Shown: piece by piece, positions 1 through 52,059 of the stretch
How positions within the stretch are numbered: the first letter of the stretch is position 1
Layout of the letters: each line of letters opens with the position of its first letter
Assembly: GCA_030649165.1 (NCBI GenBank)
Contig: JAUSGG010000060.1
Location: forward strand, 1 to 52,059
DNA from: Armatimonadota bacterium
Lineage (GTDB): Bacteria; Armatimonadota; UBA5829; JAUSEB01
DNA length: 52,059 nt
Reading direction: 5' to 3'
Made by a program: the position numbers and the translations under genes
Notes under the pieces: generated by a model
Told to the model about the DNA's origin: nothing
Seen by the model: only the letters and a program-made list of their open reading frames with translations
Databases searched by the model: none

Positions 1-1650
1 GTTGTAGCACACCACCGAGAAGTGATGTCCCGATGAGTTATCGGAGAGTACCATTTCGCTGCCGATATTGGCCCCGGTCGAGTCCAAACGGCGCCAGTGG
101 ATGACATATCCATTTTGCCAGGTGATGCAGTACTCGTTTCGATCTGGGTTGTAGCATACGTAGTCCCACCACTGCAGGCCGCCCCCTGATACCAGATACG
201 GATCGTTGATCAGCTCTCCGCTGACGAACACGCGCTGGTTATACGCGCTCCACGCGCCCCAGCCCCGGGCGTTGTGGACGCGGACAAAAACGTAATGGTT
301 CGTGGACGGCGTGAGGGATCCCGACATAGCTGTCCCGGTCGAGGTGACCGTTCCGCTGTACCAAACCTGACCGGAGTCCCACACAATGGAGGAGTCCGGA
401 TTGTCTACCGTGTTGATGCGGACCTGATACGCATCGTGAGGATCGCCTTCCCAGACCAAATCGGGCCGGTTTGCGCCGAGGACTTCCCCGCGCGCCGGCG
501 AGACTACGATCGGGGCCGCGGGCGGGCTCGCCCCCCATGTCACCTGGACCTGCTTGGCATCGATGCCGCCGAACCACGATACCAACTCGCGGACCATTTG
601 CCAATCGGTAGTGTACGTGCCCTCCGTTTGCGGAGCCGTCATATTGAACTCAAACGTGTATGCGCTGCCGGGAGCCACGGTGGGCCCGGCTGACATATTC
701 TGCCTTCCGCCCGCAAATGGATCCGAGCCAACCGCTCCCAGCTTGTACTCCCCGACGCTCTGCCAGTAGCTGTTGCCGGTGTTCTGCATCGTAACGGACA
801 CACTGTACGTAAGGCCTGGGAACATAGTGGCCGGGATCGTATCGCCGGTCGGCGTCGCGTTGTCCACGAGTCCGCCGGATGTGGGCGCAAAGTGCCACGG
901 ACGCTGCTCGGCGCTTCTTCCGGACCAGATGATGTAGTCGATCTTGCCTTGCCACAGTGTAGTGGTATTCCCAAAGCTTCCAAGCAGGAGACCGGTCCGC
1001 GATACGCCGTTGTGGTCGATGAGGGCTGATTGGCTGCTGAAAGCGCCTGCGCTGACGAGTTGGGTCCAATCGGATGGATTAGCGCTCCAATCGGAGCCGT
1101 CGGAGACCCACAGGTCATAGCGGAATGCCGGGGTCGCGTCGTAGTACCAGCGAAGGGCATAAATGCGGTACGACAACGTGCCGCCGGGAACGGTGACGGA
1201 GGTTCCTCCGTTATAGGTGGTGGTGTTCCCCTGGGCGTCCTTGATGTTGACCGCGCCGTCTCGCACTCCGACGACGACGGAGTGGTTTCCCGAGGCGGAA
1301 GAGTAGCCGAATGTGCCGTTGGTGTTGCCGCCACTGACGAACTCAACGCGGGACATGACCAGACCCTGCGTCGAGGAGATGCCGACGGGGTCCCTGTACA
1401 TGCGCATGTATCTGGTCGAGTCGCTGTCGTTGATGCTCCAGACACCGTTCGTTCCGGCGTCCGCCTGGCCGGTGGAGAAGTCAGCGGACTTGGTAAGGCC
1501 GTCTCCTTGAACACCCGCGATAGTCCAGCCGTCCGTCGTCAGGGTTTTCGTGCCGTCAGCGTCCCACCGGACGTTCTGGGCGCGCGCTCCCGAGGTGACG
1601 AAAAGCGCCGCCGCCGCGCTCAGAGAGACGAGCGCAAGTCTCAGCCTCAT
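1..1650 (-). CDS. Secreted multidomain protein, N-terminal 550 residues (runs off left edge)
   Basis: The frame is open without a stop from ATG 1650 to base 1, so only the N-terminal part is present. GGGAGA lies just before the ATG. Residues 1-24 are a signal peptide ending in an Ala-rich AxA site. Residues about 30-245 look like a concanavalin/LamG-type beta domain. About 255-372 resemble the NBR1-type Ig-like domain (NTGNSYW core, then TDWQMV and WFGG). About 375-477 form an FN3-like domain. From 478 on there is a motif of the NPDxxEYxxxW...DSTGANIG type, as in bacterial beta-propeller repeats. It is probably an extracellular or surface carbohydrate-binding protein. The FN3-like module resembles the one in the 1158-residue protein at 43954-47430. 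Domain names are by eye; no catalytic role is claimed. Confidence 0.8.
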   Translation of the reverse strand, partial: MRLRLALVSLSAAAALFVTSGARAQNVRWDADGTKTLTTDGWTIAGVQGDGLTKSADFSTGQADAGTNGVWSINDSDSTRYMRMYRDPVGISSTQGLVMSRVEFVSGGNTNGTFGYSSASGNHSVVVGVRDGAVNIKDAQGNTTTYNGGTSVTVPGGTLSYRIYALRWYYDATPAFRYDLWVSDGSDWSANPSDWTQLVSAGAFSSQSALIDHNGVSRTGLLLGSFGNTTTLWQGKIDYIIWSGRSAEQRPWHFAPTSGGLVDNATPTGDTIPATMFPGLTYSVSVTMQNTGNSYWQSVGEYKLGAVGSDPFAGGRQNMSAGPTVAPGSAYTFEFNMTAPQTEGTYTTDWQMVRELVSWFGGIDAKQVQVTWGASPPAAPIVVSPARGEVLGANRPDLVWEGDPHDAYQVRINTVDNPDSSIVWDSGQVWYSGTVTSTGTAMSGSLTPSTNHYVFVRVHNARGWGAWSAYNQRVFVSGELINDPYLVSGGGLQWWDYVCYNPDRNEYCITWQNGYVIHWRRLDSTGANIGSEMVLSDNSSGHHFSVVCYN

Positions 1651-1782
1651 TCTCCCTACCTCCCTTGCTTACATTATAGCCTACTCCGCCGGTTTTGGTT
1701 AGAGAAGTATGAGTTCAGAGCTTGCCGGATCCAACGGAGACACTAAAGTCGAGGAGAAATGAGACCAATCACCATCCGCTGC

Positions 1783-1831
1783 ACTGATCACAGATCACCG
1801 TTCACTGTTCACTGATCACGGTTCGCTGTTC
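1783..1831. repeat. Low-complexity GTTCACTGTTCACTGATCAC repeat
   Basis: Degenerate copies of a TTCACTG / TGATCAC unit fill the junction after the regulator gene and supply its last codons and stop on the minus strand. A closely similar run occurs at 8739-8782. Confidence 0.6.
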
Positions 1832-2926
1832 CGCCTTATCCTCCGTCACCACTTTGGGTTTGAGGAAAATCCGGATCGGCTCGGCCCCGCCGATGCCCTC
1901 TATCCGGTCGAGCAGGACCTCGGCGGCCCGCAAACCCATCTCATAGGTCGGCTGCGCCACCCTGATAAACGGCACGTCCAGACCTTCGTCCACTCCGAGC
2001 TCATCGAAGAACGTGGCAATCTCGATGTCCCGTGGGACCTCCAGTCCGGCGTCCAGCGCGGCGCGGCAGGCGGCCCAGGCGTACGGATCGTTTACGGTGA
2101 AAACGGCTGTTATCGGATCGGGCAGCCGGCGCAGATACACCATCGTGTGTCTGAAACTGATGGCGCCCGGATACTCCATTGGCGGGCAGACGAGCTCGGG
2201 GTCGGGATCGATGCCGTTGTCCATAAGGGCCTTTTCGTAACCGGCGCGCCTCTGCTCCAGCGCCGTGTTGCGCGAAGTGAGGGCCGAGAAGTGGGCAATC
2301 CGTCTGTGCCCGCGCTCAATGAGGATTCTGGTCGCTTCGTAGGCCCCCCAGAAGTTGTCCGTGACGACGAAATCGCTGGGAATGTCCTCGAAGAAACGGT
2401 CGATCAGAACGATTGGAGGACCAGTGTAAAGCAGCTCTTTCAGCAGCTCATAGTTGGGGTCGCGATCGACGGGCCAGATTATGAAACCGTCCACGCGCTC
2501 CCTGCGGTGCTTTTCGATCTCCCGGGCTTCCGCGAGCGCGGAGTTGCTGGTGTCGGTGAGAACGAGCTTGTAGTCTTTCTCCTGCATCGCGTGAGCGGCG
2601 CCTTTTACGATCTCTCCGGGAATGCGCATATTGCGGCGCAGCGGGATGGAGAGGGCGATCGTCTGGGTGCGCGACCTTATGGGCCGCTCGCGCCAACTCG
2701 ATACAAAAGTGCCGTTGCCCTGCTGACGAACCAGCACTCCCTCCTGAACTAGCGCAGACAGGGCACGGCACACCGTAAACCGGCTGACGCCAAATCGCTC
2801 AGCCAGTTCGCGCTCGGGAGCTAGACGCTCACCGGGCTTCATGTTCTGCTCTATGATCTCCTGACGGAGTATCTCCCTAACTTGCTGGTAGCGAGATACG
2901 CCATCCAGCCGCCCTAACTTGTTCAT
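1802..2926 (-). CDS. GntR-type transcriptional regulator with LacI-like sugar-binding domain
   Basis: A 374-residue repressor-like protein. Residues 1-75 are a GntR winged helix (RYQQVREILRQEI, then LAPERELAERFGVSRFTV and a wing with QQGNGTFV). About 80-365 is a periplasmic-binding/LacI-type effector domain (GFIIWPVD, VVTDNFWGAYEA, RRIAHFSA, YAWAACRAALDAGL). This architecture is known from AraR-type regulators that respond to sugars. ATG 2926 is preferred because GGAG sits 5 nt before it; an in-frame GTG at 2944 lies upstream without a good site. The last residues come from a low-complexity repeat. A near-consensus promoter and a palindromic operator candidate lie directly upstream, suggesting autoregulation. 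The effector is unknown; a sugar from the glycosidase genes is a guess. Confidence 0.88.
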   Translation of the reverse strand: MNKLGRLDGVSRYQQVREILRQEIIEQNMKPGERLAPERELAERFGVSRFTVCRALSALVQEGVLVRQQGNGTFVSSWRERPIRSRTQTIALSIPLRRNMRIPGEIVKGAAHAMQEKDYKLVLTDTSNSALAEAREIEKHRRERVDGFIIWPVDRDPNYELLKELLYTGPPIVLIDRFFEDIPSDFVVTDNFWGAYEATRILIERGHRRIAHFSALTSRNTALEQRRAGYEKALMDNGIDPDPELVCPPMEYPGAISFRHTMVYLRRLPDPITAVFTVNDPYAWAACRAALDAGLEVPRDIEIATFFDELGVDEGLDVPFIRVAQPTYEMGLRAAEVLLDRIEGIGGAEPIRIFLKPKVVTEDKAEQRTVISEQ

Positions 2927-2997
2927 GGCCACTCCGGGCCGCACTTCCCATGTGTGTGAAAGCCGGCGCTAAACGCATCTTTCATTGCGGCCAGTCC

Positions 2998-3017
2998 TGG
3001 TTCAGTTAACTGAACCA
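2998..3017. promoter_or_regulatory. Perfect 20-bp palindrome, candidate operator of the GntR-type regulator
   Basis: TGGTTCAGTTAACTGAACCA is its own reverse complement. It lies about 10-30 nt downstream of the predicted start of the regulator transcript and 72 nt before its ATG, a position that would block transcription if bound. Perfect symmetry of this length fits a dimeric GntR/LacI-type protein. Binding is inference. Confidence 0.55.
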
Positions 3018-3032
3018 TTGGCCGACGTTGAT

Positions 3033-3061
3033 AATGTACCACGAACGAGCCTGTCTGTCAA
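3033..3061 (-). promoter_or_regulatory. Sigma70-like promoter of the regulator gene
   Basis: On the minus strand TTGACA (3061-3056) is followed after exactly 17 bp by TACATT (3038-3033). The predicted start is near 3026, giving a leader of about 100 nt that contains the palindrome at 2998-3017. Confidence 0.6.
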
Positions 3062-3331
3062 TACGAAGAAAATTGGTTTGATCAAAATCAGGTATTATTA
3101 CCAGCCACGTTCTGAATGGCCGCCAGGAGTGGCCTGATGGTGCAGTCCAATGTATTGGACTGGTTGGCAGCAATGGCAGCGTTGGTGGTTGTCGGCTGTC
3201 AGATCTGTCGGACAGGTCCGACCCTTCCGACTCCTTCGACTCTCTCTCCAACCTTGACACACCGCCAAAGCGAAGGTATCCTGAACTCAGAAGATACACG
3301 CCGGGCAAAGGCCGGCGCGCCCATTCACATA
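3062..3331. other. Divergent intergenic region upstream of the corrinoid operon
   Basis: No gene is supported here. The reading frame of the corrinoid protein stays open back to 3116, but that extension is Thr/Pro-rich and unlike the family. A perfect 10-bp palindrome, TTTGATCAAA, lies near 3076-3085, and TATTAT close by could be a -10 element on the plus strand. No clear plus-strand promoter with both boxes was found, and no cobalamin-riboswitch consensus was seen. Confidence 0.4.
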
Positions 3332-3952
3332 ATGGAAGACCTCATAAAAAGCGTTCTTACAGGGGATAGCCGTCAAGCCAGGGAAGACGCCGCCAGGCTC
3401 GTGAGTTGTGGGACTCCGGCGCAGGCCATAGTCGTGGACGGCCTTGCTTCGGCTATGAGTCAGCTCGACAGCAAGTGTTCAGTGGACGACTTCGACCTCC
3501 TCGCCATTATGCTCGCCGGCAGGTGCGTGCTGCAGGTAATCGACTTCCTCTACCAGTCCGATGCCGTTTCCGCATCGTGGTCGAAGGGCGTCGCCGTTCT
3601 CGGCACAATACAGGGCGACGTTCACGATTTGGGCAAGAACATCGTTAAGGCCGTGTTCTCCGGGGCCGGATACCAGATAGTAGACCTCGGCACGGGCGTG
3701 GCGCCTCGACGGTTCGTGGAAGCCGCGGGGGAGACGCAGGCGGATTTCATCATGGTTTCCAGCCTGCTTACCACGTCTCTTGCGAACATCAAACCGATAC
3801 GCGATCTGCTGCCCGGCAACAACGGAGCGCTCGTGATCGCGGGAGGCGCCGCAGTCGAGCAGGCGTCGGCCGCCGACCTGAACGTCGATTTCACCGCCGC
3901 CAACGTCTTTGACGGGCTTCGCTTCTGTGACAACAAGGTGGGAGCGTCATGA
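3332..3952 (+). CDS. Stand-alone corrinoid (B12-binding) protein, MtaC/MtbC-like
   Basis: A 206-residue cytoplasmic corrinoid protein. Residues 1-85 are the helical cap (starts MEDLIKSVLTGD) and 86-206 the Rossmann-like B12 domain. The lower-ligand signature D96-x-H98-x-x-G101 (GDVHDLGKNIV), the VSSLLTTS loop and the GGAAV loop are intact. Such proteins carry a methyl group between a substrate methyltransferase and a second methyltransferase. ATG 3332 is chosen because it matches the family start; no good Shine-Dalgarno precedes it, and the frame is open to 3116. Its TGA overlaps the next ATG (ATGA), implying translational coupling. No substrate-specific MtaB/MttB-type partner or reductive activase is in the window, so the methyl donor is unknown. 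Confidence 0.88.
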   Translation: MEDLIKSVLTGDSRQAREDAARLVSCGTPAQAIVVDGLASAMSQLDSKCSVDDFDLLAIMLAGRCVLQVIDFLYQSDAVSASWSKGVAVLGTIQGDVHDLGKNIVKAVFSGAGYQIVDLGTGVAPRRFVEAAGETQADFIMVSSLLTTSLANIKPIRDLLPGNNGALVIAGGAAVEQASAADLNVDFTAANVFDGLRFCDNKVGAS

Positions 3953-4956
3953 ACTCACTCGACCGTGTGTCCGCGGCTATCCACATGCAGCCGGTTGATA
4001 GAACGCCGGTCATCCCGCTCATCGCCGGGTGGACGGCGGGCTTCACCGGACGCAAGCTCAACGACTATCTACTGGGCGGTGATTGCATGGCCGCGTGTCT
4101 CCTGGAAGCGCAAGAGCGGTTGGGACACGACGCTATGCTGATCTTCGCCGATATCGCCTTGGAGGCCGAAGCCGCCGGGACAAAGCTGGAGTATGTGGAA
4201 GGCCAGCACCCCAACCTAGCTGAATACGCCGTGAACGCCACGGAAGACGTCGCCCGCCTTCGACTGCCCGACCCGCAAGAGTCGGGCCGAATGCCCGGAG
4301 CGCTGGAAGCGTGCAGCATTATGCGGCAGTCAGTCCGCGACGAGGTAGGCGTCGTGGGGCTGGTAACCGGACCGATGTCCATCGCGGCCAATCTGACTTT
4401 CATCGGCGACCTGCTGTATATGATCGCCGACGATCCGGCGGCCTTCCGCGCGCTCCTCGATTTCGCTCTGGAGGTGAGCGCCGTCTACGCGGCCTCTCTG
4501 ATCACAGCCGGGGCGCATTGCATCAGTATAGCCGATCCGGCCGGAACGCCGACGGCCTTGCCCAAGGACATCTTCCGCGAGGAGTATATCCCGCGCGCCC
4601 ACCGCCTTGTCGAACGCGTCAAAGAATCGGGCTCGCCAGCTGTCGGGTTCTTCCTGTGGGGGCTTGGTCCGGACACTTTGCCCGACTGCGCATCGACTGG
4701 AGCCGACGTTTTGCACCTCGACCACCAAATCCCGCTGAAGAATGCATTCAGCATCGTTCCCGACAAGTGTGTCGCCGGCAACATCAAGGCTTACGCATTC
4801 GCCAATGACAGCCCGGCCTTAATGAAAAGCGCGTGCCGTGAGGCCATAGAGTTATCACAAGGCCGGAACGGGTATATACTGGCGTCCGGAGGCGAGGTCC
4901 CTCTCGACGCAAAAGCAGAGAACATCGCCGCAATGATCGAAACGGCCCGGAGTTGA
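3949..4956 (+). CDS. Uroporphyrinogen decarboxylase-fold methyltransferase homologue (MtaA-like) lacking zinc ligands
   Basis: A 335-residue UroD-fold protein of the MtaA/MtbA/CmuA group, which normally moves a methyl group from a corrinoid protein to a zinc-bound thiol. Family landmarks include MQPVDRTPVIP near the N-terminus, GPMSIAANL around 141-149 and GNIKAY around 277-282. The Zn motif H-x-C...C is replaced: by eye F235-L-W237 stands where HxC belongs and G315 (ASGGEVP) where the last Cys belongs, with normal spacing between them. It should therefore not activate a thiol in the usual way. ATGA overlap with the corrinoid gene and a 4-nt gap to the GAF/SpoIIE gene place it in one operon. 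Tetrahydrofolate chemistry, binding-only or sensory roles are open. Confidence 0.82.
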   Translation: MNSLDRVSAAIHMQPVDRTPVIPLIAGWTAGFTGRKLNDYLLGGDCMAACLLEAQERLGHDAMLIFADIALEAEAAGTKLEYVEGQHPNLAEYAVNATEDVARLRLPDPQESGRMPGALEACSIMRQSVRDEVGVVGLVTGPMSIAANLTFIGDLLYMIADDPAAFRALLDFALEVSAVYAASLITAGAHCISIADPAGTPTALPKDIFREEYIPRAHRLVERVKESGSPAVGFFLWGLGPDTLPDCASTGADVLHLDHQIPLKNAFSIVPDKCVAGNIKAYAFANDSPALMKSACREAIELSQGRNGYILASGGEVPLDAKAENIAAMIETARS

Positions 4957-4960
4957 TCAC

Positions 4961-7180
4961 ATGAACCTTCCCTTGCCCGCACGGGCATTGTCCAAACTCA
5001 TACAGGCCATCGGCTATGTTTCGTCTAACCGGGAGGACATTTTCGACCTGGCGGCGGGGCAAATCATGGAGCTTTTTGACGTCGACGTCTGCTTCTTCTC
5101 CGTTCCCGCAAAGGACGGCGGGATGCGAGTCGCCGGAGTGAAGAGTTCCGACCGGCGATTGGAGAACGCCCTTGCTGGAAAGGTCTTCGCCAATCCGTGC
5201 CCTGCGTTCAGGGACGGTATGCTTGTTTGCGTGCACGACACGGCGGCGGATGACACGTGCTCCGACGGTCTGCTTCGCGGTTGGGCAGGATCTCACCTCT
5301 GCGTCCCGCTGACGATTCGAGGGAACCGACTCGGGAGTATGACCGTGGCCGCGAAGTCCTCTCACATGTTTTCTCCGGAGGAGATAGACCTTTACCTCTC
5401 GATTGCCTCGCTCGTGGCGATTGCGGTCCAGAACGCGGATATGTACTCCGTGTCCGAACGCCAGGCTTGCGAATTGCGGGACCAGGTGCGAGAGAAAACC
5501 CGCAAAGTCAGCGCCGTGAACCGCATTTCCGAACGGATAAACGCCGCCACCTCACGAGAAGAGGTGATGGCCGCCCTGACGGACGGCATCAACGATATAG
5601 CAGCGTGCGACGCGGCTACAGTAGCGTTGATCGACGGCGGCTCGGTGACAGTCTCGGTCGTCCGCGGAAACCCGCCCGGCATTGCCTCGGAACCTGTTCC
5701 TCTGTCCGAGACGGCGCTCGGGGAAGTTGCGAAAGCCGGCAAGGCCCGTGTCCACAGCGGGGGCGTCCCGGACCACGCCAGGTATCTGGTCGGTCGAGGC
5801 CGCTCATTCGCCATTGCGCCGCTGGTCGCGGGCGACAGAATCTTCGGCTCCTTGAACATGGCCAGGACGCGCTCGCCCAACCTGAAGCACTCGGACCTGC
5901 CGAATCTCGTGCAGGTCGCCGGACAGGTCGCCGCCGCGCTGATGCGGATCGAGCTGTTCGAGCGCGAACGAAACGCGGCGTCGGAACTGAAGACGCTGTA
6001 CGACGCATCGAGCGCGTTCACTTCCACAGTCCGTATGCGCGATACGCTCAGGATCATCAGCCGGCAATTGGCCGAAGCGACACGAAGCGCGGCGTGCCTG
6101 CTGTTCAAACTGGACGGCGAGTCCGTCACGCTTGCGGCCTCCTACGGCGGATCCATCGACCGCGCCCATCCGTCACTTCGCGTAGCCGTGCCGCCGAACT
6201 TCCTCCGATCCGCGTCGTCTGCCAGGCAAGTCACGCCGGAGGAACAGACCGGCTCCGCCCGCGGATGGTTGAAGGCGCTGGCCAGGCATCTTGGCGAGAA
6301 TATCATGCTCGTGCCGATCGTGGACAGAGACGAACCTGTGGCGGCGGCAATCGTCGCCAGGCCGGGCGACCCCTTCGGCGAAGCGGACCTCCGCGTCGCA
6401 TCCGCGATAGCGGGGCAAGCGGCGGTCGCGATCCAGGCATCGCAGGTCTACGAGCACGAGCGGACCATCGCCGAGGTGTTCCAGAAGAGCCTGCTGCCTC
6501 CCCCGGACTACAGACGGGCGAAACTATGCGTAGCCGGCAAGTACCAGCCCGCCCTGGAAGAAGCCGATGTGGGCGGGGATTTCTACGACATCATTGAGAT
6601 CGACGATGATCTGGTCGGCATAGCGGTCGGTGACATCTCGGGCAAGGGCCTGATCGCCGCCACACAAGCCGCGGCGGTTCAACACATGCTGGAGGCTTAC
6701 GCGATCGAGGACCCGTCTCCCTCCGTAGCCCTGGCAAGGCTGAACAACGCGGTATGCCACTCCCTGCGCGAGGGCTTTGCGACACTCTTCTACGGACTGA
6801 TCGACCTGAAACGCTGCACATTGACTTACGCTAACGCGGGCCACGAACTGCCGGTAAGGATGAGCAACGGGAGGCCCTGCCACCCGCTTGAGGTGACAGG
6901 CCCGGCGCTCGCGATTTCCCCCGACGCGATCTATTCGGACCTGACGATTGAGATGGGCGAACGCGACCTGGTCTTGTGCTACACGGACGGAATCACCGAG
7001 GCGCGCCGCGGCGAGGGGTTCTGGGGATACGAAGGGCTGGTCGAGGCTCTGCGCGACTGCCCATCTCACGAGCCAAGGATCGTAGTGGACCATGTCTACG
7101 AAAGGGCCCTGGAGTACTCGCGCGGGCGGCTGGCGGACGATGTGGCGTTGTTGGCGATCACACAAGGGGAGGGGTTTTAG
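4961..7180 (+). CDS. Triple-GAF sensor with C-terminal SpoIIE/RsbU-type PP2C phosphatase
   Basis: A soluble 739-residue signalling protein. There are three GAF-like domains (about 20-165, 185-330 and 345-495) joined by charged helices, then a SpoIIE-type PP2C phosphatase (about 510-735). The phosphatase carries its metal-binding acidic motifs (EADVGGDFYDI, GDISGKG, YTDGITEAR, LADDVALL) and the FQKSLLPP lead-in typical of RsbU-like enzymes, so it should be active on a phospho-Ser/Thr protein such as an anti-sigma antagonist. GAF domains bind small ligands, nucleotides, haem or bilins; the ligand is not predictable. A GGAG site precedes ATG 4961. It sits 4 nt after the methyltransferase-like gene, which suggests that corrinoid or one-carbon status feeds this switch. 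No anti-sigma partner lies nearby. Confidence 0.9.
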   Translation: MNLPLPARALSKLIQAIGYVSSNREDIFDLAAGQIMELFDVDVCFFSVPAKDGGMRVAGVKSSDRRLENALAGKVFANPCPAFRDGMLVCVHDTAADDTCSDGLLRGWAGSHLCVPLTIRGNRLGSMTVAAKSSHMFSPEEIDLYLSIASLVAIAVQNADMYSVSERQACELRDQVREKTRKVSAVNRISERINAATSREEVMAALTDGINDIAACDAATVALIDGGSVTVSVVRGNPPGIASEPVPLSETALGEVAKAGKARVHSGGVPDHARYLVGRGRSFAIAPLVAGDRIFGSLNMARTRSPNLKHSDLPNLVQVAGQVAAALMRIELFERERNAASELKTLYDASSAFTSTVRMRDTLRIISRQLAEATRSAACLLFKLDGESVTLAASYGGSIDRAHPSLRVAVPPNFLRSASSARQVTPEEQTGSARGWLKALARHLGENIMLVPIVDRDEPVAAAIVARPGDPFGEADLRVASAIAGQAAVAIQASQVYEHERTIAEVFQKSLLPPPDYRRAKLCVAGKYQPALEEADVGGDFYDIIEIDDDLVGIAVGDISGKGLIAATQAAAVQHMLEAYAIEDPSPSVALARLNNAVCHSLREGFATLFYGLIDLKRCTLTYANAGHELPVRMSNGRPCHPLEVTGPALAISPDAIYSDLTIEMGERDLVLCYTDGITEARRGEGFWGYEGLVEALRDCPSHEPRIVVDHVYERALEYSRGRLADDVALLAITQGEGF

Positions 7181-7182
7181 GG

Positions 7183-7224
7183 TTAGGTTATAGGGTTATA
7201 GGGTTGTAGGGTTGTAGGGTTGAA
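7183..7224. repeat. Telomere-like tandem repeat, 8-bp (R)TAGGGTT units
   Basis: About five head-to-tail 8-bp units of the form TAGGGTTA/G follow the stop of the phosphatase gene. No gene or hairpin is visible. Its origin is probably replication slippage. Confidence 0.7.
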
Positions 7225-7269
7225 GGGGACGACGAACGATGCTGCAAGCTGACATCTGACGGCTGACAG

Positions 7270-8745
7270 CTACCTTTTACTATTCTTCACGACAATCTGC
7301 GTGGATTTGCGGCTTACGGGGTTTCCGGCGTCGTCTGAGCCGCGGACTTCGATGGTGTGAACGCCGTCCCCTACCCTGCAACTGTCCCAATCGTAGGAGT
7401 AGGGCGAGGAGTTCGTGATCGCCACGACCTGGCCGTCTACGAGGAACGTTACGTAAGAGGCGGCGAGGGAGTCCTTGATCGCCGCGTTGATGGTCAGTGT
7501 GCCGGATATTACCTTCGCGCCGCCGGCGACCGTCGAGCTGGAGTAGATGCCCGCGCATTTCCGCAACTGCGAGGTCAGGAACGCGTGGTCCAGCTTCGGG
7601 AACAGGACCCGGATGTGCGTTACTCCCGTCTTGACGGCGCGTTTCTTTCCTCTGGCGGCAAAGTAAGTGGCCAGCTTGCCCGGTTTGAAAGCGTCATCTA
7701 CCCTGCCGGTGATCTCCGGCGCGCGCTCCCATTCACCTCCGTCTATGCGGACCTGCGCGCGGTACGAATTGGCCGGGTCGGTGGGATCATACGCCAGAGC
7801 GATATTCCCGTAAAACAGCGGCGGTTTGCCTTCGAGGACGGCCGAGGTGGCGTTTTCGGGACCGATTATCATCACTTGCGGAACGCGGATTCCTTGAGTG
7901 GTCGCGTGGTAGGAAGGCTGGACCATGAAGCCGCCCCTGCGCTCGGGGCCGTCGCCTTCGAAAAGCGGGGAATCTGAAATCGGAGCAGTTGAAATGGTCA
8001 GAACGCCGCCGTGGTTCGTGTTGATGCAGCCCACGCCCGTGTAACTGGCGCCGTCGTAACGACCAACGCCGGAGACGGGCCAGATGACCTTCGTTATCTC
8101 ATCCTTCGAGCCGTCGGGATAGACGGCGGTGACCGCGCCGCCGACGTGGTTTTCGAACTCAACAGCGGCCGGCCATTTGGCGGGACGCTCGGTCACTACG
8201 ACCAGCGTATCGCCCGCGGCCGGCTTGTAGTTTTCGCCGAGATGGCGCAGCCGGTCGTTCTCCTGCAGGTAGACCGGACTGCCGACGAAGGGAGCAAATG
8301 TGCGAAAGATGGCGGTCCCCGCGGGGATGTCCGTGTACATCCCGGACGAGCTGGCTTCCATGCCGCCGTATCCCTTGGGAATCCGAGAGAACTCGCTGGG
8401 GACTATGCTGATAGTCATCGGCGCGCGGGACGCGCCGTCGGCCATCTGGATGGTCTTTATGCGAATGCCATGTATGGCGGTCGCGGCGATCACGCCGGGC
8501 GGTACGTATGCCGCCGCGCCGAAGCTGGCTATAGCGGACAGAGCAGGTTTAGTGACGCGGCCGACGATGGAAAAGGCCCTCCCCTCATCAACACTTACCT
8601 CCACGGCGCCGCCGGACTCGTTGGTGATCCGTAACCGGAAGAGCTCTTCGGCCGAGACCGGGAAGGCGAGGAGAATGACTAGAAGCGAGATCGCAAGCCA
8701 TCGGAACGCCGGTTGTTGGTTGTTGGTTGATGTTTGGCTGTTCAC
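7270..8745 (-). CDS. Secreted protein with C-terminal Ig-like domain, function unknown
   Basis: A 491-residue exported protein. A hydrophobic signal segment at about 15-32 (WLAISLLVILLAFPVSA) follows a polar, Gln/Asn-rich start. The middle (about 35-390) is beta-rich and not recognised. The last about 90 residues look like a bacterial Ig-like domain (FLVDGQVVAITNSSPYSYDW, then DGVHTIEVRGSDDAGN), as often seen appended to secreted hydrolases. The start is weak: GTG 8745 lies inside a low-complexity repeat and no Shine-Dalgarno is seen, so the mature N-terminus is safer than the start codon. The GHL10-like gene ends 10 nt upstream, so the two are probably cotranscribed. A cell-surface or carbohydrate-related role is inferred from context only. 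Confidence 0.7.
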   Translation of the reverse strand: MNSQTSTNNQQPAFRWLAISLLVILLAFPVSAEELFRLRITNESGGAVEVSVDEGRAFSIVGRVTKPALSAIASFGAAAYVPPGVIAATAIHGIRIKTIQMADGASRAPMTISIVPSEFSRIPKGYGGMEASSSGMYTDIPAGTAIFRTFAPFVGSPVYLQENDRLRHLGENYKPAAGDTLVVVTERPAKWPAAVEFENHVGGAVTAVYPDGSKDEITKVIWPVSGVGRYDGASYTGVGCINTNHGGVLTISTAPISDSPLFEGDGPERRGGFMVQPSYHATTQGIRVPQVMIIGPENATSAVLEGKPPLFYGNIALAYDPTDPANSYRAQVRIDGGEWERAPEITGRVDDAFKPGKLATYFAARGKKRAVKTGVTHIRVLFPKLDHAFLTSQLRKCAGIYSSSTVAGGAKVISGTLTINAAIKDSLAASYVTFLVDGQVVAITNSSPYSYDWDSCRVGDGVHTIEVRGSDDAGNPVSRKSTQIVVKNSKR

Positions 8746-8782
8746 TGTTCACTGGTCACTGTTTACTGTTCACTGGTCCCTG
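8739..8782. repeat. Low-complexity TTCACTGTTCACTGGTCACT repeat at a gene junction
   Basis: Four or five copies of a TTCACTG-type unit span the junction of two minus-strand genes. They encode the stop and last residues (PVNSKQ) of the upstream gene and the GTG start of the downstream one. Confidence 0.6.
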
Positions 8783-10444
8783 CTCCACCATCCGCCGGAT
8801 GTCGCGGACTTTGTCGAGCAAGCCCGGCACATCGTGAGGGGCGGTCGCCGGCGCGGCAAAGGCCTGTTTCAAAAGCTGCCACCAATCGTAGTTCCTGACG
8901 TACACCAAGTCGAAAAGCATGACGCCCTGGCCGGACGACAACGCCGTCTGCACCGCGGCGGTGAACGCATCCGGCTTGTTCGCGTAATCCAGCAGGTAAA
9001 GACTCGGATAGACGAACGTGTCGTCCATCACCACTTCATTCGAAGCCTGGGCCGCCGCTTCCACTGTAGCCGACTCGGGCTTACCGGCGGCGCGCGCTTC
9101 GGCGCGCGTCGCGTAAGGATAGTAGCAGCCGGCGCACATATAGTCGACATGGTCGGCATATCCCGCCGCGTTGTACGAACTCGTGGCCCAGTCGAAGCGC
9201 GGGACGTATCTCGGACTTGCCCAGTTGACGCCGACGGGGTAGTAATCGGAATACCAACTGCCGACGTAGACGCCGAGGCTCACGCCCGGCTTCTCCGCCT
9301 TGACGGCGGCGCGGACCTGAGCGAGAAAATCACGTATCCGACGAGCGCGCCACTCAAGCCATTGGTTGAACAGCTTGCCGCGCCGTATCTCGCCGTCCGG
9401 CGCCTTGATCTGATATATGTCCTCAGGCCAGCGCTCGACGGCCTGCCCGATAAACGATTCGAACTGGGTCCGGCTCAGATCGCTGAAATCGGCGTAAATG
9501 TTCGGATAGCGCATACGGTCGAGTATCAGCCCATCCACACTGTAATTACGGATTATTTCGCCGATTACGCTCAGTTCGTAATCGCGCACCGTTCGAGCCG
9601 CTGGGTTGACGAAGACGGCCAAATGCTCGGCAGACGATTTGGCGACCGGAGTAAAGCGCGGTCTCGTCTCGACCGCGAGCTTACCGCCGGGGACCGACCT
9701 GGGAGATAGCCAATCCATGGCCGGGCCGCTCGCTGCAAGGACCAACCCGCCGGGAGGAACGCCTCCGGAGCAGGACTGTCCCGCGGCGAAGACGGCGGTT
9801 ATCTCGCCGTCCCTGTCCAGCAGGACCCGGAGAATCGTGGGGTCGGCCAGGGCTTTGCCGGAATCTTTGAAACAGACGTACAGCCTTCCGGCTGGAACCG
9901 GGACGTCCACCCCGGCCGCCGGGCACGCTTCTCCGGACGGCGTCATTACCCAATAGTCGGCCTCGTAGTTAACGCACTGCCAATCGGTGTGATCGAAGGC
10001 GGTCCCGGCGCCAATAGCCTGGGATCCCTCCGAGAACACGTTGACGGAAGCATGGACCTTCAGTCCGAGCCTGTGGCCTTCCTCTATCATCGCCGCCAGG
10101 AGGTCGTAGCCTTTTGGATAGTTGTACTTGGCGACGGCGGACATGTGGGGGGCGACCTTGCTGTTGTAGAGCACATATCCGCTCAGCGGTTTCACGTCAA
10201 CGACGACAGTATTGATACCAGCGTCCTTGCAGCGGCGCAACGTGTCCGCCACGCCTTCGCAGTTGGACAGATACTGGATGTTCGCCTCCGCGTCGCACCA
10301 CATTACCCGTCCCTGCAGACCAGCGGCGCGAGCGACGGCGTCGGCAAGACTTGCCGCGATTGCGGTTGATGACAAGATAATGCTCACTCCGAGCGATGAG
10401 ATAATATAGACGATCCGCCTGCGCGGTTCGCACACCAAGAACAT
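8756..10444 (-). CDS. GHL10-family glycosyl hydrolase-like secreted protein
   Basis: A 562-residue exported protein with a hydrophobic signal at about 10-32. From about residue 50 to 540 it matches the GHL10 (formerly DUF187, YngK-like) TIM-barrel pattern: RCKDAGINTVVVDVKPLSG early, GHRLGLKVHASVNVFSEG, then NYSVDGLILDRMRYPN and DHVDYMCAGCYYPY. An insert at about 150-270 carries a beta-rich region. Enzymes of this type act on peptidoglycan- or glycan-derived sugars, but the substrate is not predictable. AAAGGAG sits 4 nt before ATG 10444, fixing the start. The C-terminal residues are encoded by a low-complexity repeat and look non-conserved. It is likely the first gene of a two-gene minus-strand unit with the 491-residue protein. 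Confidence 0.78.
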   Translation of the reverse strand: MFLVCEPRRRIVYIISSLGVSIILSSTAIAASLADAVARAAGLQGRVMWCDAEANIQYLSNCEGVADTLRRCKDAGINTVVVDVKPLSGYVLYNSKVAPHMSAVAKYNYPKGYDLLAAMIEEGHRLGLKVHASVNVFSEGSQAIGAGTAFDHTDWQCVNYEADYWVMTPSGEACPAAGVDVPVPAGRLYVCFKDSGKALADPTILRVLLDRDGEITAVFAAGQSCSGGVPPGGLVLAASGPAMDWLSPRSVPGGKLAVETRPRFTPVAKSSAEHLAVFVNPAARTVRDYELSVIGEIIRNYSVDGLILDRMRYPNIYADFSDLSRTQFESFIGQAVERWPEDIYQIKAPDGEIRRGKLFNQWLEWRARRIRDFLAQVRAAVKAEKPGVSLGVYVGSWYSDYYPVGVNWASPRYVPRFDWATSSYNAAGYADHVDYMCAGCYYPYATRAEARAAGKPESATVEAAAQASNEVVMDDTFVYPSLYLLDYANKPDAFTAAVQTALSSGQGVMLFDLVYVRNYDWWQLLKQAFAAPATAPHDVPGLLDKVRDIRRMVEQGPVNSKQ

Positions 10445-10526
10445 GTTACTCCTTTAGGGGGGCTTTTGCCAGTTGGGTCGACGGTCGGAGCTACCTCATA
10501 ACTTCCAGACTCTGACCTCGTTCGGT

Positions 10527-10555
10527 TTGACAGTCCCGCGCAGGCGTGCTATATT
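10527..10555 (+). promoter_or_regulatory. Strong sigma70-like promoter of the dihydrolipoyl dehydrogenase gene
   Basis: TTGACA (10527-10532), 17 bp, TATATT (10550-10555). The predicted start is near 10562, giving a leader of about 127 nt. Confidence 0.7.
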
Positions 10556-10561
10556 ACGTCT

Positions 10562-10688
10562 TGGGTCGGCGGCGGGCCCTCCTCGTTTGTGAGACACGCC
10601 GCGGCGGGTATTCTCGTTTGTAAGTCAGAAGGTCTCGCGGCCTCTGGCTTTTAGTTTTCTTACAGGCTCCCCAAGAGGAGGAACTCCA
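10562..10688 (+). other. Leader of the dihydrolipoyl dehydrogenase mRNA with a direct repeat
   Basis: Two 15-nt near-copies of CTCGTTTGTRAGWCA lie at 10582-10596 and 10613-10627, and a GCGGCG...CGCCGC inverted repeat overlaps the first. It does not match a riboswitch consensus that I recognise. Confidence 0.4.
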
Positions 10689-12245
10689 ATGAACCGGCCA
10701 CCAAAGCATCCACGTCCGGGAAGCTCCATCGGGACGTTTCCATCGACCGCAGGCCCGGTGCGTTCGCTTCTGGAATCCATCCCCGCTTTAGAGGCGCAGC
10801 CCTCCCGAACGGCCTCGGAGGAAGTCCAGCAGATGATGAAACAAGGCGGCTCGTTTGAAGTTGACATACTCATTATAGGCGCCGGCCCGGGCGGATACGT
10901 GTCAGCAATTCGCGCCGCGCAATTGGGCGCCAAAACCGCATGCGTGGAAAAGGGCGCGCTCGGCGGCGTCTGCCTTAACGTCGGCTGCATTCCCACCAAG
11001 ACCCTCATCTCGACCGCGGAGCTGGTCCATAACATCAGCCGCGCGAACACCTTCGGGATCAAGGTCGGCAGCCCCGAGATAGATGTCGCCAAGATGATGG
11101 AGCGGAAGGACAAGGTCGTATCGCAATTGACCGGCGGTGTGGCGACCCTGTTCAAGAACCACAACGTAGAGTGGGTAAAGGGCGCCGCGAAGCTGACCGA
11201 TCCTCACACGGTGGCAGTCGATTTGAACGAAGGCGGCTCTCGGACGATTACGGCCCGGAATATCATCGTGGCGACGGGCTCCGTCCCCGCGCTCCTGCCG
11301 CTGCCCGGTTTTGAGATCGGAGAGGCCGTCTGGACCAGCAATGAAGCGCTTGACCTGAAAGCCCTGCCTAAGAGCGTTTTGATCGTGGGCGGAGGCGCGA
11401 TAGGGCTTGAGTTCGGCTATACGTTTGTGCGTCTGGGGTCTCAGGTGACGATCGTGGAGTTGATGTCTCAGATCGTGCCCGCCGCGGACATGCAGATTGC
11501 CAAGGAGTTCGAGAAGTGCCTCAAGCGCGCCGGCATCAAGATTATGACGGAGACCGGAGTCACGCGCGCCGAGGACATTTCGGGCGGCAAGCGAGTGTTC
11601 ATGAGTACTCCGGGAGGGGAGCAATCGATCGAGGTAGAGAAGGTCCTCGTCGCGGTAGGCCGGCGGCCGGTCAGCGAAGGCATCGGTCTCGAGCAACTGG
11701 GAATCAAGACCGAGCGCGGCAGAATTCTCGTCAACGAACGTATGCAGACCAACGTGCCGAACGTCTACGCTGTTGGTGACGTGGTTGGCGAGCCGATGCT
11801 CGCCCACGTCGCCTGGACCGAAGGCGAAGTGGCCGTGCAGCATGCGTTAGGCAGAGACGTCAGGATGAGCTATCGCGTTTTCCCCGCCTGCGTGTATACC
11901 GTGCCCGAGCTCGCCTCGGTTGGAATGACCGAGGAACAGGCCAGGGAGAAGCACAGCGAAATCAGGATAGGCACGTTCCCATTTGCGGCAAACGGCAAGG
12001 CGCTCGGAATGGGCGAACGCGAAGGGTTTGTAAAGATCATCGCCGAGCCGAAATACGGAGAAATCCTCGGAGTGCACATCCTGGGGCCGCATGCCACCGA
12101 CCTCATCAGCGAGGCGGTCGTCGCTATGCAGAACGAGGCGACGGTCGAAGAGGTGATCGCGGCAATTCACCCCCACCCCACCCTGTCGGAGCCGATCCAG
12201 GAAGCCGCAATGGACGTGCTGGGAGAGTCGATTCATAAGGGTTAG
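10689..12245 (+). CDS. lpdA: Dihydrolipoyl dehydrogenase (E3)
   Basis: FAD-dependent enzyme that reoxidises dihydrolipoamide with NAD in 2-oxoacid dehydrogenase complexes or the glycine cleavage system. Visible are the FAD motif IIGAGPGG, the redox pair C95/C100 in GGVCLNVGCIPTK, the NAD-binding VGGGAIGLEFG, the second FAD contact YAVGDVVG and the C-terminal HPHPTLSEP with its catalytic His-Glu. The longest frame (518 residues) has a Pro/Ser-rich N-terminal extension of about 48 residues unlike the family. GAGGAGG precedes ATG 10689, but GGAGG also precedes the tandem ATGs at 10833/10836, which would give the usual length of about 469. It is monocistronic behind a strong promoter. Its stop overlaps that of the convergent gene in a shared TTAG. 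Confidence 0.93.
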   Translation: MNRPPKHPRPGSSIGTFPSTAGPVRSLLESIPALEAQPSRTASEEVQQMMKQGGSFEVDILIIGAGPGGYVSAIRAAQLGAKTACVEKGALGGVCLNVGCIPTKTLISTAELVHNISRANTFGIKVGSPEIDVAKMMERKDKVVSQLTGGVATLFKNHNVEWVKGAAKLTDPHTVAVDLNEGGSRTITARNIIVATGSVPALLPLPGFEIGEAVWTSNEALDLKALPKSVLIVGGGAIGLEFGYTFVRLGSQVTIVELMSQIVPAADMQIAKEFEKCLKRAGIKIMTETGVTRAEDISGGKRVFMSTPGGEQSIEVEKVLVAVGRRPVSEGIGLEQLGIKTERGRILVNERMQTNVPNVYAVGDVVGEPMLAHVAWTEGEVAVQHALGRDVRMSYRVFPACVYTVPELASVGMTEEQAREKHSEIRIGTFPFAANGKALGMGEREGFVKIIAEPKYGEILGVHILGPHATDLISEAVVAMQNEATVEEVIAAIHPHPTLSEPIQEAAMDVLGESIHKG

Positions 12246-13042
12246 TATCCCCTCTGCCTCACTGCCTCGTACAGCATCAGGCTCGCCGCGACCGCTATGT
12301 TCAGCGAGTTGATCTTGCCCAGCATTGGGATTCGCACAACGACGTCAGCTTTCTCACGCGCCACATCGGAGATGCCGACGTGCTCGTTACCGACAATGAC
12401 CATCGTGGGCTTCGTGTAGTCGAAATCCGTGTACACCTGTTCAGCTTGCGCGGAAGTCGCGACGACCTGCAGGCCCTTTCCGCGCGCTTCCTCTATCACG
12501 ACGCCCGAATCGTTGCAAATGCAGATGGGAACGGTGAAAACCGCCCCACGTGAACCCCTGACCACTCGGCGGTTGAACGGATCGGTTGTCCCCGCCGTAA
12601 GCACGACGCTGCTCACCCCTGCCGCGTCAGCAGACCTCAGCAGCATCCCGAGGTTGTCGGCGTTTTCGCCCCGCTCCACCATCTGAACCAGTGGAATGTC
12701 GCCCGCGAACGCCTCCGACAGCGCGGCGACCTTTCGCTCGATAATGGCCAAGCAGTCGGGCGTCGGCTTGGCTTGCAGCGTCTTTGCTAGCAGTCCATCC
12801 GTGGCGCAATACGCCGGCACACAGGTTGAAGCGGAGCGCGAAAGCAAGTCTTTGGAAGCCTCGCCGGCGGCGTACCTCTCGCTGAGTATAATCGAGTCGA
12901 GCTTGCCGCCGAAATCGAACGCCCGCCTGACAAGCTCCTCGCCTTCCACGAAGTACAGACCGGTTCTCCGGCGGCCCTCCTCGCCGCACAGGTCACGCAA
13001 CAGCTTTATGATTGGGTCCCTTTGGCCCGCGACCTTATGCAT
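12242..13042 (-). CDS. TrmH/SpoU-family RNA 2'-O-methyltransferase
   Basis: A 266-residue SPOUT-fold methyltransferase that would methylate a ribose in tRNA or rRNA with S-adenosylmethionine. The N-terminal about 100 residues are the SpoU substrate-binding type domain (TGLYFVEGEELVRRA). The catalytic knot domain follows with ENADNLGMLLRSADAAGV, IVGNEHVGIS and the signature IPMLGKINSLNIAVA near the end. ATG 13042 is chosen: it lies 4 nt after the stop of the upstream transporter gene, has GGAG about 10 nt before it and starts MHKVAGQRDP, as in the family; an in-frame start at 13105 would overlap that gene. The exact target nucleotide cannot be told from sequence alone. Confidence 0.88.
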   Translation of the reverse strand: MHKVAGQRDPIIKLLRDLCGEEGRRRTGLYFVEGEELVRRAFDFGGKLDSIILSERYAAGEASKDLLSRSASTCVPAYCATDGLLAKTLQAKPTPDCLAIIERKVAALSEAFAGDIPLVQMVERGENADNLGMLLRSADAAGVSSVVLTAGTTDPFNRRVVRGSRGAVFTVPICICNDSGVVIEEARGKGLQVVATSAQAEQVYTDFDYTKPTMVIVGNEHVGISDVAREKADVVVRIPMLGKINSLNIAVAASLMLYEAVRQRGY

Positions 13043-13046
13043 CTGC

Positions 13047-14003
13047 TTATTGCTCCGAATTGCGATTCTGCTGAAAGGCCGCCTCATCGCGACCAATAAT
13101 GCCAATCCCGGCCACGACGAACGCGGCGCCCAACGCTATGACCGGCGTGAGGGGCTCTCCGAGGAAAATCGCAGCCGTGACAAGCGTGAATATGGGAAGC
13201 ATACAGGTGGTCACGGCAACCGTGGATGCCGCCAGCATGCTGAACGCTCTGGCGAGGCAAAGGTAAGCCGCGCCCGTGCTCACGACGCCCACCAGAAATA
13301 GCCAGGCAAATACCGGGACCTCCAGCCTGCCGTGCACATTTGCGCCCAACGCGGCGGGGACGGCCGACAGAATGGCCGCCACCCCGAAGATATAGGTCAG
13401 GCCCAACGTGCTTGAAACCATCCTCCGGGAAAGGAGCTTCTGGGCGAGGCCGTAAAGCGGCCAAGACAGACCGGCAAACAGGATTATGACATTGCCGAGC
13501 AGGTATTGCGAGTTGACGAGCGCGGCCAAGCTCTGGCCGTTCCAGAGCACGACTGCAATCCCGCAGACGGCGAACAGCATTCCGAGAACGCGGACCCTGC
13601 CGATACGTTCGCCAAGGATGAAATGACTGAGGATAACCAGCGCGACCACCTCATCCTGCACGATGATGTTGGTCGCGGAAGCGGTCGTGTACTGCAGTCC
13701 CAGGGCATAGAGGATGTAGTTTCCCGCCATTCCGATGCCGCCCATCAGGTAAAGCGGGAGGTCCGCGCGGTTCACAGGTCGAACCTTCCCTCTCGCCTTC
13801 GCAATGAGCCATAAGGCGGATGAGGCAAGAACAAACCGAGAGAACGCAATGGTGAACGGGTCCAATGCCTGGCGCAGCAGATACTTGATGCCTATGGGGA
13901 CTATGCTCCAGAGAATAGTGGCGACCAAGGCGTACAAAAAGCCCACAGCCGTTCTGCCGCGGGCTTCCCGCGGGTCAACTGCTACAGGAATTGTGGAGTC
14001 CAA
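13047..14003 (-). CDS. EamA/DMT-family transporter
   Basis: A 318-residue inner-membrane protein with ten predicted hydrophobic helices arranged as two EamA repeats (about 22-155 and 170-305). Typical elements are FLYALVATILWS at the start, PFTIAFSRFVLA, and GEPLTPVIALGAAFVVAGI before the charged end. Family members export amino acids, nucleotide sugars or other metabolites; the substrate is not predictable. The only plausible start is TTG 14003, with AGAGG about 10 nt upstream and the stop of the PHP gene 4 nt upstream. It sits in a minus-strand run PHP - EamA - TrmH with gaps of 3-4 nt, so it is probably cotranscribed. Confidence 0.88.
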   Translation of the reverse strand: MDSTIPVAVDPREARGRTAVGFLYALVATILWSIVPIGIKYLLRQALDPFTIAFSRFVLASSALWLIAKARGKVRPVNRADLPLYLMGGIGMAGNYILYALGLQYTTASATNIIVQDEVVALVILSHFILGERIGRVRVLGMLFAVCGIAVVLWNGQSLAALVNSQYLLGNVIILFAGLSWPLYGLAQKLLSRRMVSSTLGLTYIFGVAAILSAVPAALGANVHGRLEVPVFAWLFLVGVVSTGAAYLCLARAFSMLAASTVAVTTCMLPIFTLVTAAIFLGEPLTPVIALGAAFVVAGIGIIGRDEAAFQQNRNSEQ

Positions 14004-14006
14004 GTA

Positions 14007-14828
14007 TTAAGACCTCTGAGATGCGGCTCTGAGCTCCCCAACGACCTCCAAACCGACCGTGACACTGCCGATTGAAATCGGCTTGTCCTTGAGCATTCCA
14101 TGCGAATCCGAACCGCCGGTAGCTATCAGGTTGTATTTAGCGGCCAGCTTGCTGTAGCGGCTTACGTCCTGATGACCGTGATCGGTGTGGTGCACTTCCA
14201 GCGCTCCTAATCCGCAATCCAGAAGCTCTTCTATGACTCCGTCGTTTCCGACTTTGCCGGGATGCGCCAGGCCGGCCACACCGCCGGCTTCAATAATGAT
14301 CTCAATGGCCTCCTGTGGGGTGATTCTGCCGCGCGGCACGTAAGCCCGCGCGCCTCGCGTCAGGTATTTGCCGAACGCCGAGTTCATACCCGACACAGCC
14401 CCTGTCTCGCAGATCGCCTGGGCGATATGCGGCCGGCCGACAGCCCCGTTCCCCGCAATCTGCACTACGCGCTCTATTGTGACAGGCACACCGAGGTCGC
14501 GGAGCTTGTCTACTATTCTCTTTGCTCGATCCAGTCTGGCGCGGCGAAGCCCCATCAGCGTCTCGCGCAGCTTCTCGCACAGGGGATCGATAAAGTAGCC
14601 AACAATGTGTATCTCTCTGGCCTCGTTATCGGCGTTGATCTCAACCCCTGGGACGAACTCAACGCCGGCAGACACAGCGGCTGCCTCAGCCAGACCTTCT
14701 ACGCTATCGTGGTCGGTGATGCAGATGGCGCCCAAGCCGACGCGGCCCGCCTCCTCCATGATCTCTGAGGGAGTCATTTCGCCGTCCGACGCTGTCGAAT
14801 GAATGTGAAGGTCCGTACGATCTCGCAT
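14007..14828 (-). CDS. PHP-domain phosphoesterase (TrpH/RNase AM-like)
   Basis: A 273-residue metal-dependent phosphoesterase of the PHP family, related to enzymes that hydrolyse nucleoside 3',5'-bisphosphates or trim RNA 5' ends. Metal ligands are visible: DLHIHSTASDG at the N-terminus, ICITDHDS, the GVEINAD segment, GRPHIAQAI, LAHPGK and the terminal GGSDSHG. ATG 14828 has GGAAGGGA upstream and starts right before the first HxH motif; the longer frame to 14891 adds an unconserved stretch. It is the first gene of the PHP - EamA - TrmH run. It is not linked to the tryptophan operon here despite the trpH name used in some bacteria, and its real substrate is unproven. Confidence 0.9.
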   Translation of the reverse strand: MRDRTDLHIHSTASDGEMTPSEIMEEAGRVGLGAICITDHDSVEGLAEAAAVSAGVEFVPGVEINADNEAREIHIVGYFIDPLCEKLRETLMGLRRARLDRAKRIVDKLRDLGVPVTIERVVQIAGNGAVGRPHIAQAICETGAVSGMNSAFGKYLTRGARAYVPRGRITPQEAIEIIIEAGGVAGLAHPGKVGNDGVIEELLDCGLGALEVHHTDHGHQDVSRYSKLAAKYNLIATGGSDSHGMLKDKPISIGSVTVGLEVVGELRAASQRS

Positions 14829-14955
14829 CGCTGGATCCCTTCCACGAGCTATTCGGCGCTGCCTCGTGCTTGTACCGCTTATACCACGCACGAGGCGTGT
14901 ATGTCAATGAGCAGAGGGCGCGGAAGGTCTATGAGGTTGGGGGAAGGGTGGGCTG

Positions 14956-16857
14956 CTATCGTGTGCGGACGAGGAATGATTCGACCTCGTTGATTTCGTC
15001 GTCGGTTGACCCGTACAGGCGGTAGACGAGACAGTCGATTTGGCGGTCTACCGCGGACATGGCCGCTGTGTCGCCTTGCATGGCTAGCTGTTCCATGCGG
15101 TGGGCGAGGTTTTCGAGTTCCTCGATCCGATCGCCCGGCGGCGGTATCGGGATCGAGCGCAGGTGGCCGACCTTCACTTGCGGAAACGCCTGCTGCCGGC
15201 CATCGCGGTATTCGTGTTGATGGAAGAAGCGCACGAGCCGGGAGTTGAGCACGGCGAGCAGATATTCGACGCTGAAGCCGTCGCACCCGAAGCAGGCCAG
15301 GAGGCTGTTGCGGAAATAGCCGGGGGTCACGTGCCTCGCCGCTATTGGATACGGGGCTGTTTGCCGGATCAGTATCTTCGCTTCGGCATAGCGGCCCGCG
15401 GAGCCTATGCGATAATAGCCTCCCTCAGCCGGTCGCGGCTGCTCCACGAGCCACAGCTTCGGGTCACGCGCAACGTAGCGGCCAACGTCCTTCCCAATCC
15501 TCAGCGGTACCGTCCCGGGATCGGGAGCCTTCCTGATGAGCAAATCCGCGGAGTTGCCTGTGTGCACGCCGGGATCGCCGAATGCGCGGGCCGGCAGCGG
15601 AAGGAATCGCTTCATCTTCTCGATTATCAGCGCCGCGCCAGCGGAAACGTCGCCGTGCAGTATCCCGCCCTGAGTGAGCAAATGCACGGCCCTTGCGGGC
15701 TGGTCCGGGTTGCCGCTTGCGGTCCGGTCCAGCACGAGAACGCAGGAAGGTCCGACCACCCCGCGAAACGCCTTCTCATCCACCTTCACCGGTTCTTCAG
15801 CCAACCGAGCCCTTGCGAACAAAACCTCTCGCGCTTTCGCGTAACGCGGAAGGTCCAAAAGCTGCTCCGGGACGATCTGGCCGATTCTTCCACCTATCCG
15901 GCACAGTTGCGCGGCGAGGTGGAGGAAAACTCCATGTGACGACGGCCACCCGCGCGCCGACTCCCACCGCTCGCTGAATCGGCGCCGCGTTTCCTTGTCG
16001 ATCTTCACGGCATGGCGGCCGGAGAAGGATATCCAAGGAGGGTTGCCGATAACCGCATCGAAGCCCGGAGGATTGCGATTGAAGGCATCCGGAAACTGGC
16101 CGGGCCAATCCAAGGCTATCGGTTCTTCGGTGAGCAACTTGCCCTGACGCGCAACCCCAGGCATACTCCACTCCAGCGCGTCCCCCACCCTCAAATGGTC
16201 TTCCAGAGCGCGGCGCGTCTCCCCGCAGGCTTCGACGGATATGGTCAACCTGGCCGCTTCGACGGCGGCCGGGTTCAGATCCACGCCGTACAGGCAGTTC
16301 TCCGATACCATTTGCAGTAAGTGGGAATGGGTAAGTCCGACCGCTTGCGCCGTCGCCTCGTTGCCGCGGATTGCCGATGCGATTTCTTGCGCCGCCGCCG
16401 ACAGGAACCTGCCGGTCCCAACCGCGGCGTCGATGACGTAGATATCGAGATAAGGCCGAAGCAAATCCTCGCCTCTTACCCCGGCTGAATGGAGCTTCGC
16501 CGACTCACGCTCGGCCCGGGCCAGCGCGGGACGAAGGCTTGCTTTGACGATGTATTCGACTATGTAGTCGGGCGTATAATAGCTGCCCGAAGACTTGCGG
16601 GCACGGTGGTCAGTAGACAGCCCGCCGTCCTCGGCAGGAGACAGTTCAAGAAGCTGCTCGATCGCAGGTCGGAGAACTCTCACTTCGCTGGGGGCAAGCG
16701 AACCGGCGGCGTTTTGTATGACCGCAATCAACGCCTGCTTAAAATACCCATCGTTCCCGGCGCTCATGCTCATTTCGCGGGCTGTTGCCTGGAGAATTTC
16801 CTTGAGCCGGAGGAACAGGCGGTCAGCGTCCGAGACAGTTGGCTGCCTGGATTTCAT
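14956..16857 (-). CDS. N6-adenine DNA methyltransferase (Eco57I/TaqI-like class)
   Basis: A 633-residue adenine methyltransferase. Motif X is SSGSYYTPDYIVEYIV (about 90-105), motif I is DAAVGTGRFL (about 143-152) in place of the common DPACGSG, and the catalytic motif IV is GNPPW (about 271-275). After the catalytic half, residues about 400-610 look like a TaqI-type target-recognition region ending in PQVKVGHLRSIPIPPP and a helical tail. No PD-(D/E)xK nuclease is visible in it, so it is an orphan methyltransferase or part of a defence or repair pair. ATG 16857 overlaps the TGA of the AlkZ-related gene (ATGA), implying coupled translation; ATG 16863 and GTG 16869 are alternatives. The recognition sequence is unknown. 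Confidence 0.85.
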   Translation of the reverse strand: MKSRQPTVSDADRLFLRLKEILQATAREMSMSAGNDGYFKQALIAVIQNAAGSLAPSEVRVLRPAIEQLLELSPAEDGGLSTDHRARKSSGSYYTPDYIVEYIVKASLRPALARAERESAKLHSAGVRGEDLLRPYLDIYVIDAAVGTGRFLSAAAQEIASAIRGNEATAQAVGLTHSHLLQMVSENCLYGVDLNPAAVEAARLTISVEACGETRRALEDHLRVGDALEWSMPGVARQGKLLTEEPIALDWPGQFPDAFNRNPPGFDAVIGNPPWISFSGRHAVKIDKETRRRFSERWESARGWPSSHGVFLHLAAQLCRIGGRIGQIVPEQLLDLPRYAKAREVLFARARLAEEPVKVDEKAFRGVVGPSCVLVLDRTASGNPDQPARAVHLLTQGGILHGDVSAGAALIIEKMKRFLPLPARAFGDPGVHTGNSADLLIRKAPDPGTVPLRIGKDVGRYVARDPKLWLVEQPRPAEGGYYRIGSAGRYAEAKILIRQTAPYPIAARHVTPGYFRNSLLACFGCDGFSVEYLLAVLNSRLVRFFHQHEYRDGRQQAFPQVKVGHLRSIPIPPPGDRIEELENLAHRMEQLAMQGDTAAMSAVDRQIDCLVYRLYGSTDDEINEVESFLVRTR

Positions 16858-17516
16858 TGCCATCCACACGCCGCGGCCATTATGCGCGGTCCATCCGAGA
16901 CGCCGCCGCGCCGCAGCTTCTCCAATATCATCTGCTTAGCTCGCTTGACGCCGAGCCTATCCGCCTCCTCAAATGCCCACAGGATCCAGCGCTCGGCCAG
17001 GTCCCACACGTAGCTGTACGTGTGCATGGTGCGTCCAGTGATATCGACCTTCGTTGCGATGAATACCCGCTCCAGCGCTATGAGCGCGGAAGCGGACTGC
17101 TTCTTGACGTCGCCCACCAGCAGGTTGCGCAATTCCCGTGAAGAAATGGGCCCCTGCGCTTCGAGAGTCTCGTAGATAGCCTGCTGGGCGAGCGGCATAC
17201 GCCCCATGAGAATCAGCTCGTCGGCAACCTGTCCGTTAGTGGCAATGAAGGCGGGGAGCATCTCCATTGAGATATAGCCGGGCCGATTGAAGAACAGCCT
17301 GGTATAGTAGAGCTTTTTCTGAATGTGAAGGTCGTCCTTCCACCACCATGTGCGGCCGATGGCGGACTCGATACCCATCGCGTCCGCCTGGTTGGGAAAT
17401 TCCGGGAACCGCTCCGCCGGGTCGATTGTGCAGAAGCCAAGGTCATCGACGAACCTGACACAGTCATCGTCAGTGTTGAGCTTGCCTTTCCATTTGCTGA
17501 GCCAGTCGTTTGCCAT
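16854..17516 (-). CDS. AlkZ-related (YcaQ-like winged-helix) protein
   Basis: A 220-residue protein resembling the short AlkZ-related proteins, relatives of the crosslink-unhooking DNA glycosylase AlkZ/YcaQ. The recognisable part is TWWWKDDLHIQKKLYYTRLFF followed by a helical winged-helix region (QAIYETLEAQGPISSRELRNLL) and a WDLAERW segment. The C-terminal about 40 residues are charged helix. It has about half the length of full AlkZ, and the catalytic QxQ/QxD motif is not evident, so glycosylase activity is doubtful. There is no Shine-Dalgarno before ATG 17516; instead a promoter-like TTGACC-17-TACACT ends 10 nt upstream, suggesting a leaderless message. It overlaps the methyltransferase gene by 4 nt. 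Family assignment is from memory of the motif pattern. Confidence 0.6.
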   Translation of the reverse strand: MANDWLSKWKGKLNTDDDCVRFVDDLGFCTIDPAERFPEFPNQADAMGIESAIGRTWWWKDDLHIQKKLYYTRLFFNRPGYISMEMLPAFIATNGQVADELILMGRMPLAQQAIYETLEAQGPISSRELRNLLVGDVKKQSASALIALERVFIATKVDITGRTMHTYSYVWDLAERWILWAFEEADRLGVKRAKQMILEKLRRGGVSDGPRIMAAACGWQ

Positions 17517-17526
17517 GACTAGCATG

Positions 17527-17555
17527 AGTGTAGCGGCTGGGCTCGTGATGGTCAA
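17527..17555 (-). promoter_or_regulatory. Promoter for the AlkZ-related/methyltransferase pair, probably leaderless
   Basis: On the minus strand TTGACC (17555-17550), 17 bp, TACACT (17532-17527). A start 7-10 nt downstream would coincide with ATG 17516, which has no ribosome binding site. Confidence 0.45.
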
Positions 17556-17576
17556 CTGCGCTGGCCGCGAGAGGGG

Positions 17577-17815
17577 GTGGTTCAGTGGAAACCGCGGATG
17601 AACGCAGATGAACGCAGATGGGAGAGCAATCAGATGTCGTAGGAATTCAGAAATCGGGAGAAGATTTCACCCTCACCCTCTCCCTCAAGGGAGGGGGATT
17701 GCGCTCGTCGTCTGCCGAGAGTGAGCAACGAAGAGAGTCGTACTCACCAAGACTGAAACTCTTACCGTGCGAGAGGGGTGGTTCAGGGAAAACCGCAGAT
17801 GAACGCGGATAAGAG
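17577..17815. repeat. Intergenic repeat cluster (GAACGCAGATG and CCCTCACCCTCTCCCT families)
   Basis: The stretch between the AlkZ-related gene and the DUF1540 gene has no supported gene. It holds two copies of GGTTCAG...ACCGCRGATGAACGC (17577-17622 and 17777-17815), a partial relative of which recurs at 37550-37575. Between them, at about 17669-17698, is one copy of a CACCCTCACCCTCTCCCT palindrome whose relatives lie at about 21967, 26442 and 49787. Nothing else was recognised. Confidence 0.6.
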
Positions 17816-17932
17816 GCTGTCGGCGCTGAATGATCTCGCCATGAATGACGAGCCTGGCGTGATGCTAAGCAAGCTGAAGCAAGCTATCTTTCTGGGCTGC
17901 GGCGAGGGAAGGCGACGCAGCCCCGAGTGCGG

Positions 17933-18148
17933 TTATTCTTCCGGTTCGAATGTGTAGCAGCAGGTTTCGCCAATCTCGTCGGCCGGTGTTTGCTGAACCT
18001 GCTCGGCGTTCATGCCGTGTTTGTCCGCCACGATCATCGGCGAGCTGTGCGTTACGAGGATTTGCCCCGCCTTGCATCGGTTCTGTTCGACCCAGTAATC
18101 GCAGTTGCTGACCGTGCATCTGACTCCTTCGATGAGCCTATCTTCCAT
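17933..18148 (-). CDS. DUF1540 small cysteine-containing protein
   Basis: A 71-residue protein matching the DUF1540 pattern: VRCTVSNCDYW near the N-terminus (C11, C16), C25-KAGQILV and a terminal ETCCYTFEPEE. The spaced cysteines suggest a small metal- or cluster-binding fold; the family has no firmly known function. AGGAGGGCGCG stands directly before ATG 18148, a near-perfect ribosome binding site, so the longer frame to 18229 is rejected. It lies alone between repeat-rich spacers, downstream of the BtuF-like gene on the same strand. Confidence 0.85.
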   Translation of the reverse strand: MEDRLIEGVRCTVSNCDYWVEQNRCKAGQILVTHSSPMIVADKHGMNAEQVQQTPADEIGETCCYTFEPEE

Positions 18149-18233
18149 CGCGCCCTCCTGTGAATTCGTTGCGGCGTCGGGAGCCGGTTCCGGTGAAAAG
18201 ACTACCCCTTCGGCCGGCCGGACAAACATGAGG

Positions 18234-18430
18234 GAGTGGTTCGTGATTCGTGGTTAGTGGTTCGTGTCCGGATTGCACCATTGGTGAGACCCTCGCACGC
18301 TTTGCGAAAGCTTGAGGAGGCCGTCGACAAATGGAGTGGTTCGTGATTCGTGGTTAGTGGTTCGTGCCCGGATTGCACCGATGGTGAGACCCGCGCACGA
18401 TTCGGGAGAGTTTGAGTAGGCCGTCGGCGA
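18234..18430. repeat. Tandem duplication, 100-bp period, of the 3' end of the BtuF-like gene
   Basis: Copy 1 (18234-18333) and copy 2 (18334 to about 18430) are offset by exactly 100 bp and look roughly 80-85% identical by eye. Each carries a GTGGTTCGTGATTCGTGG low-complexity part and a segment encoding GLLKLS..VRGSH..CNP.TNH. Copy 2 is the real end of the gene; copy 1 lies beyond its stop. Confidence 0.75.
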
Positions 18431-19289
18431 GTCTGGGGCCGGGGCGGACAAGGAGGTCGAAGTCCATCTCGTATACGCGCTTCTGCTTGACGGCTTTCGC
18501 GCTGCGCCAGATTGGGCTTGTCAGGAAAAATTCCTTCTGCCCGCCGGTGGTGCCGACGATTATCACGTCAGGTTGGCGCGAGACAGCCAACTCCACGGGG
18601 TATTGGTTGAAGCCGGATTTGGAGTCGTAAGCAACGTTCTTCGCGCCGCAATAGTGGAGCATTTCGTCGGCAAGCGTCTTGGGGCCCGCCGCCCACAGCG
18701 GATTGGGCTGGACGACAACAAGAACATTCGGACGCGGACCCGCGGCTTTTGCTCCCCTCACCTTCTTGACCGCCGAGCGCATTCCGTGAACTATCGCCGC
18801 CGCCTGTTCTGAGCTGCCGGTCGCGCGGCCCACAAGGGCGATGTCGGACATCGTCTGTTCGTAAGTCTTGGGGTCCAGGGCGATGATGGTCTTGCGCAGG
18901 GTTTCGAGCTGTTTTATGTAGTTGTCGTTCAGGTTCGCGTGGGCGAGGATCAGGTCGGGCTTGAGCGATAAGACCCTCTCCACGTTGACGATCCGGTCGC
19001 CGATCTTCGGCTTCTTTTTCGCGGCGGGAGGGTAGTTGCACCAGGCCGTCACGCCGACCACCCGATCGCCGAGGCCGAGGGCGAACAGGATTTCGGTGTT
19101 ATGGGGGGTCAGGGAGACGATTCGGCGTGGGGCCGATTTGATGACAATGGCCTTACCGCGGGCGTCTTTGATGGTGAGGGGGAAGGCAGCGCAGTTAGCC
19201 GCCTGAATGGCCAGTGCGAGAATAAGAACAAGCAGAGCAAAAAGCGAGAACCTACGGCTCAAGATATGGAGACCTCCATAAATGGACAT
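18354..19289 (-). CDS. BtuF-like periplasmic metal-chelate (cobalamin/iron) binding protein
   Basis: About 311 residues with an N-terminal signal (FSLFALLVLILALAIQA) and the helical-backbone metal-receptor fold of BtuF/FecB-type proteins, which hand cobalamin, haem or siderophores to an ABC importer. Typical motifs are PRRIVSLTPHNTEILFALGLGDRVVGV, KIGDRIVNVERVLSLKPDLILA and the late QPDVIIVGTTGG. No BtuC or BtuD gene is nearby. The start is uncertain: ATG 19289 lies a few nt after a TATAAT box (19304-19299), while an in-frame TTG at 19262 has GGAGG upstream inside a small hairpin. The last about 14 residues derive from a region that is tandemly duplicated downstream. A link to the corrinoid operon 14 kb away is only suggestive. 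Confidence 0.82.
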   Translation of the reverse strand: MSIYGGLHILSRRFSLFALLVLILALAIQAANCAAFPLTIKDARGKAIVIKSAPRRIVSLTPHNTEILFALGLGDRVVGVTAWCNYPPAAKKKPKIGDRIVNVERVLSLKPDLILAHANLNDNYIKQLETLRKTIIALDPKTYEQTMSDIALVGRATGSSEQAAAIVHGMRSAVKKVRGAKAAGPRPNVLVVVQPNPLWAAGPKTLADEMLHYCGAKNVAYDSKSGFNQYPVELAVSRQPDVIIVGTTGGQKEFFLTSPIWRSAKAVKQKRVYEMDFDLLVRPGPRLADGLLKLSRIVRGSHHRCNPGTNH

Positions 19290-19383
19290 TCGCCATCCAT
19301 TATACGATATTTGGCGTCGCTGCGGCAGGACACGCGCGTCAAAACGTACAATATCCAAGGGAGCGAATGGAGGGAATGTTAGA

Positions 19384-20443
19384 ATGGCGCCGTTACTTAG
19401 ACTACTCCGCAGCAAGTTTTTATGGCTGCTCATCCTGATCATTGCTTCAGCGGGCATTGCAATCCGGTCACTGGCGCGTAAGGCGCCTCAGCAGCAGGCA
19501 GGCTACACAGTCATAGATGCCTCGAAGCTCCCGGCTCATAGTATGGTCGGCGGTGTGCGGCTTAGCGTGGAGAAGGTTGAGTTAGAGGGCGACTACGTGA
19601 AGGTTGCCTTTCACATCAAACCCTCCCGTAATTGGGATCTGGCGTGGGATTCGTGGGAAGGAACGATTGACGGCAAGAAGGTTGATGGGAAAGGATGGTC
19701 GAGCAGCAACTTGGGAGGAGGAGTAAGCGAACGCGGTCTGCACTTCCGTGTAGGTAGGCGACCCCGCGAGATCGACATCGCGCTAGACTTGGAGTGCTAT
19801 GTCTCGCGCGGCAGCACGAAAGTCGTTTTCAACAACATATCGCCTTCGGCGCTGCCCATCACGGGCAGAGCCGGCCCGGTTTCCGTGACACTCAAGAAGG
19901 CATACTACGGGAGCGATCCAGCGGGGTTTGTTAAGTACAGTGTTAGACGGGCGGCGGGAGAAGCTTTTCGCCCTAACATACGACGAGACGGGGCCGCCCG
20001 ACAACTTCAGAGGCACATACAACCTGAGACCGGATGGATACGAGAGCGACAAGACCAGTCCGGACCCGTATTGGAAGATCAGAGAGATCAAGGTATCAGC
20101 GAACGGCAGGAAAATGACCGAATACGGTGCGACCGGAGACTATTCCGGCGCTGGAGCGCCGGCTGCCTTTGATACGGCGACTGAAAAGCGCACGCGAATC
20201 GAGTCCGTCGTATCATATATCAGCCGCCAGTTTGCTTCCAATATGATTACCCGCCGAGCGATGCGGGAGGCCCTTAAGCACTCAAGGACTTTCGAGACAA
20301 CGCGGTACTACGAGGCTCGCAGCGCTCCTCGGCGTTTTACATGGTCCGCTGAAGTCCCGCTTCCGCGGAAAAATCGGCGGTACGTATATATCATGTTCAA
20401 AGGTATACGGATACCGCCGAGGCAGATCCACAGCGCGGATTAG
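19384..20443 (+). pseudogene. Membrane-anchored protein of unknown function, interrupted by a +1 frameshift
   Basis: The first frame starts at ATG 19384 (GGAGG about 10 nt upstream), has one membrane helix or signal anchor (FLWLLILIIASAGIAI) and a beta-rich outer domain up to KAYYGSDPAG. The meaningful sequence then continues in the +1 frame (LFALTYDETGPPDNFRGTYN) to TAG 20443. The switch lies within about 19921-19960; one extra G in the GGGG at 19923-19926 would explain it. Joined, the protein would be about 350 residues. It may be a true pseudogene, a sequencing or assembly error, or rarely programmed shifting. No family was recognised. Its stop shares TTAG with the convergent recO stop. 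Confidence 0.65.
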
Positions 20444-21192
20444 CGCCCTGCTTTCAATGCCTGTATGAACTCCGAACTTTTGAGTTCGCGTTCGAGGCGG
20501 TAGCGGATGTACCAGCGCATTACGTTGGCCATCTCGTCCAGCGTTCGCTCGGATGGCCGCGAGTCTCGGATTTGCGCGGCTTCGGCGTTTAGGAGAGCTT
20601 TCATCGTATCGAGCGTTTCGTGGTGGATCGTCATGGTGTCCTCCGGCAGAGGGCCGCATTGGCCGCAGACGACTCCGCCTATGGACGGACTGAAGTTCAC
20701 CTTTTGCGTCGAGGTCGGCGTTCCGCATCGAGCGCAGGATTCCAGTCGGGGCCTGTAGCCGGACGCCGCCATAAGCTGCAGCTCGAATGCGCGCGTGACG
20801 ACCTCTGGGTCCACACCGCCCTCAAGCAAGTACATGCAGGAGAGTATCGTGTCGAACAAATCCGGGTTGGGCTCGCGGTCTTCTATGGTTTCGTTTACAA
20901 GCTCGACAATGTAAATCGCATAAGCGATTCTGTTCAGGTCGGCGCGGATGTTGGGGAAGGATTCGCGGGTTTCGGACTGGGTGACCACGTCCAGGCTCTT
21001 GCCCGTTGCAAGGAGGTAGCGGCCGAAGTTGAAAAGCTCCGTTGCGCCGGCAAGCCTGCTTGCGGGCCTGCGCGAACCCTTGGCTATGGCCGAGAGCCTG
21101 CCGTGCTCGCGGGTGTAAAGGGTGAGTATGCGGTCGGTCTCACCAAGATTGGTTCTGCGCAGGACTATGGCATTTGCACGGTATACCGGCAA
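20440..21192 (-). CDS. recO: DNA repair protein RecO
   Basis: A 250-residue recombination mediator that helps load RecA at gaps together with RecR. The N-terminal OB fold is clear (YRANAIVLRRTNLGETDRILTL, then KGSRRPASRLAG), followed by the helical domain (ELVNETIEDREPNPDLFDTILS) and a four-cysteine zinc site (CARCG and CGQCG) at about 155-180. The start is TTG 21192, beginning MPVYRAN as in the family, with only a weak G-rich site upstream. deoC ends 13 nt upstream, so it may be read from the same transcript. The stop overlaps that of the convergent frameshifted gene. Confidence 0.93.
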   Translation of the reverse strand: MPVYRANAIVLRRTNLGETDRILTLYTREHGRLSAIAKGSRRPASRLAGATELFNFGRYLLATGKSLDVVTQSETRESFPNIRADLNRIAYAIYIVELVNETIEDREPNPDLFDTILSCMYLLEGGVDPEVVTRAFELQLMAASGYRPRLESCARCGTPTSTQKVNFSPSIGGVVCGQCGPLPEDTMTIHHETLDTMKALLNAEAAQIRDSRPSERTLDEMANVMRWYIRYRLERELKSSEFIQALKAGR

Positions 21193-21205
21193 TATTTAAC
21201 CCCGT

Positions 21206-21922
21206 TTATCTCCGACTTTCGGACAGAAACACATCAGGATCGTAGACCTCGGCGATTTGGACGGCGTTGCTGGCGCCGATGCGGTTCGCGCCCGCGTTGA
21301 GCATGGCCAGCGCCTGGTCCACGTTCCTTATGCCGCCGGCGGCCTTTACGCCCACGGCAGAGCCGACGGTGTTGCGAATCAGTCGAATGTCCTCGACCGT
21401 CGCGCCGGTCGGAGCGGTGCCGGTCGAGGTCGACAGGAACTCGACGCCGGCGTCCCTGGCGATCTCGCATACGGTTATTTTCTCGCGGTCCGTAAGATAC
21501 GCGGTTTCGATTATTATCTTAACCAGCGTACGCTTCGCGTCGGTGGTCATCCCCTGCATCTGCGCGCTGCCGACAAGCTCTCCGATCTCGCGCTCGACTA
21601 TCGCAAGCTCCCCCGACTTGAGAGCGGATATGTTGACCACGACGTCCAGTTCCGACGCGCCGTTCGTTATGGCGTTCCTGGCCTCGAACAGCTTGACGGC
21701 CCGTCCGTTTCCGCCGAACGGATACCCGATGACCGTACAGGTCTTGACATCCGATCCCGCGAGCTGACGGGCGACATACTGGACCCAGAACGGAAACACG
21801 CACACGCTGGCGAAATGATGCCTTTTGGCCTCGTCGCAGTAACGGACTACGTCCTGGCGGGTCGCCTGCGGCCGCAAAAGCGCGTAGTCCAGCATTTTCG
21901 CGAATTGCTCTTTCGAATACAT
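21206..21922 (-). CDS. deoC: Deoxyribose-phosphate aldolase
   Basis: A 238-residue class I aldolase that splits 2-deoxyribose 5-phosphate into glyceraldehyde 3-phosphate and acetaldehyde in deoxynucleoside breakdown. The TIM-barrel motifs VCVFPFWV, TVIGYPFGG, ELDVVVNISALKSG, KIIIETAYL and the Schiff-base lysine segment VGVKAAGGIRN are all present. ATG 21922 has AGGAGG 7 nt upstream; the longer frame to 21961 runs into a palindromic repeat. It lies 72 nt downstream of trpA with that repeat between them, so it may share the trp transcript, although function gives no reason for this. Confidence 0.93.
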   Translation of the reverse strand: MYSKEQFAKMLDYALLRPQATRQDVVRYCDEAKRHHFASVCVFPFWVQYVARQLAGSDVKTCTVIGYPFGGNGRAVKLFEARNAITNGASELDVVVNISALKSGELAIVEREIGELVGSAQMQGMTTDAKRTLVKIIIETAYLTDREKITVCEIARDAGVEFLSTSTGTAPTGATVEDIRLIRNTVGSAVGVKAAGGIRNVDQALAMLNAGANRIGASNAVQIAEVYDPDVFLSESRR

Positions 21923-21966
21923 GACATCGCCTCCTGGGACCGCGGATGCATGCAACCCCACCCCAA

Positions 21967-21987
21967 CCCTCCCCTGAAAGGGGAGGG
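21967..21987. repeat. Short palindrome CCCTCCCCT-GAA-AGGGGAGGG between trpA and deoC
   Basis: A perfect 9-bp inverted repeat with a 3-nt loop. It is related to the CCCTCTCCCT palindromes elsewhere in the window and may act as a stabilising or terminating hairpin at the end of trp. Confidence 0.6.
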
Positions 21988-21994
21988 AGTAGGT

Positions 21995-22789
21995 CTATCT
22001 TGTGCCAGCCTTCAGGGAGCGGGCGAAATCGCCGACGCGCGTGATCAGGTCGGAGTCGGTCCCGTTGCGGGCAACCATATCCACGAGCGCGCTGCCGACG
22101 ACCGCTCCGTCCGCAAGCGCGCAAACCTGACGCACGTGCTCCGGGCTCGACACCCCGAAGCCGACTACAACGGGCTTGTCAGTGACCGCGCGAATCGCCG
22201 GTAACATGTTTTGCAGTTCCATTGACAAGTCCTTCTGAGCGCCTGTCACCCCAGTCCGAGATACACAATATATGAACCCTGTGGCCGCGGCGGCCACCAA
22301 ATCGATCCGCGGGGGAGGACTGGTCGGAGCCAACAGGAAGATGCTGTCTATTCCGCGGCGATCGGTCAGATCCTTCCATTCGCCCGCCTCCTCCGGCGGC
22401 ATATCGGTCATTATCACCCCGTCCACGCCTGCGTCGCGCGCGTCGTCCGCGAACCGCTCCAGGCCGTAACGCTGAGCGGGGTTCAGATAAGTCATCAGGA
22501 CAATCGGAAGCTCCGAAGTGCGCCGGATTTGCGAAACCAGGTCCAGGACCTTCCGAATGGTCACCCCCTGCATCAAAGCCCGCTGAGAGGACGCCTGGAT
22601 GCTGGGTCCGTCCGCAAGCGGATCGCTGAACGGGACGCCGAGTTCCAGAATGTCAACCCCCGCTCTCTCCAGCTCCAGCGCAAGCTTTCCGGTCGTCTCG
22701 ATATCGGGATCGCCGGTGGTCAGGAAACAGACCAGGGCTTTCTCCGATCTCGCCGCCAACTCCGCAAATCGTTCCCCTATCCGGCTCAC
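21995..22789 (-). CDS. trpA: Tryptophan synthase alpha chain
   Basis: A 264-residue TIM-barrel subunit that cleaves indole-3-glycerol phosphate to indole and glyceraldehyde 3-phosphate and passes indole to TrpB. Motifs include [10 protein letters not shown], the catalytic-Glu region [17 protein letters not shown], the loop Asp context [14 protein letters not shown], and the phosphate-binding [11 protein letters not shown]. The start is GTG 22789, sharing GTGA with the trpB stop, so translation is coupled to its partner subunit. It is the last biosynthetic gene of the operon. Confidence 0.95.
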
Positions 22790-23988
22790 AAGGCCACCTC
22801 CATGCGCTTCGAGACTACTTCGACGTCCTTGTCCCCTCTGCCGGACAGGTTTACTATTACCACCTCATTCTTACCCATCTGGGGAGCAATCTTCGTTGTG
22901 TACGCCAGAGCGTGTGATGATTCCAGCGCCGGGATTATTCCTTCGCGTCTCGAAAGGGTCTGGAAAGCAGCGAGCGCCTCGTCATCCGTCACCGCAACGT
23001 ACTCCGCCCGGCCCGATTCCTTGAAGTGACTGTGCTCCGGTCCTACGCCGGGATAGTCGAGCCCGGCTGAGATCGAGTGTGTTTCTTTTACCTGCCCATT
23101 CTCGTCCTGCAGTAAATAGCTGGCCGATCCGTGCAGCACCCCATAGCTGCCGGCGACGAGCGTGGCGGAGTGTTTGCCGGAGTCCAGACCGAAGCCGGCC
23201 GCTTCGACTCCGGTAAACGCCACGGGATCGTTCAAGAACGGGTAGAAGAGACCCATCGCGTTGCTGCCTCCGCCCACGCAGGCAATCAGACGGTCGGGGA
23301 GCCGGCCTTCGGCCTCCAAAATCTGCCGCCGGGCCTCGACGCCGATTACCGATTGAAAATCCCGCACCAGCATCGGATAAGGATGAGGGCCGGCGACAGA
23401 CCCGATGATGTAGTGCGTAGTGCGGACGTTCGTAACCCAATCGCGGATCGCCTCGTTCATCGCGTCTTTCAGAGTGCGGGTCCCGCTCGTGACCGAGTGG
23501 ACCTCCGAGCCGAGGAGCCTCATCCGGAACACGTTGAGCGCCTGCCGGTGGGTATCCTCCTCGCCCATGTAGATTTCGCAGTGGAAGCCGAAGAGAGCAC
23601 AGGCCGTCGCGGCGGCGACACCGTGCTGGCCGGCCCCGGTCTCGGCGATGATCCGTTTCTTGCCCATCCGCTTGGCCAGAAGGATTTGCCCCATCACGTT
23701 GTTCAGCTTATGCGCGCCGGTGTGGCAGAGGTCCTCGCGCTTCAGGTAGATCTTCGCGCCGCCGAGCGATTCGGTCAGATGCTGCGCGAAATACAGAGGT
23801 GTGGGCCTGCCGACGTACTGATCGAGGTAGTAATCGAGCTCCTGTCGAAACGCCGGGTCGGCTTTCGCCCTCTCGTATTCCGCGGTCAGCTCATCCAAGG
23901 CCGGAATGAGCGTCTCCGGCACGTATCGCCCTCCGAAACGGCCAAAATGGCCTCGTTCGTCAGGCAGTTTGATCAGCTTTTCTGACAT
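22786..23988 (-). CDS. trpB: Tryptophan synthase beta chain
   Basis: A 400-residue PLP enzyme that condenses indole with serine. Visible are [13 protein letters not shown], the PLP lysine in [14 protein letters not shown], the catalytic Glu in AETGAGQHG, the phosphate loop [10 protein letters not shown] and the C-terminal [13 protein letters not shown] 23988 is preferred (GGAG about 10 nt upstream) over TTG 23994, and it overlaps the end of trpF by about 29 nt. It is of the standard TrpB1 type, paired with TrpA immediately downstream. Confidence 0.96.
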
Positions 23989-24589
23989 TCTCAATGAACT
24001 CCTTTATCTTGTTGTGGTCCTTCTTCCCAGGCGAGGACTCGACGCCGCTGGACACATCGACGGCGTAGGGCCTGACCAGCGCGACCGCTTCTCCAACGTT
24101 CTCGGGGGTCACGCCGCCGGACAGGATGAGCGGTTTGCCGTACTCTTTGGCCTTCAGCGCAAGCTCCCAATCAAACCTCTTGCCGGTGCCGCCCATAGCC
24201 TCTTTGGAGAACGTGTCCAGAAGATAAGCGTCAGCGGCGGGGTAGGTCTTGAGCGCCGCCAGGCTGTCCTGGTCCTTTACTCTCAGGACCCTGATGATCC
24301 GCATATAGGGGGCCAGACATTGAGCGAACAGGTCGCTCTGCTCGCCGTGAAGCTGCGCCGTATCCAACCCGCAATCCGTGGCGGTCTGGAGCGCGCCGGG
24401 GTCCGCGTTGACGAAAACGCCCACCCTGCTGACAAATGGCGGCAGAGCGTCGGCAATGCGCTTCGCCGTCGCGGCGTCCACCCGCCGTGGGCTGGGCGCG
24501 AAGACGAAACCTACCGCGTCCGCCCCGCATTCCACCGCGGCGATCGCATCCTCTATACTGGTAATCCCGCAAATCTTGACTCTTGTCAT
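23960..24589 (-). CDS. trpF: Phosphoribosylanthranilate isomerase
   Basis: A 209-residue TIM barrel that performs the Amadori rearrangement of phosphoribosylanthranilate. The catalytic Cys is in VKICGIT at the N-terminus and the catalytic Asp in [27 protein letters not shown] and [10 protein letters not shown] are family signatures. It starts within the trpC stop (ATGA-type overlap) and overlaps trpB at its 3' end. Confidence 0.95.
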
Positions 24590-25374
24590 CCGATCAGCTC
24601 CCTCAGCTTGGCTCCAATGTCCTCCGCGCGCATCAGCGACTCCCCAACCAGGATTGCGTGCGTTCCCACGCGAGAGAGAAAATCCACATCAGCGCGCGAA
24701 TGCACGCCGCTTTCGCTCACGATGACCCGGTCGCAAGGCGCCATTCGCGCAAGCCTGGCCGTTGTGTTGATGTCCACCTGGAACGTCCTGAGGTCCCGGT
24801 TGTTGACGCCTATCACCTTCGCGCCTACCGCAAGCGCGGTCTCCATCTCGGGCTCGTCGTGAACCTCCACCAGGCAGCTCAACCCCAGCCCGCCGGCCGT
24901 GTCGAGGAAAGAGCGCAACACGCCCTCCGGGAGAATGGCGGCGATCAGCAATATCGCGTCCGCGCCGGCTGCTCTGCTCTGGTAGATTTGGTATTCGTCG
25001 ATGATGAAGTCCTTGCGCAGGATGGGCAGGCCGACCGCCGACTTTACGTCGGTCAGATAGCTCAATGCGCCCTGAAAGAACTTTTGGTCCGTCAGGACGG
25101 AGATCGCGGACGCGCCGTTGGCCTCGAACGCGCGCGCTATTTCGACGGGCCGGAAGTCCTCTCTGATCACTCCCTTGGACGGCGACGCTTTCTTGGCCTC
25201 GGCGATGATACGCATCCCGGAGCCGGTCCGCCTGACTGCGCCGGCGAAATCCCGGATAGCCGGCGCGTCCGCCAGCGCGGCCTTCACTTCGGCCGGCGGA
25301 ACGGCTTCCTTCTGCCTGTCCACTTCCGCGCGCTTGAATTGTGTAATCTCGTCCAATATCAACTCGGATTGCAC
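24586..25374 (-). CDS. trpC: Indole-3-glycerol phosphate synthase
   Basis: A 262-residue TIM barrel that closes the indole ring. Signatures are IIAEAKKASPSKGVI, ISVLTDQKFFQG, LPILRKDFIIDEYQIYQS, GVNNRDLRTFQVD and VSESGVHSRADV. It is monofunctional, not fused to TrpF. It overlaps the 3' end of trpD by 16 nt and the 5' end of trpF by 4 nt. Confidence 0.95.
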   Translation of the reverse strand: MQSELILDEITQFKRAEVDRQKEAVPPAEVKAALADAPAIRDFAGAVRRTGSGMRIIAEAKKASPSKGVIREDFRPVEIARAFEANGASAISVLTDQKFFQGALSYLTDVKSAVGLPILRKDFIIDEYQIYQSRAAGADAILLIAAILPEGVLRSFLDTAGGLGLSCLVEVHDEPEMETALAVGAKVIGVNNRDLRTFQVDINTTARLARMAPCDRVIVSESGVHSRADVDFLSRVGTHAILVGESLMRAEDIGAKLRELIG

Positions 25375-26384
25375 TCCCGCGTAAAAGCTTTCAGATTCTC
25401 CAGGGCTGCGAGTGCGGCGCCGGAATCGATCGTTTCCGCCGCCAGGCGGATTCCGTCGCGCAAATCCTGGGACCGTCCGCCGACCATCAGCGCCGCCGCG
25501 GCATTCAAACAGACTATATCACGTCTCGGCCCTTTTGCGCCCTCCAGCACGCTCGTCAAGATACGCGCGCAGTCGTCGATCGAGTCGCCCCCCGCTATGG
25601 AATCGGCAGACGCGCGGGCAATCCCGGTGTCTTCCGGCTCGATCTGATAGCTTCGCACAACCCCATCGCGCAGTTCGCTGATCTTCGTAGGCCCGATAGT
25701 GGATATTTCGTCCAGACCGTCCAGACCGTGCACCACCATCGCCCGCCGCGACCCCAGGTTCTTGAGCACGTTCGCCATCGGCTCGCAAAGGTCCGGTGAG
25801 AAGACGCCGATGACCTGCAGCTTCGCGCCCGCGGGATTGGTCATCGGGCCAAGGATGTTGAACACAGTGCGGACGCCGATCTCCTTTCGCGGGCCTACCG
25901 CGTGTTTCATAGCCGGATGCATAGAGGGAGCGAACATAAAACCGATGTTGACGGTGTCAATGCACCGCCCGATCTCCTCCGCGCTCAGCGCAAGTTTCAC
26001 GCCAAGAGCCTCCAGCACGTCGGCGCTTCCGCAGTTGCTCGAAGCGGCCCGGTTGCCGTGTTTGGCTATGGGAACGCCGGCCCCCGCGGCGACCAAAGCG
26101 GCCGCCGTCGAGATGTTGAACGTGTCCAGCTTGTCACCGCCCGTGCCGCACGTGTCGAGCGCGCCGTCCCGGGAAGTGGTGATCTTGACCGCTTTCTCGC
26201 GCATTACCCTGACGAAACCGGTGATCTCATCGACCGTTTCGCCTTTCATCCTCATGGCCGTTATCAGGCAGGCTACCTGCGCGGGGGTCGCTTCGCCGTC
26301 CATTATCTCAGTCATAGCCTGGCTTGCCTCTTCCTGGGTCAAGTGCCGGCAGTCTATCACTTTGCGAATTGCTTCTTTGATCAT
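25359..26384 (-). CDS. trpD: Anthranilate phosphoribosyltransferase
   Basis: A 341-residue enzyme that joins anthranilate and PRPP. The PRPP loop DTCGTGGDKLDTFNIST, the KHGNRAASSNCGSADVLEALG segment and HPAMKHAVGPRKEIGVRTVFN are characteristic. GGAGG precedes ATG 26384. It is separate from TrpG; the 128-nt gap from trpG holds a palindromic repeat, the largest gap among the structural genes. Confidence 0.95.
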   Translation of the reverse strand: MIKEAIRKVIDCRHLTQEEASQAMTEIMDGEATPAQVACLITAMRMKGETVDEITGFVRVMREKAVKITTSRDGALDTCGTGGDKLDTFNISTAAALVAAGAGVPIAKHGNRAASSNCGSADVLEALGVKLALSAEEIGRCIDTVNIGFMFAPSMHPAMKHAVGPRKEIGVRTVFNILGPMTNPAGAKLQVIGVFSPDLCEPMANVLKNLGSRRAMVVHGLDGLDEISTIGPTKISELRDGVVRSYQIEPEDTGIARASADSIAGGDSIDDCARILTSVLEGAKGPRRDIVCLNAAAALMVGGRSQDLRDGIRLAAETIDSGAALAALENLKAFTRECNPS

Positions 26385-26441
26385 ATATATTCGCCTCCGT
26401 TGTTCGTTACCGAGTGGCGGGTGGATTGCACGAGATGACTT

Positions 26442-26481
26442 CCACCCTCACCCTCTCCCTCTCCCTCAGAGGGAGAGGGGA
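26442..26481. repeat. CACCCTCACCCTCTCCCT palindrome between trpG and trpD
   Basis: A CCACCCTCACCCTCTCCCTC arm followed by a CAGAGGGAGAGGGG arm. It is the same family as at about 17669 and 49787. Being inside the operon, it could form a hairpin that tunes mRNA stability or the level of the distal trp genes. Confidence 0.6.
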
Positions 26482-26512
26482 TTACAACAGTTGTTGGTTA
26501 TCTGATCCGCGG

Positions 26513-27076
26513 TCATCCGTTTGCGAAATTCCGCAGCAAGTCCTTTCCAACTCCTGTCAGGATCGATTCGGGGTGGAATTGCACTCCTTCCACGGGGTGA
26601 GTTTTGTGCCTTACGCCCATTACCTCGCCTTTATCCGTCTCGGCCGTTATTTCGAGGCAATCCGGCATACTCTCCCGCCGGATGATGAGAGAGTGGTACC
26701 TCGTCGCTTCGAACGGGTTGGGAAGACCACGGAACACGCCGGCGCCGTCATGGGAGATCATCGACGTTTTGCCGTGCATGAGGCGGTCGGCCCGCACGAC
26801 CTCGCCGCCGTAGGCTTCTCCGATGCACTGGTGGCCAAGACATACGCCAAGAATTGGAATTCCGCCGCCGAACCGCCGGACCAGCTCGACGGATATTCCT
26901 GCTTGTGCGGGCGTGCACGGGCCGGGGGAGATGACGATCCGGTCCGGCTTCATCTCGGCAATCTGGTCCAGCGTTATCTTGTCGTTACGGAATACGTTGA
27001 GCTCCTGCCCCATTTCACCAAGATATTGCACGAGGTTATAGGTGAAGCTATCGTAGTTGTCTATCATAAGAATCAT
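26513..27076 (-). CDS. trpG: Anthranilate synthase component II (glutamine amidotransferase)
   Basis: A 187-residue class I amidotransferase that supplies ammonia from glutamine to TrpE. The oxyanion SPGPCTP, the catalytic Cys79 in [12 protein letters not shown] and the His-Glu pair in QFHPESI are intact. GGAGGG lies before ATG 27076. It may also serve 4-amino-4-deoxychorismate synthase, as in species with a single amidotransferase, but no pabB is in the window. Confidence 0.94.
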
Positions 27077-27130
27077 TGTTGGGACCCTCCATCGGACTGA
27101 TAGGACGGATAAGACAGATCGGACACATCT

Positions 27131-28618
27131 CTAGTCCAGCCCCGTTTCGGCAAGCTCGAGGGCGCGGAGCATTGCTCCGGCCTTATTCATGGTTTCATAG
27201 TATTCGTTCTCCGGGACGGAATCGGCCACTATGCCGGCGCCGGCCTGGACGTACGCTGTACCTTTGTTTATAAGAATCGTGCGAATAGTTATACAGGTGT
27301 CCATGTCGCCGGAGAAGCTAAAATAGCCTATGGCTCCGGCGTAGGTCCCGCGTTTCGTCGGTTCAAGCTCTTCGATGATCTCCATCGCTCTGATCTTGGG
27401 AGCGCCGGAAACCGTGCCCGCGGGGAAGGTCGCGCGCAAAACGTCGAACTGGTTCTTGTCCGGCATAAGCCGCCCGTGGACGTTTGAGACTATGTGCATC
27501 ACGTGCGAGTATCGCTCGATGACCATCAGCTCGTTCGCGTGCACGCTGCCATAGCGGCAGACGCGGCCGATGTCGTTGCGGCCGAGGTCAACGAGCATGA
27601 TGTGCTCCGCCCGTTCCTTCTCGTCGGCTAGAAGCTCCTCCTCCAATGCCTTGTCCTCGGCCTCGGTTTTTCCGCGGGGCCTCGTGCCGGCAATCGGGCG
27701 GACCCGAACATTGCCCTGCTCCTCCGTGACGAGGATTTCCGGGGAGGAACCGATCAGTTTAACGTCGCCATAGGACAGATAGTACATATACGGAGAGGGA
27801 TTGACCGAGCGGAGGGCGCGGTAGACATCGAACGGATCCGCCGAGACAGGCGCCGAGAGTCGCTGCGAAAGGACGATCTGAATGGCGTCTCCGGCGGCGA
27901 CATACTCCTTGCAGGCCAGTACGGCTTCCTCGAACTCGCTCTTGGTGAAGTTAGACGTCACCGGCTTGGGACTTGCCGGGCCGGCGTCGCGCTCCCCCTT
28001 GCGTTCGGCGGCGCCGTTTTTCAAGCGCATAACCAGCTCATCTATCTTGCAAACCGCCTCGTCGTACGCGTCGCCCGGATCACCGTTCACGTGCGCATTG
28101 CACAAGACCTTTATTTTGTGCTTCACGTGGTCAAAAACGAGCAGCGCATCGGTTATCAAGAATACGCAGTCGTCGAGGTTCAGGTCGTCCTCAGTCAGAT
28201 CGGGAAGAGATTCGAAAAACCTGACCATATCGTAGCCGATGTAGCCGACCGCTCCGCCGCAGAACCTCGGCAGTTCCGGGTCAGGAACGTATCGGTATTG
28301 CGCGAGAAGCTGTTCGAGCACGTGGAGAGGATCCTGCGAATCCTTCAGTTCCAGTCTCGTTACGCCGTTGATCTCGACCGTTCGGCCCTTGCTGCGCATA
28401 ATGACCGACGCGCCGCTGCCCAGGAACGAGTAGCGGGCCATCCTCTCTCCGCCCTCCACGCTCTCCAGAAGGAAGGTATAGTCGGAGTCGGCGATCTTCT
28501 TGAATGCTGAGACAGGCGTTTCCATGTCCGCCAGTATCTCGCGATAGACCGGGACCAGGTTCCCCTGTTTCGCCCGTTTGATGAACTCCTGTTTGTCCGG
28601 GCAGTTCACCGATGTCAT
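27131..28618 (-). CDS. trpE: Anthranilate synthase component I
   Basis: A 495-residue chorismate-utilising enzyme, the first committed step to tryptophan. The feedback (tryptophan) site motif LLESVEGGERMARYSF is conserved at about 50-65, so allosteric inhibition is expected. The catalytic part shows SPYMYYLSYGDVKLIGSSPE, RPIAGTRPRGKT, DLGRNDIGRVC and FPAGTVSGAPKIRAMEIIEELE. ATG 28618 is preceded by AGGAGGTGAAAG, an optimal site. It is the first structural gene after the attenuator leader; trpG follows 54 nt on. Confidence 0.96.
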   Translation of the reverse strand: MTSVNCPDKQEFIKRAKQGNLVPVYREILADMETPVSAFKKIADSDYTFLLESVEGGERMARYSFLGSGASVIMRSKGRTVEINGVTRLELKDSQDPLHVLEQLLAQYRYVPDPELPRFCGGAVGYIGYDMVRFFESLPDLTEDDLNLDDCVFLITDALLVFDHVKHKIKVLCNAHVNGDPGDAYDEAVCKIDELVMRLKNGAAERKGERDAGPASPKPVTSNFTKSEFEEAVLACKEYVAAGDAIQIVLSQRLSAPVSADPFDVYRALRSVNPSPYMYYLSYGDVKLIGSSPEILVTEEQGNVRVRPIAGTRPRGKTEAEDKALEEELLADEKERAEHIMLVDLGRNDIGRVCRYGSVHANELMVIERYSHVMHIVSNVHGRLMPDKNQFDVLRATFPAGTVSGAPKIRAMEIIEELEPTKRGTYAGAIGYFSFSGDMDTCITIRTILINKGTAYVQAGAGIVADSVPENEYYETMNKAGAMLRALELAETGLD

Positions 28619-28639
28619 CTTTCACCTCCTAAGCTCTTC

Positions 28640-28746
28640 GCGTGAGGTTAAAGCCTCACGCTGCCTTTGTCTAAGCAAGCTACGGATATTTGCGGACGGC
28701 CTGCTTCTCAAATGCAGAAGGCCGCGAAGCAACTGCGTCCGCGGCC
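28640..28746 (-). other. Distal part of the trp leader, two further hairpins
   Basis: Past the attenuator the leader folds again: GGCCGCG...CGCGGCC (arms 28740-28746 and 28720-28726) and an 8-bp stem GCGTGAGG-6-CCTCACGC (28640-28661) ending about 20 nt before the trpE ribosome binding site. On the plus strand the first hairpin is followed by TTTTT, so it could also stop antisense reads. Confidence 0.5.
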
Positions 28747-28761
28747 TTTTTCAGCCTGAAA

Positions 28762-28797
28762 ATCAAAAAACGCGGAGCGCTCCTGTGGAGCGTCCGC
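28762..28797 (-). terminator. Rho-independent attenuator terminator of the trp operon
   Basis: On the minus strand GCGGACGCTCC-ACA-GGAGCGCTCCGC (one bulged C) is followed by TTTTTT (28770-28765) and more Ts. It lies about 165 nt after the predicted transcription start and 145 nt before trpE. Its 5' arm can pair alternatively with leader positions 28855-28846. Confidence 0.85.
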
Positions 28798-28873
28798 GGC
28801 TGTTATTACCCGATTGTCATCTTGCGCTAACGCGCTAAGACGGCCGACGCTCCACTAATATTGGAGTGTCGCC
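28785..28873 (-). promoter_or_regulatory. Mutually exclusive trp leader hairpins (regions 1:2 versus 2:3)
   Basis: Region 1 (about 28873-28862, GGCGACACTCCA, starting at the second Trp codon) can pair with region 2 (about 28855-28842, GTGGAGCGTCGGCC). The first ten bases of region 2 are perfectly complementary to region 3 (28794-28785, GACGCTCCAC), the 5' arm of the terminator. A ribosome stalled at the Trp codons would cover region 1 and favour 2:3, an antiterminator; a ribosome moving on through region 2 would free region 3 for the terminator. Pairings were checked by hand only. Confidence 0.75.
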
Positions 28874-28922
28874 ACGCCCAGCTTGACTTGCCACCTGTGA
28901 TCGGTGAGTAGTCGTATCGCAT
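28827..28922 (-). CDS. trpL: trp operon leader peptide with Trp-Ala-Trp control codons
   Basis: A 31-codon open frame beginning ATG 28922 (MRYDYSPITGGKSSWAWRHS...) and ending TAG at 28829-28827. TGG codons at positions 15 and 17 (28880-28878 and 28874-28872) are the control codons. AAGGA lies about 10 nt before the ATG, and the predicted transcript starts only about 14 nt before it, so the mRNA begins almost at its ribosome binding site. The coding region overlaps regions 1 and 2 of the leader hairpins and ends before the terminator, as expected for ribosome-mediated attenuation. It is longer than the classic 14-residue enteric TrpL. The peptide is too short for similarity tests, but promoter, site, codons and structures agree. 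Confidence 0.8.
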   Translation of the reverse strand: MRYDYSPITGGKSSWAWRHSNISGASAVLAR

Positions 28923-28942
28923 TAGAGCCTATCCTTAGGGGC

Positions 28943-28971
28943 AGTATACCCATAGATTGTAGGATTGTCAA
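28943..28971 (-). promoter_or_regulatory. Near-consensus promoter of the trp operon
   Basis: On the minus strand TTGACA (28971-28966), exactly 17 bp, TATACT (28948-28943). The predicted start is about 28936. No operator palindrome is evident over it, so attenuation may be the main control. Confidence 0.8.
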
Positions 28972-29178
28972 TAGGACGTAAGGAGGAGGGATTTGCGTTG
29001 GCGACCGCTGAGGCTGGTCTGAGACGCAAGTTAGTATGCCGGTTGGGCCCGGTTTTCGGCGCTCTTGGCGCTGAAAGGAATGTTTTCGCTCCTAAGCAGC
29101 TCAGAAACCGTGGTTTTGGCGCGGCGAAACGCAAGCCCGCCTGGGTGTTTACGGTTCTCGCCCCGTTCGCTTCTTCAG

Positions 29179-29689
29179 CTAGGCCGCCAGCCTAACTATG
29201 CGTCTCAGATCCTTCCATCGCTCCTTCTTTGCCATCCCAAGCGCCGCGCCAACCATAACCAGAAGGCTGAACGTTGCATTCACCGTTATCTTCCCGATCC
29301 CACGAACATACTGCTCATCGAGCTGCAGGTGTTCTTTAAGCCTGCTGTTTACTCTCTCTACCGCTGTCCGTCTCCTATACAGCCGCGCGAACTTTTTGGT
29401 CTGTCTCGCCAGCCCAGGCCAGCGACGCTCGTCTTCGGATATTGCTATCTTCAGCACGCGGCCGTAGGTGGAGTCGCTGCACGGTCCACCCCTTAGCTCC
29501 TTGTGCTTCGGACACCGGAACTTCAGATACTTCCCGTCTCTGCCGGCGTAGATCATGAAATGACCGCAAGAGCATATCGGAGTCCCCAGCCCAACTTCAT
29601 CTTTTCTCCTCCAAAGTATTGTGCGCACTCTGTTGTGGCGTCTGCTGCCCGCTTGGTGTAGAAGTACTGTGAACTGCTGAATCTCTATC
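29179..29689 (-). mobile_element. Truncated DDE transposase (IS1182-like C-terminal part)
   Basis: About 170 residues matching the C-terminal half of IS1182-type DDE transposases: a Cys-containing zinc-ribbon-like segment (ICSCGHFMIY, then FRCPKH), RRTAVERVNSRLKEHLQL with the catalytic Glu, and VRGIGKITVNATFSLLVMVGAALGMA. The N-terminal half with the first catalytic Asp residues is missing, so it is a dead remnant. The open frame reaches 29721; ATG 29689 is the nearest internal start, next to a run of about nine C (around 29700). Terminal inverted repeats and target duplications were not found. It ends about 210 nt upstream of the trp promoter. Confidence 0.75.
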
Positions 29690-29721
29690 ATTATGTACCC
29701 CCCCCCAAACAAAATTGTCAA

Positions 29722-30237
29722 GTGCCGTCCTTGGCAACCGAGCGTGTACCAGCCGAAAAACTGGTATTACTACCAGTATACAAGAGGTGGGTTAGTGGTC
29801 TGGTAACACCCGCTACTCCAGTCATGCGAGCGCGGAATGGTTGTGAAAAGTACCAAACCTGAGCGTAAAACGGCCTTTGGACTTAAATGCAAAAGTCCAA
29901 AGGGAAAAGAGAAAAAGGCGGCAAAGAGAGAGAATGGGGCTCCGATGTGTGATTCTGACGGGGAGGCCAGTCCAAAAGACGGGCTTGTTCGAATCGCCTG
30001 AGACATCGTTCCTCAGCACGATTTCCACGCGTAAAACGCCGAAAGCGCCGGCAACCACGCCGAGGCCCTCTAACTTCTAACCTCTAAACTGGTGGAGGAG
30101 ATGTTACCTCCGCAAAAAGCGACGGCGGTTTTCTCTCAGGTCCAAAGGTGGAATTGCTTCGGTGTTTCGGGAAGCTTGTTCCCGAAACGAAACCACCGTT
30201 GATGACCGATTCATGTGAACGTGTGGCGCCATCCCGA
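29722..30237. other. Gene-free spacer with three inverted repeats
   Basis: No coding region is supported. Perfect inverted repeats are ACTGGTA-TTAC-TACCAGT (about 29761-29780), CCTTTGGACTT-8-AAGTCCAAAGG (29874-29903) and GTTTCGGGAA-5-TTCCCGAAAC (30164-30188). The last lies about 50 nt beyond the stop of the 748-residue glycosidase-like gene and may be its terminator, although no T-run follows. The first two may be remnants of the IS insertion. Confidence 0.5.
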
Positions 30238-32484
30238 CTACAACCTGACGAGCAGACTCCCCATCTCCCCCGCCTTCACCTTGCCTTCCACAATCACAAC
30301 TCTGGATTTGAAGAATGAACCGGCGGAAACCTTGCCTTTGTACGGCTTTCCGTCCAGCAGAATCTCCTTTTCCCCCTTCCCTTCCGGCAGTATCGTCTGG
30401 TAGCTGACGGTCACCGGATGGGAGTTGTGGTTGGTGACTTCGAGCGTTGCCGACGATTCCTCCCGCTTGTATGACGCCGTGAACGAGCCTTCGCCCAGGC
30501 GGAAGCGCTCCCAGGTGAAGTCGCTCGACGGGCTGAATGGGCGGAATTCGAGCGCGCGGGAGGGGGCGTCGTAGCGCAGGCCAAGGAACTGGGAGATGAA
30601 AAGGCAACTGAACACGCCCGACGCCCAGCCGCATTTGCCGAGCCCGCGGGCCGGCTGGTCGTTGATCCGGTAGGTCGTTTTCCACTGGGTAAATGGCCAC
30701 CACCAGATGCTTCCGTCGAGATCAGTGAGCTTGCGTATCTTCGTCAGATAGCCGTCCACGCCGCTCATACTCTCCGCGTCGCTTGTCGCGGCCAGGCCGG
30801 AGACGTACCCGGGGAACGTGGTCCCGTAGCTGTTGGGGTCGGCCCAGACGATGCCGCCGAGGGTCTTCATGTAGAGTATGTTGTGCTCACTGAGCGCGAA
30901 CTTCTTGAGGTTGTGCAGCGCGGGATCGTCGTAAGTCGTGTAGCCGTAGAATGAAGCCAGTGTCGTGTCGCTTTCCTCCCCGTCGTGGGCCATGTAAGGA
31001 ACCGGGGCGGGATAATCGACGCCTTTGACGGCCACGTGCTTGAGGGGCAGATTGCCGTCCTCGTTGATGCCCTCCACGTACTGTTTGCCGAATGGACCGT
31101 CGATGATATTGTGCGCGATAAGCTCCTTCTTGATCTTCTCCGCCGCGCCGCGGTAGGCGGACGCTGTCTTGGTGTCGGCGTAGATATCCTCAAGAATGCG
31201 GGCGAAGGAGTTGAGGCAATAGTATGCGAAGATATTCGATCCAGTGTGATAGTCGCCCGCCGAGCCGCCGTCGGAGATGAACCGGCTGGCGAGCAGGAAC
31301 GCCTTCTCCCTTCGCAAACTGAGCGCTCCGTCAAGAAGCGCCCTGCACTTCTTCGCCACCTCCGGATGGTCGAGGAAAAACTGCTTGTCCGCGGTGGTGG
31401 AATAGTAGATCCCGGCCATCGAGACGGGCGCCAGCGAGTTGCTGATGGAGTGGTCGATCCCGCCGGGGAACCTGCCCTTGTACCTCACGCTCCATTTGAG
31501 GAACCAGAGGATGCCGCGCCGGGCCAATTCAGGATCCAGCATGACCAGAGGGAGATATGAATAGTGGAAATCCTTCATCCACATCTCGTCTCTCAGCGGG
31601 TAAGAACCCCAACTGTTTTCGCCCGCGATCTCGCCATTTGCGGCCATGACGGTCGCGTTGAAACACTGGTGGACACACCGCTCCAGGAACTCGCCTGCGT
31701 AAACGTCCTGGGGCATATCCAGCTTGCCGGTCAGACTTCGGAAATAGGTAAGGGTTGCGCGGAGCCATTCGAGGCTGCTCTGCCTGGAAAGAACGTTGAG
31801 GGCTTCTTGAGCGGGAACGGCGGCGAGAATCAACGGCAGCCAGAACGACTTGCCAGGCCTGATCTCATACTGCATCTCGGGTTTTGCCTCGATACCGTCG
31901 GCCGCCATCACGGTGATTCTTTCGCTGCTTTCTAGCGAGTAGACCACACCTTTGATCTTCTCTCCCGACACGTTTTTGATGAAAAGCCCGTAGATCGCGG
32001 CGCCGGGCCTCTCCGAACCGTCCGCGGAGATCGGAGCAAAGGCAATAAGCTTGACCGCGGCTCGTTCGTCGACAAAGAACTCGGTAATGGGCAAAACATT
32101 GCCCAGCAGGGAGGTTTTGTAATCCCCGACGAGCTGCTTCAGGTCGTAGGTCTTGTCGCCAATCTTGAGGCGGAACGAAAGGTCTTTGGTCTGATGGTAA
32201 TGCTTCTGCGTCCAGACGCCGGGAAAGGGGTGGTCATAGGGATAAGTCTCTCCATACGATATGAAGTTGAGAATCGTGCCCTTCAGGTCGAGGTTCATCA
32301 GGATTCGGTTGTTGCCGATATCGAAGGTCAGGTCCTCGTCCAAGCGTTTGCCGAACAAGCTGACCTTATCACCGTAATCGAGGACGCCGTTGCGAATTGA
32401 TGCCCAGAACATCCGCCCGCACTCGCCGGCGAGGGCTTCTTCGACGGTCTTGAACGAGAAATGTGCAACAGGTTGTTTGTTCAA
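30238..32484 (-). CDS. Six-hairpin glycosidase-like protein, probably cytoplasmic
   Basis: A 748-residue protein without a signal peptide. An N-terminal beta-sandwich (about 1-260) precedes an (alpha/alpha)6-type catalytic region (about 265-640: AGENSWGSYPLRDEMWMKDFHYSYLPLVMLD, FPGGIDHSISNS, AHDGEESDTTLASFYGY, DGSIWWWPF) and a C-terminal beta domain (about 650-748). This layout is that of inverting glycosidases or phosphorylases of the GH15/GH65/GH94/GH125 type; the exact family is not clear. Candidate acids are the Asp/Glu in RDEMWMKD and DGEESD. The start follows a weak AGGGAGG-like site (gap to the sulfatase about 115 nt). It is probably transcribed after the sulfatase and acts on an oligosaccharide. 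Confidence 0.72.
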   Translation of the reverse strand: MNKQPVAHFSFKTVEEALAGECGRMFWASIRNGVLDYGDKVSLFGKRLDEDLTFDIGNNRILMNLDLKGTILNFISYGETYPYDHPFPGVWTQKHYHQTKDLSFRLKIGDKTYDLKQLVGDYKTSLLGNVLPITEFFVDERAAVKLIAFAPISADGSERPGAAIYGLFIKNVSGEKIKGVVYSLESSERITVMAADGIEAKPEMQYEIRPGKSFWLPLILAAVPAQEALNVLSRQSSLEWLRATLTYFRSLTGKLDMPQDVYAGEFLERCVHQCFNATVMAANGEIAGENSWGSYPLRDEMWMKDFHYSYLPLVMLDPELARRGILWFLKWSVRYKGRFPGGIDHSISNSLAPVSMAGIYYSTTADKQFFLDHPEVAKKCRALLDGALSLRREKAFLLASRFISDGGSAGDYHTGSNIFAYYCLNSFARILEDIYADTKTASAYRGAAEKIKKELIAHNIIDGPFGKQYVEGINEDGNLPLKHVAVKGVDYPAPVPYMAHDGEESDTTLASFYGYTTYDDPALHNLKKFALSEHNILYMKTLGGIVWADPNSYGTTFPGYVSGLAATSDAESMSGVDGYLTKIRKLTDLDGSIWWWPFTQWKTTYRINDQPARGLGKCGWASGVFSCLFISQFLGLRYDAPSRALEFRPFSPSSDFTWERFRLGEGSFTASYKREESSATLEVTNHNSHPVTVSYQTILPEGKGEKEILLDGKPYKGKVSAGSFFKSRVVIVEGKVKAGEMGSLLVRL

Positions 32485-32599
32485 ACGTTTCCTCCCTGAA
32501 GAAAGAGTCGAATGAGCCGGACGAGCATCCGAGGCTATCTTCGCGCCGCCGGTCGGTGTAGAAGATTATCAGGGTTTTGGGCCAATCCTTATACACCTG

Positions 32600-33994
32600 T
32601 TAGAAGGACTCAGGTGAGCCGCCGAGCCCGGCCTCCGCGGGGAGGCCCTTCATGAACGATGCTATCTTGGCCTGCAGGTCGGCAATGATATCCGGATGGT
32701 CCTTCGCCACGTCCCGCTTTTCGCCGATATCCAGGTCCAGATCGTACAGCTCCGGCTTGGCCAGGGTTTCCGTGCCCCGGCCCACGTGCATCTTCCAGCG
32801 GCCAAAACGGACTGCCTGAAGGTAAGACGTCCTTAAGTAGAAGAACGGGTATTCCTCCATGTTCCGACCGGGAACAGTGAACAAGGGCCTTATGTCCCGC
32901 CCGTCGATCGGACGGTCCGCCGGGACCGAGCCACCCGCGAGCGTCACGCAGGTTGTAAAGAGGTCCATGTTGCTTGCCGGCTCATGGCAGACGTGGCCGG
33001 CGGGTATTCGGCCCGGCCAGCGCGCAACGAGAGGCACGCGCATACCGCCCTCGAAAACCATCGTCTTTCCGCCGCGCAGACACCCGGCGGAGCCGCCGTT
33101 CGGGCCATTGTCGCTGGTGAACATCACGAGGGTGTTGCGCTCCAAGCCCAAATCCTTCAAAGTCTTCAGAATCTCGCCGACGCCCCAGTCAATCTCCTGC
33201 ACCGCGTCGCCGTAGAGCTTGCCTTTTGAACTTCCTCTGAAGCGTTCGGAAGCGTGGACGGGATTGTGCGGCATGTTATGCGCGAGATAAAGGAAGAACG
33301 GGCCATTTCTGTGTTCGCGGATGAACCTGATGGACTCCTCGGTGTAACGGAGAGTGAGAGTGTCCTGGTCCACTGGGGCTTCGATGACGTCTTCTCCGCG
33401 CATGAGCGGACATCCATCCGGCCCGTTTTTCCATCCGCCCATGTTGTTGCTGTATGGAATGCCATACCAGCAGTCGAAGCCGTGCCGCATCGGAAGGAAT
33501 CGAGGTTCGTGACCCAGATGCCATTTGCCTATAATCGCCGTAGCGTACCCGCGCTGTTTCAGCGCCTCGCCGAGGGTTATCTCGTCATCGTTGATGCCGG
33601 TGCGGTGGCCCGGGCCGAGTACTCTCGTCAGCCCTGACCGTATCGGATAGCGCCCGGTGAGCAATCCGGCCCTGGATGGCGTGCACACGGGCGCGCAGGA
33701 GTGGAAATCGGAGAACTTGACGCCGGTTCGCGCCATTGCGTCTACGTTCGGCGTTGCTATCTTCTTCGAGCCGTAGCAGCTCAGGTCGCCGTATCCGAGG
33801 TCATCGCAGTTGATCAGCACAATGTTCGGGGGCCGTTTGCCGCCCGCGCCGAGCGCTTCACCGCCAAGGATCGAGACGGCGGCAACGGCCGTTGCCGAGC
33901 GTTTGAGGAACTCTCGCCTTGGCATCGCCCGAGAGTTAGAAGCTGAAAGATCGGATGTGCCAAACCGCCTGGAGTGTTCCGAGGGTTTCTCCAT
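32600..33994 (-). CDS. Tat-exported type I sulfatase
   Basis: A 464-residue sulfatase of the formylglycine class. The N-terminus has a Tat signal: RREFLKR (26-32) followed by an Ala-rich hydrophobic stretch. Metal ligands lie in NIVLINCDDLGYGD, and the modification motif is C104-T-P-S-R with AGLLTGR, so C104 should become formylglycine; later come GKWHLGH, FLYLAHNMPHNP and the second Asp pair FTSDNGPNGG. It hydrolyses sulfate esters, likely on a carbohydrate given its neighbours, outside the cytoplasmic membrane. AAAGGAGG directly precedes ATG 33994, so the long start is right. The modifying enzyme is not in the window. It is divergent from the esterase gene at 34135. Confidence 0.92.
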   Translation of the reverse strand: MEKPSEHSRRFGTSDLSASNSRAMPRREFLKRSATAVAAVSILGGEALGAGGKRPPNIVLINCDDLGYGDLSCYGSKKIATPNVDAMARTGVKFSDFHSCAPVCTPSRAGLLTGRYPIRSGLTRVLGPGHRTGINDDEITLGEALKQRGYATAIIGKWHLGHEPRFLPMRHGFDCWYGIPYSNNMGGWKNGPDGCPLMRGEDVIEAPVDQDTLTLRYTEESIRFIREHRNGPFFLYLAHNMPHNPVHASERFRGSSKGKLYGDAVQEIDWGVGEILKTLKDLGLERNTLVMFTSDNGPNGGSAGCLRGGKTMVFEGGMRVPLVARWPGRIPAGHVCHEPASNMDLFTTCVTLAGGSVPADRPIDGRDIRPLFTVPGRNMEEYPFFYLRTSYLQAVRFGRWKMHVGRGTETLAKPELYDLDLDIGEKRDVAKDHPDIIADLQAKIASFMKGLPAEAGLGGSPESF

Positions 33995-34134
33995 AGCAAT
34001 CCTCCTTTTGTCATGCTCTCCTTCCCTTTCGCTTCTCGCGGTTCCTGCCTTGCGGATAAATCGAACTCCGGCAGGAAGACAGACGGTTAGGCCATAAGAG
34101 GCACTTGAGCAGACGCAGGAAACGAGGAGATCAT

Positions 34135-36096
34135 ATGGATTTTCGGCAACTGGAAAAGACTTCTCCGCACGAGTTCTGGTACGATTTGAGGCACCAACTG
34201 CAGCGGTTCATTTACGAGCGCTCCAACGAAGCGTTCGCCGCTGGAGACGCCGCCCGCGACGCAATAAGGACTCCCGCTGAACTGGAATCCCGCCGCGCCT
34301 TTCTTCGAGACAGGTTCATTGAGAATCTCGGCGGACTTCCGCCAGGCGACACGCCGCTGAACGCCCGGACAACGGGAATAGTCGAGCACGATGGTATCAA
34401 GATCGAGAAGATCATCTTCGAGTCCCGCCCGGGAACGTTCGTCACGGCCAACCTTTACCTGCCGCCGGACGTCACGTCGCCGCGAGGGGCGGTCTTGTTC
34501 CTGTGCGGACATCACGAGGCGGCGAAGCAAGGACCGGAGTATCAGATAGTCTGCCAGTATCTCGCACACGCGGGTCTCGTCGTTCTTGCGCAGGACCCAA
34601 TCGGCCAGGGAGAGCGGTTCAGTTACTACGAGAAGGAGTTGGGCGGGACCACCGTTACGTGGGGAGTGACGGAGCACGGCTACGCGGGGGCGCAGTGCCT
34701 GCCCCTTGGCGACTCACTTGGCCGCTATTTCGTGCACGACTCGATGCGGAGCGTAGACTACCTAATGACGCGCAAGGAAGTAGACCCGAACAAGATAGGC
34801 GTTACAGGCAATTCCGGCGGCGGCACGCAGACGAGCCTGATGATGGTATGCGACCCGCGAATCGCCTGCGCGGCCCCGACGACTTTCATCATGAACAGGC
34901 AAAGCTACATGTACGTGGGCTGCGGGCAGGACTGCGAGCAGATTTGGACGGGCATGTCCGCCCTGGGCTTCGACCACGAGGATATCCTGCTGGCAATGGC
35001 GCCGAAGCCGGTGCGCGTCCTCGCGGTCACATCGGACTTCTTCCCCATCGAGGGCACGCGGCGGACGGTGGAGCGGTGCAAGCGGCTGTGGGAGTTGTAC
35101 GGCAAGGGCGACCTCGTGGACATCATAGAAGACAATTCGACTCACACGTACACGCGGAACCTCGCGGCGGCGGCGACTGAGTTCTTCTCAAGGCATTTGC
35201 TGGGCAGGGAGGTGTCGCCGGACGGCAGCGGTATCCAGGAGATCGAGGGGTCGCGGCTGTGGTGCACGGCGTTTGGGCAGGTCAGGGGCGAGATCGCCGG
35301 GGCGCGGGCGGTTTACGAGGAGAACGTCGATCGCGTTGCCGAGATCCAGAAGCGGAACTCCGGCGTTCCCGATGCCCAGCGCAAGGAGAAGGGCCTGGGT
35401 TGGCTCAGAGAGCGGGTGTTCGCCGGTCGAAAGCCCTTCGATCTGAATCCTCGGTTTTACGATCAGAGCCAGGTGGATGATGTCAAGATCGAGATGTGCT
35501 TCTGGTGGGCGCAGGAGGGCCTTTTCAACCACGGGTTCGCGTTCCGCGATTTCAGGCTGAAGGGGCGAGACCTGCCGGTCACACTGGCCGTCTGGGATGG
35601 CGGCACGACGTGCCTTCAGCCGCACGCCCGTTGGATCCGCAAGACGTGCGCCGCCGGAATAGCGGTTGTGGTGTTGGACGTGTCGGGCGACGGTCCGCTG
35701 CTGCCGTACCGGTTCAATGGAGGACGGGACGAGCTCGACTACTACAGCTCGATCTTCACGCTGGGCGACGATCTGATCTGGCTGAACGACAGCCTGGCGG
35801 CCATGCGCACCTACGACACGCTGCGCGCGCTGGACATGATAACGGCTTGGCCGGGTCTGGACGCCGGCGAAATAACGGGCTACGCCCACGGGCTGCACGG
35901 GCTGTACCTGCAGCTTGCAGCGGGCATGGACAAGAGAATAAAGGACGTCGAGGTGGTTGGCGGCATCGGCAGTTACGCCGAGTGGGTCCGCTCTCGACAC
36001 TATGACTCGTTTGACGTGGCCAGCTACACGCTGCCGGGTGTGCTGCAGTATTTTGACCTGCCTGATTTGGAGAGGTGGAGAAAGGGCACAGCTTAG
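34135..36096 (+). CDS. Two-domain alpha/beta-hydrolase (acetyl-esterase-like), second domain degenerate
   Basis: A 653-residue protein without a signal peptide. Domain 1 (about 75-375) is an acetyl-xylan-esterase-like alpha/beta-hydrolase: oxyanion region LFLCGHH, nucleophile elbow GNSGG (Ser227), the Asp in TSDFFPIEG and the His in NSTHTYT. Domain 2 (about 430-650) repeats the fold more loosely (VTLAVWDGG, AGIAVVVLDVSGDG), but at the elbow position it reads GYAHG, with Ala where the nucleophile Ser belongs, so it is probably inactive and structural or binding. GAGGAG lies 5 nt before ATG 34135; the frame open to 34105 is not needed. Probably the first gene of a plus-strand trio with GH4 and a second esterase, removing acyl groups from glycans. 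Confidence 0.8.
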   Translation: MDFRQLEKTSPHEFWYDLRHQLQRFIYERSNEAFAAGDAARDAIRTPAELESRRAFLRDRFIENLGGLPPGDTPLNARTTGIVEHDGIKIEKIIFESRPGTFVTANLYLPPDVTSPRGAVLFLCGHHEAAKQGPEYQIVCQYLAHAGLVVLAQDPIGQGERFSYYEKELGGTTVTWGVTEHGYAGAQCLPLGDSLGRYFVHDSMRSVDYLMTRKEVDPNKIGVTGNSGGGTQTSLMMVCDPRIACAAPTTFIMNRQSYMYVGCGQDCEQIWTGMSALGFDHEDILLAMAPKPVRVLAVTSDFFPIEGTRRTVERCKRLWELYGKGDLVDIIEDNSTHTYTRNLAAAATEFFSRHLLGREVSPDGSGIQEIEGSRLWCTAFGQVRGEIAGARAVYEENVDRVAEIQKRNSGVPDAQRKEKGLGWLRERVFAGRKPFDLNPRFYDQSQVDDVKIEMCFWWAQEGLFNHGFAFRDFRLKGRDLPVTLAVWDGGTTCLQPHARWIRKTCAAGIAVVVLDVSGDGPLLPYRFNGGRDELDYYSSIFTLGDDLIWLNDSLAAMRTYDTLRALDMITAWPGLDAGEITGYAHGLHGLYLQLAAGMDKRIKDVEVVGGIGSYAEWVRSRHYDSFDVASYTLPGVLQYFDLPDLERWRKGTA

Positions 36097-36191
36097 TCCC
36101 TGGAGCGATAGGCGATCTTGTGTCAGCCAGTCGTTAGTTGTTGGTTCTGTTTCCCGTTTCTCCGGTCAAGCCCGCATAGAGGAGGGTCGTA

Positions 36192-37544
36192 GTGAAGGTC
36201 GCGATTATCGGCGGTGGCAGCTATCTGTGGGCGCTTGGATTCGTGCGGCAGTTCGTCAATTCCAAGCGTCTGCGCGACGTCCAGGTCGTTCTCATGGACA
36301 TCGATCCCGAGGCGCTCGATCTGGTCGGGAAGGCCGCGGAACTGTACAATCGCCAACACGGCGCGCCGATCAGGCTGGACACTTCGACAAACCACGACGA
36401 GGCCTTCGATGGGGCGGATTACGTGCTCACCTGCATCTCCACCGGCGGGCTCGACTCGATGCGCTTCGATCTGGAAATCCCCGAAAAGTACGGCATCTAC
36501 CACCCGGTGGGCGACACGGTAGGCCCGGGCGGCTGGATGCGCGCCGTGCGCAATATTCCTGTGTTCTACGATTTCGCGGCCAGGATGAAGAAGCTCTGCC
36601 CGCACGCATGGCTGATCAACATGACGAATCCTCTGACGCCCCTCACGCGCTTGCCGCGGCGGGACTTCGGCATAAGGACCATCGGCATGTGCCCCGGCGT
36701 GCAGGAGACGGTCGATCAACTCTCCGGCCTAGCCTGCATCGACAAAGGCGCTCCGATCGATTACGTCAACACCGGCATCGATCACGGCTCGTGGTTCACG
36801 GAACTGCGGGCCGGCGAGGTCGACGTCCTCCAGCGTCTCAAGGACATGGGCTATTGCGAAAGCGACGACAGCCGGTTCATGCACGGAACGCCTCGTGAGG
36901 AATGGCCGCCTGACGCTGCCGCAATGCGCGCCGCGTTCGCCGTCTGGCGCGAGATCGGCTACATACCCAGCATCAGGGACCGCCACTGCACGGAGAATTG
37001 GCCGTGGTTCCTGAACGTCCAGCCGGATCCCCTGCCCTACGGAATCGTGCGGACGTTCATTGCCGAGCGGCAACAGGGCCGGAAGGACCGGAAGGAATGC
37101 CTGGAGCGCTACGTGCGGACCGAGGACGAGGCGGTCCTGGGCGAACTCGGCCACGGCGATGATCCGATTTGCGAAGTGATCGAATGCCTGGAGGGGCATG
37201 ATTCGTTTATGTGGTCGGCGAACTATATGAACATCGGCCAAATCCCCGGCTTCCCTGAAGGATCGGTGGTGGAGACAAGGTGCCGCTTCGACGCCGCGGG
37301 CGCGCATCCGCTCTGCTCGCCGATGCCCGATCTTCTCAAGACGCTGGTCCTGCCGCAGGTCATCCGGCAGGAGGCCATACTGGATATCGCGCTGACCGGA
37401 TCGTTCGACGAGCTGGTCGCGCTGATGACCACCGACCCGCTCTGTTCCCGCCTGCCGATGGGCAAGTGCCGGGAAATGGTCCGGGAGATGCTGACCGCCG
37501 AGCGGCAGTGGATACAGAACCCGCGGCTGTTGCTCTTCGACTAG
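36192..37544 (+). CDS. GH4-family NAD/Mn-dependent alpha-glycosidase
   Basis: A 450-residue cytoplasmic glycosidase of family GH4 (alpha-glucosidase, alpha-galactosidase or alpha-galacturonidase type), which works by transient oxidation with NAD and a divalent metal. The Rossmann motif MKVAIIGGGSYLWA starts the protein; N146 lies in NMTNPLTP, the metal Cys167 in GMCPGVQET and the metal His198 in NTGIDHGSW, all at expected spacings. AGGAGG is 6 nt before GTG 36192. It sits between two esterase genes, so it probably cleaves deacylated oligosaccharides after uptake. The exact sugar cannot be read from the motifs; GMCPG instead of the common CHS/CHG may reflect specificity. Confidence 0.92.
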   Translation: MKVAIIGGGSYLWALGFVRQFVNSKRLRDVQVVLMDIDPEALDLVGKAAELYNRQHGAPIRLDTSTNHDEAFDGADYVLTCISTGGLDSMRFDLEIPEKYGIYHPVGDTVGPGGWMRAVRNIPVFYDFAARMKKLCPHAWLINMTNPLTPLTRLPRRDFGIRTIGMCPGVQETVDQLSGLACIDKGAPIDYVNTGIDHGSWFTELRAGEVDVLQRLKDMGYCESDDSRFMHGTPREEWPPDAAAMRAAFAVWREIGYIPSIRDRHCTENWPWFLNVQPDPLPYGIVRTFIAERQQGRKDRKECLERYVRTEDEAVLGELGHGDDPICEVIECLEGHDSFMWSANYMNIGQIPGFPEGSVVETRCRFDAAGAHPLCSPMPDLLKTLVLPQVIRQEAILDIALTGSFDELVALMTTDPLCSRLPMGKCREMVREMLTAERQWIQNPRLLLFD

Positions 37545-37549
37545 ACGAT

Positions 37550-37575
37550 TGGTTCAGAGAAGAACGCAGATGGGA
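37550..37575. repeat. Partial copy of the GGTTCAG...GAACGCAGATG repeat
   Basis: A shortened relative of the two copies at 17577-17622 and 17777-17815, in the gap between the GH4 and esterase genes. Confidence 0.5.
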
Positions 37576-37644
37576 AGCCGTTGGGTGTTGGCTTTCCGCG
37601 GGTTCCATAACCAACAACACTAAGAGTACGGAGAATACGATCCA

Positions 37645-38703
37645 ATGACACTACGAAACCTGAGCCCCCAGGCGATGTTCGAAGCGCTGGCCAACGAGCA
37701 TCGACCGTCTCTGGCCTTTGCCGGCAGTACCAAGGCGGAATTCGAGGCGTGGAAGGCGGAAGCCTTTCCCAAGGCGATGGCGACCCTCGGACGATTCCCG
37801 GAGCGCGTCCCGCTGAACCCGGAACTGCTCGGTGAATGGGAGCACGACGGCCTGCGCAAGCAGCGCTGGGTCATCGACGTGGGCAAGCACATCTCAGCCA
37901 CGTTCCTGGTCAACATCCCGGGCGATTTGCGCGATGGCGAGAAGCGGCCCACCATCTGCTGCTGGCACGGCCACGGCCCGTTCGGCAAGGAGCCTATCAT
38001 GGGAAACGACTCCAGCCCCGAACTCCGCGCGGCCATCGAGTACCACAACTACAACTATGGCCACCAGATGGCCAAGAAGGGATTCGTGACGTTCGCTATC
38101 GACTGGATTGGCGGAGGCGAGCGCTGCGACCACAACAAGCCGTTTTACCGCTGGCACGAGTTCGGCAAGGATTGGTGCAACGTCTACTACATGCACGCGA
38201 CCATGCTGGGGATGACCTCCATCTCCATCAACGTCACGCACGGCATGGCCGCGACCGACTTCGCCTGCTCGCTGCCTTTCGTCGATGCCGACCGGCTGGG
38301 CGTAATGGGCCTCAGCGGCGGCGGCGTCATGACTCTCTGGAGCGCCCTCTGCGACGAGAGGTTCAAGGCGGCGGAGATCATGGGCTACAGCGATCTTTGG
38401 GCGATTATGGGCGTGCGCGATATCAACTATTGCGGAATGCAAATAGCGCCGGGGCTGTTCAGCCTGTTCGACATGCCGGATCTGCAGGGTCTCATTGCCC
38501 CGCGGCCATTGCTGGTTGACATTGCCGCCTATGACACTTGTTTCGTCATAGATGGCGCGATGCGGTGCTATCGCCAGGTCGAGAGGATATACGCCGCCGC
38601 GGGCGCGTCAGACCGGTTGGACCTCGACCTGTTCCCGAAGGAACACGCATGGGGCGGCAACAAGTCGGAAGCGTTTTTCAGGCGGCATATTGACGGCTCG
38701 TGA
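37645..38703 (+). CDS. Alpha/beta-hydrolase, probable carbohydrate esterase
   Basis: A 352-residue single-domain alpha/beta-hydrolase of the acetyl-xylan-esterase/dienelactone-hydrolase-like superfamily, without a signal peptide. The oxyanion region is ICCWHGHG, the nucleophile elbow MGLSGGG with Ser224, the acid likely in LLVDIAAYD, and the His in FPKEHAWGG. A helical N-terminal cap of about 70 residues precedes the core. It is shorter than, and not closely similar to, the two-domain hydrolase upstream. The 100-nt gap from GH4 holds a partial repeat copy and an AGTACGGAG site before ATG 37645. The substrate is inferred only from the locus. Confidence 0.82.
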   Translation: MTLRNLSPQAMFEALANEHRPSLAFAGSTKAEFEAWKAEAFPKAMATLGRFPERVPLNPELLGEWEHDGLRKQRWVIDVGKHISATFLVNIPGDLRDGEKRPTICCWHGHGPFGKEPIMGNDSSPELRAAIEYHNYNYGHQMAKKGFVTFAIDWIGGGERCDHNKPFYRWHEFGKDWCNVYYMHATMLGMTSISINVTHGMAATDFACSLPFVDADRLGVMGLSGGGVMTLWSALCDERFKAAEIMGYSDLWAIMGVRDINYCGMQIAPGLFSLFDMPDLQGLIAPRPLLVDIAAYDTCFVIDGAMRCYRQVERIYAAAGASDRLDLDLFPKEHAWGGNKSEAFFRRHIDGS

Positions 38704-38763
38704 CTCGTGAGAAACCTCACGTGGGGACCGGCCCACACTAGCCACTAATCACTAGCTACTTTC

Positions 38764-41217
38764 CTATTTCTTCGCGTACAAGAACGGCCTCTCGTATATG
38801 CCGTTGGCGCCGTAGTACTCGTCGTTGCACAGCACGCGGAGAGCGATTACGTTCTTCCCCGGCTGCAAGGAAGGTGTGATATCAATGTCCACTTCATGCG
38901 GACGAGAGAAGCATGATACATATTCACTGCGTCCGGCGTACGTGCCGTTGACGTAGACCCACACCTGGTCTACCACCGCGGGACAGAACAGGTGAGCTTG
39001 TTTGCCTTGCTCTACCGCGGGGACGTCAACAGCGAACCGGTACCAGCCGTAGCCCTGGTAGGGATGACCGTCGGCAGTCATCATGGGAAGGCCTTCGTCG
39101 CTCTTCAGATTCTGGTTCTGCCAGCCGGTGTACGTGCCGCATAGCTGCCATTTGGAGTCGTCGTAGTCCGGCTCCATCCACCTGTCAGAGCGGCCAACGT
39201 CGAATCGGTCGCTGCTGAACCGCGCGGTCTCAGGAAGAGGAGCGAGCATACTGCCCTCTTTACCATTGACCTTTTTCGCATATCGCGTCATGCGGTCGGC
39301 CTCCCAGTCCATGTTGTAAGGACCGGGCAACCAGCCGAAGAACTCGTTGATCTTCTTCATCTGCTGCTTCACGGCAAGCATCTGCCGCATAAGGCTGGCG
39401 GCGTCGGCGAAACGCAGTTCCTGCTTTGCCTTGAGGGAGTCGATGTAGAGGCGCAGGTGGTCGAATATCAGACGCTCCATGCGGACGTGCGTTTTGTCCT
39501 TCTCCGTTCCGCCCGCGGCTTCCGCTCGCGCGATATCGTCCGCCAGTCGAGCCATGACCTGTGGCGTGTAGATGACACACAGGATCACGTCTTCGTGGCC
39601 ATGATAAGGCGCAGAATCGAACGCGTTCTCCAGCGTCTCGTAGAAGTCGCGCAAGGGCTTGGCGGCCGGACCGAACCACTTCCGGTAGTAGTCGGCGAGG
39701 ATGGCGTCGACGTCCGCTTCGGTGTTCCACTCCAGGGCCGCGCGAACGACGTATGTGGGAATGCCGAGCTGCGAGATGTCGGTGAACTCAAGATCGTTGA
39801 AACCGAGGCAGCCGGTGTCCCTGGTCATAGGGATGTTCGCCCGAATACGCTTCACCATTGGGGTAACCGTGTCTTTGGACACGAGCATGGTGTAGTTGTA
39901 GCCGTAGATCCAGACCTTGTCCGTAAGCTTGCACCATCGCTTCAGAAGGCTGTACTGCCTGCGATTCTGCCAGCACTTGGGGTCGTCGTACCGGTGGATA
40001 GTGCAGCCGACTATGTCAGCGAACATGATGGTGAGGTTGTTGTATTTGTTGAAGTCGGGGATGTTCTCCGGCGGGACGTAGCGATTGGCGTACCCGTTTG
40101 TGGCTATCAGATAGCCGGGATACTTCTGTCCGGTTGCGTTCAGCAGCCCGTTGACGAAGAAGAAATATTCGTTTCCGGTCAGGTATTCGGCGACAGGATT
40201 GCCCTGGGCGTTGATCGTCGTGCAGTCCGAGTAGCGAATAGACATCTTGCGGCACAGTTCGCACTCACAGGTGGGCATGCCGTCGTCGGGGGAGAAGGCC
40301 ATCACCTGGTGGCCACTCTTGGCGTTGTCGTCTATTCTGTCCATCAACGCGTCGAGCATTCGCGGCCGGCCTGCGTATTTCGGGTCGTTCCTGCGCAGTT
40401 CATCGGCCATGCAGGGCAAGCCGGCGCTGCGCGTGCCATCCGGCTGCAGGGCAAACCATTCCGGGCGCTCCTTTATCTTGTCTCTCGGCAAAAGATAGTA
40501 AAGCGAGCTGTCGGCGGGGAGGCCGAACCAGTCGGCGCTGCGTGGGTTCATCTTGTTGCGGATCAGCCACAGATCGCGCGCTTCGAGCATTGCCTGCGTG
40601 CCCCAGGCGCCGTGGTAACGAACTACGAGGCTGGGATGCTGAGTAACAGACATCTCGGGAACAGTCAGAGTGGAGGACTTGGGCACGACCTCGCCATATT
40701 CGCCGGGGGTGAACCACCGAACACCAAGACGGTTGAGCAATTCGTAGGTGGCGTAGCGGGTGCCGAAATAGAGGGAATTCCCTACAGTCTCCCACCCATG
40801 CGGCCCGGGGGCGTCGACCTTCTTGCCCGCTGGGATCACGGCGTCGTTGCCGGCCAGCACAAGCGTGTCGTCTTTGCAGTAGATGACGAAGCCTTCCTCC
40901 CGAAACGCCCGTGTGAGGCCCTCGGGGATTTTCAGGCCGGGGATGGCGTCGGTCAGCTTGCCGCGGCCAACCAGGACCCTGGCGCCCGGAATACTCTCAG
41001 ACTCGGCGTGAATCTCCAGCTCAGCGCCGCTGATCATCTTCACGTACGTCCGGAGTTCCTGAGCTGCTATCTTCGCGCCTTCACTCGGCTTGTCGGCCAG
41101 GATAATACTGCACGCCGGCTTGCCATCCTTGACCAGCGTGAAGGACGCCGCCACCGATAGCGAGACGGCCCCGAGTAAGGCGGCTGGGATGATGACTCCG
41201 TATCGGATCCATTTCAT
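38764..41217 (-). CDS. DUF4838 secreted glycosidase-like protein, copy 1
   Basis: An 817-residue exported protein. The signal peptide is 1-25. Residues about 25-150 are an alpha-glucuronidase-N-type beta domain (KPSEGAKIAAQELRTYVKMISG). About 150-640 is the DUF4838 barrel (YFGTRYATYELLNRLGVRWFTPGEYGE, FSPDDGMPTCECELCRK, FADIVGCTIHRYDDPKCW). About 670-817 is a jelly-roll carbohydrate-binding domain (GRSDRWMEPDYDDSKWQ, YGWYRFAVDVP, VYVNGTYAGRS). The CxCxxC in the barrel is shared with the paralogue and may bind metal. DUF4838 proteins are found in polysaccharide loci, but activity is largely unproven. It follows its paralogue by 15 nt, so the two form one operon. Confidence 0.88.
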   Translation of the reverse strand: MKWIRYGVIIPAALLGAVSLSVAASFTLVKDGKPACSIILADKPSEGAKIAAQELRTYVKMISGAELEIHAESESIPGARVLVGRGKLTDAIPGLKIPEGLTRAFREEGFVIYCKDDTLVLAGNDAVIPAGKKVDAPGPHGWETVGNSLYFGTRYATYELLNRLGVRWFTPGEYGEVVPKSSTLTVPEMSVTQHPSLVVRYHGAWGTQAMLEARDLWLIRNKMNPRSADWFGLPADSSLYYLLPRDKIKERPEWFALQPDGTRSAGLPCMADELRRNDPKYAGRPRMLDALMDRIDDNAKSGHQVMAFSPDDGMPTCECELCRKMSIRYSDCTTINAQGNPVAEYLTGNEYFFFVNGLLNATGQKYPGYLIATNGYANRYVPPENIPDFNKYNNLTIMFADIVGCTIHRYDDPKCWQNRRQYSLLKRWCKLTDKVWIYGYNYTMLVSKDTVTPMVKRIRANIPMTRDTGCLGFNDLEFTDISQLGIPTYVVRAALEWNTEADVDAILADYYRKWFGPAAKPLRDFYETLENAFDSAPYHGHEDVILCVIYTPQVMARLADDIARAEAAGGTEKDKTHVRMERLIFDHLRLYIDSLKAKQELRFADAASLMRQMLAVKQQMKKINEFFGWLPGPYNMDWEADRMTRYAKKVNGKEGSMLAPLPETARFSSDRFDVGRSDRWMEPDYDDSKWQLCGTYTGWQNQNLKSDEGLPMMTADGHPYQGYGWYRFAVDVPAVEQGKQAHLFCPAVVDQVWVYVNGTYAGRSEYVSCFSRPHEVDIDITPSLQPGKNVIALRVLCNDEYYGANGIYERPFLYAKK

Positions 41218-41232
41218 TGCGAGTGTCTCCTC

Positions 41233-43716
41233 CTACTGCTTCTTCGCGTACAAAAACGGCCTCTCGTATAGCCCGTTGGCGCCGAAGTACTCTTCCAGGC
41301 AGAGCACACGTACGGCGATGACGTTCTTACCCGGCTTTAGGAAGGAAGTGACGTCAAGATCCATCTCCTGCGGCCGGAACCACGCCTGCTGATAATTGGT
41401 GCGCCCGGCGTACTGGCCGTTGACCCACGCCCATCCCTGGTTGACGAACGCCGGCAGGAAGAGCCTAGCCTGCTTGCCTTGAGGCACAGTTGGAACATCG
41501 ACCGTAAAGCGATACCAGCTATAGCCGCGATATGGGTGGCCGTCCTTCGTCAGCAGCGACAGACCGTCTTCATCCTTCAGCGCCTGACTCTGCCAACCCG
41601 TCGTCGTGCCGCAAATCTGCCATTTCGCGTCGTCGTAGTCCGGTTCCATCCATCGGTCGGAACGGCCCACGTCGTGCCTGTCCGTGCGGAACCGGGCCAT
41701 CTCCGGCAATGGAGCGAGCATATTGCCCTCTTTGCCGTCGGTCTTGGCCGCCAGACGATGCATACGTTTGGCCTCCCAATCCATCCCGTAGGGAGTCGGT
41801 GACCAACCGAAGCAGTTGCTGATCTTGCGCATCCGCAGCTTCACCGCCCACATTCTCTCCATCAGTTTGGCGGCGTCGGCAAAGCGCAGGTCCTTTTTGG
41901 CCTGCAGGGAATCCACGTACATGCGCAGATGGTCGAACCCTAGCCGCTCGACCAGCACATGCCCCTTTTCTGTGTCGGAGCCGGCCGTGGATTCCGCTCG
42001 CGCTATGTCATCCGCGAGCCGCGCCATGAGTTTGGGCGTGTAGACCTCCGTCAGGATCACGTCCTCGTGGCCGTGGCAGGAAACGGAGTCGAACGCAGTT
42101 TCGAGCGCCTCGTAGTAGTCCTTCATGGGAGCGGCAGCGGGGCCAAACCACTTTTCATAGAAGTCGGCGAGTATGGCGTCAACATCGGCGCGCGTGTCCC
42201 ATTCCAGAGCGAAGCGCGCAACATACGTAGGCAGGCCCAACTGGGACAAATCGATCCACTCCTGATCGCGGAAGCCTATTGCCCCGGCCTCTTTGATCAT
42301 CGGGATGTTGGTCCGTATTCGCTTCGTCATCGGCGTGATGGTGCCCTTGGATACGAGAATGGTGTAGTTGTAACCGTAGACCCACACCTTATCGCTGATC
42401 TTGCACCATTGCTTGAGCATGTTGTACTGCTGGCGCATCTGCCAGCACTTGGGATCGTCATAGCGATGAATGGTGCAGCCTACAATGTCCGCGAACATGA
42501 TCATCAGGTTCTTGTGACGGTTAAAGCCAGGCGAGACCTCGGGCGGAGCGTAACGGTTCGCGTAACCGTTCGTAGCGATGATGTGTTCGGGGTACTTAGC
42601 GCCTACCGCGTCCAGAAGGCCGTTCACGAAGAAGAAATACTCCTGTGATGTCAGATACTCCGGAACCGGATCGCCCGGCGTGCCAGGCTCCTGTCCGGGG
42701 GGAGGGGCGGCGCAGTATCCATCGGAAAAGCGAAAAGACGTTTTGCGGCACGTATCACACAGGCAGGCGGGCGTTCCGTCGTCCGGAGAAAAGTCGGTGG
42801 TGCGAGCGCCCGTAGCCGCGCGCTCGCAGATATTCGCCGAGATAGTATCGAGCAAGCGAGGCTGACCCGCGTACTTCGGGTCGTTGCGGCGCAGTTCGTC
42901 GGTCATGCAAGGCATACCCCCCAGCCGCGTGCCATCCGCCTGCAAGGCGAACCATTCCGGATGGACCTTTACCTGGTCTCGCGGCATGAGGCCGTTCAGC
43001 GATCCGTCGGCGGGAACGCCAAACCACATGGGGCTGCGCGGGTTCATCCTGTTGCGCACCATCCACATGTCTCGCTCATCCTGCATGGCGGCTCCGGCCT
43101 CTCCGCCACAGGCAAACATGGCTCGAACCGGAAAGTCGGGGCGCTCAGTCACGGACACCTCGGCAACCTGAAGTATGGCCGATCTGGGGACGAACTCACC
43201 ATACTCACCGGGTGCAAACCAACGGACGCCCAGCCGGTTGAGAAGATCATAGACGGCATATCGGGTACCCAGATACATCGAGTTTCCAAGGCACGAACCG
43301 CTCGGATCGGGATTACTCAGTATCCTGGTGTCGATTTCCGTGTCATTGCCCGCCAAGACGAGCGTATCGCCCGCGCAGTGGATGACATAGCCTTCCTCGC
43401 GGAATGCGGGGGTGAGGCCGTCAGGAATCTTCAGCCCGGAGATCGCGTCGGTCAGGCGGCTGCGGCCAACCAGTATCTTCGCGCCCGTAACATTCTCTGC
43501 GTCACTTCGTATCTCCAACCTGGCGCCGCTGATCTTCTCCACATATTCTTGCAGTTCCTGTGCGGCGGATTTGGCGTTGTTACTCGGCTTCGCGGCTATG
43601 ACGATAGCGCACGTCGGTTTGCCGTCCCTTACAAGCGTAAACTGCGCTCCGGTGGAAGCCGAGACGCCGGCGAGCAATAAGGCTGATATGATCAGCCCGC
43701 GGAACAACCACTTCAA
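41233..43716 (-). CDS. DUF4838 secreted glycosidase-like protein, copy 2
   Basis: An 827-residue paralogue of the next gene along its whole length, with the same signal peptide, alpha-glucuronidase-N-type domain, DUF4838 barrel and C-terminal jelly roll (GRSDRWMEPDYDDAKWQ). The barrel has PACLCDTCRK, keeping the CxCxxC. It differs by a short insert (PGQEPGTPGDPVPEY) and many substitutions, so the duplication is not recent. The start is TTG 43716, which aligns with the ATG of copy 1 (LKWLFRG against MKWIRYG) and has AGGAGG 8 nt upstream; the longer frame to 43830 is rejected. It is the first gene of a two-gene operon with its own promoter candidate at 43802-43830. Confidence 0.88.
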   Translation of the reverse strand: MKWLFRGLIISALLLAGVSASTGAQFTLVRDGKPTCAIVIAAKPSNNAKSAAQELQEYVEKISGARLEIRSDAENVTGAKILVGRSRLTDAISGLKIPDGLTPAFREEGYVIHCAGDTLVLAGNDTEIDTRILSNPDPSGSCLGNSMYLGTRYAVYDLLNRLGVRWFAPGEYGEFVPRSAILQVAEVSVTERPDFPVRAMFACGGEAGAAMQDERDMWMVRNRMNPRSPMWFGVPADGSLNGLMPRDQVKVHPEWFALQADGTRLGGMPCMTDELRRNDPKYAGQPRLLDTISANICERAATGARTTDFSPDDGTPACLCDTCRKTSFRFSDGYCAAPPPGQEPGTPGDPVPEYLTSQEYFFFVNGLLDAVGAKYPEHIIATNGYANRYAPPEVSPGFNRHKNLMIMFADIVGCTIHRYDDPKCWQMRQQYNMLKQWCKISDKVWVYGYNYTILVSKGTITPMTKRIRTNIPMIKEAGAIGFRDQEWIDLSQLGLPTYVARFALEWDTRADVDAILADFYEKWFGPAAAPMKDYYEALETAFDSVSCHGHEDVILTEVYTPKLMARLADDIARAESTAGSDTEKGHVLVERLGFDHLRMYVDSLQAKKDLRFADAAKLMERMWAVKLRMRKISNCFGWSPTPYGMDWEAKRMHRLAAKTDGKEGNMLAPLPEMARFRTDRHDVGRSDRWMEPDYDDAKWQICGTTTGWQSQALKDEDGLSLLTKDGHPYRGYSWYRFTVDVPTVPQGKQARLFLPAFVNQGWAWVNGQYAGRTNYQQAWFRPQEMDLDVTSFLKPGKNVIAVRVLCLEEYFGANGLYERPFLYAKKQ

Positions 43717-43801
43717 ATGGATTACCTCCTGATGCGTTGTGTTGGCCCACAAATGCGTGGCGATGCGAAGCGTTTTCCGAGGGAGTGTCGGAGTCCGATG
43801 G

Positions 43802-43830
43802 CGTATAGCCTCGCGCATACTGATGGGCAA
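43802..43830 (-). promoter_or_regulatory. Candidate promoter of the DUF4838 pair
   Basis: On the minus strand TTGCCC (43830-43825), 17 bp, TATACG (43807-43802), downstream of the hairpin ending the previous gene. Each box matches the consensus at about four of six positions. Confidence 0.4.
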
Positions 43831-43892
43831 TCAGTGAGTCTTTCGACGCTTGGGCGGCATTTCCCTTTATTACCACGGCTGCGGAACAAGAG

Positions 43893-43922
43893 GGCCGCCC
43901 GCGTGATCCATTGCGGGCGGCC
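43893..43922 (-). terminator. Hairpin after the 1158-residue secreted protein gene
   Basis: A perfect 10-bp inverted repeat GGCCGCCCGC-10-GCGGGCGGCC about 30 nt past the stop. A weak T-containing tract (CTCTTGTT) follows on the minus strand. Confidence 0.55.
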
Positions 43923-43953
43923 ATACGTTTGTCGGTTACGGCGAAACCAGCGC

Positions 43954-46900
43954 CTACGGAAGAAGCGTCTGTATCTGCACCGGCAGTATACAGGGCCTCA
44001 GCCCTGAGTTGTTGAAGCATGAGCTTATTCCGGTGACCACCACATAGCTGTTCTCGGCGTAGCCGGCGGGATCGGCGACCATCCTTACTCCCACGTTGTC
44101 GACGCCATCAGTCTGCGTCCCATCGGCGCGTCCGGAACCGTCATCGATATAGAAGTACGGATCGGGTATCGCGGTTTTCCTCTGCGTAACTCTGCCGCAG
44201 ACGCATATATAGAGGCCGATGTTGTTCGGACCAATGCCGCCAACCACTCCGGGAGTAAATTCATTCAGAGCCGCGCCGCCGACCGAAGCATTAGCCAGGA
44301 CCACGGCCCGCGGACCACCCGGGCCGGGGCTGGTCTTCTCTACTGCGTTTCCGGTACAGTCCATCAACCTCTCTGAACCGGAGCCGCCGACCGATCCGGC
44401 GACATCCACCTGATCGCCGGCAAGTACCGAGGCCGCGGAGACAACTTTGATTCCCGATGGACTGTTGGGTTCCTGGAGGTAGAAATAGCCTGGGAACGCC
44501 GCTGAGACCAGCTTGCCTCTCAAAGCCTTCGCGGCGGAGGAATCGGCAAGAGCCTTGGCTTCCTGTATTGTCGCAATTCCAGGGGCAACCGTTATCCCAT
44601 TGCTGATCGTGCTGCTTCCCCAGACTCCCGAGCCTGTTCCACACTGCGCGCTTATATAGTAAATCTGGTTTTCGGAAAGGCTGAGCCCGGTCACGGTGTT
44701 GTCTGTCGTTGTGCCGCAGCTCGTCCACGCTTTGGTATTCGTGCCTTCGGGGGTTGTCCCGATGGCGTAGCGGTACTCGAGTATGCCGGCGACCGCGTCG
44801 AAATCGAAATGCAGCTTGGACAGGCTCGGGGTGTAGGCTCCGTCGTCCCTCACTACGGCCACGACTCCTGTTGTCGGCTGAACCCGTACGTTGTCCACAT
44901 AAGCCTTCTGCGGATTCAGATTGGGGTTCCTGTTACTTGAGATGACCACGCTGGAGACGTTGGTGGCCGTGCCTTTCCAAGAGTAGTTGGTGACCTTCTT
45001 CACCCCGTCAAGCCATACGTCCATCTTCCTGGTAGCTACGTTCAGTCCTATCCTCACGTCATACCAGCCCAGGTTGGTCACCGACGGCGCGACAGTCGCA
45101 AGCGACCCGGGGCCATATTCAATGAACATCCTGCCCTTCTGGATATGGAGCTTCGTTATTTCGGTAGAAGAGTCCGCGCCGTAAATATACACATATCCCA
45201 GCAACTGCCCCAGCGTCCCGACCGCGTCCTGAGCAACGTCAAGTCTGACGTAACAGTACCCGCTCGTCTTGTCGGAGAAGCTGATCTGATTGGCCATCGA
45301 GAGACCCGAGGGAACAGTATCCATGAGGGCGGACTTACCGGCGCCGCCTTTGGCATAAGCCGCCTGCACCTGCGCGCTGGCGACTCCGGGTGTCATCCAG
45401 CCTGCCTGGCCCCCGAGGTTGCCGTCGTTGCGACCATCGAAGGTTTCGTTAATCCAATCGGGTAGCGCCGAAGCAACTGTCGACGCAAGGACAGCCAGCG
45501 AATAGTTTGGCTCCCCGTCATAGGCGAATGCGGAATAGTAGTAAGGATCGGAAGGATTCACCCCGGTATGGTCAAAGCTGTCAAGCGTTCCCGGAGACGC
45601 GGTTCTGTTGCAGACGGGGTTTCCGTCGGTCGGGCTGGAAGGATAAGTGCCTGTTCTGTATCTGATCACTGTTCCTACGAAATCGGAATCGCCTGGGTTG
45701 GTCCATGAGAGGTTGTTGGTTGTTCCATTGGCGACGGCGGTGAAGCTCGTTGGAAATCCGGGAGGAGTGAAGTCGGCCTGTCCCAGTGTGCCCTTGATGA
45801 GGTAGGCTACGTTGGCGTTGGCATTGCCGGCGAGGACCGTGTTGTCACCTATGTTCTTGAACACAGGCCCCAGCACAATAGCGCCGGTTCTTGGGTCGTA
45901 GACCGTAAAGTTGAGCTGTCTTCGCGCCTTGAGCGTCACGCCTCCCTGCTTGATTCCCTGAGGGTAACAGACAAACTCTTCTCCGGTTGCCCCTGTACCA
46001 TCCGTGCTGCCGATGTTCCTGTGGCAGCCATCGGTTGCCGTAGGCACGTCTGTCCAGTACATATTGGCCGTGCTGTTGCAGTAGGCGGTGAACGGGGCGG
46101 ATCCCTCGATGCCGTCGTTTCTGGTCCAACCCGGCAAGTCAGGAGGAAGAAGCTGCTCCAGGAACCGGTAGTCGGACACTGCCGCCTTGTCCTGGAACCT
46201 TGTGTTACCGAAAACACCGGCGTCAGTATGATAAACGTACATCGGGAGCTTCGCTATCCAAGCGAAACAGGCCGCTGAGACTAGCCTGGTAGGATCCTCC
46301 TCCGTGTCCACGGACGAGCCGGGACCTATAGGTTCATTGCTGGACGTCGGCGGCAGGGTGGAAGGATAGCATTTCCAGGCGTCCCTCACAGGAATCCATC
46401 CCAGTTCACCGGTGTCTCTGTCCAAGTGGTAAGTGCACAGCGTTGCCGCGCTGCCGTAGTAGAGGTTCTCCATGTCCGATAGACTCGAATGGTTCGATGT
46501 CAGCGCAACCAGTAGTGGGATGCGAGCTGCGAGATATGCCCCGAATTCCCTCAGGTCGGCCTCTCCCTGAGTACCAGGAAAGCCGTTCTGCCATGCCTCG
46601 TTGCAAACCTCAAGATGCATCACCTTTTGTTGGCGGCTTGCGATGTTGTCCAGGATCGTCTGCATGTGGTTGATGCGATCCGTCTTATTAGGCATAAGCT
46701 GCGCATCAGCGAAGATAGTCAACTCGGTCCTGATGCCGTACTCGTCGTAGGCTATATCGATCATATCAACCAGTTGCGTCCAGTAATCGGACCACGCGGG
46801 CACATAGGTCCCAGCCTGATTGTAGAAGTTGATAGGCGCGATTTCCTTGCCGACCCATGCAGTGTACCATCCGACCATCGACAGCGCGCGCATGTACTTG

Positions 46901-47430
46901 AAGTTATTGGAAGCCATGAAGGCAAGGTCATCCCGGAAGCGATCGCGATCATACTTGCATCGCCTAAGGGCCGACATATAGCTGAATCCGAGGCCGAGGA
47001 ATGGCCCGCCGTCGTCTTCGGCGTGATAGCCGACAAGCCGCACGTTGCCGCGGCGAGGCCATTGGTAGGCGGTGTCAACCATGAACGAATGCCCAAGCGC
47101 GCTCCAGTTGCCCCAACCGCTGCCATCGGCTATCCTCGCGAAAACATAGTAAGTATTGCCGCTGATGAGCGTTCCGGTGACGGCCTGGTTAAGGGTAGAA
47201 CTGATTTGGCCCGAATCCCACACGACACCGGTATTGGGATCGTTTGCTGTGGAAACGCGGACCTGATAGCTGGTATGAGTGGCCCCGCTCCAATGGATTC
47301 GGGGCGTGACCTTGTTGGTGGTCTTGCCGCTCATCGGCCATACGATGGTAGGCGCCGTAGGAACCGCCGACGCCATCGAGACCGTAATGATGACTCCAAG
47401 CGTTATCAGACCCAGCAAAATCGATTTCAT
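43954..47430 (-). CDS. Large secreted modular glycosidase-like protein (FN3, GH-A-type barrel, ConA-like, OB-fold)
   Basis: An 1158-residue exported protein with AGGAGG 5 nt before ATG 47430 and a signal peptide of about 24 residues. In order: FN3-like domain (about 25-125); a TIM-barrel region (about 130-530) with LEVCNEAW, the Asn-Glu pattern of clan GH-A acid/base residues; FN3 (about 550-660); a concanavalin-like domain (about 665-835); another FN3-like domain (about 840-935); and an OB-fold-like module (about 938-1158) with IQEAKALADSSAAKALRGK and YFYLQEPNSPSGIKVVS. The catalytic nucleophile is not certain; TSSNEPIG is a candidate. It probably attacks or binds an extracellular polysaccharide. 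It lies downstream of the six-hairpin glycosidase gene and is closed by a hairpin. Confidence 0.78.
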   Translation of the reverse strand: MKSILLGLITLGVIITVSMASAVPTAPTIVWPMSGKTTNKVTPRIHWSGATHTSYQVRVSTANDPNTGVVWDSGQISSTLNQAVTGTLISGNTYYVFARIADGSGWGNWSALGHSFMVDTAYQWPRRGNVRLVGYHAEDDGGPFLGLGFSYMSALRRCKYDRDRFRDDLAFMASNNFKYMRALSMVGWYTAWVGKEIAPINFYNQAGTYVPAWSDYWTQLVDMIDIAYDEYGIRTELTIFADAQLMPNKTDRINHMQTILDNIASRQQKVMHLEVCNEAWQNGFPGTQGEADLREFGAYLAARIPLLVALTSNHSSLSDMENLYYGSAATLCTYHLDRDTGELGWIPVRDAWKCYPSTLPPTSSNEPIGPGSSVDTEEDPTRLVSAACFAWIAKLPMYVYHTDAGVFGNTRFQDKAAVSDYRFLEQLLPPDLPGWTRNDGIEGSAPFTAYCNSTANMYWTDVPTATDGCHRNIGSTDGTGATGEEFVCYPQGIKQGGVTLKARRQLNFTVYDPRTGAIVLGPVFKNIGDNTVLAGNANANVAYLIKGTLGQADFTPPGFPTSFTAVANGTTNNLSWTNPGDSDFVGTVIRYRTGTYPSSPTDGNPVCNRTASPGTLDSFDHTGVNPSDPYYYSAFAYDGEPNYSLAVLASTVASALPDWINETFDGRNDGNLGGQAGWMTPGVASAQVQAAYAKGGAGKSALMDTVPSGLSMANQISFSDKTSGYCYVRLDVAQDAVGTLGQLLGYVYIYGADSSTEITKLHIQKGRMFIEYGPGSLATVAPSVTNLGWYDVRIGLNVATRKMDVWLDGVKKVTNYSWKGTATNVSSVVISSNRNPNLNPQKAYVDNVRVQPTTGVVAVVRDDGAYTPSLSKLHFDFDAVAGILEYRYAIGTTPEGTNTKAWTSCGTTTDNTVTGLSLSENQIYYISAQCGTGSGVWGSSTISNGITVAPGIATIQEAKALADSSAAKALRGKLVSAAFPGYFYLQEPNSPSGIKVVSAASVLAGDQVDVAGSVGGSGSERLMDCTGNAVEKTSPGPGGPRAVVLANASVGGAALNEFTPGVVGGIGPNNIGLYICVCGRVTQRKTAIPDPYFYIDDGSGRADGTQTDGVDNVGVRMVADPAGYAENSYVVVTGISSCFNNSGLRPCILPVQIQTLLP

Positions 47431-47584
47431 AGCGCCCTCCTGTATAATCTTATAGTCCGCGGCACGCATACGGGTATCCGTAGAATTACCGGTTTTTGAA
47501 ATGTGGCCTATTCGCACGTACCGTTTGACGGCGTCGCTTGCGGAGGACTTCGACTCCACGTTCAGCCGCCGTGGACACATGGAG

Positions 47585-49690
47585 TTAGAACAATACGTTT
47601 TCTCCCGGCCCCAAAGTCAGCATTTCGTTACGGGCGTCGGCGTGACCTGGAGAGAGGAGGCGCAGGCGGATCTGCCGTGTCTCCGGGCGGGTGTTGGTGA
47701 TGACCAGGCGCTTCACTCTGCCTCCCTGTACATCCAGCGACACGGCGTAGCCGGAGGGGGTGTGGATGCCGGCAAAGGAATAATCCTGCCAGGCAGACGG
47801 AAGGCCGGCTGCGATGGTCAGGCGTTTGCCGTTGTCGGTGGCCAGCAAGCTGTTGACCGCCCAGACGAAACAGGCGTGTGGCGTGCTGTAGCCGATGTTG
47901 ATCCAGAACCCATCCGGGCGTATCTTCTCGACAAAGAAACCGTGCATATCTGTAAAGCGCAGCGCGTTCTTCAGCCGGCGGTACGACAGCTTCGGATCGA
48001 TCGTACTGAAGGCTACGGCAGTGGAGGCTTCCAGCCAGGGCCAGACCATATTCGGGTCACGGCCCGCGTTGTCCGCACTGAGCCCCCACTCGCCCGAATC
48101 GGACCGGTGCGACGCCCAAATGCTCTTCGCGTTGATGCCTTCCGGCATGTTCTCAGCGTAGCACATTACGTTGGTCGTAAGGACCTCCGTCGCCCCCTTC
48201 CAGGGGTAGAGCACTCCGTCACGGTAGTTCTCCTGCATAGTCACGGACAGGCCCTTGATGGCGGCTGCGTATCGCTCATCTTCGGGCAAGCCGAGCGCAC
48301 GGCAGCCCTCCTGGTAGTCTCGCATCGCCCGAATCAGTTTCAGCAGGTGCCCGATATCGTTCACCCGCTCGACGTTCTCGTCCGATCCTATCAGAGAGCC
48401 GGTTGACCAGCGATCGCCCTCCTGCACGATGATCTCGGCCAGCAGAAAGTCGAGCATGTCCTTGATGACCGGCAGGCGTTTGCGCAGGTCGTCGGTGTCG
48501 CCGAAGAAGCGGTATATGTCGTAGATCTCCGTCGCCATGGACGCTATGTTCCCCTTCTGGATGCCGGCGGCGCGGGCCGACACCGCGTCGTCGAAGAAGA
48601 GGTCGCGGCCAAAGATGTTGAAGAACCAGGGATAGTTCAAACCGGGGCGCCCGATCTGCCTGGCGTATTCGCGAGCCATCGGCCCCGCGCCGGATTCGTA
48701 GTAATCGGCCAACGCCTGCACGGAGGCTTTCTGGTTCGCCGATGCCCACCCGCGCGTGAAGAAGATGAAATCGGCCGAGCAGCACGATCCCCCACCCCAC
48801 AGGACGTTGTAGGTTCCATGCACGGCATATCCCGAGGGATGCTGAGAAGCACGCATCAGATAGAGGCCGAGACGGTAGCTGTAGTCCCACTCGGGGTCGG
48901 GGAGCGTGACCTCTGTGGTGGCCTGATACGACTGCCAGGCTTCGGAATGCTCCTCATGCAGCTTCTCGAATCCCTTGGCCAGCGCATTCTCAATAGCAGT
49001 CGCGCAGGCGTTCTCCGGCTGTTCCGTGTGGCTGGTGTCCTGCATCGTCACGAACCGGTCGATGACATCGCCGGGTTTCAGGTCACGGACTTCCAGGTAG
49101 CCCGTGTGCGACTGGGTACCGTCATGGACGGCTTGTCGACGCGCAACGACGGCCACGCGCAGAGACCCCTCGATCTCGCTCAACGTATACTCTCCGACGA
49201 CTTGCGCCGCGTCACCGCGCCCAAATGACACCTGAGCCACACGCGGATCGGCCATCTGCTGAGCCAAAAGCGCTATCTTCGGCTGCGCTTCAGGATCGAT
49301 CCACAACACTTCGATACGTTCGGCGTACAGCGGTTGGCCGTCGGCCAGGAATGTGGTGAATCGCAGATGAAGGATCTTCGAGCGCACCTCGGTCACAAGA
49401 GTCGCCGTGCGCGGGTCGAATCGCTGATCGAACCAGCCGATTTCATATACGTCGTTGTCAGGCCGCATAATGCGATAGGGAAAGAACGCCACGGAGAACA
49501 TGTGACGACCCTTCTCGCGATGCGTGGTTTTTTGCCACCCGCACAGGGCGCCCTGATGCTGTTCCAAGTGCAGGTGTCCGGAATGGCACTGCATGCTGCC
49601 GGAATAATCAACCAGCACGACATCGCTGCCGTTAGCCAGGATCATCGGGAAATAGGGTTTCGAACGCGGGGGAAGGATATCTTGATGCAT
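47585..49690 (-). CDS. GH65/GH95-like six-hairpin glycosidase
   Basis: A 701-residue protein without a signal peptide. An N-terminal beta-sandwich (about 1-270) leads to an (alpha/alpha)6 barrel (about 275-620: YSYRLGLYLMRASQHPSGYAVHGTYNVLWGGGS, ARQIGRPGLNYPWFFNIFG, STGSLIGSDENVERVNDIGHLLKLIRA, DSGEWGLSADNAGRDPNMVWPWLEAS) and a small C-terminal beta domain. The fold resembles alpha-L-fucosidase GH95 and GH65 enzymes. GSDENVERVND at the usual catalytic-loop position offers candidate acids. ATG 49690 with GGAGG just upstream is preferred to GTG 49693. It has no close similarity to the 748-residue protein at 30238 beyond the fold. Confidence 0.72.
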   Translation of the reverse strand: MHQDILPPRSKPYFPMILANGSDVVLVDYSGSMQCHSGHLHLEQHQGALCGWQKTTHREKGRHMFSVAFFPYRIMRPDNDVYEIGWFDQRFDPRTATLVTEVRSKILHLRFTTFLADGQPLYAERIEVLWIDPEAQPKIALLAQQMADPRVAQVSFGRGDAAQVVGEYTLSEIEGSLRVAVVARRQAVHDGTQSHTGYLEVRDLKPGDVIDRFVTMQDTSHTEQPENACATAIENALAKGFEKLHEEHSEAWQSYQATTEVTLPDPEWDYSYRLGLYLMRASQHPSGYAVHGTYNVLWGGGSCCSADFIFFTRGWASANQKASVQALADYYESGAGPMAREYARQIGRPGLNYPWFFNIFGRDLFFDDAVSARAAGIQKGNIASMATEIYDIYRFFGDTDDLRKRLPVIKDMLDFLLAEIIVQEGDRWSTGSLIGSDENVERVNDIGHLLKLIRAMRDYQEGCRALGLPEDERYAAAIKGLSVTMQENYRDGVLYPWKGATEVLTTNVMCYAENMPEGINAKSIWASHRSDSGEWGLSADNAGRDPNMVWPWLEASTAVAFSTIDPKLSYRRLKNALRFTDMHGFFVEKIRPDGFWINIGYSTPHACFVWAVNSLLATDNGKRLTIAAGLPSAWQDYSFAGIHTPSGYAVSLDVQGGRVKRLVITNTRPETRQIRLRLLSPGHADARNEMLTLGPGENVLF

Positions 49691-49786
49691 CACGCCTCCA
49701 GTGGTCTGTTGCTGAGATTATTGTAGCGTAAATGAGTGGGATGAGGCTAGACGGTTGCGAACTTGTGGGTTGAGAGAAGCAAGACA

Positions 49787-49826
49787 TCCCCCTCTCCCTT
49801 GAGGGAGAGGGTCAGGGTGAGGGTGA
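49787..49826. repeat. CACCCTCACCCTCTCCCT palindrome, inverted copy
   Basis: A perfect 10-bp inverted repeat CCCTCTCCCT-TG-AGGGAGAGGG (49790-49811) with a GTCAGGGTGAGGGTG flank. It is in the opposite orientation to the copies at about 17669 and 26442. Confidence 0.65.
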
Positions 49827-49864
49827 AAGCTCTCTCCATTTCTGAAGTCTTACAACTCGGCAGC

Positions 49865-51527
49865 TCAGGGTATTTCGTATCCCCACAACTCAAGTTGCTC
49901 ATTCCACTTCCGAATTGCCTCCTCAGCCGGCCATCGTTTCGTCTTGATGACCTCTTCAACCTCTCGCACTGCGAGTCGCAGCCTGGAGGGTTCGAGAATC
50001 CAGAAACCGAGGTCCGGATTTGCCTCAAGTTGACCCGCGATCCGCAGCAGCTCGGCGACTTCCGCCAGAGCATCAGTCTTGGCCTGCGCGTCACCACCCG
50101 TCGCCAGCTTGGCGAAGAAGAAAGCGGCTGTGTAGTGGCGTAGAGCACGGTTCATCGCCAGTTCCCGCCTGAAATACGTCATCAGTTTCTGAAGTCTCTC
50201 AGGAGGGGCAGGGCTCGGAATCCCATCGACCAGTCTCTTCACGTCCCGCAGGTCGCGCGCGGCGGCATTTACAGCGGCGTCCTTCTCCGGAAGAATGCGC
50301 TGTTCCACAGACTCGCGCGTCGGGTTGAAGAGCTGCGCTTCGGTCTCGCGGCAGGATGGGTCCCATAGCGCAAGACTCTCCCAGTGCAGGCTATACTCGA
50401 ACCAGCGCAGGCTCGGGAGACGGCTCTTCGGCCACTCCATTACCCAGAACCCGAGAAGCTGCCACGCCGCCAGGTGCGAATCCTGCTGGCGCAACAGGAT
50501 TGGGGTCAACTCGCCCGCCATATCCGCGCCATAGGTGGCTTCCGCCCACTCCTGGACGAAAGGTTTCCGGCTCCAACCGGCCTGTCTCGGCGATGCGGCG
50601 CGCCACGTGCAGGTTGACTTCATTCACAGACCCTATTGCGCTTCCCGCGTACACGGCGCCTTCGTCAAGATCGGCCCACGTGACGTAGCCGGTTAGCCCG
50701 GCAATCTGGGCCCCACGCTCCCGAGCATAAGCTACCCGCTCCGCTATCAGCCTTGCCTGAACAAAGGGCACAACGCTTTGCCCCCAAATCTCCCCGCAGT
50801 AGTCGAACGCCACAAACTCCGGATGAGGGCCGCAGTTTCCGACGGCGGGATTCGTCAGCGCGATGCGGCCCCAGTCACCGGGACAAGCGTAATTGTGTAC
50901 GAACACGCTTGGACTCGGCGGGACGGATTTCAGAGCGTCGGTAATCGCTTTCGCCTGGTGCGGCATAAGAGCGAATGTGGTTACGATCAGCTTGCGGCCA
51001 AACTTTTCGCAGACTTGTATCGCGGATTCCAGCAGCAGGCGAATCCTCTCCGCGGGAGGCCGGTCGCCGGGCAACTCCTGTATGACGATGTCGCCTTCGT
51101 CGAGGTAAAGCAGTATGCCAGTCAAGTGCGGGCAGGCGGCGAATATCTCTTCGAAGCGGCGGCCTGCGAGAATGTAAAGCTCCGGACCGTCAGGGTCCTT
51201 TAGCTCAGGCATGGCATCTGCCATCTCCTGAGTCAGATTGAGCTCGGATCCCATCATATAAGTGGAGAGGCCCTGAGCGTGGGCCTGTTTGCACAGCATC
51301 TCAAGCGCGGCTTGGGATCGCAGCGCGGCATCGCGCTCTTCACCGCGCTTGGCAAACCGCGGGTCCCAGTCGTAGAGGCAGTGGGAATGAAACGTGTTGT
51401 GCCATTTACCCGTTAGAGGGCCGGCGCCGGGCCGCCACTCCAGGATAAGCCCCGTCGCTCCCATGTCGCGAGCTTGCGGCAGAAGGGATTCGGCGGAGTC
51501 TGCCATTGCGTGCCAGGTGTTTTCCAT
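49865..51527 (-). pseudogene. Barrel glycosidase-like gene interrupted by a +1 frameshift
   Basis: The 5' part (from ATG 51527, AAGG upstream) encodes a TIM-barrel glycosidase-like sequence (MGATGLILEWRPGAG, YMMGSELNL, FAACPHLTGILLYLDEGD, EFVAFDYCGEIWGQ) up to ETGRLEPETF. The following meaningful sequence (VQEWAEATYGADMAGELT) is in the +1 frame to TAA/TGA at 49865, a helical region with a Trp-rich start. The frames join at about 50557-50563, where removing one C after TTT restores GETF-VQEW-type continuity. Joined, it is about 550 residues. The upstream frame is open to about 51624, so the N-terminus is uncertain. Alpha-glucuronidase (GH67)-like similarity is a guess. A true lesion, an assembly error or a recoding site are all possible. 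Confidence 0.6.
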
Positions 51528-51626
51528 AACAACCTTATGGTTCATCGGCGAGCTGGGAGTATCCTTCGACGAGGAGTGAACAGCAACTCCGTGATGCGCC
51601 ACGACGGTATGCTCGGCGTCGAAGCG

Positions 51627-52059
51627 TTATTCCCTCGTGATCTTGAGGCGGAAGGTCTGCTGCCTGATGGACTGGTCGACGGTCCCGTATACGTCGTCGC
51701 TCCCAACGTGGCCAATCACGATGATCTTGCCGTCCTTGAACTGGAACCCTTTCGGGTAGTATGCCGTGCCGGGGACGTCGATCGGATGCCAGGATTTGCC
51801 GACATCCGCCGTCCAGTGGACGCCGTTGGTGCCCAGGTGCAGGATCACGCCCTCCTTCGTCTGGATTAGAAGAGGGTAGCCGCTGTGCGGAATCGGAGTG
51901 GGCGTCGGCGCTTCGGGGACGAACGTATCGCCCTTCTTGCGCGCAATGCTCTGGTTCCTGATGCTGTACCAGTTGCTCTGCGGAGGGCTCGCGCCCATCC
52001 GGCAGGCGCCGGCGGGAACGTCCGTGGCATGGTCGGGGTAGAACTCCGACCTGTGGATC
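51627..52059 (-). CDS. BNR/sialidase-like protein, C-terminal part (runs off right edge)
   Basis: The frame is open from the right edge to TAA at 51627, giving the last 143 residues. An Asp-box-like turn (VHWTADVGKSWHPI) and the surrounding beta strands (PLLIQTKEGVILHLGTNG, PKGFQFKDGKIIVIGHV) fit a BNR-repeat beta-propeller of the exo-alpha-sialidase superfamily, which also includes non-catalytic glycan binders. The catalytic part, if any, lies outside the window. It is on the same strand as, and about 100 nt upstream of, the frameshifted glycosidase-like gene, so it probably belongs to the same locus. Confidence 0.7.
   Translation of the reverse strand, partial: IHRSEFYPDHATDVPAGACRMGASPPQSNWYSIRNQSIARKKGDTFVPEAPTPTPIPHSGYPLLIQTKEGVILHLGTNGVHWTADVGKSWHPIDVPGTAYYPKGFQFKDGKIIVIGHVGSDDVYGTVDQSIRQQTFRLKITRE

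Follow-up and report, generated by a model that had tools for sequence, protein, structure and literature searches.

Signalling based on vitamin B12 is known mainly from light-sensing proteins of the CarH type. For the photocobilin SasPcob, links to STAS and SpoIIE proteins have been predicted (PMC10979010). In Bacillus subtilis, the enzyme-like RsbQ is encoded next to RsbP, a PAS-coiled-coil-PPM phosphatase, and activates it; the two have been proposed to form a two-part sensing module (PMC3183031). Control through a coiled-coil linker operates across the GAF-, PAS- and RR-PPM phosphatases, among them RsbZ of Clostridioides difficile, in which tandem GAF domains are joined to the PPM domain by long helices (PMC12143880). 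Corrinoid and UroD-superfamily proteins share one operon in three-component corrinoid methyltransferase systems such as Cdm (PMC13222342) and in MtaA-like systems (PMC10418091), and two members of this superfamily, CdmB and the Moorella O-demethylase, are active without zinc (PMC13222342).

The window, i.e., the whole analysed stretch of 52,059 nt from the metagenome-assembled genome of an uncultured Armatimonadota bacterium, carries three closely packed genes on the plus strand. The first (3332..3952) encodes an MtaC/MtgC-like corrinoid protein of 206 aa with a remodelled cap, the second (3949..4956) a UroD-superfamily protein of 335 aa with an MtaA fold lacking the zinc ligands, and the third (4961..7180) a SpoIIE/RsbU-type PP2C phosphatase of 739 aa with three GAF domains. 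The first two genes overlap by four nucleotides (ATGA, 3949-3952), and the last two are separated by a 4-nt gap (4957-4960). The ATG at 3332 is the likely start of the corrinoid gene, in an open frame that extends up to 3116, and the phosphatase gene end at 7180 is correct. The tight packing described in the original prediction, with its coordinates, is thus confirmed, as are the gene types by Pfam. A promoter scan located a likely operon promoter, TTGACA-17-TATCCT (3254..3282, plus strand), 50 nt upstream of the corrinoid gene start. No B12 riboswitch was found, the whole window being free of Rfam matches at the gathering thresholds. A palindrome at 2999-3016 was considered as an operator of the operon and was not adopted: it recurs near an apparent degraded copy of the GntR regulator at C210, and hence more likely belongs to that regulator, and the operon has a promoter of its own at 3254-3282.

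As in RsbQ-RsbP, the gene of an enzyme-fold protein adjoins that of a soluble PPM phosphatase that carries a sensor part at its N-terminus and a helical linker (PMC3183031). However, RsbQ belongs to the alpha/beta hydrolases and RsbP senses with a single PAS domain, whereas the window encodes a corrinoid protein, a phosphatase with three GAF domains and, in this lineage only, a UroD-like protein. The arrangement of GAF domains, long helices and PPM domain resembles that of RsbZ, for which the accessible text mentions no B12 protein (PMC12143880). The common operon of corrinoid and UroD-superfamily proteins recalls the Cdm and MtaA-like systems, but no second methyltransferase or activase adjoins it; a phosphatase takes that place, the cap motif and the zinc ligands are lost and the UroD gene is absent from a sister genome. 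No description of a corrinoid protein combined with a GAF-SpoIIE phosphatase was found among the matches listed in searches of the open-access literature. For stressosomes with B12 domains, the term cobalamin-binding occurred in none of the matches listed from the same literature.

The corrinoid protein matches the Pfam B12-binding family (2.3e-19), with B12-binding_2 just under the cut-off. No curated NCBIfam corrinoid family reaches its cut-off, the best being TIGR02370 (104.7 bits vs. 215.3). The cobalamin-binding signature DxHxxG/SxL/GG is kept (DVHDLG at 96-101, SSL at 143 and GG at 171), and cobalamin binding is probable. The cap, on the contrary, is altered: P57, E58, L60 and A65 are replaced, and the segment reads DDFDLLAIM in the window and DDFDLLQIM in the sister genome. 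Of 100 corrinoid homologues, 98 have the cap motif P-[EDQH]-x-L, which the operon protein lacks. Among 45 positions with at least 90% conservation across 39 relatives, 22 are changed, including the cap proline. At 21 of these, the two genomes share the new residue, and the B12 signature residues are intact. The stem branch of the operon clade in the corrinoid tree is long (1.93, the second longest internal branch measuring 0.71), and its tips are short (0.23 and 0.16). In sequence, the protein departs from its metabolic relatives in the cap and retains its B12-binding residues. The change in the cap could also reflect another methyl substrate, rather than signalling.

The phosphatase shows a SpoIIE match of 8.9e-46 and three GAF stretches. 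Its PP2C metal motifs are intact (GGDFYD, GDISGKG, YTDGITEA and DDVALL), in line with the original prediction. In the predicted structure, long linker helices are visible at residues 139-195, 310-353 and 474-511; GAF1 is modelled poorly.

The genome of the window (G000) has a single companion of the same family in a sample of 291 genomes of the phylum (G001), which is likewise from an uncultured bacterium and belongs to a different genus. There, adjacent genes encode the orthologues of the corrinoid protein (75% identical) and of the phosphatase (65%), identities no lower than those of the flanking genes Big_7 and GHL10, and a matching promoter precedes them. The hexamers and their spacing are identical, the best 32-mer agrees in 24 of 32 positions and none of 2000 single-base shuffles reached its score. 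The metal motifs of the G001 phosphatase are also intact, with the variants GGDFFD and DDVILL. The corrinoid stop is followed after only 86 nt by the start of the phosphatase gene, and the UroD gene is absent from the locus; the best UroD match anywhere in G001 has an E-value of 7e-7. The original prediction had named conservation of all three genes in relatives as a point on which it would stand or fall, and the neighbourhood check did not bear it out: the UroD gene is missing, the pair nonetheless kept. Hence, as far as sequences tell, the conserved unit is the corrinoid-phosphatase pair and not the triplet. Searches of the 291 genomes with each of the three proteins revealed no second triplet and, outside the window, a single instance of the pair, that of G001; the triplet was rejected as a widespread unit. 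A scan of GTDB r220 contigs with just two strict N-terminal peptide patterns, in which a miss is weak evidence, gave no further pair or triplet. None of 100 other corrinoid homologues adjoins a GAF or PP2C gene, and 44 adjoin a RACo activase. A divergent RsbW-like kinase gene adjoins the operon in G001 (L155 9090-9617); it was rejected as a conserved partner, as its G000 orthologue (69% identity) is encoded on a separate contig (G000:C92), beside a gene that we take, by its sequence, to be tilS.

Since the pair is kept without UroD behind a shared promoter, the cap has diverged and the phosphatase motifs are intact, a sensory role of the corrinoid protein is suggested. In the best reading, by analogy, it would be the sensory partner of the RsbU-type phosphatase, as RsbQ serves RsbP. 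To the reading of the corrinoid protein and the GAF-SpoIIE phosphatase as a sensor-output pair, with UroD as an accessory in one lineage, we assign a probability of about 0.5. An MtaC/MtgC-like protein would have been recruited away from methyl carriage, with cobalamin binding kept. The state of the cobalamin (methylated or not, cobalt redox state, loaded or empty) would set its binding to the N-terminal GAF part, and along the long helical linkers the signal would reach the PP2C domain. This domain would dephosphorylate a putative STAS antagonist and so alter a partner-switching output; 15 STAS matches are present in G000 and nine in G001, none of them in the operon. Physical contact of the two proteins is suggested by the operon and the co-conservation, and their signal and target are likewise putative. 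The UroD-like protein might be a zinc-independent enzyme that transfers methyl groups from one specific donor to the sensor, or it might bind as a partner without catalysis. The narrower proposal, that a methyl carrier became a sensor of cobalamin or methyl status directly controlling a serine phosphatase, with the zinc-less UroD as reader or charging enzyme, is tentative, and we hold it somewhat more probably wrong than right. The corrinoid-linked signalling towards partner switching that was originally proposed thus survives in part. The corrinoid-phosphatase association extends over two genera and the cap has diverged, but the methyltransferase pair is not conserved, UroD being absent in G001 and lacking the zinc ligands of MtaA.

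The corrinoid module might instead lie by chance upstream of an ordinary GAF-SpoIIE regulator, on a common transcript, and its protein might still act as methyl carrier for MTTB enzymes whose genes lie elsewhere. Directly beside the operon genes there is no further methyltransferase, activase or energy gene, as originally noted, but such functions are available in trans: RACo and MTTB genes occur away from the operon in both genomes, with one RACo-type activase (G000:C239) and four MTTB-family proteins in G000. As to a regular MttB/MtaB-type companion of the first two genes, which the original prediction named as counter-evidence, the MTTB genes of these two genomes lie elsewhere. Genes of the GAF/PAS-SpoIIE kind are common: G000 has 14 SpoIIE matches, counting that of the operon, and 11 have E-values of 3e-37 or lower. 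Moreover, only two genomes carry the pair, and two convergent neighbours, Big_7 (62% identity) and GHL10 (65-68%), are kept at the same locus, so the adjacency of the pair could be plain synteny; beyond this small block, the neighbouring genes differ. On the other hand, both genomes already possess a second, canonical corrinoid protein (G000:C78, 87% identical between them), whose gene adjoins RACo in G001, and the operon protein lacks the nearly universal cap motif. The persistence of the pair without UroD also argues against chance, and we consider this explanation unlikely. The GAF domains may also respond to another signal, the corrinoid protein being only co-expressed.

An alternative that gives UroD a central role is less probable still: the UroD-like protein would act, like CdmB, as a zinc-independent methyltransferase I, and the methyl-corrinoid would be the input of the phosphatase; G001 would use an MTTB enzyme in trans for the methylation, or do without an enzyme. 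The frame is open (URO-D match 2e-64) and the predicted fold intact (pLDDT 97.1; closest chain 4ay7, MtaA, TM 0.92, rmsd 2.0), and its GC3 (0.737) is like that of the neighbours (0.738 and 0.770). The zinc-ligand sites are occupied by F235, W237 and G315, where relatives have H, C and C; all three ligands of H-x-C...C are kept in 43 of 61 homologues and all are lost in two besides the window protein. CdmB and the Moorella O-demethylase function without zinc (PMC13222342). However, no orthologue was found in the 290 other genomes of the phylum sample (best matches at 32-33% identity, nothing above 36%), and the protein is represented by a single sequence. Among 38 neighbourhoods of UroD genes, chosen from the best matches, six have a corrinoid gene in the stretch covered and none a GAF or PP2C gene. 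The 86-nt gap of G001 is similar to the UroD gene's 3' end, with a score reached by 6 of 2000 shuffles, and not to the 5' end (1982 of 2000). G001 may have lost the gene or the window lineage may have gained it, and the best reading of these sequences is a dispensable accessory of the window lineage. A CarH-like adenosylcobalamin light switch feeding the phosphatase, for which the signalling use of a B12-binding domain and the predicted partners of SasPcob might speak, is very improbable, as the W-(10)x-EH motif of CarH-type photoreceptors has no match in the corrinoid protein (9-11 spacer residues allowed), 206 aa leave no room for a bilin domain and the protein groups with methyl-carrier corrinoid proteins, its closest solved chain being the methyltransferase-type 1y80 (5.9e-23) with photocobilin 8j2w far lower (5.7e-6).

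The link between the corrinoid protein and the phosphatase is testable with three small soluble proteins. If the sensor-output reading is true, one GAF-SpoIIE phosphatase, out of many that are orphans, would gain an input, and a second route would lead from B12 chemistry into gene control, via a phosphatase of the general-stress type.

The three genes of the operon lie on the plus strand of a contig in a 5.48-Mb draft genome and encode a corrinoid protein (3332-3952; B12-binding family match, 2.3e-19), a UroD-superfamily protein (3949-4956; URO-D family match, 2e-64) and a GAF-GAF-GAF-SpoIIE phosphatase (4961-7180; SpoIIE family match, 8.9e-46). These family assignments are far from chance, and the tight packing described in the original prediction is present, with a 4-nt overlap followed by a 4-nt gap. 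A GntR/LacI-type regulator (1802-2944) is located upstream on the opposite strand; downstream lie two convergent genes, which encode a Big_7 protein and a glycosidase-like protein of the GHL10 family.

A close corrinoid orthologue (75%) was found in one of the 290 other genomes of the phylum sample: G001, a sister genome from another genus of the same family. Matches in the remaining genomes reach 33-35% at best. The sole full-length phosphatase orthologue in this sample is also that of G001 (65%, residues 1-737); all other matches (E <= 1e-60) start no earlier than residue 101, at 28-36% identity. In G001, the corrinoid and phosphatase genes are adjacent, in the same order as in the window, and the convergent Big_7 (62%) and GHL10 (65-68%) genes are kept. 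Outside these four genes, the neighbourhoods differ: in the window, the GntR regulator stands upstream of the operon and GHL10 is followed by a pyridine-nucleotide-disulphide oxidoreductase gene; in G001, an RsbW-like kinase gene (named from sequence reading) is upstream and other genes follow GHL10. This divergent kinase gene (L155, 9090-9617) adjoins the G001 operon; its orthologue in the window's genome, G000, lies on another contig.

G001 keeps the corrinoid and phosphatase genes without UroD: 86 nt separate the corrinoid stop from the phosphatase start, and the best UroD match in this 95% complete genome (E 7e-7) is at a different place. Hence, the pair needs no UroD gene in G001. Similarity of the gap to the UroD 3' end, whose score is reached by 6/2000 shuffles, is suggestive of a trace; a 5'-end trace is not supported (1982/2000). 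No orthologue of the window's UroD occurs in the phylum sample; its closest protein is a paralogue in the same genome (36%), with neither a corrinoid gene nor a phosphatase beside it.

The two loci share a likely promoter: TTGACA-17-TATCCT is located 50 nt before the corrinoid start in the window, and identical hexamers with identical spacing occur 112 nt before it in G001. The best 32-mer match is 24/32, a score reached by none of 2000 single-base shuffles of the sequence upstream of the gene in G001; this count somewhat overstates the case, as the 32-mer was picked after the match was seen. The GntR/LacI regulator's promoter region contains a perfect 18-bp palindrome, GGTTCAGTTAACTGAACC (2999-3016), with two near copies on contig C210 of G000 (1 and 2 mismatches) and a weak one on C242 (3); a reversed-pattern control gave 0. 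By eye, a palindrome-like motif, GGTAWTATTACC (3089-3100), recurs ~80 bp beyond GGTTCAGTTAACTGAACC in the window and both C210 copies. Adjoining one C210 palindrome, L263 5830-5960 resembles, by eye, the start of the gene encoding the window's GntR regulator and has no open frame; it is probably a degraded copy, sharing its gap with a PAS-SpoIIE gene. The same locus carries a multihaem cytochrome-like cluster (9278-11978) with many CxxCH motifs, adjoining biotin synthesis-like genes (names by eye).

In the corrinoid protein, the B12 site is kept (DVHDLG, SSL and GG) and the cap is changed. Among 45 columns at least 90% conserved in 39 Armatimonadota homologues, 22 are changed in both the window and G001, 21 of them to the same residue; eight lie in the cap (residues 46-66; V-P-E-x-L to L-L-A/Q-x-M) and seven near the C-terminus (182-202). 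In a midpoint-rooted tree of 102 tips, the two proteins share a stem of length 1.93, where the second-longest internal branch measures 0.71, and have short tips of 0.23 and 0.16, a pattern that reads as fast change, then constraint. The cap motif is kept in 98/100 homologues, both exceptions being at one locus (L197). Within 1 kb of these 100 homologues, 17 of which had less than 1 kb of sequence on one side, a RACo (corrinoid activase) gene occurs in 44 cases, a UroD gene in 10 and a GAF or PP2C gene in none. Each genome additionally encodes another, canonical corrinoid protein, with 87% identity between the two; its gene adjoins RACo in G001 and lies at the edge of a contig in G000.

The lack of a substrate methyltransferase or activase beside the operon, as also noted originally, is borne out locally. 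Each genome has one RACo, a name read from a ferredoxin-plus-ASKHA-like sequence, and MTTB methyltransferases number four in G000 and two in G001; corrinoid methyl-transfer parts thus exist in trans.

The UroD-like protein is modelled confidently, with a pLDDT of 97.1, and its closest structure is MtaA (4ay7, TM 0.92). In the alignment, the H, C and C positions, the zinc ligands of MtaA, read F235, W237 and G315. All three are kept in 43/61 relatives and all absent in 2/61. This loss speaks against an MtaA-type thiol methyltransferase, not against catalysis in general: CdmB, of the UroD superfamily, and the Moorella O-demethylase function without zinc (PMC13222342). A further pair of corrinoid and UroD genes, at L078 3732-5518 (G041, contig C74), likewise has a UroD with none of the three ligands.

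The phosphatase has the three GAF domains originally described, and neither its metal motifs nor those of the G001 orthologue are disrupted. In the model (mean pLDDT 76.4, GAF1 poor), long helices join GAF1-GAF2 (139-195, one break), GAF2-GAF3 (310-353) and GAF3-PP2C (474-511); for this arrangement, control through the linkers has been proposed across PPM phosphatases, including the tandem-GAF RsbZ (PMC12143880). STAS matches number 15 in G000 and 9 in G001, none encoded beside the operon in either genome.

The corrinoid protein is not CarH-like, as the CarH motif is absent. Nor is this a standard three-component methyltransferase system, since a second methyltransferase and activase are absent locally and the cap and zinc motifs are lost. 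The main rival explanation is that the phosphatase is a bystander downstream of a metabolic remnant; what counts above all against a sensor is that the pair occurs in two genomes only and that the locus retains two other genes as well. Among B12 proteins, a photocobilin has predicted links to STAS and SpoIIE proteins (PMC10979010), and the hydrolase RsbQ is reported as the sensory partner of RsbP (PMC3183031). The pairing proposed here would parallel RsbQ-RsbP. Observed directly are the order of the genes, the conservation of the pair in the absence of UroD, the promoter in common, the altered cap alongside a preserved B12 site and the unbroken phosphatase motifs; its contact, signal and target are what we infer. 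The corrinoid protein is most likely the sensory partner of the phosphatase, to which its cobalamin state would be the signal.

Follow-up and report, generated by a model that had tools for sequence, protein, structure and literature searches.

The trpL leader of E. coli (RF00513) encodes a peptide of 14 codons with two adjacent Trp codons, its RNA can adopt the alternative pairings 1:2, 2:3 and 3:4, the last being a terminator with a U-tract, and it governs the whole trp operon. The attenuator of the his operon is built from segments A to F, which form a chain of alternative pairings with one terminator. Leader peptides with Trp codons have also been described in Streptomyces, where they are located 5' of trpE and, as separate units, 5' of trpS (PMC1262725, PMC8079986), and two hairpins after the leader were reported for S. 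lividans (PMC1262725, PMC8079986). Leader-peptide RNAs that are leaderless are found both in Streptomyces (PMC8079986) and in Sinorhizobium meliloti (PMC7298713). In the latter species trpL/rnTrpL mediates ribosome-dependent attenuation of trpE from a leaderless frame of 14 codons with W10 and W12 (PMC7298713). The literature that we found places leader-peptide attenuation in the Proteobacteria and Actinobacteria and sporadically in the Firmicutes, in the form of hisS and hisZ leader peptides that were described when none was known beyond the former two phyla (PMC2965389).

The stretch of DNA analyzed here (the window, 52,059 nucleotides) comes from a member of the Armatimonadota. Indeed, the nearest TrpE sequences belong to this phylum, with identities of 83% for a genome from the same family and 71-75% for genomes from the same order and class. 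The leader 5' of trpE in the window very probably acts as a ribosome-mediated transcription attenuator, by which the supply of charged tRNA-Trp governs trpEGDCFBA. The mechanism is thus a classical one, and it is found here in a phylum (Armatimonadetes/Armatimonadota) for which no earlier report of a leader peptide or attenuator was found among the open-licence papers. All results presented here rest on sequence from metagenome-assembled genomes, that of the window (G000) being 99% complete.

The attenuator precedes the complete tryptophan pathway on the minus strand: trpE, the first gene of the controlled operon (27131-28618; TIGR00564, 593.6 bits), is followed by trpG, trpD, trpC, trpF, trpB and trpA in that order (21995-27076; NCBIfam matches). 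All elements named in the original prediction were recovered at the positions that it gave. The leader starts with a sigma-70-type promoter (28943-28971), in which the -35 hexamer TTGACA (28971-28966) is separated by a 17-nt spacer from the -10 hexamer TATACT (28948-28943); 11 of 12 positions match, shuffled sequences yield a mean of 0.4, and relatives have a promoter of this type at the corresponding position. The leader RNA is predicted to start at about 28936. A Shine-Dalgarno-like AAGGA (28932-28936) lies 9 nt 5' of the ATG (28922) of a frame of 31 codons, MRYDYSPITGGKSSWAWRHSNISGASAVLAR, which closes with the stop codon TAG at 28829-28827 (frame 28827-28922) and has homologs in relatives of the same order. 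It contains the presumed regulatory codons TGG GCG TGG (28872-28880), with Trp15 at 28880-28878 and Trp17 at 28874-28872.

Region 1 overlaps and trails the Trp codons and region 2 is contained within the leader frame, the two forming a 1:2 hairpin (28838-28879) of -21.4 kcal/mol. The core of region 2, GTGGAGCGTC (28846-28855), is the exact reverse complement of the core of region 3, GACGCTCCAC (28785-28794), so that the perfect 10-of-10 match claimed earlier for 2:3 stands. Regions 3 and 4 form an intrinsic terminator ahead of trpE (T1; CGCGGACGCTCCACAGGAGCGCTCCGCG-TTTTTT, 28765-28798; -20.5 kcal/mol) that consists of a hairpin at 28798-28771 and a tract of six T at 28770-28765. The folding of the leader beats that of 200 out of 200 dinucleotide shuffles (z -3.6). 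The extent of the leader is the point on which the original prediction has to be amended, as a second hairpin (5:6, T2; 28718-28748) follows the terminator and makes the leader longer. In the window T2 ends in TTCTGCATTT and lacks a good U-tract.

The resemblance to the trp attenuator of E. coli is clear: two Trp codons in the leader, alternative 1:2, 2:3 and 3:4 pairings, a terminator with a U-tract and control of the whole operon. It differs in having 31 codons rather than 14, W-A-W in place of W-W, a stop codon after region 2 and a second hairpin downstream, in the lack of a TrpR above cut-off in the genome and in the lack of a match to RF00513. The W-x-W spacing is shared with trpL of S. 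meliloti; unlike that leader, the one in the window has a short 5' UTR with AAGGA, and no function in trans is known for it. Features shared with the actinobacterial attenuators are the presence of leaders 5' of both trpE and trpS, the probably leaderless RNAs in many Armatimonadota relatives and the two hairpins, whereas the much longer peptide, the sharing of one leader by trpS and trpE in six relatives and the phylum itself are different. Like the hisS and hisZ leaders, the Armatimonadota leaders represent leader-peptide attenuation outside the Proteobacteria and Actinobacteria, yet those concern histidine, translation genes and another phylum.

Since tryptophan can be sensed in other ways, we considered whether a T-box, TRAP or TrpR acts on the leader. 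T-boxes are in fact widespread among the Armatimonadota (151 of 291 genomes), where they coexist with leader-peptide attenuators. However, neither the window nor the rest of its genome contains a match to the T-box family RF00230 (strict filters), TRAP (PF02081) is found in 0 of 291 phylum genomes with a positive B. subtilis control, and TrpR scores above the cut-off in 0 of 291. All three were rejected for the window genome, and it is hardly conceivable that one of them acts on this leader. The Rfam collection has no family that matches the leader: Trp_leader (RF00513) had no match at the gathering score in the window and none at E values up to 10 in 28600-29000. On the complementary strand RF02424 gave a weak match (20.2 bits versus a cut-off of 70), which was far below threshold and was discarded.

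A comparison of the regions upstream of trpE showed that the leader is not confined to a single genome. We examined about 130 Armatimonadota loci, of which 116 remained after removal of near-duplicates, for ATG-initiated frames of 8-45 codons with Trp-Trp or Trp-x-Trp. Such small Trp-rich frames are present 5' of trpE in 43 of the 116 loci on the sense strand and in 2 of the 116 on the antisense strand, whereas dinucleotide shuffles give 2.7 +/- 1.6 loci, with a maximum of 6. The same count on the same loci revealed no comparable excess for frames rich in Cys, Met, His, Phe, Tyr, Gln or Asn. Some of the 43 matches are probably false (L137 and perhaps L168), which agrees with the 2-3 that chance alone would yield. 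Examples are MQRKIFLITGGKSSWVWRNSNLSGALAMLAR in L090, which belongs to the same family as the window genome, MCYSAFRSKTKWVWRGSSISGAPPSACV in L091, MNTASYLIIHGGEYTWGWRHFNMSGAAASARIK in L092, MRLYNASLGLWWWREGDRSRRCRRPHTPAR in L121 and MQTRELRTGLGYWWWRWNP in L147. At most of the positive loci a hairpin starts at or beside the Trp codons and is followed by a GC-rich terminator. Among the loci that have no leader at trpE, six have one 5' of trpS, while others have a leader at neither gene.

At least 20 of the 45 families that were sampled contain positive loci, which shows that attenuation is an established form of trp regulation in the phylum, and probably the main one. The suggestion that leader-peptide control of trp would be extended if the host were to come from a poorly cultured phylum, as the Armatimonadota are, has thus turned out to be real. 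Moreover, L090 and the other leader-bearing relatives in the order have retained the frame, W-x-W, the 2:3 complementarity and the terminator, contrary to the loss of the frame and of both hairpins in relatives that would have refuted the original prediction. The same comparison refines a second point of that prediction: a stop codon after region 2 and two non-adjacent Trp codons, which it rightly described, are not peculiar to the window genome but normal in the order.

In the trpE loci that were searched outside the Armatimonadota, convincing leaders were seen only in L069 and L079, and perhaps in L017. The first two, in records named Desulfobacteria and Deltaproteobacteria, have WSWWW and WWWW leaders, each followed by two similar terminators. 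In L002/L101 the region 5' of trpE contains a promoter and then hairpins and a terminator without a Trp leader frame, which is possibly another kind of attenuator.

Hairpins arise in any GC-rich intergenic region, and those of the window could in principle constitute a constitutive terminator or an RNA stabilizer, next to a small frame that occurs by chance and is not translated. The excess of Trp frames on the sense strand (43 versus 2 antisense and 2.7 shuffled) already argues against a chance frame, and so does the conservation of its codons. Across 12 codon-aligned leaders neither TGG codon varies, and L091 and L098 possess both as well, which brings the order to 14 leaders in all. The pN/pS ratio is 0.53 before the Trp codons and 0.33 over an L-I-I-x-G-G motif (0.28 in the dereplicated set). 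On the basis of these values below 1 we infer that the leader frame is translated.

The conservation of base pairing points in the same direction. In an alignment of the 14 order-level leaders (A2), with gapless, hand-chosen arms 2, 3-inner, 3-outer, 4, 5 and 6, helices 2:3, 3:4 and 5:6 have 94.9% of their cells paired, compared to 90.3% in shuffles and 35-51% in slid versions. Two-sided changes affect 8 pairs and 19 cells in these helices (4.5 and 7.2 in shuffles) and the covariation score was reached by 0 of 500 shuffles, counts that are indicative as close relatives were counted separately and the shuffle does not control for relatedness. In the trpS-linked leaders, for instance, helix 2:3 shows the changes A-U to G-C and C-G to U-A. 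Because 2:3 excludes both 1:2 and 3:4, its covariation supports the switch itself and not just the terminator. The alignment of relatives that had been proposed as a check therefore agrees with the original prediction, in that 2:3 and 3:4 covary and both TGG codons are conserved. Compensatory changes in a mutually exclusive helix are not to be expected of a constitutive terminator, which would moreover be purposeless ahead of the sole trp operon. Considering the Trp excess, the covariation and the codon conservation together, the chance frame was ruled out and the entire explanation by constitutive hairpins is very improbable.

The motif before the Trp codons merits separate consideration. I-[ITVL]-x-G-G (leader codons 7-12) is kept through synonymous changes and is found in L089, L090, L092, L094, L095, L099, L100, L106, L108 and L113. 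Retention of the amino acids in I-[IT]-x-G-G, at a pN/pS of 0.28-0.33, is what one could expect if the released leader RNA or peptide additionally acted in trans, as rnTrpL/peTrpL does in S. meliloti (PMC7298713). Nevertheless, the alignment is short, the motif is absent from L105 and L107, no target is known and constraints on the RNA could yield the same pattern, which makes such an additional role improbable.

The attenuator reading was also supported by folding, in which the ribosome was modelled as a masked footprint of 31 nt and the window leader was folded through T1. Without a ribosome the 3:4 pairing has a probability of 0.66 and 2:3 of about 0, and with a ribosome at the stop codon these values are 0.68 and about 0. 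A ribosome at Trp17, which covers region 1, reverses the outcome (2:3 0.66, 3:4 0.00), whereas a ribosome at Trp15 only gives a mixed result (0.32 versus 0.36). The folding that had been suggested for the window thus bears out the anticipated change from terminator to antiterminator in silico, brought about by placing the ribosome at Trp17. The relatives usually have 3:4 as the favored pairing at equilibrium. When their transcripts are made to end before region 4, 2:3 forms in most of them mainly with a ribosome at a Trp codon, as in L092 (0.00 free, 0.87 stalled, 0.01 at the stop) and L113 (0.00 free, 0.93-0.99 stalled, 0.00 at the stop); L091 and L106 respond at the second Trp codon only. 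This behavior fits the requirement of kinetic attenuation. In the window, in L090 and largely in L105, 2:3 is favored before region 4 even without a ribosome, which calls for the assumption, a kinetic one, that 1:2 closes first there and stays closed.

The proposed course of events is as follows. RNA polymerase would start near 28936 and a ribosome would begin the leader peptide of 31 codons. When Trp-tRNA is scarce, the ribosome is expected to wait at Trp15 and above all at Trp17, thereby covering region 1, upon which 2:3 would pair, the 3:4 terminator would be blocked and the operon would be transcribed. When Trp-tRNA is ample, the ribosome would reach the stop codon beyond region 2 and 1:2 would close behind it or after its release; region 3 would then be free for region 4 and transcription would stop at about 28765.

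The role of the second hairpin is less clear-cut. It is located 3' of T1 in each of the 14 order relatives, where it covaries, and it is found in several more distant leaders too. In most of the order relatives T2 carries a U-tract, and depending on the species the U-tract is on T1, on T2 or on both. In L106 and L113, for instance, it is on T2 alone, while T1 of L091 has a weak tail; the window is the reverse of L106 and L113, with six T on T1. A terminator that is situated between the attenuator and trpE needs a control of its own, most simply provided by a relay like that of the his attenuator, in which region 4, freed by the 2:3 pairing, pairs with region 5. A ribosome at the Trp codons would then lead to 2:3 and 4:5, and otherwise 1:2, 3:4 and 5:6 would form with termination at T1, T2 or both. 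The function of terminator would have shifted between the hairpins within the order, with the window having kept T1 while its T2 decayed.

The evidence on this relay is divided. It is in line with the constant presence and covariation of the second hairpin, and with L106 and L113, where T1 has no U-tract and T2 alone can terminate. In addition, in 13 of 14 leaders whose transcript ends before region 6, 4:5 forms with region 3 sequestered (0.58-0.98) and for the most part fails to form in the other states (0-0.4), and native 4:5 pairs score better than swapped ones (p 0.0004). However, the 4:5 covariation does not go beyond that of shuffles, and the pairing 3:6, which would be useless, scores about equally and also beats swapping, so that neither covariation nor arm swapping provided proof of the relay. 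The hairpins may resemble each other simply as a result of duplication, the equilibrium in 12 of 14 leaders favors 5:6 once region 6 has been made, and T2 of the window has no good U-tract. On balance we consider a relay of the his type plausible, at somewhat less than even chances. The leaders would share with the his attenuator a possible chain of pairings over six segments, and would differ from it in having two candidate terminators, with a U-tract that varies by species, and a 4:5 pairing that is hypothetical.

Variation is also seen in the genes that are controlled. In six order relatives (L094, L098, L105, L106, L107 and L113) trpE follows trpS and the same leader is found 5' of trpS. 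The trpS gene of L094 was identified with TIGR00233 (287 bits versus a cut-off of 177), and the other five were recognized from their equivalent location and from one or the other terminus of the protein. Judged from this gene order, a single attenuator appears to control both tRNA charging and tryptophan synthesis in these relatives. The window genome has two trpS genes of its own, the first covered by only about 240 nt upstream, and no Trp-rich frame was found near either, so that a second Trp leader at these genes was rejected.

Taken together, the trp attenuator of the order may be a six-segment relay with two terminators, in which a ribosome at the Trp codons disarms T1 and T2 via 2:3 and 4:5, termination has passed between species from hairpin T2 to hairpin T1, with the window at the T1 end, and the module has moved before trpS to give one leader for charging and synthesis. 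We put this combined view forward tentatively, with a little less confidence than the relay as such.

The 5' ends of the leaders differ as well. Among 23 loci whose promoter is good, 11 have the leader ATG 8-10 nt 3' of the -10 hexamer, in most cases precisely 9 nt, which means that transcription should start at the ATG or no more than a few nt away from it. Thus, about half of the Armatimonadota leaders with a good promoter are likely leaderless. An ATG at 9 nt past the -10 hexamer is seen in L090, L092, L095, L099, L121, L136, L150, L171 and others. The window leader is not among the putatively leaderless ones, its gap between the -10 hexamer and the ATG being 20 nt, with the AAGGA, compared to the 9 nt of many relatives. 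The order-level leaders thereby form a natural series in which the 5' UTR, the position of the terminator and the controlled gene (trpE or trpS-trpE) vary while the Trp codons are fixed. With leaders in hand for this phylum, the age and spread of ribosome-mediated attenuation become questions that can be answered by phylogeny.

The surroundings of the attenuator contain some further elements. Just 5' of the ribosome-binding site of trpE, at 28640-28661, lies a perfect palindromic hairpin, GCGTGAGG-CTTTAA-CCTCACGC, for which 17 sites are present in its own genome at no more than one mismatch, several with the same loop, compared to 6 per strand for a control pattern at up to 2 mismatches; it is an interspersed REP-like repeat, which the original prediction did not mention. 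Just 5' of the trp promoter, at 29179-29721, a remnant of a transposase DDE domain (PF13751, PF01609) is found. Finally, a protein of 748 amino acids without a Pfam match at E 0.001 is encoded at 30238-32484, where it adjoins a sulfatase (32600-33994, PF00884).

Follow-up and report, generated by a model that had tools for sequence, protein, structure and literature searches.

What does an esterase do with a second hydrolase domain whose nucleophile is gone? The window, by which we mean the whole 52,059-nucleotide stretch of DNA analysed here, holds a gene for a protein with two alpha/beta-hydrolase domains in tandem. The question is wider than this gene. Proteins often annotated simply as 'acetylxylan esterase' carry a second hydrolase domain from which the nucleophile has been lost, and which selection nevertheless seems to maintain. 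The anatomy of the window protein is firm: a CE19-like esterase is joined to a dead and truncated twin domain. What the twin contributes is a matter of graded likelihood.

The gene and its relatives

The frame opens with an ATG at 34135 and closes with a stop codon at 36094-36096 in the translation of the window (Table 1). We regard it as a real gene because full-length relatives exist. By eye, no signal-peptide-like segment is seen in residues 1-60.

Table 1. Features of the tandem hydrolase gene and of the gene after it, in window positions
Feature	Position	Strand	Evidence
ORF, 653 aa, tandem alpha/beta-hydrolase protein	34135..36096	+	translation; full-length relatives at 47-61% identity
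Shine-Dalgarno-like GAGGAG, 5 bases upstream of ATG	34124..34129	+	sequence reading
N-terminal helical stretch, residues 1-60	34135..34314	+	model secondary structure; sequence
Domain 1, intact alpha/beta-hydrolase, residues 61-359	34315..35211	+	6goc profile; Pfam Peptidase_S9; VIA
Nucleophile elbow G225-N-S227-G-G, residues 225-229	34807..34821	+	Ser in 69/69 aligned proteins
Catalytic Asp301 codon	35035..35037	+	D in 66/69; aligns with BT1017 Asp352
Catalytic His337 codon	35143..35145	+	H in 68/69, one gap; aligns with BT1017 His388
Linker, residues 360-430, partly aligned to BT1017 linker	35212..35424	+	profile match reaches residue 484 of the 6goc chain
Domain 2, degenerate and truncated alpha/beta-hydrolase, residues 431-653	35425..36093	+	profile-profile; PDB hits; VIA
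Degenerate elbow A584-H-G586-L-H, Gly586 in Ser position	35884..35898	+	Gly in 62/69, Ser in 1
Next gene, GH4 glycosidase (context)	36192..37544	+	Pfam; 3fef (LplD alpha-galacturonidase, the closest solved protein) at E 2.2e-45, second hit at 3.2e-30

The relatives were aligned in a set of 50 and a set of 69. The 69, the window protein included, are long proteins of 539 to 736 aa picked for similarity to it. Dropped before the set of 50 were a long paralogue from the gene's own genome (L002), two single-domain-sized sequences from that genome too (L003 and L004), a gene in two frames (L009) and two fragments (L018 and L036). Dropped before the set of 69 were duplicate genes (L068, L070, L072, L073 and L076), a sequence identical to L035 (L069) and five with incomplete coverage or a late match start (L081, L084, L086, L091 and L093). 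The paralogue L002 (C257), a 34% relative of the first half, has a GCSMG elbow in a reading frame of roughly 1000 aa.

An intact first half

Pfam places Peptidase_S9 above its cut-off on the protein and AXE1 just below: against the AXE1 gathering cut-off of 21 bits the whole protein scores 19.8, and the first half alone scores 21, at the cut-off. The nearest solved protein is 6goc, the structure of BT1017, with an E-value of 8e-12 in a single-sequence search. With a 25-sequence family profile, 6goc rises to 7.7e-40, against 5.1e-13 for the next chain, a CE7 esterase.

The GNSGG motif and the full triad that the original prediction gave to the first domain are confirmed, at residues 225-229 and at S227, D301 and H337. 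These three align with Ser282, Asp352 and His388 of BT1017, as numbered in the published account of that enzyme (PMC7939467). The conservation of S227 is partly expected because the aligned proteins were picked by similarity to the window protein. The three proteins lacking D301 all have Ser there and form one divergent group (L044, L055 and L092).

In the low-confidence full-length model, residues 2-370 align by VIA to 3nuz, 3g8y and 6goc with Z of 17.4-18.3. CE15 esterases (OtCE15A, 8qcl) match the domain 1 fold with Z of about 15.

A CE19 member can be taken as a module homologous to BT1017 with a Ser-Asp-His triad, and domain 1 has both, by the profile match and the aligned triad. On this sequence evidence, the assignment of the first half as an intact, CE19-related serine esterase is well supported. 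DUF3826, the C-terminal domain of BT1017, has no match in the window protein at E <= 1, but varied architectures are reported for CE19, so this domain perhaps is not required.

The metal site also departs from BT1017, in which two His and two Cys are described as the zinc ligands (PMC7939467). Of the 69 proteins, 68 retain H126 and 49 retain H181. The place of the zinc ligands Cys315 and Cys317 is taken in the window's clade by QDxEQ, and GGCxCEN is kept in 10 of 50 proteins. Cys263 and Cys267 at that place belong to the window protein only within its clade. The two-His, two-Cys site is thus absent, though it is a feature of BT1017 and perhaps no defining one of CE19. Our guess would be a metal site with carboxylate ligands in this clade.

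The enzyme may instead be an acetyl-xylan-type deacetylase and not a uronate methylesterase, which we consider possible but doubtful. Domain 1 matches CE7 and AXE1 weakly in the single-sequence and Pfam searches. Among the 11 plasmid records covering at least 80% of the query, six are annotated as acetylxylan esterase and three as prolyl oligopeptidase family. However, annotation names are no assays, 6goc stands far ahead of the CE7 chains in the profile search, and AXE1 stays below its cut-off for the whole protein.

A second half of hydrolase descent

The two halves resemble each other as profiles. In hhalign, whose E-values are for one comparison, they align over 257 columns with a probability of 99.85% locally and over 269 columns with 100% globally. 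With the VIA matches of each half, this makes both of them homologous hydrolase domains.

A profile of 50 such second halves hits the PDB esterases 7qjm (1.1e-13) and 6agq (1.4e-11). In Pfam searches with each of the 50 by itself, AXE1 (best 3.3e-10) and Abhydrolase_1 (best 3.3e-6) are matched by 9 apiece at E <= 0.1. The window's own domain 2 by itself has no Pfam match.

The models agree in part. The best among the VIA matches listed for residues 419-652 of the full-length model is the CE7 esterase 7xmj (Z 13.2, 204 aligned, 3.6 A). The mean pLDDT of this low-confidence model is 54.4 and its pTM 0.45, and its placement of the two halves is unreliable. A model of domain 2 only, residues 426-653, has a mean pLDDT of 48.3. 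With it, Foldseek gives no match at E <= 0.001; the best, at 0.033, is a CE15 esterase, followed by unrelated proteins such as DegV proteins.

The homology of domain 2 is carried by the sequence profiles, with the models in a supporting part. A second half predicted as something other than a hydrolase fold would have spoken against the tandem layout. This did not occur, although confidence is low in both models.

Loss of the second nucleophile

The original prediction read the second elbow as GYAHG, with the Ser replaced by Ala. By our alignments, this register is two residues off and we reject it: G225-N226-S227 faces A584-H585-G586, with G225 opposite Ala584, which holds the place of the first Gly of GxSxG, and S227 opposite Gly586. 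Because the elbow is A584-H585-G586, it is Gly586 that replaces the nucleophile. The tandem hydrolase with an inactive second half therefore stands, by the profile-profile alignment, the PDB profile hits and the structural match of residues 419-652, while the residue named as the Ser replacement does not.

The models fit the new register. In the full model the strands before the elbows end at 226 and 585, with pLDDT <50 over residues 225-274. In the model of domain 2 only, the strand ends at 585 and a helix starts at 588, which puts G586 within the turn. H126, which aligns with the oxyanion and zinc His of BT1017, faces Gly489.

GYAHG as such is not kept. Its leading G582 is Gly in 1 of the 21 proteins of the window's clade. 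In 15 close sequences, the window protein included, conservation is 93% at both A584 and G586 and 47% at H585. Within the clade, 19 members carry Gly and two carry Ala at position 586, and 20 carry Ala and one carries Thr at position 584.

Nor is the loss confined to the clade. Where the second nucleophile position of the 69 proteins departs from Gly, it is Lys, Ala, Arg or Asp in six and Ser in L029 only. The second elbow of L029 reads GMSNAG, and its sister rows carry Gly (L030) and Asp (L028), so this Ser may be chance or a reversal.

Since the nucleophile is lost in nearly all long relatives, domain 2 is probably a pseudo-enzyme. The statement holds for the long relatives sampled and not for the superfamily, because the 69 proteins cover long relatives, and weaker matches of single-domain size are common in the search of 61 genomes. 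A live first half with a pseudo-enzyme second half is well supported.

Erosion of the C-terminus

Domain 2 ends before the part that would bear the Asp and the His, and the chain stops 12 residues past D641. On the tree of domain 1 the window gene sits within a 21-member clade (support 100/100) whose members are all short-ended. They have 4 to 18 residues past D641, whereas 37 of 48 proteins outside the clade have at least 46. Several of these longer proteins carry an APRPL-like strand past D641. A frameshift or assembly artefact was considered for the short domain 2 and rejected, as all 21 clade members, from different genomes, end in this way.

When an ending of <=25 residues after D641 is scored as short, four changes of this label are needed over the tree as a whole, and well-supported branches force three. 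The C-terminal shortening therefore probably occurred more than once.

Two of the sequences carry taxonomic information. The clade member L035, from an Armatimonadaceae MAG, is identical in the aligned columns to that of a same-phylum genome, and the window is therefore probably from Armatimonadota. L034, a partial sequence from a MAG labelled Bacillota, groups with sequences of the window's own order, which may reflect a wrong label or a transfer.

On plasmids, nine haloarchaeal records match 85-97% of the query at 31-37% identity and a Spirosoma one matches at 28%. Among viral contigs, 67 stretches fitted a pattern and none was confirmed. A broken relative occurs in Paenibacillus cremeus (L036, 4956-5791): the N-terminal part is followed by a change of frame, and a stretch of domain 1 then joins directly onto the last part of domain 2, most of what should lie between being absent.

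Gene neighbourhood

The gene is followed by a GH4 glycosidase gene (Table 1). We searched 24 further neighbourhoods at E <= 1e-8, some of them on short contigs, 10 with ORFs of at least 250 aa and 14 with ORFs of at least 200 aa. GH4 adjoins the copy in only one of them, that of the broken Paenibacillus cremeus gene. This search misses distant relatives: a Gfo/Idh/MocA gene that Pfam detects in L096 went unmatched. No fixed gene partner was found across the 24 besides the window.

Genes for MR/MLE sugar-acid dehydratases adjoin L035 and L057, and L034 neighbours an ABC sugar transporter and a Gfo/Idh/MocA gene. Heparinase II/III genes lie near two of the four plasmid relatives examined, both haloarchaeal. 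Other neighbours vary, with GH94, GH35, GH20, PhyH, fucosidase, transketolase, TPR, TRCF, TauE, mannosyltransferase and others, and the Halostagnicola and Spirosoma copies sit among unrelated genes. The neighbourhoods lean towards acidic sugars without proving them.

Further genes of the window were noted. Two genes downstream of the tandem hydrolase, 37645-38703 (+) encodes a single-domain hydrolase of Abhydrolase_7, a distant relative of domain 1 at 29% identity. Adjacent genes at 38764-41217 and 41233-43830 (-) both have DUF4838 and a GH2-type sugar-binding domain, and look like a tandem duplication. An ORF of 748 aa at 30238-32484 (-) has no Pfam family above cut-off and a weak hint of GH125 (E 0.055).

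What the second domain may do

Our main reading, to which we give a probability of about 60%, is that the protein is a cytoplasmic CE19-related esterase acting on acidic-sugar esters beside GH4, with domain 2 as an intramolecular structural partner. The substrates of domain 1 would be acidic sugars or oligosaccharides bearing small esters (methyl or acetyl), cleaved by the usual Ser-His-Asp acyl-enzyme mechanism. Removal of the ester would precede the action of an exo-glycosidase, for example the neighbouring GH4 enzyme.

Domain 2 would have come from duplication or fusion within the same superfamily, and its nucleophile would have disappeared ahead of the divergence of the long relatives sampled. 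In the window's branch its C-terminal strands would have been lost as well. It may have been retained as the half of a pseudo-dimer, stabilising domain 1 or shaping access to its pocket. We infer the cytoplasmic location, the ester type, the substrate, the time of the nucleophile loss and the role of domain 2.

Selection suggests that the domain is in use. In four pairs with dS <1, dN/dS is 0.16-0.31 in domain 2 versus 0.07-0.09 in domain 1, three of the pairs sharing three sequences and one having very few changes. In six distant pairs (dS >1) it is 0.39-0.61 versus 0.29-0.44. By these values domain 2 is maintained, less strictly than domain 1. Purifying selection means only that domain 2 does something. 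The constant presence of domain 2 in the clade is no independent argument, because the clade members were chosen for full coverage.

Domain 2 could also be a glycan- or ligand-binding module, whose pocket no longer catalyses yet binds and delivers the oligosaccharide to domain 1. In 15 close sequences, conservation is somewhat higher at its 49 positions opposite the active-site loops of domain 1 than at the other 167 (0.676 versus 0.606), a borderline difference for a loop set of our own choice (one-sided permutation p 0.047). W487, D488 and G490, at the expected place of the oxyanion loop, are at 93-100% in these sequences. Many conserved positions, however, are plain fold residues, and the extra domain of BT1017, DUF3826, is reported not to bind RG-II by ITC (PMC7939467). 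We think this role unlikely.

Alternatively, domain 2 might cap or complete the active site of domain 1 through residues placed over its entrance, so that domain 1 alone would be inactive. The purifying selection in the close pairs would fit this. So would the search of 61 genomes, where among the matches listed none of at least 50% identity was a whole gene ending after domain 1; the short ones at that level come from contig fragments (G001) and from a gene split over two frames (G017). Yet single-domain-sized frames of about 300-450 aa are common among the weaker matches there, the model is unreliable as to the relative placement of the halves, and the catalytic module of BT1017 is described as working without such a domain (PMC7939467). 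Capping seems distinctly unlikely to us.

With comparably long odds against it, the domain 2 pocket might serve as a sensor or binding site for acidic sugars that switches or steers domain 1. If true, the long CE19 relatives would be widespread esterases that each carry their own pseudo-enzyme regulator, with members in Armatimonadota, Bacteroidota, haloarchaea and others.

Lastly, domain 2 might be no more than a functionless relic in decay, with its C-terminus already lost in the clade. This would suit the short endings and the fewer invariant sites (16 of 223, where domain 1 has 88 of 300, in 16 sequences of which two are identical), but is very improbable with dN/dS well below 1 in the four close pairs.

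Comparison with known systems

Pseudo-enzymes are known in this superfamily. Neuroligin is an alpha/beta-hydrolase without a working nucleophile, but is not the second half of an active enzyme. The structural partner that we prefer for domain 2 would differ in being joined to its live twin.

BT1017 of Bacteroides thetaiotaomicron (PDB 6GOC), a pectin methylesterase, is the one characterised member of CE19. It shares with the window protein the alpha/beta-hydrolase fold, the triad, the elbow and part of the linker that follows. It acts ahead of the alpha-galacturonidase BT1018, and the window gene adjoins a GH4 gene of that kind. The two differ in the C-terminal domain, which is DUF3826 in BT1017 and the degenerate hydrolase here, and in the signal peptide, which BT1017 has and which by eye is not seen here.

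CE7 acetyl-xylan esterases (7xmj, 6agq and 1l7a) have the fold common to both halves but are single-domain, and match the family profile more weakly than 6goc. CE15 glucuronoyl esterases (OtCE15A, 8qcl) are like domain 1 in overall fold and act on uronate esters, but have a single catalytic domain and also a weaker sequence match than 6goc.

Closest in layout are two-domain CE19 proteins. The original prediction did not recognise the layout from standard acetyl esterases, but many relatives have it, and a protein of this kind appeared in print in 2023 (PMC10483417). This is TBR22_41900 of Luteitalea sp. TBR-22, with 634 residues: a CE19 domain at 1-380 is followed by a reduced alpha/beta-hydrolase domain with fewer strands. 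Its second domain, known there from an AlphaFold model, is without the zinc site, and the authors proposed a variant of the fold, whose role or target may differ. D6B99_08585 is a further such protein, and domain 1 of both is said to retain the two zinc His (PMC10483417).

Both have the layout of the window protein, TBR22_41900 is also of similar length, and by layout both are putative members of the same family. The two-domain CE19 layout is hence already published and not peculiar to the window gene. The published passages on these proteins do not take up nucleophile loss in the second domain, its spread, truncation or selection (PMC10483417).

New here are the nucleophile loss shared by almost all of the long relatives sampled, the erosion of the C-terminus and the signs of selection on domain 2. 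They add to the published two-domain case that the second domain is probably no second enzyme. Moreover, the long relatives with their shrinking C-terminus make a natural series for asking how a dead half serves its live twin.
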